Positions 1 to 37,354 of a stretch of DNA of 37,354 nucleotides are shown piece by piece. A program made the position numbers and the translations under genes. Origin of the DNA: Terriglobia bacterium (GTDB lineage Bacteria > Acidobacteriota > Terriglobia > UBA7540). Position 1 is the stretch's first letter; every line of letters begins with the position of its first letter. The stretch is from contig JAIQGA010000009.1 of assembly GCA_020072925.1 (NCBI GenBank), positions 1 through 37,354 on the forward strand, written 5' to 3'. Below the pieces are notes generated by a model that ran no database searches, was not told the origin of the DNA, and saw nothing but the letters and a program-made list of their open reading frames with translations.

Positions 1-30
1 GGCTACGATGGTTTTGTCGATGGAGGCACC

Positions 31-1074
31 ATGTTTTCTCGAATCGTCGGCATGCTTGGCTTCCTGGCGATCTTCCTCGGAGCTTCGTTGACCCCTATGT
101 TCGCTCAGTCTTTTTCCGATCTAACGGCAACCATGAGGGGTTTTCAGGAGAGCCGTGTTCTCCTTACTGCGGTTGAACTGGACATCTTCACCGCAGTGGG
201 AACGGGTGCCACAGCGGCGCAGGTGTCAAAGAAACTGGGAACCAATCCTCGCGCCACCGAGACTCTGCTCAACGCGGTCGTTTCCCTGGGCGCGCTGAGA
301 AAAGAAGCCGGAACGTTCTTCAACACCCCCGAAACCGCACGTTATCTTGTGGCGGGATCTCGGGACTACGCCCGCCCGGCACTCATGCACACGGTGAATA
401 TGTTCGACTCTTGGGCTACCCTGACTGACTGCGTGCGTACCGGCACTGCGGTAAAGCCACCAGGGGTGAGCCGGCAGGATCAGCAGTGGACAGAGAGCTT
501 CATTGCTGCCATGCACAGCGCGGCCGAGGGAACCGCTGCGCAGGTCGTCCGTGCCGTGGAGGTGCAGGGTGTATGTCGTCTGCTCGATATTGGGGGAGGA
601 TCGGGGGCCTATTCCATCGCGTTTGCGAAGGAGAGTCCCAGCCTGCGCGCCGAAGTCCTCGATCTGGCATCCGTCGTCCCGATTGCACAGAAACATATCG
701 ATGAAGCCGGTGTCGCGAACCAAGTCAGCACGCGAATCGGGGACCTGACCGTCGATGAGTTCGGCAAGGATTACGACCTGATCCTGCTGTCTGCCATCTG
801 CCACATGCTGGATCCGGAACAAAACCTGGATTTGTTCCGCCGGTGCTACCGGGCGCTCGCTCCGGGAGGACGAATCGTGATTCGCGACTTCATCCTCGAG
901 CCGGACAAGACGGCGCCGAAATGGGTAGCTCTGTTCGCGATCAACATGCTGGTTGGCACTAAAGGCGGATCAACATACACCGAAGCTGAGTACAAATCCT
1001 GGCTCACAGGCGCGGGATTTCAAGGTTTCACGCGGATTGACCCGACCGGCGATCTCATAGTGGCTAGGCGGTAG
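31..1074 (+). CDS. SAM-dependent O-methyltransferase-like protein with signal peptide
   Basis: The 347-aa protein has the layout of the dimeric acetylserotonin/hydroxyneurosporene O-methyltransferase family. A winged-helix dimerisation domain (about residues 33-105) is followed by a Rossmann SAM-binding domain with the glycine loop LLDIGGGSG near residue 187 and a later GGRIVIRDFIL strand. The first 26 residues are a hydrophobic signal-peptide-like segment ending ...MFAQS, which is unusual for a SAM enzyme. A GGAGG site lies just before this ATG, so I keep the long form. An internal ATG at 133 would give a normal cytoplasmic enzyme. The substrate cannot be told. It precedes a nitroreductase with a 160-bp gap, so an operon is uncertain. 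Confidence 0.85.
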   Translation: MFSRIVGMLGFLAIFLGASLTPMFAQSFSDLTATMRGFQESRVLLTAVELDIFTAVGTGATAAQVSKKLGTNPRATETLLNAVVSLGALRKEAGTFFNTPETARYLVAGSRDYARPALMHTVNMFDSWATLTDCVRTGTAVKPPGVSRQDQQWTESFIAAMHSAAEGTAAQVVRAVEVQGVCRLLDIGGGSGAYSIAFAKESPSLRAEVLDLASVVPIAQKHIDEAGVANQVSTRIGDLTVDEFGKDYDLILLSAICHMLDPEQNLDLFRRCYRALAPGGRIVIRDFILEPDKTAPKWVALFAINMLVGTKGGSTYTEAEYKSWLTGAGFQGFTRIDPTGDLIVARR

Positions 1075-1234
1075 TAGCTGAAACACTCACCTCGTGCACA
1101 GCAAGACCCCAGTCGGACTGACCGAGATCCTGCACGACCACAGATGAGAGAGTTCAGTTACGCAGCCGCATGCTGTGATGTAAACTCTCATCGCCTCCGG
1201 CACAAGAAGCGGTCAACTCAAGAGGAATGCGGCC

Positions 1235-1726
1235 ATGGACGCAATTGAGGTGTTGAAGACGCGGCGTTCTGTGCGCGCCTACAAGCGCGAACCTGTCCCC
1301 AAAAAGGTCATCGAAGACATAGTTGACTGCGGACGCCTTGCGCCCACGGCGGTTAACATCCAGCCTTGGGAGTTCGTGGTCGTGACAGACCCCCAGGCGC
1401 TGCGCCGCATTGCCAAGGCCACCGACTACGGGGGATTCATTGCCGACGCCCCGGTATGCGTCGTTGTCATGTGCCGGGACACGAAGTATTACCTCGAAGA
1501 CGGCAGTGCCGCCACTGAGAATATCCTGCTGGCTGCCCGTGCGCACGGCTTGGGCTCGTGCTGGGTCGCCGGGGATAAAAAGCCTTATGCGGCGGAAATC
1601 TGCCGCTTGGTGGGAGCGCCTCAAGGCTACAAGTTGGTCAGCCTGATTCCCATCGGCTATCCCGCAGAAAGCCCGCAAAAGGCCAAGCGGCTCCTGTCAG
1701 ATGTTCTACACTGGGAAAAGTACTGA
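1235..1726 (+). CDS. Nitroreductase family protein (FMN-dependent)
   Basis: The 163-aa protein is a short nitroreductase-fold flavoenzyme. It has the FMN-binding start EVLKTRRSVRAYK, the GRLAPTAVNIQPWEFVVV segment that lines the flavin, and the later HGLGSCWVAG segment. Such enzymes use NAD(P)H to reduce nitro compounds, quinones or related electrophiles in the cytoplasm as dimers. AGAGG lies upstream of the ATG. In the spacer before it, an imperfect inverted repeat (arms GATGAGAG at 1143-1150 and CTCTCATC at 1185-1192) could be a regulator site or hairpin. The substrate is unknown. Confidence 0.9.
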   Translation: MDAIEVLKTRRSVRAYKREPVPKKVIEDIVDCGRLAPTAVNIQPWEFVVVTDPQALRRIAKATDYGGFIADAPVCVVVMCRDTKYYLEDGSAATENILLAARAHGLGSCWVAGDKKPYAAEICRLVGAPQGYKLVSLIPIGYPAESPQKAKRLLSDVLHWEKY

Positions 1727-3243
1727 ACCGGATTCCCATTGCTGACGTGGGCGGTCATGTCGGTATTTCGTACGGTGGATGAATTCGGGCACTGGGACCG
1801 AGCAGTACACCTGCAGTCCTGCAGGTCAATTGTTCAGTTATCGATCCCTTGATACTTCCCCCATGGATAACGTCGGCCCAGATTCCGTAAATCGACTTAT
1901 CAGTCGGCTGAATTCAAATCAAGAATGCAAAACATTTTTTGCTGGCGACAGTCATCTCATGACATTTCAATACGTTAGCGACGCGAGGGGTTTAACCCCT
2001 ACGAATTAGCATCCGCTTTTTCTTCTGCGACATATGAGTTTCCATGTCAAAGTCACCTCAGTTCACTTGATGCAACAAACGGTTGGCGTATCCAGGTAGC
2101 GGTGCCGGCCAGGACCGCCTGCAGGACTGCACGGCCGAGTGGCTGTAGTCAAACCGAAAATATCAAACTGATTTTGGTTGCTGATATGTATCCCGTGATG
2201 TTTCAAAATGTTAGCAGGATCTGAGTGCGCCCCAACGTTTTCTGTAAGCGTTGTTTTCGATAGAGGCAAAGTCTCATGGGCGAGATTCAGCCGATAGCAC
2301 CGCGATTCCGTCAAGCCGTATGACAATTGTACTCCAGCTGTACTCCGGTGTAGGGAGGTTGCGGGAAGAATCGCTGGTAGGCACTTTCCGCCATTTCCGC
2401 CGCGAGGTGGCCCCCGAGCATCAGCACGCAGGTGGAGGCAACCGGGCGTGCAGTCCTGCAGGACTGCAGGAGCACCTCGCAAAAACGCAGCGTGTGAGCG
2501 CCCTTCCCCCCCCGGGCACCGAGCCAGCTTTTCAAACCCCCAGCCTGCTATACATCCCACGATGACCGCGGCCGGGGACTACTGGACGTTTGCTGATTCG
2601 TGCCTGCCAGGTCGACAACGTCAGCTTCGGGGTCGACGATGACGGAGGGGCGCCAGTGGGAAGTCGTATGTTGAGTACATGGGGTGGAAGGTTGGCCAAA
2701 GTGGCCACCGAGCACTACAAATAGCCATTCAATCCAGCACAGCTAATGTTCAAAGTTGGCGAGCCTCCGTAACGATGTTAGTCCCTGTCTTGCCAAAGGG
2801 CTACGCAATAGATACCAAGCCGGTTCGTCACCAAGAAGCAAAAAGCGGCTTTTTGCAAGCCTTACAAGCCGTCGAGGGGGCAGTCGGGGCTGGCAAGAAA
2901 GACTTCAAAGAAGCGGATTTCGATTGGCATTGGGGGAAGATTCAGACCGCCCATCTTTGTGTTGCGAAACAGTCTTTCCGGGAGGCCAGGCTCAGAATTG
3001 GGTTCAGCCTGGTCACTATCTCCTTTCACGTCAACCGATTAGCAAGCTGGCGTACAGATCCTCCAGCACTCATCAAGCTAGGTGTGTCTCAACGCCATCT
3101 GAAGTGTCGCGCAAATGGCGAAATTCGCGGCTGTAACATTTGGACGGTCCAAAGCGCCTTCGCTCGAGGTAAGAGTGAAAAGAAATCTGAGACTCCTTCA
3201 CGAAGCAGGTTGGAATTTAGAAGGACCTCCGCCCCATCTTGGC
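1727..3243. other. Gene-poor stretch, no convincing gene
   Basis: About 1.5 kb with no ORF I can defend. Open frames exist on both strands (for example 2063-2560 minus and 2679-3401 plus), but their translations show no recognisable domain and they overlap each other or the gene at 3244-4491. It contains three related PstI-type palindromes (1812, 2118, 2449), a short hairpin AGGGGTT-T-AACCCCT at 1986-2000, and two imperfect direct repeats (1961-1982 and 2197-2218). The stretch may hold the left boundary of the mobile element that ends at the tRNA, but I found no copy of the tRNA 3' end here. Confidence 0.6.
2449..2468. repeat. Perfect 20-bp palindrome, with two partial copies at 1812-1825 and 2118-2131
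   Basis: TGCAGTCCTGCAGGACTGCA reads the same on both strands. The left 14 bases recur at 1812-1825 and the right 14 bases at 2118-2131, all inside the gene-poor stretch. No copy was seen elsewhere in the window. It could be a protein-binding site family or a remnant of a small repeat element. Confidence 0.75.
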
Positions 3244-4491
3244 CTAACGAACGGTATCCTTCGTTGACGTGCCGATGCTTGGTAGGCGGCCCCTCGATCG
3301 GTAGACAGCTTTCCTTGCTGCTTCCGGGGACTTTCCTTCTTGGTCCTGAAATTCTCTGCACTCTTCCTTTCGTTGGACCTTTTCGATCCGGTAGGCGGTG
3401 ACCTTCAGTACCTCAGCTCGCGGAATCCGGATCAGCCCGTCATCGCCACGCTGGCCACGAATCCTTTCTTGACGGATTAGCCTGTATAGCGTGTCCTTGC
3501 TCACCTGGAGTTGGAACGCTGCCTCGGGAACCATGTAGCTTTCCGTTGTTCTATCGTAGGTGGGTTGGAATTCGGGTCCGTCTGCGCCGGGAAGCCGGCG
3601 GAGTATCTTCTTGACGTACATACGGAATCCGTGAGGGTGTTCAGGAAAGGAAAAGTGCTTTAACATGTGCGCGCAAGCAAGCTCGACAACCTGCTTAGGC
3701 GTGAGATCGCATTTCCTCGCTGCCCATTTGATGCTTGTCCCAAAGTTTTTTCGCAGGTAGGTTTCGAATTCTCGTGTGAGGCGCTCGTCCACATCGATCA
3801 CCACGAGTTGGGCCATCGCAATCAGAAGCTGCGCCCTGAGGTCTGCGCTAGGGCACTCCTCGTTCCAGTATATGCCTCGGCTCCTAGGCACTGACCCAGT
3901 CTGCCAAGTGATGTCCCGAACGCTCGAATCCCCGCTTAGATCAACCACGGGATCATCAAGACGATCGGGGTCAAGGTATCCGCCTAAGGCTCGCCGGAAG
4001 GATCGGACTTTACTTTTGTCAACGCCCGAGCCCTCCTGCTCCACCCGCACAAAGATCACGCGCTCAGCCGCGGAGACCGGTAAGACGAGCAGCGGGTTCA
4101 CAGCATTACCGGCCGCGTTCTGGGGATCGCCCTTGCTGTAACGAGGGGGCACTCGCGCGTATTTGAAACGAACTTCAAGGCAGTGAGGGGACTTGGCGTT
4201 GAGATTCGGAACAATGCGGACTTCGGCCCAATATGTCTCGGCGACGACTTCTCCTAACAAATCGTGGAAAGGTCTGCTAGCAGCCCTGGGCCTACTCGCC
4301 CCAGAGGCGTCCAAGATGATCGGCTCTGGTTTGTCCGCATCGCCGTCAGTCAAAAGTTGATGGAGGACACCCCACTCATCGTGGGCGATTATTGGGTGAC
4401 CCAAGCTTATCGCCCTTGCCCACTCCTCCAATCGGGAGGCAAGCCAGTTCACCCCTTCCCAATCATTGTCGAGGTTCGGCCTATGTCCCAT
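3244..4491 (-). CDS. Unknown protein with C-terminal excisionase/MerR-type HTH
   Basis: I do not recognise the first 300 residues. A segment around residues 310-360 (YMVPEAAFQLQVSKDTLYRL) is a typical excisionase/MerR-type DNA-binding helix-turn-helix, followed by a lysine/arginine-rich tail. The reading frame stays open to an ATG at 4536, but a good promoter (TTGCTC, 17 bases, TATAGT at 4498-4526 on this strand) lies inside that extension. It places the transcription start at about the ATG at 4491, so I start there (415 aa) and infer a leaderless mRNA. It diverges from the small HTH gene at 4557. It is probably a regulator or DNA-binding protein of the element. Confidence 0.65.
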   Translation of the reverse strand: MGHRPNLDNDWEGVNWLASRLEEWARAISLGHPIIAHDEWGVLHQLLTDGDADKPEPIILDASGASRPRAASRPFHDLLGEVVAETYWAEVRIVPNLNAKSPHCLEVRFKYARVPPRYSKGDPQNAAGNAVNPLLVLPVSAAERVIFVRVEQEGSGVDKSKVRSFRRALGGYLDPDRLDDPVVDLSGDSSVRDITWQTGSVPRSRGIYWNEECPSADLRAQLLIAMAQLVVIDVDERLTREFETYLRKNFGTSIKWAARKCDLTPKQVVELACAHMLKHFSFPEHPHGFRMYVKKILRRLPGADGPEFQPTYDRTTESYMVPEAAFQLQVSKDTLYRLIRQERIRGQRGDDGLIRIPRAEVLKVTAYRIEKVQRKEECREFQDQEGKSPEAARKAVYRSRGRLPSIGTSTKDTVR

Positions 4492-4497
4492 ATTGCA

Positions 4498-4526
4498 ACT
4501 ATAAGCGGGTGAGGCAATGCGAGCAA
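4498..4526 (-). promoter_or_regulatory. Sigma-70-type promoter for the 3244-4491 gene
   Basis: On the minus strand TTGCTC (4526-4521) and TATAGT (4503-4498) are separated by exactly 17 bases. The expected start point falls on or next to the ATG at 4491, leaving no room for a ribosome-binding site. None is visible there. Confidence 0.5.
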
Positions 4527-4550
4527 GTGCAGGCATAGGAGCGAAGGAGA

Positions 4551-4562
4551 TTGCATATGCAA
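4551..4562. promoter_or_regulatory. Palindrome spanning a start codon
   Basis: TTGCATATGCAA is a perfect 12-bp palindrome whose centre contains the ATG of the gene at 4557, just after its AAGGAGA ribosome-binding site. It sits between two divergent HTH genes, so an operator for either product is plausible but unproven. Confidence 0.35.
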
Positions 4563-4790
4563 CACGAACCTATCTCGGTCTCGCGATGGGAGGCCGCGCG
4601 TCTTCTTGGGATTTCAACGCGAACTGTCGACTACCTCCTGGAAAAGAAGGAACTTACTCCTCGTCGGGTCGGCCGCAAAGTGTTGATTTCATATGAAGAA
4701 CTCCAGGCGTTCGCTCGGCGGGACCACGCGAGCCCAGCGAGGCCGAACAGGTCTTCCTCGAGCCCACTGCCCCGAGGAGGCGACAAATGA
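4557..4790 (+). CDS. Small excisionase-like HTH protein
   Basis: The 77-aa protein is almost entirely one helix-turn-helix of the excisionase/MerR (HTH_17) type: VSRWEAARLLGISTRTVDYL for the helices, then VGRKVLISYEELQAF for the wing. Proteins of this type bind DNA and either regulate element genes or assist the integrase in excision. I use the ATG at 4557 rather than the TTG at 4551 because AAGGAGA (4544-4550) is six bases before the ATG. The C-terminus is basic and serine/proline-rich. Confidence 0.8.
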   Translation: MQHEPISVSRWEAARLLGISTRTVDYLLEKKELTPRRVGRKVLISYEELQAFARRDHASPARPNRSSSSPLPRGGDK

Positions 4791-4849
4791 AAGAGCGTAG
4801 GCGTACGGGCAGTCGAGTGCAGCGTTGCACGCGACAGATCGTTCAATAG
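4787..4849 (+). CDS. Possible 20-aa basic peptide
   Basis: This ATG overlaps the stop of the preceding gene (ATGA), and GAGGAGG at 4774-4780 lies six bases before it, a strong initiation context. The peptide is arginine-rich with one cysteine and ends at TAG 4847-4849. There is no homology argument. It may be a coupling or leader ORF for the next gene at 4875, or chance. Confidence 0.25.
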   Translation: MKERRRTGSRVQRCTRQIVQ

Positions 4850-4874
4850 GACCCCAACTCGGAGGTGTGACGGC

Positions 4875-5336
4875 GTGCGCGTATCTGCCTTCAAGATTGA
4901 CCCCAATTGGGACGAATGGTTCGCTCTTATCACTCGAGGTTTCTTGACCGAGTTCGCATTCGCCATGAGCCGGAACGCTTGGGTGCTCTACTTAACCCTG
5001 GCCACTTTCTACAACAGGCGCCAAGCGCGCGCATTCCCCACGCTGGAGAGGATCGAGACTGTATGTCCCCTCGGTCGATTCTCGCGTTCCCGGGCACTGC
5101 GAGAACTACGCAAGTTGGGACTCGTAGAAGTGTGGGCCGAGCGGCGCGGGCGCAGAAGGAGAACTTTTTACCGCTTGCTCCACGCGGACGCGAAGGGACA
5201 CCACAAGGCCCAACTACAGCAGGCCACGTGCGAGGAGATATTCGAGCGGGCAGTGAAGGGGGTGCTCCCACCGGGCTACGAATGGGTGCAGCGAGCCCAC
5301 CTCAAGTCGGGGCGGAGCGTCTGCGTATGTCAGTAA
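4875..5336 (+). CDS. Winged-helix protein, plasmid/phage replication-like
   Basis: The 153-aa protein has an N-terminal helical region, then a winged helix (about residues 55-100: FPTLERIETVCPLGRFSRSR, RELRKLGLVEVWAERRGR). The layout resembles the DNA-binding part of plasmid Rep or phage O-type initiators, in which one HTH chooses between alternative conditions and the wing is very basic. GGAGGT at 4861-4866 supports the GTG start. The following 250 bp contains palindromes and direct repeats that could be its binding sites. Function as initiator or regulator is inferred; the fold assignment is moderate. Confidence 0.65.
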   Translation: MRVSAFKIDPNWDEWFALITRGFLTEFAFAMSRNAWVLYLTLATFYNRRQARAFPTLERIETVCPLGRFSRSRALRELRKLGLVEVWAERRGRRRRTFYRLLHADAKGHHKAQLQQATCEEIFERAVKGVLPPGYEWVQRAHLKSGRSVCVCQ

Positions 5337-5363
5337 TGCCGTCAGGATTGCTACCAACAAACC

Positions 5364-5450
5364 CGCAACTTTCTTGCCCCCAGGATTGTTGCGGTTTTCG
5401 CGACAATGCTGGCCATGTTTGTTGCGAGTTTCGCAACAGTCTTGCCCCCA
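5364..5450. repeat. Palindrome and direct-repeat cluster (possible origin or operator)
   Basis: Two copies of CGCAACnnTCTTGCCCCCA (5364-5382 and 5432-5450, 17 of 19 identical) flank two inverted repeats. The first has arms ATTGTTGCG/CGCGACAAT at 5385-5393 and 5399-5407 with one mismatch. The second has arms GTTGCGA/TCGCAAC at 5421-5427 and 5431-5437, perfect. All share the TTGTTGCG core. An AT-rich tract (about 5490-5502) follows. The arrangement just after a Rep-like gene resembles an iteron origin or autoregulatory operator. Confidence 0.6.
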
Positions 5451-5587
5451 TACCCTATGTCAGAGTCAAGCCTATTAGAGGAAGGGGCCCTATTAAAATA
5501 AACGGCTACCGCCGTGCGTAGCACGCGATGCGACAGAAAACCGGCTTGACTGCTGACACTGACGGGGACGGAAGAAAGGAGTAATTC

Positions 5588-5818
5588 ATGGACTTTTTCG
5601 AGTTGCTAGAAGTAGACCGCGAAAAGTTGCCCCGCCACACGGCGGAAGCTGCAGATAAATGCGAGGAACAATGGGAAGAGTGTGGCAGACCGACCAACCC
5701 TCAGCGCCTGGCCCGGTTCCTTAGCGATGCATTGAGGTCTTGCACCGAAGAAGGATTGCGCTACCCGAAAGTGCTGTTGCTGCGGCTCAAGCAATTGCAG
5801 CGAGGCGAATGGCCCTGA
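5588..5818 (+). CDS. Small acidic protein of unknown function
   Basis: The 76-aa protein is not recognised. It is mixed charged and mostly helical by eye, with two cysteines, and contains no membrane segment or motif. A good ribosome-binding site (AAAGGAG) lies 8 bases before the ATG at 5588. It sits between the Rep-like gene and the Spo11-like gene within the mobile element, which suggests an accessory element function but says no more. Confidence 0.6.
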   Translation: MDFFELLEVDREKLPRHTAEAADKCEEQWEECGRPTNPQRLARFLSDALRSCTEEGLRYPKVLLLRLKQLQRGEWP

Positions 5819-5935
5819 GACAGGGTGAGTGGGCACAGGTCCGGATCCGGCTCTGCCCGCACGGACCAGTCGAGTGTGTGCTGTGGATGATCATGCGGGC
5901 ATTATAGGATCGAAGCTCCAGTCGCGAGTTGTCCG

Positions 5936-6793
5936 ATGGCTTATAGGTCTAGGTCTACAAGGCGCAGCCCGGCCGAAATGGCCAATATTCGAGAGGCACT
6001 GTACAAAGTGTTGCAGGCCGACAACCCCATGACAGTTCGCCAAGTCTTCTACCAACTTGTGAGTCGCGGAGTAATTGCAAAGACCGAGACCGAGTACAAG
6101 CAAACCGTGGTTCGACTCCTCACGACCATGCGCCGAGCGGGAGAGCTACCGTTTGGTTGGATCGCAGACAACACACGTTGGATGCGCAAACCGCGGACCT
6201 ACTCGTCCATCGATGAAATGTTGTCTCTGACGGCTGTAACTTACCGGCGTGCAATTTGGGACAGCCAGCCTGCCTACGTTGAGATCTGGCTCGAAAAAGA
6301 TGCCTTGGCAGGCGTGGTCTGCGAAGAAACTGGCCCCTGGGACGTGCCGTTAATGGTGACCCGAGGTTACCCGAGCGTGTCGTATCTGTACGAAGCAGCC
6401 GACGCTATCAGGGAACAAAGGAAGCCGGCGTACCTCTACTATTTCGGCGACCTGGACCCATCGGGAGTTGACATTACACGTACGGTGGAACGCGGCATCA
6501 GGGAATTCGCACCGAATGTGGATCTCTTCTTTCAACGAGTGGCCGTCACTCAGCAGCAAGTCGAGGAATTGGGCCTTCCCACGCGCCCGACAAAGGTGAC
6601 GGACAGTCGAAGCAAGAACTTCAGCGGAGAGAGTGTAGAGGTAGACGCGATCCCGCCCCCTCAACTCCGCGACTTAGTAAAAGCCTGCATCGAGAAACAC
6701 ATTGACCGGCGGTTACTCAGGAGGACCCGGAAAGTCGAGGCGGCAGAGCGTGAAACGCTCGTCGTGATTCAACAACAGATGCAGCGATGGTAG
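5936..6793 (+). CDS. Compact Spo11/topoisomerase VI A-like protein (5Y-CAP + Toprim)
   Basis: The 285-aa protein has the two parts that define topoisomerase VI subunit A and Spo11. An N-terminal winged-helix segment carries NPMTVRQVFYQLVSRG, matching the T-x-R-x-x-[FY]-Y pattern around the catalytic tyrosine; Tyr39 is the candidate. A Toprim domain follows, with VEIWLEKDALAG (Glu120, Glu116 nearby) and YYFGDLDPSGVDI (Asp172, Asp174) as the metal-binding residues. It is shorter than typical A subunits (about 350-400 aa), and no GHKL-ATPase B subunit is encoded in the window. The family is known to cleave DNA through a 5'-phosphotyrosyl bond. Stand-alone compact forms have been reported on mobile elements (Topo mini-A, from memory). 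The ATG has no clear Shine-Dalgarno site; an in-frame stop at 5888 limits the start. Activity is inferred. Confidence 0.75.
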   Translation: MAYRSRSTRRSPAEMANIREALYKVLQADNPMTVRQVFYQLVSRGVIAKTETEYKQTVVRLLTTMRRAGELPFGWIADNTRWMRKPRTYSSIDEMLSLTAVTYRRAIWDSQPAYVEIWLEKDALAGVVCEETGPWDVPLMVTRGYPSVSYLYEAADAIREQRKPAYLYYFGDLDPSGVDITRTVERGIREFAPNVDLFFQRVAVTQQQVEELGLPTRPTKVTDSRSKNFSGESVEVDAIPPPQLRDLVKACIEKHIDRRLLRRTRKVEAAERETLVVIQQQMQRW

Positions 6794-7006
6794 GCCGAAA
6801 GAACGGAACTGACTTGTGATCGCAACCCCCTCAAAGTCGCCTCTTCCGTGCTTAAGGCTAAGTCTTCATTGCGCCTTTGCGCGGAAGGAAGAGAAAGCAT
6901 TCGAAGGTTCCGAGCTAGGACCGCTCTGAAAACCGGATGGTCGGGGTGTGAACCTCCGAATTTGATTCAAGGGATAGCGGTTATAGCAACCGCCAATCAC
7001 CGTTAA
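6794..7006. other. Intergenic spacer within the element
   Basis: No gene is seen. A short inverted repeat GCGGTT/AACCGC lies at about 6977-6993 just upstream of the HTH gene at 7007 and could be its operator or the end of the preceding transcript. There is no T-run to call a terminator. Confidence 0.4.
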
Positions 7007-7261
7007 GTGGATGAAAAGATGAGTGCAGAAACGTCAGATGTCCCAATGATGTCCCAAAAGGGCGGGAATGGCATTCCCGAGGTGATTGATTCAACTGAAC
7101 TGGCGAAACGCTTGCGAGTGCCGGAATCGTGGATTCGCAATCGCACCCGCGCCCGCACCCCAAAGGAAGAACGCATCCCCTGTATACGTCTTGGTCGGTA
7201 TGTCCGTTTCGAGTGGGGATCACCCCAACTGGCGGGATGGCTCGAAAAAAAACGCCAGTAG
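7007..7261 (+). CDS. Excisionase/AlpA-like HTH protein
   Basis: The 84-aa protein carries a HTH_17-type DNA-binding domain: VIDSTELAKRLRVPESWIRN forms the helices and CIRLGRYVRFEWG the wing. Residues 1-25 are a flexible tail. Its place directly before the integrase operon fits a recombination directionality factor or regulator. The ATG at 7007 has no strong ribosome-binding site; an ATG at 7019 (MSAETS) is an alternative. Confidence 0.75.
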   Translation: MDEKMSAETSDVPMMSQKGGNGIPEVIDSTELAKRLRVPESWIRNRTRARTPKEERIPCIRLGRYVRFEWGSPQLAGWLEKKRQ

Positions 7262-7275
7262 CTTGCATTTCTCGC

Positions 7276-7303
7276 TTGACTTATCTAAGCGCATAGTTAA
7301 GAT
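7276..7303 (+). promoter_or_regulatory. Promoter of the integrase operon
   Basis: TTGACT (7276-7281) and TAAGAT (7298-7303) are separated by 16 bases. The expected transcription start falls on the ATG at 7310, implying a leaderless or near-leaderless transcript for the small basic protein. An imperfect inverted repeat (TTATCTAAG / GTTAAGATAG) overlaps both hexamers and may be an operator. Confidence 0.55.
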
Positions 7304-7309
7304 AGACAC

Positions 7310-7510
7310 ATGAAGAAGAACCCCGCAGCACAGCAACTTGGACGACTCGGCGGCTTGGTGAGAGGAAAACAGCTCACTAAAGCTCAGTTGTCGGAAATGG
7401 GCAAGAAGGGCGGTAAGGCGAGGGCGAAGAAACTGAGCACGGCTGAGCGAAGGCGAATTGCGATGCTGGGTGTGGCAGCCCGCGAACGCAAGAGAAAGGG
7501 GAAAACCTAA
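7310..7510 (+). CDS. Small basic GGKA/KGG-like protein upstream of integrase
   Basis: The 66-aa protein is very rich in Lys, Arg, Ala and Gly, with internal repeats LGRLGGLVRGK and MGKKGGKARAKK, each followed by a short helix. This resembles small stress-type KGG proteins and nucleic-acid-binding peptides. Its stop codon overlaps the ATG of the integrase (TAATG at 7508-7512), so the two are translationally coupled. It may be a DNA-binding accessory factor. The function is not known. Confidence 0.7.
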   Translation: MKKNPAAQQLGRLGGLVRGKQLTKAQLSEMGKKGGKARAKKLSTAERRRIAMLGVAARERKRKGKT

Positions 7511-8769
7511 TGCGGAACAGGAAACAGCATGGGATGATCATTCGCATCGGGGACCGCTGGTATGTGCGCTATTGGGAGCGTCGGAACGTAAGCGGGAAAG
7601 TCGAGCGAAAGCGTGCGACGCATCCCCTCGGCCCAGTGACAACACGTGGGAAGCGGCCGCCCGCGGATATTGTGGTTGAAGCTGAGCGGTACATGGCGAC
7701 GGTCAACAGCGGCTCGATTCCCGCTGAGCGAATCGTCAGGATCGGGGATTTTGTCGAGCGGGTTTACCTGCCGTGGATTGACCAGCACAAACGGCCCTCA
7801 ACAGCGAAGGGCTACCGCGACATTTGGCAAGATCATCTGAAGCCCCTCGCGGAGAAGGTCTGGCTCAGAGACACCCGGACGTTCCACGTCCAAGGTTGGC
7901 TAGACCATATCGGCGCCGGCAATCTCAGCCGCAATACGCTGAAGCACGTCAAGAGCGTAGTCAGCGGCATTTTCACGCTGGCAAAGCAGCAGGACTATTT
8001 CCAAGGAGAGAACCCCGCCCGCGACACGGCAATCAATCCTCGTGCCGCCGAGCCTCAAGAAACCTATGCCTACAGCCTGGACGAGATAAAAACCATGCTT
8101 GCCCTGCTTCCCGAGTCCGCTGCTGCGGCCTTCGCGGTTGCCGCGTTCATGGGGTTGCGACATGGCGAGATTCAGGGGTTGTTGTGGGAGAACTACCGCG
8201 ACGGCGAGATGTACGTGTCGCGCTCGATTTGGAATGGGCGCGTGACAGATCCCAAGACGCGCAAAGGCCGTGCGCCTGTCCCTGTGATTCGGCAATTGGC
8301 GGACCGGCTGGAAATGCATCGGCTGCGCTCGGGGAACCCGCAGACTGGCCCGATATTCATTAACGCTGTCGGCAAACCGATGTGTCTCAACAACATCGCC
8401 AAGCGGGTAATCATTCCGGCATTGAACCGCTGCGAGGCTTGCAAGAAAGCAGAGTCAGCCCACCAGAAGGCGGAGCACGAGTACAAGCGGGACAATACCA
8501 TTCCAGAGTGGCACGGCTGGCACGCTGCCCGACGTGGTCTCGGAAGCAACCTGTACCGCCTGGGAGTGCCTGAAATGGTAATTCAGCGAATCTTGCGGCA
8601 CGCGAACGTGAGCACCACCGCTACCTACTACATCAAGACGGCGGCTGACGACGTTCGCAACGCAATGACGAAGTTAGAGAATCGTATCGCAGAGTCCGGG
8701 CAAGTTCTAACGGACACTGTCGGGACACCAAATGCCCAAGCGCCCGGTGGGACTGGGACTATCCAATAG
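7510..8769 (+). CDS. int: Tyrosine recombinase/phage-type integrase
   Basis: The 419-aa site-specific recombinase has an N-terminal AP2-like arm-binding domain, a SAM-like core-binding domain (about 75-165) and a catalytic domain. The active-site residues are visible: Arg217 in GLRHGEI, a lysine in the TDPKTRKGRAPV hairpin, His338-x-x-Arg341 in HAARRG, His364 in LRHAN and the nucleophile Tyr373 in TATYY. All are intact, so it should be active. The region between the hairpin and the HxxR motif carries an insertion with CEACKK. It ends 34 bp before the CCA end of a tRNA-Arg gene, the usual position for an integrase of a tRNA-targeting element. Confidence 0.95.
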   Translation: MRNRKQHGMIIRIGDRWYVRYWERRNVSGKVERKRATHPLGPVTTRGKRPPADIVVEAERYMATVNSGSIPAERIVRIGDFVERVYLPWIDQHKRPSTAKGYRDIWQDHLKPLAEKVWLRDTRTFHVQGWLDHIGAGNLSRNTLKHVKSVVSGIFTLAKQQDYFQGENPARDTAINPRAAEPQETYAYSLDEIKTMLALLPESAAAAFAVAAFMGLRHGEIQGLLWENYRDGEMYVSRSIWNGRVTDPKTRKGRAPVPVIRQLADRLEMHRLRSGNPQTGPIFINAVGKPMCLNNIAKRVIIPALNRCEACKKAESAHQKAEHEYKRDNTIPEWHGWHAARRGLGSNLYRLGVPEMVIQRILRHANVSTTATYYIKTAADDVRNAMTKLENRIAESGQVLTDTVGTPNAQAPGGTGTIQ

Positions 8770-8803
8770 TAGCTAAGTCATTCCGGCTGTGAATCCTAGG
8801 GGA

Positions 8804-8880
<77 letters not shown>

Positions 8881-9362
8881 ACCGGGCGCAATCGCTTCGC
8901 CATGCAGAGCAAGCCTAACATCAGGGGCAAGGGCGTGTCCACAGGGGCGGGGGGCAAAACCCCATGGTAGACAGGGCCAATGCAGCGCCAGTTCCTCTCT
9001 GCGGCTGTCGTAAAAGTCGGCGAGGCGTGAGTGTGGTGGAAAAGCGCACGATCGGAGAGCCCGCTCCTGCCAAGCGACATCTGCCTGTTTCCCATGGAGC
9101 GGGAGAGGATAGAGTGCACACAACAACGGGCGCGCAAGTTCCCAGGCTTCGCGGGGAAGGCAGCTATAACCATCCCTGACCGTGGAAGGAGGGGGATTTA
9201 ATGCCCCGGCCCTGTGTCGGCGCCGGCAAGCGAAGGCGGTATGCGTACCGCTCTATACTCTTCCTGGGACTGCGCCCAAGAAGTGGATGCGCGGCCGAAA
9301 AAACGCTTACCGACTGCGCACATCTGCGGAAGGCCGTGCCGGCGCTGGCGCGCGACGAACTC
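8881..9362. other. Spacer between tRNA and cold-shock gene
   Basis: Short open frames here (for example 8964-9179 and 9182-9424 plus) lack ribosome-binding sites and recognisable sequence. The stretch should contain the tRNA promoter near 8890-8930 on the minus strand and the downstream part of the cold-shock transcript. I see no further gene. Confidence 0.5.
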
Positions 9363-9566
9363 TTACACGCGCTCCACGTTGGCCGCTTGCAGTCCCTTGG
9401 GGCCCTTCTTCACTTCGAAACTGACGCGCGCGCCCTCTTCGAGCGAGCGATAGCCGTCACCCAGAATGGCCGAGAAGTGAACGAATACATCCTCGCCGCT
9501 TTCGCGCTGGATGAATCCGTAGCCTTTCGCGGCGTTGAACCATTTGACGGTACCTTGTTCCTTCAT
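9363..9566 (-). CDS. Cold-shock protein (CspA family)
   Basis: The 67-aa OB-fold RNA chaperone binds single-stranded RNA and DNA and melts RNA structure. RNP1-like KGYGFIQ and RNP2-like VFVHFS are both present, after the typical start [11 protein letters not shown]. The frame stays open upstream to 9617, but the standard family start is the ATG at 9566, with GAGGA about 12 bases ahead. A paralogue lies at 25653. Cold or growth-phase control through the leader is usual for the family but cannot be seen here. Confidence 0.95.
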
Positions 9567-9974
9567 GCTGCTAATATCCTCATGTGTGGTATTGCAATTT
9601 GTTGAAACGGTAACCACAGGGCTCCCCCAGGGTCCCGTGTAAAACCACAGCCCGCGGACTTCAAGAGCGGTTTGCGCCGCTCCTTATCCAATTACGAAGC
9701 TCAGTGGAATTACGACTACAAACTGCACCGTCAACCATAGCATTTTTTCGAGGTCCTGGCTATGGCTAAGAGGTCATTTTTCAATATTTTGACGACGGTC
9801 AGAGATTTCATCCCTTCTGCCCCGCGCCCGCCCCTTACTCGTCCATAGTCGTGACATTTGTCACCGCTGAAAGCGATGAATGCTGGAATAATCCGGGTTG
9901 AGAAGAATGGCACAACGACATCGGCCCCCACAGTTTCCGGTGGTGGTCAGATCAAGTGCCGGGTGGTTTGCACT
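9567..9974. other. Divergent regulatory region between cspA-like and NnrS-like genes
   Basis: No gene. It contains the leader and promoter of the cold-shock gene on the minus strand and a Crp/Fnr-type promoter for the NnrS-like gene on the plus strand (box 9851-9864, -10 at 9887-9892). Confidence 0.6.
9851..9892 (+). promoter_or_regulatory. Crp/Fnr-type box and -10 for the NnrS-like gene
   Basis: GTGACATTTGTCAC (9851-9864) is a perfect GTGA-N6-TCAC dyad of the Crp/Fnr superfamily. AATAAT at 9887-9892 fits a -10 hexamer and places the start near 9899, with the box centred at about -41.5: the classic class II activator position. The same box, at the same phasing, precedes the DUF2249 gene. Which regulator binds (Crp, Fnr, Dnr/NnrR) cannot be read from the sequence. 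Confidence 0.6.
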
Positions 9975-11582
9975 ATGCACACAACGACAAGACCACATGA
10001 TCTGAGGGTTGGCGATGGCCAACCCGTTCAATGGGCCGCGGCGTACGCGCGCGATTTGGCCGGCGAAGCCGTCTACGCCGACCCCGCTCCCGAGCGGCGG
10101 GCGGCGCGCGTGCTGGCGGCATTCATTCTTACTGGGCTGGCTTTCCTCGCTCTGCCCGGAACCTTGCTCGGCGTGTGGAACCTCATCACCATCGCCAGTC
10201 GGCACACTTCGAGCGCGGCCAGCGCCGCATGGATTCAGGCGCACGGGCAGGCGCAACTGTTCGGATGGGTGGGAACTTTCATCCTGGGGATTTCACTCTA
10301 CGTCCTGCCTAAGTTTCAGGGGCGCATGCCGAGGCGATTTGGATTGGCTTGGACGGTCTGGGGGTTGTGGACGCTGGGAGTCGGCTTGCGCTGGTGGGCG
10401 GGACTTGGCACGCGGTTCTGGCAAGTCGGACTGGTGGTTTCGGGTATCCTCGAAATCCTGGCGCTCATCCTCACAGTGTATTTCACGGCCTTTGCTCGCC
10501 CCACGGATGCACCCCGGCGCAAGCCGAAGCGGCCTGGTGACCTCGGGTCGTGGATGGGCATGGTCGGATTTGCAGCGTTGGGCGTGGCGCTGGCGGTCAA
10601 CTTGGCGATCGCCGTGAGCGTCGCACGGGCCTCGGCGCTTCCCGTTTATCCCGCGGTGTCGGACCGGGAGTTTCTGACGATCGCACTATGGGGTTTCGCG
10701 GTGCCGATGGCCTGGGGATACAGCACGCGGTTTGTGACCGTATTTCTCAGCCTTCCGCAACCGATACACAGTGCCTGGAGATGGTTGAGCGCGGGAATCA
10801 TCGCAGTCGTCGCGGCGTCCCTCGCGCGTCAGTTCTTCCTCGCGGACGCGCTGGCGTTGTTGCTGACCCTTGCTGCGATCGGCGCGCTGAAGGTCTTCCG
10901 GCCATCCCTTCGTCCTCCCAAGACCGCTAGCATCTATCGGCACTACCCTGCTTTCGTGCGGATTTCCTATGTCTGGCTCGCGGTTGGCGCGGCGCTGGGC
11001 GTGCTCGCCGACACCTTTACCAGCCAGGTGGGCTTGACCGGCGCCTCGCGGCACGCGGTTACGGTCGGCTTCCTCGCCACGCTGATCTTTGCCATTGGCC
11101 CGCGCCTGCTTCCCTCTTTCCTGAACGGCCGCGAGCTTTACAGTTCCACACTGATGGCTGCAAGCCTGTGGATCCTCAATGTGGGCTGTTTTCTCCGCGT
11201 GTCGAGCGAGGCCGTGGCTTACTCGTTGGGAGGCGCCGCGTGGAGCGTGTTGCCTGTCTCCGCCCTGCTGGAATTGGCGGCAGTCATCCTCTTTGTGGTT
11301 AACCTGGGCCTGACGCTCAAGCAGCCTCTGCCCGCCTGGTTTGAACCCGACGAGGTCAACGAGACCTTGCCGGTCTACTGGTACGTGACGAGCTACCCGG
11401 GAACGCGCTCGCTGCTCGTGCGCGCCGGACTGAAAACGCTGGGGCGCGTCCACGATGTGCCGCGCTCCTTAACGCTGGCGGAAGCCGCGGCAGCAGATAA
11501 CGTGGGCATTGATGGCTTGCTGGAGCAACTGCGGGAATTCTTCAGCCGGCGCCAGCCGCGGCGCGTCGGCAGGTCCGCGTAG
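9975..11582 (+). CDS. NnrS-like multi-spanning membrane protein
   Basis: The 535-aa integral membrane protein has about 12 hydrophobic segments. HGQAQLFGWVGTFILGISLY with a following LPKF resembles the NnrS family signature around a conserved His; NnrS members are haem/copper membrane proteins tied to nitric oxide and nitrosative-stress resistance. The last 70 residues (DVPRSLTLAEAAAADNVGID) look like a soluble DUF1858-type domain, often found with redox proteins. A TTG start at 9858 lies inside the Crp/Fnr box, so it cannot be used; the ATG at 9975 is the first good start after the predicted transcription start. Neighbouring DUF2249 and flavoprotein genes support an NO/anaerobic role. Confidence 0.75.
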   Translation: MHTTTRPHDLRVGDGQPVQWAAAYARDLAGEAVYADPAPERRAARVLAAFILTGLAFLALPGTLLGVWNLITIASRHTSSAASAAWIQAHGQAQLFGWVGTFILGISLYVLPKFQGRMPRRFGLAWTVWGLWTLGVGLRWWAGLGTRFWQVGLVVSGILEILALILTVYFTAFARPTDAPRRKPKRPGDLGSWMGMVGFAALGVALAVNLAIAVSVARASALPVYPAVSDREFLTIALWGFAVPMAWGYSTRFVTVFLSLPQPIHSAWRWLSAGIIAVVAASLARQFFLADALALLLTLAAIGALKVFRPSLRPPKTASIYRHYPAFVRISYVWLAVGAALGVLADTFTSQVGLTGASRHAVTVGFLATLIFAIGPRLLPSFLNGRELYSSTLMAASLWILNVGCFLRVSSEAVAYSLGGAAWSVLPVSALLELAAVILFVVNLGLTLKQPLPAWFEPDEVNETLPVYWYVTSYPGTRSLLVRAGLKTLGRVHDVPRSLTLAEAAAADNVGIDGLLEQLREFFSRRQPRRVGRSA

Positions 11583-11641
11583 TACATGTTGGATGGGTGA
11601 ACGGCCGACGCCTCCAACCTGTCAGCAGCTTATATCACAGC

Positions 11642-11655
11642 GTGACATAAATCAC
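11642..11655 (+). promoter_or_regulatory. Crp/Fnr-type box upstream of the DUF2249 gene
   Basis: GTGACATAAATCAC has the same GTGA-N6-TCAC form as the box at 9851. CAAGAT at 11678-11683 lies exactly as far downstream as the -10 of the first promoter. The start would be about 36 bases before the ATG at 11726. Confidence 0.6.
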
Positions 11656-11725
11656 TGCGGAGGCAGAATTTCTGCTGCAAGATCAGCTAGCAGAATTGAT
11701 CGGAGATTCAATCAAGGAGGAAAAC

Positions 11726-11974
11726 ATGGAGAATGCGTAGGAAGAGCAGGCCAGGACCGTCGATGTCAGGCAGACCCCACCGCCGCAGCGTCATCCGCTT
11801 ATTTTCGGCACTTATGAGGCGTTGCAACCCGGGCAGAGCTTCGAGCTCGTCAACGATCACGACCCCAAGCCCCTTTACTACCAATTCGAATTCGAGCGCC
11901 GAGGCCAGTTCACATGGGATTATGTCGAATCAGGTCCTGAAGTCTGGCGTGTTCGCATGGGCAAAGTGGCGTGA
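11726..11974 (+). pseudogene. DUF2249-domain gene with in-frame amber codon at position 5
   Basis: A strong site (AAGGAGG, spacing 5) precedes ATG 11726. The frame reads M-E-N-A, then TAG (11738-11740), then continues open for 77 codons to TGA 11972-11974. The continuation is a complete DUF2249 domain: HPLIFGTYEALQPGQSFELV, NDHDPKPLYYQFE, and GPEVWRVRMGK at the end. DUF2249 proteins are small sulfur-carrier-like (TusA-fold) proteins often linked to NnrS, hemerythrin and denitrification genes. No ATG, GTG or TTG lies between the TAG and the domain core. One base change (CAG to TAG) would explain it. It is either a fresh nonsense mutation, a sequencing error or suppressed amber. It has its own Crp/Fnr-type promoter and is convergent with the flavoprotein gene. 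Confidence 0.8.
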
Positions 11975-12019
11975 ACCGTCGTATCGAAACTTCAGGACTT
12001 CGCGATTGGCCCCGCACTT

Positions 12020-12742
12020 CTACTCGTAGCCAGCGAACTCTTCGGTGCGGATGTCGTCGTCGCTGACGCCGGCGGTAGCCAGCATCTGGCGCATCGCGGC
12101 CACCATGCCGGGCGGCCCCGCCAGGTAATAGATCGGGCCGGAAAGGCTTCCGAGAGCGTCGGCCAGCATTTTCTGGTTGATGTATCCTGTCGGGCCGCTC
12201 CACGCCCTGGATTTCTCCGGCCCCGTCATGGTGGCGACGAGCTGGTAGTTGGGATTCTCTTTTCTGGTTCCCTCCAGTTCTTCCAGAAACGCGGCGTCCT
12301 CGGGCCGGCGATTGGAGTAGAAGAGGAAAAGCCGGCGCGACACTTTCTGACGAGTGGCGTCGAGGATGATGCTCCGAAATGGCGTGATGCCGATACCCCC
12401 CGCCAGAAACGCCGCCGGGCGTGTGCTGGTGGCGGAGAGGGTGAAATCTCCAAACGGGCCGTCAATCTTAATTTCGGCGCCAAGCGCGAGCTTCCGCAAA
12501 GTCCGTTTGAAGGCTGTGTCACGCATCCGCGTCGCGACCGCCAGTTCTGAGGCGTGTGGCGGGCTGGCGATGGTGAATGTTCGGGTGTTACCCTCGCCGT
12601 CGGTTTCGGGCGGATCGATCAGGGTCATGTCAATCGTCTGGCCCGCTTTGAATTGAAAGTTTGCCGGCTTCTGAAGGAGAAATGCCATGGTGGCAGCGGC
12701 AATCTCCTGCCGGTTCTTGAGGCGCACGTTGAAGCTGGGCAT
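12020..12742 (-). CDS. Ferredoxin-NAD(P)+ reductase-like flavoprotein
   Basis: The 240-aa protein has the two-domain FNR fold: an FAD-binding barrel with RTFTIASPP (the RxYS-type flavin motif) around residue 58, and an NAD(P)-binding domain starting LAGGIGITPFRSII near 118, with a C-terminal YYLAGPPGMV. It lacks a 2Fe-2S domain, so it passes electrons between NAD(P)H and a separate carrier in the cytoplasm, as in Hmp-type or phenol-hydroxylase reductases. GGAAGGAGG lies before the ATG. It converges on the DUF2249 gene with a 45-bp gap. The partner may be the NO-related proteins next door. Confidence 0.85.
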   Translation of the reverse strand: MPSFNVRLKNRQEIAAATMAFLLQKPANFQFKAGQTIDMTLIDPPETDGEGNTRTFTIASPPHASELAVATRMRDTAFKRTLRKLALGAEIKIDGPFGDFTLSATSTRPAAFLAGGIGITPFRSIILDATRQKVSRRLFLFYSNRRPEDAAFLEELEGTRKENPNYQLVATMTGPEKSRAWSGPTGYINQKMLADALGSLSGPIYYLAGPPGMVAAMRQMLATAGVSDDDIRTEEFAGYE

Positions 12743-12890
12743 GCTGCAAACCTCCTTCCCACATCAAGATTAGCAGGATCAACCTTCACGAAATCGGACG
12801 ACCTCCCGCGAACTCCCTACCTTTCCCTTTCCTTCTGGGGATGCCCTTTCACCGGGACAGAGCCCACCGGACCGAGGCGACGAGGCTGGC

Positions 12891-13460
12891 TCAGGCTGAT
12901 TTGAAATCCAGTTCCATGGTTTCTGATGGATAGGTGATTTGCGTGCCCCGCACTCTCGCCCAAGGCGTGATCGCGTGTTCCTGGCGCGTCTTCCCACTCA
13001 TGATGTGTTCCACATTGCATCCCCGCACGCGCAGGGCGTCGGCGATCAGCGAGCGGTGGCAGCGCCAGGGAACCGCCTCGGCGCACATGACGGCGATGCG
13101 CCTGCGCCGCGCGCGGGCAAGTAGTTTCTTGAGGCCAGCCGCGAATTCCGCCGTCTGCATGTAGTCGGCGTAGCCCCGAAAAGAAGCGTTCCGCCAGCCC
13201 TTATTGAGTGAATCGCGGCGCGCCCGGCGCAGGCCTCCCAGTTCGGGCAGGTGCGCATAGCCGATTCCCGCCGCCTCCAGGGATTTGGGAAGCGAATCCT
13301 GATTGAATTGCGGGTTGTGCCGCGAGCGGGGGATGGTGCGCACGTCCACCAGTTCCTTCACGCCGTGGGCTCGAAGCAGCTCGACAAAGCTCTCGAGACT
13401 CCGTGTGGAATGTCCGATGGTCCAAACCGCCACCGGCTTCTTCCGAGTGCGCGTCGCCAT
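12891..13460 (-). CDS. DUF488 family protein
   Basis: The 189-aa protein matches DUF488: WTIGHSTRSLESFVELLR at the start, VDVRTIPRSRHNPQFN in the middle and CAEAVPWRCHRSLIADAL near residue 145. The conserved Cys, Trp and His cluster suggests an enzymatic or metal-linked site, but the family has no settled function. Related proteins sit with stress or DNA-repair genes. It is on the same strand as the flavoprotein and 148 bp upstream of it. Confidence 0.9.
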   Translation of the reverse strand: MATRTRKKPVAVWTIGHSTRSLESFVELLRAHGVKELVDVRTIPRSRHNPQFNQDSLPKSLEAAGIGYAHLPELGGLRRARRDSLNKGWRNASFRGYADYMQTAEFAAGLKKLLARARRRRIAVMCAEAVPWRCHRSLIADALRVRGCNVEHIMSGKTRQEHAITPWARVRGTQITYPSETMELDFKSA

Positions 13461-13548
13461 GTTGTGTCTGATGGCCCCACCACCTGGGGAAATACTATTT
13501 GATGAATCAGGCGCGCATCACGTTGCGACATTTAATTTCGACCAGCGG

Positions 13549-13577
13549 TTGCCAAGGTTATGCCGGGGGTGTATAAA
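13549..13577 (+). promoter_or_regulatory. Sigma-70-type promoter upstream of the minigene/DUF692 operon
   Basis: TTGCCA (13549-13554) and TATAAA (13572-13577) are 17 bases apart. This gives a start near 13584 and a leader of about 37 bases to the small ORF at 13621. Confidence 0.55.
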
Positions 13578-13620
13578 GAACTTGTCAGGGCTGTACAAAC
13601 TAAAATGTGGAGGTTGCTCC

Positions 13621-13692
13621 ATGGAAGAGGAAAAGGTAATTCTTGACCTCGCAGTGGAGGTCGTGGAACGGGAAGCGCTCGTCCCGACCTGA
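13621..13692 (+). CDS. 23-aa acidic minigene (possible leader peptide)
   Basis: ATG 13621 has GGAGG eight bases upstream and a good promoter before it. The peptide is acidic and valine/leucine-rich (start MEEEKVILDL, end ALVPT). It contains no Cys, so it does not look like a methanobactin or bufferin precursor for the DUF692 enzyme downstream. It is followed by a large hairpin, so a leader-peptide or attenuator role is possible. Low confidence as a functional peptide. Confidence 0.35.
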   Translation: MEEEKVILDLAVEVVEREALVPT

Positions 13693-13732
13693 CACTAACA
13701 CCGATCCGGCTCGTGTGGCTGGTATCGCTAGC

Positions 13733-13784
13733 ATGAAGGGGAGGTGAAACTCTCCCCAAGGAGAGGCCTTCGCCTCCCCTTCAT
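13733..13784 (+). terminator. Long nested hairpin before the DUF692 gene
   Basis: Perfect 12-bp arms ATGAAGGGGAGG (13733-13744) and CCTCCCCTTCAT (13773-13784) enclose a second hairpin (CTCTCC/GGAGAG, loop CCAA, 13750-13765). A TTTT follows at 13792-13795. It could be an attenuator between the minigene and the operon, or a dispersed repeat. Confidence 0.45.
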
Positions 13785-13853
13785 CCACCCCTTTTGTGCC
13801 GGGAGTTGCCGACCCCGGCCACATGGCAGCGTAAACAAATCGGCAGGCTGATC

Positions 13854-14660
13854 GTGGGAACTGATAAGATTTCCGTTGGCGCTTTTTATAACCCTCACCT
13901 CGCCGAAGAAATTCTGGCGAACCACGGCCTCATTGAGCATCTGGCGATGGCCGACCCCCCTGAAAAGCACGATCCGCACTTCCCCCAGATCAAGCAGCGT
14001 TTTGCCCTCTTGCTGCACGACTATATCGGCCAACTGGCCGATGCGCTTTCCCCGCACGCTCTGGAACGCGCGCGGCGCCTTGCCGACCTCTATCAATCTC
14101 CCTGGGTTGCGGAGCATTGCCAGTGCGTCATTACCCAGGACGGCCGCTACAACGTGGACTACGTTTTCCCGCCGGTTTACACGCGAGAGATGCTAGCACG
14201 TTACATTGCCAACGCCCGTATTCTTCAGGAGTCGCTGGGGCGGCCGCTGGTGCTCGAGCAAATCCCGCGCTACTTCCGCGCCGATCTGGATGAAATCAGC
14301 GAAGGAGATTTTCTGCGCGAATTTTTCGAGGCTTCGGGCGCCACCTTCCTTCTTGATGTCGCGCACGCCTGGCTTCAAGCGCATTACCAGGGAAAGGAAG
14401 TACGCGAATACTTGCTCTCGCTTCCGCTTGACCAGGTGACGGAACTGCACGTGGCCGGCGTCACCGAATACTCGGACCTCCAGGGGCCGTGGATTGCGCC
14501 CGTCGAGCCGAGCGACGAAATGCTGGATCTCGCCGCCTGGGTTTTCGAGCGAATTCCGAGGGTACGCGGCGTGACGTTCGACGCTTTCTCGACCATCCTG
14601 CAGCCTGGCACGATTCCGCGCACGCTGGAGCGCACGCGGAGGAGGTTGGGCCTGGCATGA
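13854..14660 (+). CDS. DUF692 (MbnB/TglH-like) TIM-barrel protein
   Basis: The C-terminal two thirds follow the DUF692 pattern: AEHCQCV, FPPVYTREML, RILQESLGRPLVLEQ, FLREFFEASGATFLLDVAHAW and VTELHVAGV. These contain His, Glu and Asp positions that bind the two or three irons in MbnB and TglH, which oxidise cysteine residues in peptides. The N-terminus (ISVGAFYNPHLAEEIL) matches the family start, so I use GTG 13854 (268 aa, normal length); TTG 13794 is an alternative and no clear ribosome site favours either. The usual EN pair is EQ here. The next gene overlaps its stop (ATGA). No Cys-rich precursor peptide was found. The assignment is moderate. Confidence 0.7.
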   Translation: MGTDKISVGAFYNPHLAEEILANHGLIEHLAMADPPEKHDPHFPQIKQRFALLLHDYIGQLADALSPHALERARRLADLYQSPWVAEHCQCVITQDGRYNVDYVFPPVYTREMLARYIANARILQESLGRPLVLEQIPRYFRADLDEISEGDFLREFFEASGATFLLDVAHAWLQAHYQGKEVREYLLSLPLDQVTELHVAGVTEYSDLQGPWIAPVEPSDEMLDLAAWVFERIPRVRGVTFDAFSTILQPGTIPRTLERTRRRLGLA

Positions 14661-15481
14661 ACTCCCGCGACGCTCAGGATGTTATCCTTCGTCTGCTCGC
14701 CGATGGTCCCTACCGCTCGACGGCGATGGGCGGCCGCGGCGCTGATGCCGAGGTCGCCGCGGTGCTCGCGCGTGTCGATCTTCCGGCCCTCGACCGCTTT
14801 GGAAGATTTTTGTGCCGCCATTATTATCGCGAGCGCGTAGTGCATTACTTCAAGTATTGCCGTGCCCTCGCGCCGCTCGTCGGCCGTTCGCCGGAAGCCG
14901 CGCTGAAGACGGAAGAATTCAAGGCCTTGATGCCGGGGTTGATTCTGGGTGAACGCGCCAGCGCGCAACGCGTCCTCGATTTGCTCCGGCGGTTTCTGAC
15001 CGCCGACGCTGAGCCGGTCCGCGCCAAAATCCCTTACTGGGACGACCTGATCGCCTATCAGGGCGCGTTCTTCCTGAGTGATGCCGTGCCCTCTGCCCAG
15101 CCGCTCGCGCCCTTTCCCGCCCGCGCCGAGACCACGCAATTTGTGGAATTGGGTTTTGATTTGCCGGCTGTTCTGCCGCGTCTCCTGCGGCCCTTCGAGG
15201 AGCTGCCCATGCCGCTGCGCACGCCCGTGCGCTTGCTGCTGGCGCGCTCACAGCACGGGGAGGTAACCGCCATCCGCTGCAGCGATACGCTCAAGACTCT
15301 GCTCGACAGCCTGACGGGCGAAGTGGCGCCCGCCCAGGTCGCGGCGCGCCTGGGTGTCGACGCCGGCTCTTTCGAGAGAACCTTGCGGCAATTGGAATCT
15401 CTGGGCGCCGTGGTCGCCCAGGAATCGTTTTCTTCTTCCCACGTCGGTTCAGACCTGCCTGCCGCCTCGGCTAAGGGCTAG
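14657..15481 (+). CDS. Possible DUF692 partner protein (MbnC/HvfC-like)
   Basis: The 274-aa protein is translationally coupled to the DUF692 gene (ATGA at 14657-14660), the place normally taken by the substrate-binding partner. It has an N-terminal helical part with RFGRFLCRHYYRERVVHYFK, and a C-terminal winged-helix-like region (TLKTLLDSLTGEVAPAQVAA, RQLESLGAVVAQE) like the RRE-type C-terminal domains of such partners. Overall similarity is weak and I could not confirm the family. The frame is open upstream to 14489, but that would lie inside the DUF692 gene. Confidence 0.55.
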   Translation: MNSRDAQDVILRLLADGPYRSTAMGGRGADAEVAAVLARVDLPALDRFGRFLCRHYYRERVVHYFKYCRALAPLVGRSPEAALKTEEFKALMPGLILGERASAQRVLDLLRRFLTADAEPVRAKIPYWDDLIAYQGAFFLSDAVPSAQPLAPFPARAETTQFVELGFDLPAVLPRLLRPFEELPMPLRTPVRLLLARSQHGEVTAIRCSDTLKTLLDSLTGEVAPAQVAARLGVDAGSFERTLRQLESLGAVVAQESFSSSHVGSDLPAASAKG

Positions 15482-15620
15482 CAGGTTTCTGAAGAACCTG
15501 TAGTGGCGACTCTACGTCGCCACGGCGAGATTGAATCTGTTGGAGCTGAGGCGATGTGAAATCGGCGCTACCTCACCATCAGGGGGTTTTTCAGCAACCT
15601 GCAGTGGCGGGGCAAGACTC
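15482..15620. repeat. Two related hairpin repeats between DUF692 unit and EgtD-like gene
   Basis: CAGGTT/AACCTG (15482-15500) and a perfect GTGGCGAC-TCTAC-GTCGCCAC hairpin (15503-15523) are followed by a diverged second copy at about 15584-15610 (GGTTTTTCAGCAACCTGCAG then TGGCG). This looks like a dispersed genomic repeat and may cut the operon or stabilise the mRNA. The longer reading frame from 15531 runs through it and is not real coding sequence. Confidence 0.6.
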
Positions 15621-16568
15621 ATGCTGGAACTGGACGTTTTCCTTACTGAGAACCAGATGGCGGAAGAGTTTCGCGCCGCGCTCGAGCGCCGCTATCTGCC
15701 CGAGAAATTCTTCTACTGGTTTCCCCTTTCGGTCCAGGCCTGGTTGAATCTCTGCCAGGACTCTCGACCGTATAAGAATTACTCACGCTCATATCAACTT
15801 TTATCGAGATACGCCCGCGAAATCGCCCGGCAAGTGTCCGCCGGAATCCTCGAGGTGGTCAGCGTGGGCTCCGGCCAGGGCGACAAAGACATGCTCCTCC
15901 TGGTGGCTCTCGCGATCGAGGACATTCACGTTCGATACCGGCCCGTGGATTCCAGCCAGGCATTGCTCGAGACGGCGCTGGCGTGCGCTGGGCAGGCCGG
16001 GTTCGCGGCGCGTGGCATTAAAGCCGACGTGGAAAATCTCGGGACATTTGCTGATTTTACACGCCCGGAAGGCGGCCCGCGCCTGTACCTCATCCTCGGC
16101 AACACGCTGAGCGTGATGGACCCCCGGGAATTCCTCAAGATTCTGCGCGGGATCTTGCGGCCCGATGATCGCCTGCTGGTGGATGCGGAGATCTACCAGC
16201 CCGGCGCGACGATGGCGGGTTACGATAATCCGGTGAACCGCCAGTTCGCCTTCGCGCCCCTGGCGAGCATCGGCCTTGAGGAAGGCCGCGATGGCGAACT
16301 GGTCTTCGAGGAAAGGCACGAGGACGCTGCGGGCCTGCATTTCGTGGCCAAGTATTTTCGCGCCGCGCGGCCGTTGCGCCTCCTTGTCGCGGGGGAATGG
16401 ATTGAGATCGCGGCCGGAGAGAAGCTCCAGATGAATGCCTCGTGCAAGTACTCGCCGGATGTCTTCCCGAAGCTGCTGCGTGAGGTGGGAGGGTTCGACA
16501 TGCAGCGCGAATACTTCAGCGATGATCGGCAATTCCTGATGGCGCTGGCGGCGCCGGGACGGAAATGA
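15621..16568 (+). CDS. EgtD-like histidine/amine N-methyltransferase (Methyltransf_33)
   Basis: The 315-aa protein is like the N-alpha-methyltransferases that make hercynine, the first step of ergothioneine synthesis. The SAM site VVSVGSGQGDKDMLLLVAL is near residue 95. YRPVDSSQALLETAL, LILGNTLSVMDPREFLKIL and GYDNPVNRQFAFAPL follow in the EgtD order. No EgtB sulfoxide synthase is nearby, so full ergothioneine synthesis is not supported. I chose ATG 15621 because the upstream frame is repeat sequence. The stop overlaps the ABC ATPase start (ATGA at 16565-16568), tying it to a quaternary-amine importer. The substrate could be histidine or another amine. Confidence 0.75.
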   Translation: MLELDVFLTENQMAEEFRAALERRYLPEKFFYWFPLSVQAWLNLCQDSRPYKNYSRSYQLLSRYAREIARQVSAGILEVVSVGSGQGDKDMLLLVALAIEDIHVRYRPVDSSQALLETALACAGQAGFAARGIKADVENLGTFADFTRPEGGPRLYLILGNTLSVMDPREFLKILRGILRPDDRLLVDAEIYQPGATMAGYDNPVNRQFAFAPLASIGLEEGRDGELVFEERHEDAAGLHFVAKYFRAARPLRLLVAGEWIEIAAGEKLQMNASCKYSPDVFPKLLREVGGFDMQREYFSDDRQFLMALAAPGRK

Positions 16569-17347
16569 GCGCGCCGAGTTCGGACGATCGCGTCATTGAG
16601 TTCCGCCACGTCTCGTACCGGCTGGACGGCGGGCGGGAGTTGCTCTCGGATCTCGGCCTGGAAATTCGCCGCGGCGAGACGCTGGTGCTGCTCGGGCGCA
16701 GCGGCTCCGGCAAGACCACATCCCTCAAGCTGATCAACCGCCTGCTGGTTCCTAGCGCGGGCGAAGTCCTGGTGGAGGGCCGCGCCACGACCGCCTGGGA
16801 CGCCATCGAACTTCGCCGCCACATTGGATACGTCATTCAGGATGTTGGTCTCTTTCCGCATTTCACCATCGAGCGCAACGTGGGTCTGGTGCCGCGCCTG
16901 GAGGGCTGGCCGCCCGCGCGCATTCGCGCGCGCGTCGAGGAATTGCTCCAACTCGTAGGACTCGAACCGGCGCGATTCCTCAGCCGCTACCCGCGCGAGC
17001 TTTCCGGCGGGCAGCGCCAGCGCGTGGGCGTGGCGCGCGCCTTGGCGAGCGATCCGCCGCTCCTGCTGATGGACGAGCCCTTCGGGGCGCTTGACCCACT
17101 GACCCGGGCGGAAATCCAGGAGGAGTTCCTCGCCCTCCAGTGCCGACTCCGGAAAACCGTCGTCTTCGTCACGCACGACATGCGCGAAGCCCTGTTGCTC
17201 GGCACACGCATCGCGCTAATGGAGGTCGGCAAACTGGTGGGCGTTTATTCTCCCGAGGAGTTTCTTCGCTCCCCCGACCCGCTTGTCACCGCCTACGTCG
17301 CCGCGTTTCGAAATGCCGACGCCGGACTGAATCGAGGCCGCCCATGA
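16565..17347 (+). CDS. ABC transporter ATP-binding protein, betaine/quaternary amine type
   Basis: The 260-aa ATPase is of the OpuCA/ProV class. Walker A GRSGSGKTT is at about residues 44-52, a Q-loop in IQDVGLFPHFT, the signature LSGGQRQRVGVARAL, Walker B LLLMDEPFGALD, then the switch His in FVTHDMREALLL. It lacks the C-terminal CBS domains of full-length OpuA-type ATPases. It energises import from the cytoplasmic face. Its stop overlaps the permease start. Confidence 0.95.
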   Translation: MSAPSSDDRVIEFRHVSYRLDGGRELLSDLGLEIRRGETLVLLGRSGSGKTTSLKLINRLLVPSAGEVLVEGRATTAWDAIELRRHIGYVIQDVGLFPHFTIERNVGLVPRLEGWPPARIRARVEELLQLVGLEPARFLSRYPRELSGGQRQRVGVARALASDPPLLLMDEPFGALDPLTRAEIQEEFLALQCRLRKTVVFVTHDMREALLLGTRIALMEVGKLVGVYSPEEFLRSPDPLVTAYVAAFRNADAGLNRGRP

Positions 17348-18000
17348 GTGTGCTGGAGTTTCTGAAAAGCTTCCTGGAATTTTGCGCGCACAATCGCGCG
17401 CAAGTCTCCGCCCTGTTTCTCGAGCATCTCTGGCTGGTAGGCGTTTCCATGTTGCTCGCCGTGCTGATCGGCTTGCCGCTGGGCATCCTGGTGACGCGCC
17501 ATCCCCGCTGGAACAGGCCGATTCTGGGCAGTGCCAACGTTGTGCAGACCATTCCCAGCCTGGCGCTGTTTGGATTTCTACTGCCGGCGCCGTGGCTCGG
17601 CGAACGCGCCGACCGGCTCGCCATTGCGGCGCTGACGCTCTACGCCCTGCTGCCGATTATTCAAAACACCTGCACGGGCATCCTGGGAGTGGACCCCGCG
17701 GTACGCGAGGCCGCCCGCGGCATGGGCATGACCGACCGCCAGATGCTTTTCCAGGTGGAGTTGCCGCTGGCCATGGGCGTGATTCTGGCGGGCGTGCGCG
17801 TCGCCACGGTCATCACGGTCGGCGTCGCCACCATCGCTGCGGCGATTGGGGCCGGCGGCCTCGGCGAGTTCATTTTTCGCGGCCTCGCTATGGTCGATAA
17901 CCGCGTGATCCTGGCGGGCGCTGTTCCCGCGGCGCTGATGGCCCTTGCGGCCGACTTCCTCCTTGGGCGGCTCGAACACCGCCTGCGGCAAACCTCATGA
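17344..18000 (+). CDS. ABC transporter permease, betaine/quaternary amine type
   Basis: The 219-aa inner-membrane permease has about six hydrophobic segments. Its EAA-like coupling loop REAARGMGMTDRQMLFQVEL is typical of OpuB/OpuC/YehW permeases, as is IGAGGLGEFIFRG near the end. The reading frame extends upstream to 17140 inside the ATPase gene, but ATG 17344 in the ATGA overlap is the natural start. It is coupled to the binding protein at its own stop (ATGA at 17997-18000). Confidence 0.95.
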   Translation: MSVLEFLKSFLEFCAHNRAQVSALFLEHLWLVGVSMLLAVLIGLPLGILVTRHPRWNRPILGSANVVQTIPSLALFGFLLPAPWLGERADRLAIAALTLYALLPIIQNTCTGILGVDPAVREAARGMGMTDRQMLFQVELPLAMGVILAGVRVATVITVGVATIAAAIGAGGLGEFIFRGLAMVDNRVILAGAVPAALMALAADFLLGRLEHRLRQTS

Positions 18001-18920
18001 AGCTGTCTCTCCTCACACTCTCACTCCTGCGGTTCCGCCTTCTGCCTACTGCCTTCTGCCTACTGCTTGCTTCTTTCCTGCTCCCGGCCTGCGGCCCTGG
18101 GAGGCAGCAAACCCTCGTGATCGGTTCGAAGAATTTCACGGAGCAAGTCGTCCTGGGCGAGATGCTGGCGCAGCACCTTGAGGCCAAAACGCACCTCCCG
18201 GTCGAGCGGCGCTTTTATCTTGCTGGAACGTACATTTGCCAGCAGGCGATTTTTGCGGGGCGGATCGACATGTACGTGGAATACACGGGCACGGCGCTGA
18301 CCGCCATCCTCAAGCATCCCGCACAAAGCGACTCGCGCGACGTGTTTGAACTGGTGAAGCGGGAATACGCCCGACGCTTCAACCTGGACGTGCTCGAGCC
18401 GCTTGGTTTCAATAATACCTTCGCCATTGTCATTCGCGGAGATGATGCGCAGAGGTTGAACCTGCACACCATTTCCGAGGCGGCGAAGTACACGCCGGAA
18501 TGGCGCGCGGGTTTCGGATACGAGTTCATGGAGCGGCCCGACGGCTACGCGGGCCTGGCGCAGGCTTACGGGCTCAAGTTCGCCGCTGCACCTCGCATCA
18601 TGGATCTGGGACTGCTCTATCGCGCGCTGATCGAGAGGCAGGTGGATCTGGTTGCGGGCAATTCCACCGATGGCTTGATCGCCGCACATCACTTGGCCGT
18701 GCTGGAGGACGACCGGCACTACTTCCCACCCTACCAGGCCGTCCCCGTCGTTAGGAAGGAAACCCTGGCGCTCCACCCAGAGGTCCGCGAAGCGCTCGAC
18801 GACCTCGCAGGGAAAATCTCGGACGAGGACATGCGCGATCTGAATTACGCCCTGGATGGCGAGCACCGGGATGTTCAGCAAGTGGTGCGGGAGTTTCTCC
18901 ACCGCAAAAGGCTCGATTGA
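17997..18920 (+). CDS. Quaternary-amine ABC transporter substrate-binding lipoprotein
   Basis: The 307-aa protein has a signal peptide ending in lipobox LLPAC (Cys near 32), then the OpuAC/ProX fold: LVIGSKNFTEQVVLGEMLAQ at the start, IDMYVEYTGTALT, and LIAAHHLAVLEDDRHYFPPY near the end. These proteins bind betaines, choline, carnitine or, in EgtU-type systems, ergothioneine. The signal-peptide codons lie in a low-complexity CTGCCTACTGCCTT repeat (about 18035-18068), so its N-terminus has probably been shaped by a small tandem repeat. It is the last gene of the coupled set. Confidence 0.93.
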   Translation: MKLSLLTLSLLRFRLLPTAFCLLLASFLLPACGPGRQQTLVIGSKNFTEQVVLGEMLAQHLEAKTHLPVERRFYLAGTYICQQAIFAGRIDMYVEYTGTALTAILKHPAQSDSRDVFELVKREYARRFNLDVLEPLGFNNTFAIVIRGDDAQRLNLHTISEAAKYTPEWRAGFGYEFMERPDGYAGLAQAYGLKFAAAPRIMDLGLLYRALIERQVDLVAGNSTDGLIAAHHLAVLEDDRHYFPPYQAVPVVRKETLALHPEVREALDDLAGKISDEDMRDLNYALDGEHRDVQQVVREFLHRKRLD

Positions 18921-19251
18921 GGTAGTTGCCGAAAACGGCGAGCGGATCCTTATACGGCTTGATCTGCGGCGGGAGGCATGTCGGGGGGATGGATTGACCG
19001 GTCTTGCCCACGCCTATCCGGGCGCGCGCCCTGAGGGTCCAACCGAATTCTCGCAGGGTGATAAGCCGCATCTCACCTCCGAACCACCTTGGACTGCGCC
19101 TCAACTTCGCTATTAACACCTTAGGATTTGAAGGAGTTACGCTGGAGGGCGACAGGCATCCGCGTTCTTGGCCCCGCTCTTGCTTCCACCCCTTGCACAG
19201 GACCTAGTTGGGTCAGTACGAGCCGGACACCATGGAAACAGGAGCGAGGGT
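18921..19251. other. Intergenic region before the carbamoyl-phosphate cluster
   Basis: No gene and no clear terminator or riboswitch seen. A reading frame is open from 19168, but the true start of the next gene is at 19252. Confidence 0.5.
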
Positions 19252-20595
19252 ATGAACAGAGTTGCCATTTTAGGTGCTGCGGGGAGAGATTTTCACAATT
19301 TCAATGTGGTATTTCGCAATGATCCCACGTACCGGGTCGTGGCCTTCACGGCTACGCAAATCCCCAACATCGATCATCGCTATTACCCGCCGGAGCTTGC
19401 CGGGCGTCTTTACCCCGACGGCATTCCGATCGTTCCGGAAGCGGAGCTTGAAGACCTGATTCGCCAGCGGAACGTCGACATCGTGGTGTTCGCCTATAGC
19501 GATGTATCCCATCCGACGGTCATGCATCTAGCCTCGCGCGCCGTGGCCGCGGGAGCGGATTTCTGTCTGCTGGGCGCGGAGAGGACGCAACTCGCGGCCC
19601 AGGTGCCCGTAGTCTCCGTCTGCGCGGTCCGGACGGGCTGCGGCAAGAGCCCGGTGTCCCGCCGGGTGGCTCAGGAGTTGCGCGACCTGGGCTGGCGGGT
19701 GGTGGTGGTCCGGCACCCCATGCCTTACGGCGACTTGGCGGCGGAGCGTGTCCAGCGATTCGCCACCCTGGAGGACCTGGAAAAGCAGCGTTGCACTTTC
19801 GAGGAAAGGGAAGAGTACGAGCCGCACCTCCGTCAGGGCGCGGTCGTGTACGCCGGCGTGGATTACGAAGCGGTCCTGCGCCAGGCCGAGGGCGAAGGCG
19901 ACTTGATCCTTTGGGACGGCGGCAACAACGACACGCCGTTCTACCGTTCCGACCTGGAGATTGTGGTCGCCGACCCGCACCGTCCCGGCCACGAGCTGGG
20001 TTATTTCCCGGGCGAGGTGAACCTGCGCCGCTCGCACGTCGTGGTCATCAACAAGGTGGACACCGCCTCGCCGGAGGCGGTGGAGGCGGTGCGCCGCAAC
20101 GTGCAACGCACCAACCCGCGCGCCACGGTGATCGAGGCGGCTTGCTGCGTCTCCGTGGCCGACCCCGGGCAGATCCGCGGTCGCAAGGTGCTGGTGGTCG
20201 AGGACGGGCCCACGCTCACGCATGGCGAGATGGCGTATGGCGCGGGTGTGGTCGCCGCCGCGCATTTCCATGCCGCCGGGCAAGCCGACCCGGGCCCGTT
20301 CGCGGTGGGCTCGATTCGCGAGACCCTCGAGCGCTTTCCCCATCTGAAGGGTCTTTTGCCGGCGATGGGCTACAGTGAAGAGCAGCGGCGCGAACTCGAG
20401 GAGACGATCAATCGCACTCCCTGCGATCTGGTGCTGGTGGCCACGCCCATGGACCTCGCGGCGCTGCTGCATCTGAACAAACCCAGCCTGCGCGTCGGCT
20501 ATGAAATCGAAGAGCTGACCCGGCCGGGGCTGCGCGAAATTCTTGAGGACTTCTCGTCGCGCTGCCACGCGCAGCGGCAGAAGAAAATTGCCTGA
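19252..20595 (+). CDS. Cyclic 2,3-diphosphoglycerate synthetase-like P-loop protein
   Basis: The 447-aa protein matches the CpgS-like family: VAILGAAGRDFHNFNVVFRN at the start, YPPELAGRLYPDGIPI, a P-loop VRTGCGKSPVSRR near 130, ILWDGGNNDTPF, and NKVDTASPE, which resembles a GTPase NKxD. In methanogens the relative makes the thermolyte cyclic 2,3-DPG; in bacteria the same family lies beside carbamoyltransferase and carbamate kinase with unproven function. ATG 19252 with GGAGCGAGGG upstream is chosen over the earlier in-frame start. It is 16 bp from the next gene. Confidence 0.85.
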   Translation: MNRVAILGAAGRDFHNFNVVFRNDPTYRVVAFTATQIPNIDHRYYPPELAGRLYPDGIPIVPEAELEDLIRQRNVDIVVFAYSDVSHPTVMHLASRAVAAGADFCLLGAERTQLAAQVPVVSVCAVRTGCGKSPVSRRVAQELRDLGWRVVVVRHPMPYGDLAAERVQRFATLEDLEKQRCTFEEREEYEPHLRQGAVVYAGVDYEAVLRQAEGEGDLILWDGGNNDTPFYRSDLEIVVADPHRPGHELGYFPGEVNLRRSHVVVINKVDTASPEAVEAVRRNVQRTNPRATVIEAACCVSVADPGQIRGRKVLVVEDGPTLTHGEMAYGAGVVAAAHFHAAGQADPGPFAVGSIRETLERFPHLKGLLPAMGYSEEQRRELEETINRTPCDLVLVATPMDLAALLHLNKPSLRVGYEIEELTRPGLREILEDFSSRCHAQRQKKIA

Positions 20596-20611
20596 GGAAA
20601 GGATATCCGAC

Positions 20612-21583
20612 ATGCGCAAGCTGCGGATTCTGCCCGCGGGGGAGAAGCCGTCGGCGGCTCCCGCGCGCTTGGCCAGCCTGACCCATCACCACCTGGTGTC
20701 TCTGCACGATCTCGTCCCGCAGGAGGTCGATTACCTGCTGAGGCTAGCTCGTCACATCAAGGCTTTTCCGAGCCACTACCGGACGGCGCTCGATGGCCGC
20801 TCGCTGGCGTTGCTGTTTGAGAAGCCGAGCCTGCGCACGCGCGTAACCTTTGAGCTCGGCATGGGCCAGTTGGGCGGACAAGTGATTTACCTCGGCCCGC
20901 AGGAGGTGGGCCTCGGAAAGCGCGAGGCGGTGAAGGACGTGGCGCGCAACCTCACGCGCTGGGTGGACGGCGTGATGGCGCGCGTCTTCTCGCATCAGAG
21001 CGTGATGGAGTTGGCCGAGTACAGTTCCGTGCCGGTCATCAACGGGTTGTCGGATTTCGAGCATCCCTGCCAGGCGCTGGGCGATTTCCTGACTTTGCTC
21101 GAAGTGAAGGGTGCGCTGGCCGGCCTCACGCTGGCGTGGGTGGGCGATGGGAACAACGTCGCGCACTCGCTGATTTACGGCGCCGCGCGGCTGGGCGTGA
21201 AGATGCGCGTGGCTACGCCGCCGGGCTACGAGCCTGACCGCTCGGCAGTAGCCGACGCGCGGCGCGAAGGCGGAGACATCCAGCTCACGCACGATCCTGG
21301 CGAGGCCGTGGCGGGCGCCGATGCCGTCTACACGGATGTCTGGACCAGCATGGGACAGGAAGAAGAGGCTTCGACGCGCGAGCGCATCTTTCAGCCCTAC
21401 CAGGTGAACGCCCAATTGATGCGGAAGGCGGGCTCGCGCGCTCTGTTCATGCACTGCCTGCCCGCGCACCGGGGGCTGGAAGTGACCAACGAGGTGATCG
21501 ACTCTCCCCAGTCGATCGTCTACGATCAGGCGGAGAACCGCTTGCACATTCAAAAAGCCATCCTCGTGGCGCTGCTTTCCTGA
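20612..21583 (+). CDS. argF: Ornithine carbamoyltransferase
   Basis: The 323-aa enzyme transfers the carbamoyl group of carbamoyl phosphate to ornithine, giving citrulline, or runs in reverse in arginine catabolism. SLRTR (residues 73-77) and HPCQALGDF bind carbamoyl phosphate, and FMHCLPAHRG carries the ornithine-binding Cys. The reading frame is open earlier (20543), but that lies inside the previous gene. GAGGAAAGGA precedes ATG 20612. The next gene, carbamate kinase, suggests a catabolic, ATP-making direction (arcB), so anabolic versus catabolic is open. Confidence 0.93.
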   Translation: MRKLRILPAGEKPSAAPARLASLTHHHLVSLHDLVPQEVDYLLRLARHIKAFPSHYRTALDGRSLALLFEKPSLRTRVTFELGMGQLGGQVIYLGPQEVGLGKREAVKDVARNLTRWVDGVMARVFSHQSVMELAEYSSVPVINGLSDFEHPCQALGDFLTLLEVKGALAGLTLAWVGDGNNVAHSLIYGAARLGVKMRVATPPGYEPDRSAVADARREGGDIQLTHDPGEAVAGADAVYTDVWTSMGQEEEASTRERIFQPYQVNAQLMRKAGSRALFMHCLPAHRGLEVTNEVIDSPQSIVYDQAENRLHIQKAILVALLS

Positions 21584-21590
21584 GGTGACG

Positions 21591-22565
21591 ATGCGGACCG
21601 CGGTGGTGGCGATTGGTGGCAACTCGCTCCTGCGTGCCGGCGAACCGGCGACATTCGAAGCGCAGCGCCGCAATGTGCAGGCGACGTGCGAGGGCATCGC
21701 GGCGGTCATGGCCGCGGGCTACGGCGTGGTCGCAACGCACGGCAACGGCCCGCAGGTCGGCGAAGCGCTTTTGCGCTCGGAGCTGGCTGCGGGCCAGGCG
21801 GAGCCGCTGCCGCTCGATGCCTGCGTCGCAGAAACGCAGGGCAGCATCGGATATCTCCTCCAACAAACTCTGCAAGAGACCTTGCAGCGCCACGGCCTGC
21901 GGCGGCCCGTGGTGACGCTCGTGACCCAGGTCCTGGTCTCGCGGCGCGATCCGGCGATGCGCCAACCCAGCAAGCCGATTGGACCGTTCTACACGGCGGA
22001 GGAAGCCGAGCGGCGCCGCTCGACGCTTGGCTGGCGCATGGTGGAGGACGCCCACCGCGGTTATCGGCGCGTTGTGCCCTCGCCCCAACCCAAGGAGATC
22101 ATCGAACTTGCCGCCATTCAGAGCGCGCTGGCGGGCGGCGCGTTGGTGATTGCCTGCGGCGGCGGCGGAATTCCGGTGGTCTTCAAAGGTGAGCGCTTGG
22201 TGGGCATCGATGCGGTCATCGACAAGGACCGCGTCTCGAGCCTGCTCGCCTGGGAATTGGAAGCGGAGCTGTTCCTGATTTCAACGGGTATCGAGCAGGT
22301 GGCGCTCGGCTTCGGAACGCCCAGGCAACAGAACCTTGAGCGCCTGACGGCCGCAGAGGCGCTTCGCTACTGGCGCGCCGGCGAGTTCCCGGCGGGAAGC
22401 ATGGGGCCGAAGATCGAGGCTGCGCTCGCCTATCTCGAGCGTGGCGGCCGGCTGGTCATCATCACCTCGCCGGAGCGCATTCCCGAGGCGCTGCACGGCA
22501 TGGCGGGCACGCGCATCACCCTCGCCCCCGAGCCGGCGGAAGTCCGAAGCCCTCGTGCGGCGTAG
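21591..22565 (+). CDS. arcC: Carbamate kinase
   Basis: The 324-aa enzyme makes ATP and carbamate from carbamoyl phosphate and ADP (or the reverse). The family start VVAIGGNSLL, the THGNGPQVGEALL motif, IACGGGGIPVV and GSMGPKIEAAL are all present. GAGG at 21582-21585 is five bases before ATG 21591; GTG 21585 is a second option. It follows the carbamoyltransferase by a few bases. No arginine deiminase is encoded here, so the source of citrulline or carbamoyl phosphate is unclear. Confidence 0.95.
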   Translation: MRTAVVAIGGNSLLRAGEPATFEAQRRNVQATCEGIAAVMAAGYGVVATHGNGPQVGEALLRSELAAGQAEPLPLDACVAETQGSIGYLLQQTLQETLQRHGLRRPVVTLVTQVLVSRRDPAMRQPSKPIGPFYTAEEAERRRSTLGWRMVEDAHRGYRRVVPSPQPKEIIELAAIQSALAGGALVIACGGGGIPVVFKGERLVGIDAVIDKDRVSSLLAWELEAELFLISTGIEQVALGFGTPRQQNLERLTAAEALRYWRAGEFPAGSMGPKIEAALAYLERGGRLVIITSPERIPEALHGMAGTRITLAPEPAEVRSPRAA

Positions 22566-22614
22566 GGAATTGGCGATTGCCGATTTCCGACTTCCGATTT
22601 CCGCTCACCTGTTT

Positions 22615-22665
22615 CCTACCTACTACCTACTACCTACTACCTACTACCTACTACCTACTACCTAC
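22615..22665. repeat. Tandem 7-bp repeat (CTACTAC)n
   Basis: About seven copies of the heptamer CTACTAC in a row, in the spacer behind carbamate kinase. No spacers, so not CRISPR; a simple sequence repeat likely to vary in copy number. Confidence 0.9.
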
Positions 22666-22881
22666 GGTCCTTGCCTCTGCGTAATCTCTGCAATCTGCGG
22701 ATCGGTTATTGCCGCGACAGCCCTCCAGCCTGTCATTCCCGCGCAAGCAGGAATCCCCCCGTGTGCGGAGCGCGGCCATCCTGGCCGCCTGCGGGCGAGA
22801 CGCCCGCGCTCCGGTTATCGGAGTGCTCGCATCGTAGCGGTGGGCTTCAGCCCGGCACCTGCCACGGGATGCGCGCGGCGA

Positions 22882-22939
22882 GGTAGGGGAGCACCGTTCG
22901 GGTGCTCCCGCGGGAGGGCCATAAAGGCCCTCCCCTACC
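22882..22939. repeat. Three-stem inverted repeat
   Basis: Outer arms GGTAGGGGAG/CTCCCCTACC (22882-22891, 22930-22939) enclose two inner hairpins, built on GAGCACC/GGGTGCTC and GGGAGGGCC/GGCCCTCCC. It may be a dispersed repeat or an RNA-stabilising structure. Confidence 0.7.
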
Positions 22940-23116
22940 AGCTCAAATTGCGGCGCCCGCCATATATGTGGTGCTCCGTGCGGGGCGGCATGGGAAAGCC
23001 GTGACACCGAAATGAGGATTCCGCGTTTCGCGCCTCCATTAGTCCTTGATTGATGAATTGAAAGTCAGTTAATCTCTGGACCTGGAAAATACTTAGTCGA
23101 GGTTTGACGAAAACCC

Positions 23117-23269
23117 GTGTGCGATAAACATCAGTTCTTTTTTGAATTCGACAAAGCTTTTACAAATCAGCTTATCCAGAAGTTCGAGGCCAGCCCGGCG
23201 CACCCGCTGACGGAAGATGTCGCGCCGCCAGAGAAGGGCGTGTACGCCCTGCACCGAGGGCGCCGTTAG
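23117..23269 (+). pseudogene. N-terminal fragment of a nuclease-like protein
   Basis: GTG 23117 opens a 50-residue frame: FFEFDKAFTNQLIQKFEA, HPLTEDVAPPEKGVYAL, then it stops at TAG 23267-23269. The last part resembles the start of a GIY-YIG nuclease domain as in Eco29kI-type restriction enzymes, and it breaks off where the core would continue. It may be the remnant of a restriction endonuclease next to the HNH gene. Recognition is tentative. Confidence 0.4.
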
Positions 23270-23296
23270 AGGGTCATTGCCGCGAAAGGCCCGTCA

Positions 23297-23322
23297 GTCA
23301 TTCCCGTTTGCGCGGGAATGAC
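23297..23322. repeat. 10-bp perfect inverted repeat
   Basis: GTCATTCCCG-TTTGCG-CGGGAATGAC. A partial relative occurs near 22733. A dispersed genomic hairpin of this type is often found between genes; it does not look like a terminator because no T-run follows. Confidence 0.75.
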
Positions 23323-23395
23323 CACTATCGTACGCTGTGGGATGGTGGCCCGCTCTGGCCCTGACCGGCTCAGCGGATTTGGCGTAAGTTGACGG

Positions 23396-23411
23396 TTTCA
23401 CGACCGTGAAA
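23396..23411. promoter_or_regulatory. Palindrome overlapping the HNH nuclease start codon
   Basis: TTTCACG-AC-CGTGAAA is a perfect dyad whose right arm contains the GTG at 23406. The placement suits an autoregulatory operator or a translation-blocking hairpin. No regulator gene of the restriction-controller type is visible. Confidence 0.4.
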
Positions 23412-24281
23412 ACCGAAAAACAGCACTTCACAATCCGCGCGTCTTCCAGCCGACTTGACAAAGGCTTACTCGCCATACCGCAACGATTCAAGGACTGGTT
23501 TCCTGAGGAGAAGGGCGCGATCCAAATCGTCTTTGATGACGAAGACAAGCCAAAGTCGCTGACCTTTCATCCGTACGACCACGTAGTCAAGGAGAGCCGG
23601 ATATTCGGGCTCGGCCATTGGTTTTCCAAGCGGGACGTGCGTGAGGGAGACCTGATCTCACTTACGCTTGAGGACCCGGGCAAGCGGTTATACAGGATCG
23701 CGTTGGACCGCTACCTTCGAGAGCGGGAAGAGGAAGAAACCCGGCAGAAGTTTCAGGCTGCTCAAACCGATTCGGAGGCCGACGACCAACTGAATGCGCT
23801 GTCGCGCTTGACCAGAAAGCCCCTCCGTAACTTGGCCCAAGAGGAGTTATTGCATATCGCTCAGGAGTCGGCGCACAGGCCACGGCCGAGAGTGGTTCCC
23901 AGTGCGGCCGAGCGCCTTGAGGGCGTGCCGTCGGCCATTCGCATTCTCCTGCGCGAATTGCACGACGGGAGATGTCAGCTCTGTTCGTTCACCTTCGAGA
24001 AACGTAACGGCGAGCCGTACTTTGAAGTGCACCATCTCGACCCGGAGGTCGGACATCACCCGAGTAACCTGCTCGTCGTCTGTCCGAATTGCCATGCTCA
24101 ATTCGAGCATGCCGCAGTAAGCGATTTTAGATGGACTGGTGGGTGGCTGGTGGGGGTGACAATCAACGGCAAACGTCATAGTGTGCGGCAACCGCTTGCC
24201 CATGATTCGATAAAGAGGGGCGCCCTCGGCTTCCTCATTGTGCTTGCAGCCGCCCAAGTCGGGCGACTCTTGGTCCGGTAA
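23406..24281 (+). CDS. HNH endonuclease with N-terminal B3-like domain
   Basis: The 291-aa protein has an N-terminal domain (about 5-105) with SRIFGLGHWFSKRDVREGDL, reminiscent of the B3/EcoRII-N DNA-recognition fold. A linker of about 80 residues is followed by an HNH domain at 185-240: CQLC (190-193), FEVHH (209-210), Asn221, and CPNC with His230. These are the zinc-binding and metal-catalytic residues. The organisation suits a modification-dependent or restriction nuclease, acting on cytoplasmic DNA. The start is GTG 23406, which sits in a palindrome. A truncated nuclease-like ORF precedes it, so this may be the survivor of a restriction locus. No methyltransferase is present. Confidence 0.8.
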   Translation: MKTEKQHFTIRASSSRLDKGLLAIPQRFKDWFPEEKGAIQIVFDDEDKPKSLTFHPYDHVVKESRIFGLGHWFSKRDVREGDLISLTLEDPGKRLYRIALDRYLREREEEETRQKFQAAQTDSEADDQLNALSRLTRKPLRNLAQEELLHIAQESAHRPRPRVVPSAAERLEGVPSAIRILLRELHDGRCQLCSFTFEKRNGEPYFEVHHLDPEVGHHPSNLLVVCPNCHAQFEHAAVSDFRWTGGWLVGVTINGKRHSVRQPLAHDSIKRGALGFLIVLAAAQVGRLLVR

Positions 24282-24343
24282 GACATGCTCACCGCTTAAA
24301 TCGGCCTAGCCGACGGGGTCGGGTTTCAGAAAGGTGGTCGTAG

Positions 24344-24601
24344 ATGATTCGAGTATATTTCGTTTTCGAGGATCCGCTGGACCATGAAAAAGTGAACTTT
24401 TCGTTCGTTGACGTCCCAACGCGAGATCCGGAAAAGGCATTTGAGGCGGTTGAACAGGCTGCCGAATCCGGAGGACTCTGGAAGTTCCTTTATCCAGATG
24501 ACCCGGAGCACCCCCAGACGCTGATCGCCGACAAGATGGTCTGGCTCGATATCTCATCAATGCCTCACGAGACGACTGCCGATACACTCCTGGCGGTCTG
24601 A
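24344..24601 (+). CDS. Small protein of unknown function
   Basis: The 85-aa protein is not recognised. It is acidic, with no membrane segment; it begins MIRVYFVFEDPLDHEKVNF and contains a tryptophan in GGLWKFLYPDDPEHPQ. AGAAAGG lies 15 bases before the ATG. It is 62 bp after the HNH gene and converges on the DUF2293 gene with a gap of 36 bp. Confidence 0.55.
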   Translation: MIRVYFVFEDPLDHEKVNFSFVDVPTRDPEKAFEAVEQAAESGGLWKFLYPDDPEHPQTLIADKMVWLDISSMPHETTADTLLAV

Positions 24602-24637
24602 GTTGCTTTGCTGCCTTCTTCGAAAGTCGGGATCTGG

Positions 24638-25414
24638 TCAATAGGAGCTCGATCCCGGATCGCTCCACGGCAAGTAATCCTCTGGCTGGGAAGAATGCTC
24701 GCGCCCGAGTTCCTGCTCGGCGCGGTGGAGCGCCTCCGGGTCGATGAGGATTCCCTGGCGCTCGTACTGCTTGCGCGCGCGGCTGAATCGCACAACCACG
24801 GCGGCGAGGGAGCTGTATTTCCTCGCGCGGCGGGTCAGGGCGGCGTCGCCCCGTCCGAGATAAACCAATTGATCGAGGCCCGCGCAGGTGAGGCAGAGCG
24901 GCTGGTCAGCCTCCATGATGAGAAACCTTCCTTTGGGCAGAGGAGTCTTGCATTGCCCACATTGCGAATCGCCCACAATCCAGAAGACCACGATTTCCGG
25001 CTCCTCATTCAGTTTATTCCGAAGATTGTCAATTTCCTTCTCTGAGAGGGTCGAGTCGAAGTAGTGCGTTCGAAAAATCTTCTCAACTACCGGATCGTCA
25101 ACGGCACAAAATCGAAGTTCTTGTCTCCCACGCACGGTCCTGGCGAGAAAAGGGAATTCTTCCGACCGCAGACCCAGCTCCTGAGCCCATTCGTGAAGGA
25201 GGTGGATCGCGCGGACGATTTTCTCCGGATTGACCTGGAGGACCTGTTGAAGGCAGGGGAGGCGACCGCGGCGCCAGTCCTGAATGTGCGCTTGGGGTAA
25301 CCAGCCGAGGCGGTTGAAGAGGTAGAGAGCGCTGACGTAATGCTGGACTTCCAAGATTGTCTGCGCCGCGGTTCGCACCCGGTCTTCCAGATTTGCCTGC
25401 GGATTTGAGCTCAT
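24638..25414 (-). CDS. DUF2293-like zinc-binding protein
   Basis: The 258-aa protein has a central CGQCKTPLPKG ... CLTCAGL pair (C-x2-C twice) that should bind zinc, followed by RRARKYSSLAAVVVRFSRAR and QGILIDPEALHRAEQE, which match DUF2293. Function is unknown; the family is sometimes associated with nucleic-acid binding. The frame is open upstream to 25690, but that part covers the promoter/attenuator region of the cold-shock gene, so ATG 25414 is used. It is in a stretch with nuclease-related genes. Confidence 0.75.
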   Translation of the reverse strand: MSSNPQANLEDRVRTAAQTILEVQHYVSALYLFNRLGWLPQAHIQDWRRGRLPCLQQVLQVNPEKIVRAIHLLHEWAQELGLRSEEFPFLARTVRGRQELRFCAVDDPVVEKIFRTHYFDSTLSEKEIDNLRNKLNEEPEIVVFWIVGDSQCGQCKTPLPKGRFLIMEADQPLCLTCAGLDQLVYLGRGDAALTRRARKYSSLAAVVVRFSRARKQYERQGILIDPEALHRAEQELGREHSSQPEDYLPWSDPGSSSY

Positions 25415-25479
25415 CGTGCCGCTCCTCAACAGGGGAGAGTCTAGTTCACCTCCCGGCGCTTTGGGTGATAATTCCTCTA

Positions 25480-25491
25480 GCGCAAATGCGC
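25480..25491. repeat. GCGCAAATGCGC inverted repeat
   Basis: GCGCA-AA-TGCGC lies about 15 bases upstream of a TATACT-like hexamer (near 25500) in the region between the DUF2293 gene and the second cold-shock gene. Possible operator for either. Weak. Confidence 0.35.
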
Positions 25492-25552
25492 GAAAATGTG
25501 TATACTTACTTTGCTTGATCAGTTTTTGTGTCCCACAACCCGGGAAGAGAGT

Positions 25553-25585
25553 GGCCACAGGATGATTGATCTTGTGGCCTTTTTT
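25553..25585 (+). terminator. Terminator-like hairpin in the leader of the cold-shock gene
   Basis: GGCCACA (25553-25559) pairs with TGTGGCC (25573-25579), extended by a G-C and a G-U pair, and six T residues follow (25580-25585): a textbook intrinsic terminator on the plus strand. There is no plus-strand gene before it, but a TATACT-like -10 lies near 25500. It could therefore be a transcription attenuator in the cold-shock leader, about 67 bases before the start codon. Confidence 0.65.
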
Positions 25586-25652
25586 AGTTCCCGGACGGGG
25601 GAGCGAGAGCGGACAAGAAAATTCACAGAGTATAAGAGGAACAACGAACAAT

Positions 25653-25859
25653 ATGGACAAGGAACAAGGTACAGTGAAGTGGTTCAACAACGCGAAGGGT
25701 TATGGTTTTATCCAACGCGCGACAGGCGATGACGTTTTCGTTCATCACTCGGCCATCCAGGCCGATGGTTTCCGGTCGCTCAACGAAGGGGACTCGGTGG
25801 AATTTACCGTCACCAAGGGCCCGAAGGGTTGGCAAGCAGAGAACGTCACGAAGCTCTAA
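25653..25859 (+). CDS. Cold-shock protein (CspA family)
   Basis: The 68-aa protein is a second CspA-type RNA chaperone: start [23 protein letters not shown]1-like KGYGFIQ and RNP2-like VFVHHS. The upstream open frame to 25566 is leader, so ATG 25653 is used. A terminator-like hairpin sits in the leader and a GC-rich hairpin (25866-25895) follows the stop. It is paired with a small unknown gene. Confidence 0.95.
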
Positions 25860-25865
25860 AGCCCG

Positions 25866-25895
25866 GGGCGGCCCCTGCACCCGCGGGGGCCGCCC
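25866..25895. repeat. GC-rich hairpin after the cold-shock gene
   Basis: Arms GGGCGGCCCC/GGGGCCGCCC, 10 bp, loop 10, immediately after the stop at 25859. There is no T-run. It lies between the cold-shock gene and the small gene at 25914 and may act as a processing or stability element. Confidence 0.6.
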
Positions 25896-25913
25896 GTTCA
25901 GGGAAGTTCAACC

Positions 25914-26213
25914 ATGCACACGCAAATACAATACACGGGGTTTCAACTGAAACCGCGCGGAAGGGAATACTGCTATCGAGTGTTGGATCCCAAGTCGGAG
26001 GCTCGCGAGTTTACGCTGACCATTCCCAAGCGCGCCTTCGAGGACCGGCATTTTCCTTACCAGGACGGCGCCGACCTCTGCTATCAGAAGCTCCAGCGAG
26101 ACCTGCTGACCGAGACGGAGGAATTGCCCCTCCAGGCGCACATCGTCATCTCCGACCAGGAACTCGACGACTACCTCGCCAAACATCGCCCCGCAAAACG
26201 ACGCTCCTGGTAA
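25914..26213 (+). CDS. Small cold-shock-linked protein of unknown function
   Basis: The 99-aa protein is not recognised by name. It starts MHTQIQYTGFQLKPRGREYC, contains TIPKRAFEDRHFPYQDGADL and ends with a basic tail; there is no membrane segment. AGGGAAG lies before the ATG. It is 54 bp after the cold-shock gene with a hairpin between, suggesting a shared transcript and possibly a cold or stress function. Confidence 0.65.
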   Translation: MHTQIQYTGFQLKPRGREYCYRVLDPKSEAREFTLTIPKRAFEDRHFPYQDGADLCYQKLQRDLLTETEELPLQAHIVISDQELDDYLAKHRPAKRRSW

Positions 26214-26254
26214 TTCGCAAACGCACAACTTAGGGCTCGGGATGACACCTCGAC

Positions 26255-26376
26255 TGTCATTCTGAGGAGTGGAGCGACGAAGAATCCCGGCAGTTCAGAA
26301 ATGCGGACTGCGGAGATCCTTCGCTGCGCTCAGGATGACTATGCGGACTGCGGAGATCCTTCACTCAGGATGACAA
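26255..26376. repeat. Dispersed inverted-repeat element with partial tandem copy
   Basis: An 85-bp unit (26255-26339) begins TGTCATTCTGAGGAG and ends CTCAGGATGAC, with inverted ends and a GATCCTTCG/CGAAGAATC centre. A second partial copy (period 40, ATGCGGACTGCGGAGATCCT) runs to 26376. The same element occurs in opposite orientation at 34875-34958. Confidence 0.85.
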
Positions 26377-26416
26377 GCGAAAGGCGACGGCCTGGAACTT
26401 CGGATTTCAAATGGAG

Positions 26417-29400
26417 TTATTTCCCGCCGTTGGAGCCGTCGGCGAGGACCGGCGCGGGCGTGCGCTCGGGCGAGGAGAGTTCACCGGGGGCTTCTTCAAC
26501 TTTCCTCCCACGGCGCCGGCCGACCCATTTCTGGAACTGGTCGAGGTAGGTGTAGTAGACGGGCGTGATGTAGAGCGTAATCAATTGCGAGAAGATAAGT
26601 CCTCCGACCACGCAAAGGCCCAGCGGGCGCCGCGACTCCGAGCCCGCGCCGAGTCCGATGGCGATCGGCAGCGTGCCCATCAAGGCCGCAAACGTGGTCA
26701 TCATGATGGGCCGGAAGCGCACCAGCGCGCCCTGGTAGATTGCGTCGAGGGTGCTCTTGCCTTCGTTGCGCTCGGCGTCCAGGGCGAAGTCGATCATCAT
26801 GATGGCGTTCTTCTTCACGATGCCAATCAGCATGATGACGCCCACAAAGCCGTAAAGATCGAGATCCTTATGGAAGAGAATCAACGTCAGCAGGGCCCCC
26901 ACGGCCGCCGAGGGCAGGCCGGAAAGAATCGTGACCGGGTGAACGAAGCTTTCGTAGAGTACGCCCAGCACCAGGTAGATCACCAGCACGGTGGCGAGCA
27001 ACAGAATGCCCAAGCCCACCAACGAAGACTCGAACTGCTGCGCGGAGCCCTGGAACGACGCGCTGATATCGGCGGGCAGAGTCTCGCGGGCGATGCCGTT
27101 CACCTGGTCCACCGCTGTCCCCAGCGCCGTGCCGGGGCGCAAATTGAACGAGATGGTTACGGCGGGGAGCTGGCCGGAGTGATTCACCGCCAGCGGCCCG
27201 AGATTCTCGGTGAGCCTGGCCACAGCACTCAGGGGCACCAGTTCCCCGCTTGTCGAGCGGATATACAGCATCCGCAAAGCATCCGGGTCCATCTGGTATT
27301 GCTTTTCCAATTCGGCGATGACCCAGTATTCATTCGTAGGCGTGTAGATGGTGGAGATCTGGCGCGAACTGTAAGAGGTGGCCAGCGCATCTTCGATCTG
27401 AAACGGCGTCACGCCGAGCGCCTTGGCTTCGTCGCGGTCAATCTCGACGTTCACCTGTGGATTGGCGATCTGCAGGTCGGTGTTGACGTCCTGAAGTCCG
27501 GGAAGCTGGCGCAATTTGGCTTCCAGAATTTCCGCCTGCGTGTAGAGTTCCTTCGTGTCCGGCCCTTGCAGGGTGAATTGGTAGAGGCTCTTGGTGAGCT
27601 GGCCGCCGATGCGAATGGGCGGAGGGTTCTGCAAGAAAGCCATGATGCCCGGCACCGTAAAGAGCTTGGGTCGTAGTTCCTGGATTACCCCATCCGTGCT
27701 CAGATAGCGGTAGTCAGGATTGCGCGGGGCCTGCCGCATATGCAGCACGCCTTCCACCCAACGCGTGAACTGCTCGGAAACGGGCGGGTGCGGTTTCAGG
27801 TGCAGAAAGAATATTCCCGAGTTAATGCCGCCGCTCGGGCCGCCGGCGCCTACAAACGAAGACGCGTCCTGGATGTTGGGATCTTTGCGGATGATATTCA
27901 TGATGACGCGCTCGTGCGCGGTCATCGAGTCAAAGGAAATTCCCTGGGCGGCCTGCGTAAAGCCCACGATCAGGCCGCTGTCTTCGCTGGGCAGGAAGCC
28001 CTTGGGAATTCCCAGGAACAAATACACCGTAGCAAAGAGGATGACCACCGACGCCAGCAGCGTGGCAAAGCGGTGGCGCAAGACGCGGCGCAGGCTGGTG
28101 TCATACGCGTCGTGCATTCCCTGGAAGCCGCGCTCGAAGAGGTTGAAGAGAAATCCGTGTTCTTCCGATTTCGTCGGCCGCAGGAAGCGGCTGCACAGCA
28201 TGGGCGTCAGGGTCAGGGAAACAAGCCCAGAGACCAGCACCGCGGAGATGATCACCACCGAAAATTCGTGCAGCAGCCGCCCCAGGATCCCGCCCATGAA
28301 AAGCACGGGAATAAACACCGCGGCGAGCGAAAGGGTCATGGAAAGAATCGTGAAGCTGATTTCTTTGGAGCCGTTAAGGGCAGCCTCGAACACCCCTTCG
28401 CCGTGCTCCATGTGGCGCACGATGTTTTCGAGCATGACGATGGCGTCGTCCACCACGAAGCCCACGGAGAGCACCAGGGCCATCATCGAGAGGTTGTCCA
28501 CGGTGTAACCGAGCAGGTACATCACCGCGAAGGTGCCGATGATCGACATGGGCAGCGCCAGGCTGGGAATCACCGTCGCCGACACGTTGCGCAAAAAGAG
28601 GAAGATGACCAGCACCACGAGGCAGAGCGTCAGCCAGAGCGTGAACTTGACGTCGCTAACCGAATCACGGATGGACTGCGAGCGGTCGTAGAGTGTGACC
28701 AGATGAATCGAGGGCGGAATTTGCAGGCGGAACGCGGGCAGCAGTTTGCGAATGCTGTCCACGACTTCCACGGTGTTGGTGCCGGGCTGGCGCTGGATGG
28801 CCAGGATCATGCCGGCGTGGCCGTTGAACCAGTTCGCGGCTTTGTCGTTCTGGACGCTGTCGATCACCTGGGCGATGGCGTCCAGGCGCACCGGAGCGCC
28901 CTTGCGGTAAGCCACGATCATGGGGCGATAGGCCGCCGCGTCCGTGAGCTGGCCGTTAGCCTGGACCGTAAACGCTTTGTGAGTTCCGTAAAGCGTTCCC
29001 GTGGGCATGTTGACGTTGGCCTGCTGGACCGCCTGCATGGCTTCATCGATGCCGACGCCGTAACTGGCCAGGGCTTTGGGATCGAATTGCACGCGCACCG
29101 CGTACTTCTTCGCGCCGTACACCGCCACCTGCGCCACGCCGCTTACCATCGAAATGCGCTCCGCCATGAGCGTTTCCGCGTACTCGTCTGTCGTGGAGAG
29201 CGGCAGTTCTTCCGAGTAGACCGCCATGTAAATGATGGGCTGGTCGGCGGGATTCACTTTCTGATACGACGGCGGCGTGGGCATGTCCGGCGGAAGCTGG
29301 CCCTGGGTCTTGGCGATCATCGCCTGCACGTCCTGCGCGGCGGCGTCGATGTCGCGGCTCAAGTTGAACTGCAGGGTGATCTGCGTGTTCCCCTGCGTGC

Positions 29401-29650
29401 TCATCGAGGTCATCGAGTCGAGGCCGGCGATGGTGGAGAACTGGCGCTCGAGCGGCGTCGCGACGGAGGACGCCATATTCTCGGGGCTGGCGCCCGGCAG
29501 GCTCGCGCTGACCGCGATCGTCGGGTAATCGACATTGGGCAGGTCGCTGACCGGCAAATACCGGTAGGCCATGATCCCGAATAGCAGGATGCCCAGCATG
29601 ACGAGGGTCGTCATCACGGGCCGGCGAATGAAAGTCTCGGCAAGATTCAT
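26417..29650 (-). CDS. RND efflux transporter, MdtB/MdtC (HAE1) type
   Basis: The 1077-aa inner-membrane proton-driven drug exporter has 12 predicted membrane segments, two large periplasmic porter loops, the start AETFIRRPVMTTLVMLGIL, the DLPNVDYPTI motif, and the proton-relay helix with GFVVDDAIVMLENI (the Asp-Asp pair). It exports drugs or other amphiphiles together with an adaptor and an outer-membrane channel; no TolC-like gene is in the window. Its ATG overlaps the stop of the adaptor gene (ATGA at 29647-29650), so it is the second gene of a coupled operon. Very long antisense frames over it are shadows. Confidence 0.97.
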   Translation of the reverse strand: MNLAETFIRRPVMTTLVMLGILLFGIMAYRYLPVSDLPNVDYPTIAVSASLPGASPENMASSVATPLERQFSTIAGLDSMTSMSTQGNTQITLQFNLSRDIDAAAQDVQAMIAKTQGQLPPDMPTPPSYQKVNPADQPIIYMAVYSEELPLSTTDEYAETLMAERISMVSGVAQVAVYGAKKYAVRVQFDPKALASYGVGIDEAMQAVQQANVNMPTGTLYGTHKAFTVQANGQLTDAAAYRPMIVAYRKGAPVRLDAIAQVIDSVQNDKAANWFNGHAGMILAIQRQPGTNTVEVVDSIRKLLPAFRLQIPPSIHLVTLYDRSQSIRDSVSDVKFTLWLTLCLVVLVIFLFLRNVSATVIPSLALPMSIIGTFAVMYLLGYTVDNLSMMALVLSVGFVVDDAIVMLENIVRHMEHGEGVFEAALNGSKEISFTILSMTLSLAAVFIPVLFMGGILGRLLHEFSVVIISAVLVSGLVSLTLTPMLCSRFLRPTKSEEHGFLFNLFERGFQGMHDAYDTSLRRVLRHRFATLLASVVILFATVYLFLGIPKGFLPSEDSGLIVGFTQAAQGISFDSMTAHERVIMNIIRKDPNIQDASSFVGAGGPSGGINSGIFFLHLKPHPPVSEQFTRWVEGVLHMRQAPRNPDYRYLSTDGVIQELRPKLFTVPGIMAFLQNPPPIRIGGQLTKSLYQFTLQGPDTKELYTQAEILEAKLRQLPGLQDVNTDLQIANPQVNVEIDRDEAKALGVTPFQIEDALATSYSSRQISTIYTPTNEYWVIAELEKQYQMDPDALRMLYIRSTSGELVPLSAVARLTENLGPLAVNHSGQLPAVTISFNLRPGTALGTAVDQVNGIARETLPADISASFQGSAQQFESSLVGLGILLLATVLVIYLVLGVLYESFVHPVTILSGLPSAAVGALLTLILFHKDLDLYGFVGVIMLIGIVKKNAIMMIDFALDAERNEGKSTLDAIYQGALVRFRPIMMTTFAALMGTLPIAIGLGAGSESRRPLGLCVVGGLIFSQLITLYITPVYYTYLDQFQKWVGRRRGRKVEEAPGELSSPERTPAPVLADGSNGGK

Positions 29651-30840
29651 GAACTGCTTCCCTCGGGACTGGCCGTGGAGCTTTTGATCTGGACCTTGGC
29701 GCCCGGCTCGAGCCGCAGTTGGCCGTCGGTCACCACGGTTTCTCCCGCTTGCACACCTTTGGCGATCACCGTCTCGCCCGCCACGGTGTTGCCCACGGAG
29801 ACCACCCGATATTCGACGGTCCGGTCAGGCTTCACCACGTAGAGGTATTGCCCCTTCTGGCCGGTCTGAACGGCTTGCGACGGAACCACGACGGCTTGCG
29901 ATTGCACGGCCAAGTTCAATACCACATTCACGAATTGGCCCGGCCAGAGGCGCTTTTGAGGATTTGTGAAAGTCGCCTTCAGCTTGATCGTTCCCGTGGT
30001 GGCGTCCACCTGGTTATCGATGAAGGTGAGCACGCCCGCTTCGGGCCCGCGCGGGTCGTTGGGAGGGTTGGCCTCCACCCGCAACACGCCGCGGGCCTGG
30101 TATTGCTTGATCTCGGGCAGGTAAGATTCCGGGACGGAAAAAGTCACGTAGATGGGCTGAACCTGGTTGATGACCACCATCGGCGTGTCCGCGTTGGCCT
30201 TCACCAGGTTGCCGGCGTAGACGAGCAGGCTGCCCGTCCGGCCGTCCACCGGCGCGCCAATGGTGCAGTAACCCAAATCCAGTTTCGCCCTCTCCACCGC
30301 GGCTTGATCCGCGCGCACGGTGGCGTCGTAAGATTCCGCGGTGGTCATGAACTGGTCATACTGGTCTTTGGAGATGATCCCGGCTTCGTAGAGTTTTCCG
30401 TAACGGTCCACCTGGGCGTTGGCGTTCTTCTGCAGCGCCTGGTCGCGCGCCAGGTTGGCCTCCGCCTGCGAAAGCGCCGTTTGAAATGGCCGGGCGTCGA
30501 TCGTGAACAGAGTCTCTCCCTTGCTCACGTCTTCGCCTTGCCGGAAATGGACGCGCTCCAACTGGCCATCCACCTGGCTCTTGACGTTGACCGTCGAGTA
30601 GGCTTCCACGTTGCCAATCGCCGTCACTTCGACGGGCACGGATTTCACCGCCGCCTGCGCCGCGGTGATGGGCACGGCCGGCACCTGCATCTTGAAGCCC
30701 TGGGAATTCGCGGGCCGCGACGAGCAGGCGGGCAGGAGCAATAGCCCTGCGAGCGCGAGGCCTGGGACCAGTGAAGCGATCCCCCTTCGCGGGGCCGTAC
30801 GGAATCGACTTCGCTCGATCTTCGTAGCCAGAAATGGCAT
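29647..30840 (-). CDS. RND efflux membrane fusion lipoprotein
   Basis: The 397-aa periplasmic adaptor links the pump to an outer-membrane channel. Residues about 27-39 (LAGLLLLPAC) are a lipoprotein signal. Then come a barrel-sandwich segment VEAYSTVNVKSQVDGQLERV, the coiled-coil hairpin (ALSQAEANLARDQALQKNAN region), a lipoyl half and beta-barrel. The start ATG 30840 has GAGGAGAAAGG upstream; the earlier ATG at 30909 has no such site. A TetR gene lies 74 bp upstream on the same strand. Confidence 0.95.
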   Translation of the reverse strand: MPFLATKIERSRFRTAPRRGIASLVPGLALAGLLLLPACSSRPANSQGFKMQVPAVPITAAQAAVKSVPVEVTAIGNVEAYSTVNVKSQVDGQLERVHFRQGEDVSKGETLFTIDARPFQTALSQAEANLARDQALQKNANAQVDRYGKLYEAGIISKDQYDQFMTTAESYDATVRADQAAVERAKLDLGYCTIGAPVDGRTGSLLVYAGNLVKANADTPMVVINQVQPIYVTFSVPESYLPEIKQYQARGVLRVEANPPNDPRGPEAGVLTFIDNQVDATTGTIKLKATFTNPQKRLWPGQFVNVVLNLAVQSQAVVVPSQAVQTGQKGQYLYVVKPDRTVEYRVVSVGNTVAGETVIAKGVQAGETVVTDGQLRLEPGAKVQIKSSTASPEGSSS

Positions 30841-30913
30841 GTTGGCCTTTCTCCTCGATCGCCCCGGAACAGTCAGCCCGATGTATGATTGGACGCGCTT
30901 TTCCGGCAAATCG

Positions 30914-31567
30914 TTACGGGGTCTGGGCGGGCTTTCGGGCGCTGCGGCCGTTTGCGGTCAGCATCCCTTCCAACCAGATATCGGCAAGCGTCGCGCCGAC
31001 CTTTTCAGGGTCGAAGTGATGATAGCGTTTCCCGCCGAAAAGTTCCTGGATCAAAAAATGATAGAACAGCATACCCAAAAACCCGCGCGCCGCCAGCGCC
31101 GGGTCCACATCACGGAAAACGCCGTCGCGGATGCGCGCGCGAATGTAGTCCGCCAGCAATTCATAGTACCCCGCAATATGCGTCCGGAAGAACCGCTGCG
31201 AGAGCCTGTGATTCTCCAGGGCGCTGTACAGAAGCAATCGGCTGCGCCCGGTGTCTTCGCGGTTACGGCGAAGCACTTCGCCGGCCAGCCAGGTGAACAC
31301 TTCCCGCGGGTCCTCGGCTCCTTCCAACTTCTTTTGGAGTTCCTCGCAGCCTCTTGTCTTGCGGCACTTGTCGGCAATGACCGCCCAGTAGAGCGCTTCC
31401 TTGTGGGGAAAATGCCGGAAAATGAGCGCTTCGTTCACCCGCGCGTGCTGCGCGATCTGGCGCGTCGTGGTGCCTTTGAAGCCCTGCCGCGCGAACAACT
31501 CCAACGCCACATCAATGATCTGCCGGCGGCGGTCTTCGCCGGATATCCTCGTGCGCGCCCTGGGCAT
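30914..31567 (-). CDS. TetR/AcrR-family transcriptional regulator
   Basis: The 217-aa one-component repressor has an N-terminal HTH (about residues 14-60: ALELFARQGFKGTTTRQIAQ, HARVNEALIFRHF) and a ligand-binding C-terminal domain. It probably represses itself and the RND operon downstream on the same strand; drugs or metabolites would release it. The ATG at 31567 immediately follows a palindrome. There is no ribosome-binding site; the transcript would have a leader of only about 9 bases. Confidence 0.95.
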   Translation of the reverse strand: MPRARTRISGEDRRRQIIDVALELFARQGFKGTTTRQIAQHARVNEALIFRHFPHKEALYWAVIADKCRKTRGCEELQKKLEGAEDPREVFTWLAGEVLRRNREDTGRSRLLLYSALENHRLSQRFFRTHIAGYYELLADYIRARIRDGVFRDVDPALAARGFLGMLFYHFLIQELFGGKRYHHFDPEKVGATLADIWLEGMLTANGRSARKPAQTP

Positions 31568-31611
31568 AGTAAGTAATCACTTACTTTAGAATACTAGCGG
31601 CAGAACGTCAA
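31568..31611 (-). promoter_or_regulatory. Promoter and palindromic operator of the TetR gene
   Basis: On the minus strand TTGACG (31611-31606) and TAAAGT (31588-31583) are 17 bases apart. The palindrome AGTAAGTAATCACTTACTT (31568-31586) overlaps the -10 and start point and ends at the ATG, which fits TetR autorepression. Confidence 0.65.
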
Positions 31612-31773
31612 GGGAAGGTTTGATCCCCGAGGAGCAATTTGAGTCCCTTCCTCTGAATCCTCAGGCGTTTATCTTCATTTCAACCACAGCATCGCGAGGT
31701 TACGAATTGGCGCTTGGGCGCATCTAACAATTCCCATCCCTAGTCTCAGGGTACTGAATCTGTGAGGAGGAAT

Positions 31774-32271
31774 ATGCGAAACAAACTATTCTCTGTCGCT
31801 GTAGGTTTGATCCTCTTGGGTGTTGCGTATCCCCTGTTAACCCATGCCCAGTCTGACGAAGCGGGAGGAGTGCCGATCCTGGCGTTCAAGACGATGGTTC
31901 CGGTAACGGGGCCTTATGTTGGCATGGCCAACCCGATTCGGACCGTCCCAGGGGGCGGTCTGGCGTGGAAAATTGAGAACGGGAGCGGCGAACTCATGGC
32001 TGGTGGCCGATTGAGAGTTCGTACGCGGGGCTTGGTTCTCGTCAATACGGGCGCCAACCCCATCTCCATGTTCAGGGCCATCGTGAGTTGCCAAAGCATC
32101 GATAGTCAAGGCGCGCCGGATGTGGTTAACGTCTCGACCGATGCGTTCCCAGCCGATGCTGACGGCAACTCGCGAGTTGACACGAAGGTTGATCTCCCGA
32201 GTCCCTGCATCGCACCCATTGTGTTTGTTACGTCCCCGGGGGGTGCCTGGTTCGCTGCTACAGGCATGTAG
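31774..32271 (+). CDS. Secreted protein of unknown function
   Basis: The 165-aa protein has a classical signal peptide (residues 1-25, cleavage after THAQS-like region), then a beta-rich domain with two cysteines (VSCQSID and PSPCIAP) that may pair. GAGGAGG lies just before ATG 31774, so the GTG at 31762 is not used. Nothing identifies an activity. It is followed by a nested hairpin and stands alone. Confidence 0.75.
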   Translation: MRNKLFSVAVGLILLGVAYPLLTHAQSDEAGGVPILAFKTMVPVTGPYVGMANPIRTVPGGGLAWKIENGSGELMAGGRLRVRTRGLVLVNTGANPISMFRAIVSCQSIDSQGAPDVVNVSTDAFPADADGNSRVDTKVDLPSPCIAPIVFVTSPGGAWFAATGM

Positions 32272-32296
32272 GGTGTTTTACGGAGCGGCAAGTTGA

Positions 32297-32340
32297 GGGG
32301 CGAATCGAAGGTCGCGTATTCGCGACCGGCAGTTCGCCCC
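32297..32340. repeat. Nested hairpin downstream of the secreted-protein gene
   Basis: Outer arms GGGGCGAA/TTCGCCCC and inner arms GGTCGCG/CGCGACC with loop TATT. It lacks a T-run, so it is a structured repeat or weak terminator. Confidence 0.55.
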
Positions 32341-32532
32341 ACGCCTTCCAATCCCTCTCCATGGCATTTCGCGTTCGGGGCAGGGCTCCTGGTTTATCTA
32401 TGCTTATTGGCCACACGGAATAAGGCCGCGCCGGGTTAAGCATTCGGCAGGGGATTCGCTACATCGTCCCCGCGAGAATCTCGAAGCGAACACGCGTGGA
32501 ACGAAACGGTCGGAGGCTTCGTAAGCCATCCG

Positions 32533-33363
32533 CTAGCGTCGTGCCGCGTGCCACGTCACCCCCAATCGATTCAGGAGATCGACGGCGTGGCGAATCGGAA
32601 CCGCAATAGTGTTTGACGCGTCCGCCGGATCCTTCCGTTCAACGATGGCCACGACCTCGCCGGTGGGGAGATACACGGGGCTGCCACTGTTGCCGACTTG
32701 CGGCGCAATATTTACGGCGAGGACTTCGGTTGATTCCGAACTGCTCTCGGTGAGGCGCAGACTTCCACGACGCAACACCCAGCCCCTTTGCGTCACCGGT
32801 TGCCAGGCGAAGGTCGGATGCCCGGTAAGGACGACGGGCGCGCCGGGTTGCATTTCTTCCGAATCCAACAACGCGAATGGAGCAATTTCCGTGCCGAGGA
32901 CTTGGGCAGGTCGCCGCTCCGTCTTCAGCACGGCGATATCGTGGACTTCGTCGACTCCCACCACATCGCAGGAGACGGCGGGAGCCGCGCGCCCCGCCGG
33001 CGACGCAAGTTTCGCCAGGATTTTAGCTTCCGGGCTCATCGCGAGACAGCGCCGCGCGTCATCCACCACGTGCGCGTTCGTAACCAGATAACCGTCTTCG
33101 TTCACGAAGAATCCGGTCGCTGAGATCTTGCAGTTCTTGCCGCCCGCTCCCGGGCCGATGGCCAGTAGCTGCACGACCGAGCCCTGTGGACCACCAGCGC
33201 GGTCTGCTGGTCCGCGCACCTGACCCAGAACTGAGGAATTGCAGCAAAAAACTACGGGGAAAACGGAGAGGACAATTGCCGAAACACAATGTCGTTTGGA
33301 CTTTCGACTTTCAACTTTCAACTTTCGACTGCCTCCTTCGCTACCAATCCTGCACGCTTCCAT
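32533..33363 (-). CDS. Trypsin-like serine protease (S1C type)
   Basis: The 276-aa protein has an N-terminal hydrophobic segment that may act as signal anchor (SAIVLSVFPVVFCCNSSVLG), then the protease domain. The triad is visible: His98 in TNAHVV, Asp142 in VHDIAVL and Ser226 in GNSGSP. It lacks a PDZ domain, unlike DegP. A periplasmic or envelope role is likely. The frame is open to 33426, but I use ATG 33363, which overlaps the end of the upstream gene by 23 bp. Codons 14-23 fall in a GACTTTCAACTTTC repeat, so the true N-terminus is uncertain. Confidence 0.85.
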   Translation of the reverse strand: MEACRIGSEGGSRKLKVESRKSKRHCVSAIVLSVFPVVFCCNSSVLGQVRGPADRAGGPQGSVVQLLAIGPGAGGKNCKISATGFFVNEDGYLVTNAHVVDDARRCLAMSPEAKILAKLASPAGRAAPAVSCDVVGVDEVHDIAVLKTERRPAQVLGTEIAPFALLDSEEMQPGAPVVLTGHPTFAWQPVTQRGWVLRRGSLRLTESSSESTEVLAVNIAPQVGNSGSPVYLPTGEVVAIVERKDPADASNTIAVPIRHAVDLLNRLGVTWHAARR

Positions 33364-34708
33364 CCTTGCGCCGCGCGGTGGGCAGATACGCGCGCTTATA
33401 GGGATACTTCTTCGCCACTTCCTCATTGATGTCTGTGCCGAGCCCCGGCGAATCGGTGACGTTCATGTAGCCATCTTTGAACGTCGGCCCGCCTGGCAGC
33501 ACTTCGCGCGCGACGTCGGGGAAGAAGACCATTTCCTGAATCCCGAAGTTCGGAATCGAGACATCCAGGTGCACGTTTGCGGCGTGCGTGGGCGGAGCGA
33601 TGTCGCCGGGACCATGCCACGCCGTTCTGACCTGGAATGCTTCCGCCAGCGCCGCCACCTTGCGCGCGTTGGTGAGGCCGCCGATGTGGTCCATATCGCA
33701 GCGAATGTAATCGATCAACTGCTCCTTGATCAGCGGGACGCAATCCCAGAGCGTATTGAACAATTCGCCCATGGCGATGGGCGTGGTGGAATGCTCGCGA
33801 ATCAAGCGAAAACTTTCCTTGTACTCGGGGCGAAGCGGGTCTTCGAGAAAGAAGAGGTGATACGGCTCGAGTTCCTTGGCCAGTCTTGCCGCATAAACTG
33901 GCTCCAGCTTTTCGTGCACGTCGTGCAGCAATTCGACCTCATCGCCCAGCTTGGCGCGCAGATGGGCGAAGAGCTTGGGGACCGTGCGGAGGTAGGGACT
34001 GGGTTCAAACAATTCGGTTTCGGGGAGGCCCGCCTGCTGCGGCACACGCCCGGCGATTTCTTCGGAGCTTTTCTTCGCCGCCGTGCCATAAGTATCTTGC
34101 AGACCCGGAATCGCCACCTGCGCGCGCACACACTTGAAGCCGCGCTCCATCGCGCGCCGAATGGCGTCCTCGACTTCCTGGAACGTTTCGCCGCTCGCGT
34201 GCGTGTAGGCGAGCGCGCCGACCCGCGTTCGACCTCCCAGCAACTGGTAGACGGGCATCCCGGCGCGCTTGCCCTTGATGTCCCAGAGCGCCAGGTCCAC
34301 GCCCGCCAGCGCCGTCATCTGCACGGGACCGCCGCGCCAATACGGGCCGCGATAAAGGTATTGCCAGGTGTCTTCGATTTGTTCCGGATCGCGGCCAGTC
34401 AGCAGAGGCGCGATGTGCTTCTCCAGCGTGGTGGCCACGGAGAGTTCACGCCCGTTCAGGGTGGCGTCGCCAACGCCGTAGAGCCCCGGCTCGCTGGTCA
34501 GGATTTTCACGAGCACGTAGTTGCGGTCGGGGCAGGTGACAATGACCCGCACCTCGGTGATCTTGAGGGGAGGAAGCCCGCCTGCCGGGGGATCGGCGGA
34601 AGAGGCGCCGCGCGCCGGTCCCCCTGCGACGCCAGGAGCGCCTAAGGCTGCCGCGCCGGCGAGCTTCAGAAAGTTGCGTCTTCCGGGCTGGTGGGACCGA
34701 AATGACAT
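33341..34708 (-). CDS. Mannonate dehydratase-like enolase-superfamily enzyme with Tat signal
   Basis: The 455-aa protein is of the ManD/RspA group: ELLHDVHEKLEP, LFFLEDPLRP and TPIAMGELFN supply the metal-binding Asp/Glu/Glu, with His in DVH, Arg in CVRAQ and Tyr in QDTYGT; HGPGDIAP closes the site. It should remove water from D-mannonate or D-gluconate. The N-terminus SHQPGRRNFLKLAG is a twin-arginine signal, so it appears to be exported, unlike the cytoplasmic family members. CAGGAGG precedes ATG 34708. The neighbouring protease overlaps its 3' end. Confidence 0.9.
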   Translation of the reverse strand: MSFRSHQPGRRNFLKLAGAAALGAPGVAGGPARGASSADPPAGGLPPLKITEVRVIVTCPDRNYVLVKILTSEPGLYGVGDATLNGRELSVATTLEKHIAPLLTGRDPEQIEDTWQYLYRGPYWRGGPVQMTALAGVDLALWDIKGKRAGMPVYQLLGGRTRVGALAYTHASGETFQEVEDAIRRAMERGFKCVRAQVAIPGLQDTYGTAAKKSSEEIAGRVPQQAGLPETELFEPSPYLRTVPKLFAHLRAKLGDEVELLHDVHEKLEPVYAARLAKELEPYHLFFLEDPLRPEYKESFRLIREHSTTPIAMGELFNTLWDCVPLIKEQLIDYIRCDMDHIGGLTNARKVAALAEAFQVRTAWHGPGDIAPPTHAANVHLDVSIPNFGIQEMVFFPDVAREVLPGGPTFKDGYMNVTDSPGLGTDINEEVAKKYPYKRAYLPTARRKDGSVQDW

Positions 34709-34969
34709 GTGCGCCTCCTGGGTTTGTCTGGCGGCCTGCGCCGCCGCCTTTGCCTCGCTTAATCAATGGGAGGCAATTCTACCCCACAGCGCAAATGGTA
34801 CTGAAGGATTCCGGTGATGTACGCGAATCTTGCCTGGGAAAGGAGATCAGCAGGACGATGAAAGCTCTCCGGGCTGTCATCCTGAGGCGAAGCCGAAGGA
34901 TCCCTTTCAGTTCTTTCACTGCGGGGATTCTTCGTCGCTCCGCTCCTCAGAAATGACAGAGGATTGCTT
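34709..34969. other. Spacer holding a dispersed repeat
   Basis: No gene. It includes the inverted-repeat element at 34875-34958. Confidence 0.6.
34875..34958. repeat. Second copy of the dispersed inverted-repeat element
   Basis: The ends TGTCATCCTGAGG and CTCAGAAATGACA are inverted, and the centre carries GAAGGATCCC and GGGATTCTTCGTCGCTCC. Read on the minus strand it matches 26255-26339 closely in order and sequence. It is an 84-85 bp non-coding element, probably REP- or MITE-like. Confidence 0.85.
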
Positions 34970-35500
34970 TTAGGTGCGCGGCGCGGGTTTGGCTTGGGTA
35001 GCCAGGGGTTTGAGTTGAATCTCCAACTCCTGTACTCCTGGCTGATCGAACTTCACAACCGTCTCAGCCGGTTCATATCCGTCCGCCTGGACACGCAGCG
35101 TGTGCTCGCCGACCGGCAATTGCGTCGGGCCGAGCTTGTCGGCCGTCCCCACAGTAAGACCATCCAGGGTCACGCGCGACTTGGCGGGTTTGGTGGAAAG
35201 AATCAGCGTGCCGACGCTGTCCCACTCGTAGCCTGCGGAGGGGTTGTACCCGTCTTGCCGGCCATTGTCCGCGTAAGGGCCGACCCACCAATAACGATAA
35301 GGGTAGGGCGTGGCAGGGGTGAATTGTGGGTAGCTGGAGTAGCCACCATAATAGCCGCCAAACCCGCCGAAGTAGGAACCAACGTATGAGGTCCAAACGG
35401 GTCTGGGAGGGACCGAGGTGATTCGTTGGGCAAAGAGGGCGACGGAACTCAACATCAATCCCGCCAGGAGCAGAGGCAGCATGCGAAGTATGCGGCTCAT
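34970..35500 (-). CDS. PEGA-domain exported protein
   Basis: The 176-aa protein has a signal peptide (LPLLLAGLMLSSVALFAQ), a Gly/Tyr-rich segment (FGGFGGYYGGYSSY), and a PEGA domain near residues 95-165: GTLILSTKPAKSRVTLDGL, LPVGEHTLRVQADGY. PEGA domains are surface or periplasmic binding modules of unclear ligand. GAGGAGGGGTT precedes ATG 35500, so the frame upstream to 35602 is leader. Confidence 0.88.
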   Translation of the reverse strand: MSRILRMLPLLLAGLMLSSVALFAQRITSVPPRPVWTSYVGSYFGGFGGYYGGYSSYPQFTPATPYPYRYWWVGPYADNGRQDGYNPSAGYEWDSVGTLILSTKPAKSRVTLDGLTVGTADKLGPTQLPVGEHTLRVQADGYEPAETVVKFDQPGVQELEIQLKPLATQAKPAPRT

Positions 35501-35700
35501 AACCCCTCCTCTCATTCGCTTACGAGGTCCTTCTCTACCTAAAGCGTACCACCCTTTTTGCCGGAAAGCCAATGCCGGATTGCACTTGACGCTGTTTTGC
35601 ATTGTGGGCTAACGTCATAGAGTCAGCCACAAAGCGTTGAATTCAGGCAAAGACGCGGGACAGTCGACTTCCTCAGGCTTCGGCAGCGAGCGGGCGTCCA

Positions 35701-36735
35701 ATGGAGCTTTTCCAACTTACCGAGGCTCTGGTCAACATCGAATCAGTGACGGGCCACGAAAAGGCCTGCGGTGAATTCGTACGGGACCATCTGGCAGCCC
35801 GCGGGTTTCAGGTGGAGTTGCAGCCGGTTTCCCGTGACCGCGCGAATGTCTGGGCGACCTGCGGGACCCCCGAGGTCGTTCTGAGCACCCATTTGGATAC
35901 CGTTCCACCTTTCTTCCTGGCCCGTGAAGATGAGGAGTTCATCTACGGACGCGGAGCCTGCGACGCGAAAGGCATTGTGGCCGCGCAGATTGTGGCGGCG
36001 GAGCGGTTGCGCGACAGCGGCGTCGAGGGCTTCGGATTGCTTTTCCTGGTGGGCGAGGAAACCGTCAGTGACGGCGCGCGGGAAGCCAATTTGCATCCTC
36101 GCGGCTCCCGCTTCCTTATCAACGGCGAGCCTACGGCGAATAAGCTGGTCGTGGGTTGCAAGGGGAATCTCCGCCTGGACGTTCGAGCCAAAGGAAAGAT
36201 GGCGCATTCCGCGTATCCGCATTTGGGAGACTCGGCGATTGCGAAGCTCCTGGATGTTCTTGGGGATTTGCGGAAGTTGCACTTTCGGGAGGATCCGGTC
36301 CTGGGTCCTTCGACACTCAACATCGGCGTGGTGTCGGGTGGAAGGGCGGCCAATGTGATTTCCGATCAGGCCTCGGCGCAAATCGCTATCCGGACCGTCA
36401 CCGACACGGCGGCGCTCCGGCAGGAAATTTCGGATCTGATCCGAGGGCGCTGCGAATTCGAGTTTGTGCGCGACACGCCTCCACTACGCATGGAGAAGCT
36501 CGACGGCTTCGAGACCGGTATCGTGGCGTTCACTACGGACCTGCCGGCCCTGACGAACTGGGGCCGGCCGGTGCTCTTGGGGCCCGGCTCGATCGAGTCC
36601 GCGCACACCGAGCAGGAACGGGTTCGCAAGGCGGACCTCGTCGAGGCCGTGGAATTGTATTGCCGCCTCGTTAAGGAGTTGAAGCGGGCCGATGCGAAAG
36701 AGGGCCGGAAGATTCCGCAGGAGGCAGAAGGGTAA
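35701..36735 (+). CDS. M20-family deacylase (ArgE/DapE/LysK type)
   Basis: The 344-aa zinc metallopeptidase-fold enzyme removes an acyl or carrier group from an amino acid in arginine or lysine/diaminopimelate synthesis. The metal ligands are visible: His64 and Asp66 in STHLDTVPP, Asp88 in RGACDAKG, Glu119/120 in VGEETV, and a late His in ESAHTE. The short length fits LysK/ArgE better than typical DapE. The adjacent asd gene supports a lysine/DAP or arginine-family role, but the substrate is not settled. The ribosome-binding site is weak. Confidence 0.88.
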   Translation: MELFQLTEALVNIESVTGHEKACGEFVRDHLAARGFQVELQPVSRDRANVWATCGTPEVVLSTHLDTVPPFFLAREDEEFIYGRGACDAKGIVAAQIVAAERLRDSGVEGFGLLFLVGEETVSDGAREANLHPRGSRFLINGEPTANKLVVGCKGNLRLDVRAKGKMAHSAYPHLGDSAIAKLLDVLGDLRKLHFREDPVLGPSTLNIGVVSGGRAANVISDQASAQIAIRTVTDTAALRQEISDLIRGRCEFEFVRDTPPLRMEKLDGFETGIVAFTTDLPALTNWGRPVLLGPGSIESAHTEQERVRKADLVEAVELYCRLVKELKRADAKEGRKIPQEAEG

Positions 36736-36765
36736 TGGCGGGGTCATCTCGCTGGAGTCATGGTT

Positions 36766-37354
36766 ATGAAAAAGCTGGAAGTCGGAATTCTCGGCGCTAC
36801 GGGCATGGTTGGGCAGCGGTTTGTGAGCTTGCTCGAGCATCATCCCTGGTTTGAAGTGGGTTGGCTGGGGGCTTCGGAGAAGTCGGCGGGGAAGACTTAC
36901 GCGGAGGCGTGCAGTTGGCGCCTGCGCGACCCGATGCCGGAGGCCGTGCGCGCGCTCCCCGTTCACGAATGCACGCCGCGCGGCGCGCCGCAACTGATCT
37001 TTTCTTCGCTCGATTCCAAGGTGGCTGGCGAGGTCGAGAAGGCTTTCGCGCAGGCCGGGCATGTTATTGTGTCGAATTCTTCCAATCATCGCATGGACGC
37101 CGACGTCCCCCTGCTGATTCCGGAAGTTAACCCCGATCATCTGGCATTGGTGCGCGCGCAGAGAAAGCAGCGCGGCTGGAAAGGCATGATCGTCACCAAC
37201 CCGAACTGCACCACGGTAGGCCTGGTGATGTCGCTCGCGCCGCTCGAGAAGACGTTTGGCCTGGCGAAAGTCCTGATGACCAGCATGCAGGCGGTTTCCG
37301 GCGCCGGTTATCCGGGCGTCCCCACGTTGGATATCCTGGGTAACGTTATCCCTT
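36766..37354 (+). CDS. asd: Aspartate-semialdehyde dehydrogenase, cut by window end
   Basis: The first 196 residues are visible. It starts KKLEVGILGATGMVGQRFVS, the NADP-binding fold of ASD, and reaches NPNCTTVGLVMSL, which carries the catalytic Cys. The enzyme makes aspartate semialdehyde from aspartyl phosphate in the lysine, threonine and methionine pathways. The short N-terminus and NPNCTT fit the archaeal/fungal-type subgroup. GGAG at 36754-36757 favours ATG 36766; ATG 36760 is possible. The 3' part lies beyond the window. Confidence 0.93.
   Translation, partial: MKKLEVGILGATGMVGQRFVSLLEHHPWFEVGWLGASEKSAGKTYAEACSWRLRDPMPEAVRALPVHECTPRGAPQLIFSSLDSKVAGEVEKAFAQAGHVIVSNSSNHRMDADVPLLIPEVNPDHLALVRAQRKQRGWKGMIVTNPNCTTVGLVMSLAPLEKTFGLAKVLMTSMQAVSGAGYPGVPTLDILGNVIP

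Follow-up and report, generated by a model that had tools for sequence, protein, structure and literature searches.

An intact Mini-A gene, encoding a stand-alone Top6A/Spo11-like protein, beside an integrase and tRNA-Arg in a Terriglobia bacterium

Topoisomerase VI performs ATP-dependent strand passage with Top6B as its ATPase partner. In topoisomerase VIII, the A part either forms one polypeptide with a GHKL B part or has such a part encoded next to it. Spo11 is a meiotic enzyme that makes 5' covalent double-strand breaks with a 2-nt overhang. Takahashi et al. (2020) are said to have given the name Mini-A to proteins that resemble type IIB topoisomerases and are encoded by viruses, plasmids, and integrated elements. 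These compact relatives of Spo11 and Top6A have no assigned function or partner. The function of the family is stated as unknown in a review (PMC8084294), and no biochemical activity of a Mini-A protein was reported in the literature found. The Mini-A of Pseudomonas phage NP1 is shown as an example in another review (PMC7614492). JetD and MksG of the Wadjet systems have the Toprim dimer fold in common with Mini-A; their CAP domain contains no catalytic tyrosine, and they act with an SMC complex (PMC10586767; MksG, PMC10123090).

We analyzed a stretch of 37,354 nt (the window) from contig JAIQGA010000009.1 of a Terriglobia bacterium (GCA_020072925.1). The ORF at 5936–6793 on the forward strand has an ATG start, 285 codons, and no internal stops, and it is an intact Mini-A gene. 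Pfam and NCBIfam scans of the protein gave nothing above a cut-off, so it may look like an orphan. PHROG 6247 ('DNA topoisomerase') matched residues 3–282 with an E value of 1.5e-60. By tblastn, homologues were found in 70 phage records and 52 plasmid records, most of them covering 80% or more of its length. They included the NP1 Mini-A (37% identity, 7e-37), archaeal plasmid records annotated 'Topo Mini-A' (9e-21), and Haloarcula californiae icosahedral virus 1. The nearest relatives (63–70% identity) were in Acidobacteria-type (Terriglobia, Acidobacteriia) and Planctomycetota metagenome assemblies and in two viral contigs.

The window protein has the same length as published Mini-A proteins and is similar over the whole length to recognised members (NP1, archaeal Topo Mini-A, PHROG 6247). 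It also shares the predicted catalytic Tyr in the winged helix, the Glu and DxD in the Toprim domain, and the lack of an encoded B subunit (PF09239 was absent from the host genome), and it probably lies on a mobile element as they do. It almost certainly belongs to Mini-A, an already described family to which the gene adds one member. The compact A-only proteins of mobile elements that the earlier note had mentioned are this same family. A difference is that the window gene lies beside a chromosomal integrase and tRNA-Arg, not in a phage genome; otherwise it is ordinary. Mini-A was scored in 13 of the 396 sampled genomes of the host phylum and in 12 of 211 genera, the 13 including one genome (G041) whose 69-residue match (1.3e-4) seems spurious. 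Mobile DNA would be expected to show such a sporadic spread. One copy is present in the host genome. Two relatives elsewhere are interrupted: the one at L022:3846–4718 is split by a stop into two ORFs of 212 and 75 aa, and L011 (the G103 copy) has an internal TAG.

The predicted catalytic tyrosine lies in the winged-helix (5Y-CAP) motif T33-V-R35-Q-V-F38-Y39, encoded at 6032–6052. The Toprim metal-binding glutamate, Glu120, is encoded at 6293–6295, and the Toprim DxD motif, D172-L-D174-P-S-G, at 6449–6466, all on the forward strand. The earlier note had read T-x-R-x-x-F-Y (Tyr39), Glu120, Asp172, and Asp174 as a Top6A/Spo11 arrangement; each was found at its residue, in the Top6A/Spo11 order and spacing. 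Y39 to E120 is 81 residues and E120 to D172 is 52. The corresponding distances in mouse SPO11 are 86 (Y138 to E224) and 53 (E224 to D277) (PMC11922746).

Twenty-eight homologous sequences with 25–68% identity to the window protein were aligned. Tyr39, whose conservation among homologues was a check set beforehand, was present in 28/28, as were Glu120 and Asp172; Asp174 was present in 27/28. The other residues found in all 28 sequences were R35, R66, D78, G144, S147, G171, and G177, and T33, K220, and E235 were found in 27. Position 38, which precedes Tyr39, was F in 14/28 and Y in 8. F or Y is the rule there, as in Spo11/Top6A, in which Y-Y is usual at the tyrosine pair and F-Y occurs in yeast (PMC11922746). 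Codons of the gene and of six close relatives differed at 0.20–0.24 of second positions and 0.56–0.64 of third positions. The differences were mainly at third codon positions, indicating that the Mini-A protein is under purifying selection.

The 3D structure was modeled using AlphaFold2 from a 14-sequence alignment (mean pLDDT 85.6, pTM 0.73). In a Foldseek search of the PDB with the model (E ≤ 0.001), all seven matches were Top6A, with both the winged helix and the Toprim domain covered and with moderate TM-scores of 0.42–0.51. VIA-align gave Z 11.7 against Methanocaldococcus jannaschii Top6A (1d3y_B; rmsd 4.5, 212 residues). The aligned span, 11–255, includes the Toprim domain as well as the winged helix that carries Tyr39. 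The Z score was 10.7 against M. mazei Top6 in the cleavage state and 8.9 against yeast Spo11. MksG reached Z 10.0 with the Toprim part alone (residues 78–254), and the rmsd to JetD was 8.7. A match to another Toprim family would have told against the earlier proposal, and it was Top6A that matched in both programs. Sequence searches of the PDB, whether with the protein alone or with seven of its close relatives, yielded no match. The sole PDB match of a profile of the 28 sequences was 1d3y, which was weak (E 0.17) but aligned at both the Tyr motif and the DxD motif. In this match, Tyr39 aligns with position 35 of 1d3y_A, which we take to be Tyr103 of M. jannaschii Top6A by the known numbering.

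The modeled protein thus has, as predicted, the Top6A fold of topoisomerase VI in both domains, and it has the winged helix, Toprim domain, Tyr, Glu, and DxD in common with Top6A. It is about 60–75 residues shorter than the Top6A chains in 2zbk and 9o8p, with about 14% identity. Unlike Top6A, it is not recognized by Pfam TP6A_N and has no Top6B. The Top6B transducer domain (PF09239, Topo-VIb_trans) had no match in the whole host genome (95% complete), whereas control archaea were positive, which supports the earlier proposal of a compact 285-aa protein without a B subunit. TP6A_N and JetD_C were not found in the host genome either, and the controls were positive where expected. No HATPase was present among the scanned genes neighbouring Mini-A. 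The host genome therefore showed no Top6B ATPase partner as in topoisomerase VI. Nor was there a fused or adjacent GHKL B part as in topoisomerase VIII: the protein has 285 aa with a Top6A-like part at 11–255, and PF09239 is absent.

To the left of Mini-A lies a 430-aa protein with a C-terminal excisionase-like HTH_17 (3244–4536, reverse strand; 6.4e-7). A 77-aa HTH_17/excisionase-like protein (4557–4790, forward; TIGR01764 excise above cut-off, 1.7e-10) and a 153-aa Rep-like winged-helix protein (4875–5336, forward) follow. The Rep-like gene had been proposed earlier; it is supported, yet weakly (HTH_36, 4.6e-6; replication initiation PHROG_270, 2.3e-4). Two 19-nt direct repeats (5364–5382 and 5432–5450, together 5364–5450) with the palindromes GTTGCGGTTTTCGCGAC and GTTGCGAGTTTCGCAAC sit between the Rep-like gene and Mini-A. 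The repeats are identical at 17 of 19 positions, and the best of 60 shuffles reached 15. The origin-like repeats of the earlier note thus exist as a direct repeat, though in just two copies, and the pair with its palindromes is a candidate origin or operator. A 76-aa protein (5588–5818, forward) had no family match above cut-off in Pfam, NCBIfam, and PHROG scans. Farther left, at 1805–2475, several palindromic copies of CCTGCAGGACTGCA lie in a region where convincing genes are few.

To the right of Mini-A are small HTH or basic proteins, then a 419-aa tyrosine integrase (7510–8769, forward; Phage_integrase, 8.8e-12; PHROG_1, 3.8e-50) and tRNA-Arg(CCT) (8804–8880, reverse). The 3' end of the tRNA gene faces the integrase, and the tRNA gene is a probable integration site. 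This layout is probably the right end of an integrative element, with Mini-A carried on such an element at tRNA-Arg(CCT). To locate the left end, the window was searched for another copy of the 3' end of the tRNA-Arg gene; none was present, even when 3 mismatches were allowed. In an empty-site comparison with relatives, the tRNA-Arg did not adjoin the flanking gene. Homologues of the Rep-like protein and integrase were rare in the sampled genomes of the phylum, and none occurred in Mini-A carriers save the host; there is therefore no sign of a conserved element family.

Truncated copies of the tRNA-Arg(CCT) 3' half occur elsewhere in the host genome (G000). About 50–57 nt of it (window 8804–8848) recur at C453:21409, C428:233, C428:28213, and C297:8005, and no tRNA gene was found at these places. 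The two copies on contig C428 are 28 kb apart. Several integration events could have left these copies as attachment-site scars. C453 was considered as a continuation of the window, but overlapping ends gave no support for the join.

Gene neighbours were also compared among relatives. The gene that Mini-A overlaps or abuts codes for a CHC2 zinc-finger protein in L001, a primase-helicase of the D5 type in L004, a VapE-type helicase in L005, a polymerase/primase in L006, and a replication initiation protein in L030. Ligase and Sak4-like annealing genes lie beside it in phage NP1, and a Sak4 gene (L023) or a helicase gene (L025) lies downstream in two other loci. An integrase or serine recombinase is on the same locus in L001, L002, L003, L005, L024, L028, L048, L050, and L051, and terminases are present in L006, L030, and L051. 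Mini-A is thus associated with replication and mobility genes in several relatives, though some phages differ: in Salmonella BP12C, Xanthomonas AhaSv, and Stenotrophomonas Suzuki it is next to nucleotide-metabolism, lysis, or unlabelled genes, not replication genes. Prophages and elements are rich in replication and mobility genes anyway, which limits the weight of these neighbours.

Mouse SPO11 dimers cut both strands in vitro without a B-like partner, via hybrid active sites (PMC11922746), and cutting is therefore compatible with the absent B subunit. The window protein resembles Spo11 in fold (Z 8.9), catalytic residues, and spacing, and like Spo11 it might in principle need no B subunit for cutting. 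It differs from Spo11 in being a bacterial mobile-element protein with no core-complex partners known. By this analogy, Mini-A is likely to act as a Mg-dependent homodimer that cuts by Tyr39 transesterification without a B subunit. Tyr39 of one subunit would attack a phosphate held by the Mg-binding Glu120, Asp172, and Asp174 of the other in a two-metal transesterification. Two staggered cuts would open both strands, the protein would stay covalently on the 5' ends, and no ATPase subunit would be required. The substrate may be the DNA of the element itself as it replicates or recombines following excision, and the breaks would normally be resealed or handed to recombination enzymes. Because several relatives adjoin primase, helicase, or replication-initiation genes, often near integrases, we infer with moderate confidence that Mini-A serves replication or recombination of its own element. 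Gene context favours this role over an attack on the host.

A less probable reading is that Mini-A, like Spo11, cuts both strands in the element, or at the origin, without resealing them, and so starts recombination-dependent replication. The missing ATPase/B subunit makes controlled strand passage unlikely, and the partner-free cutting by mouse SPO11 dimers (PMC11922746), the Sak4-like annealing gene adjoining Mini-A in NP1 and downstream in L023, and the Rep-like gene and repeats directly upstream in the window agree with such breaks. However, no recombination-mediator gene adjoins Mini-A in the window, several relatives adjoin primases or helicases instead of recombination genes, and no Mini-A cut site is known. 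A bolder form is improbable: Mini-A would be a prokaryotic Spo11 whose programmed covalent breaks, placed close to the rep gene and the repeats, let small integrative elements start replication by recombination.

We consider it very unlikely that Mini-A is a Toprim nuclease of the JetD/MksG type that destroys foreign or host DNA. Its Toprim part has weak Pfam and PADLOC similarity to DUF2399 and JetD, and MksG aligns with Z 10.0. However, the DUF2399/JetD matches cover the Toprim core with scores far below those for Mini-A, and the MksG alignment is limited to residues 78–254. JetD has no catalytic tyrosine in the CAP domain (PMC10586767), whereas Y39 is invariant in the 28 aligned sequences. 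JetD_C scored 13 bits against the window protein, below the cut-off of 22, and none was found in the host genome. A JetD identity was therefore rejected. The absence of a reported activity for the family would also suit a dead or structural DNA-binding remnant without catalysis, but the conservation of Y39, E120, and D172 (28/28) and D174 (27/28) and the purifying selection on the gene leave this reading with very little probability.

Replication or recombination of the element is thus the preferred role. The window gene adds a member and a gene-neighbour hint to a family already described. An intact bacterial Mini-A gene beside an integrase and a Rep-like gene is convenient material for asking whether the DNA cut by an A-only enzyme is resealed or stays broken, a question that bears on the origin of Spo11 from a topoisomerase.
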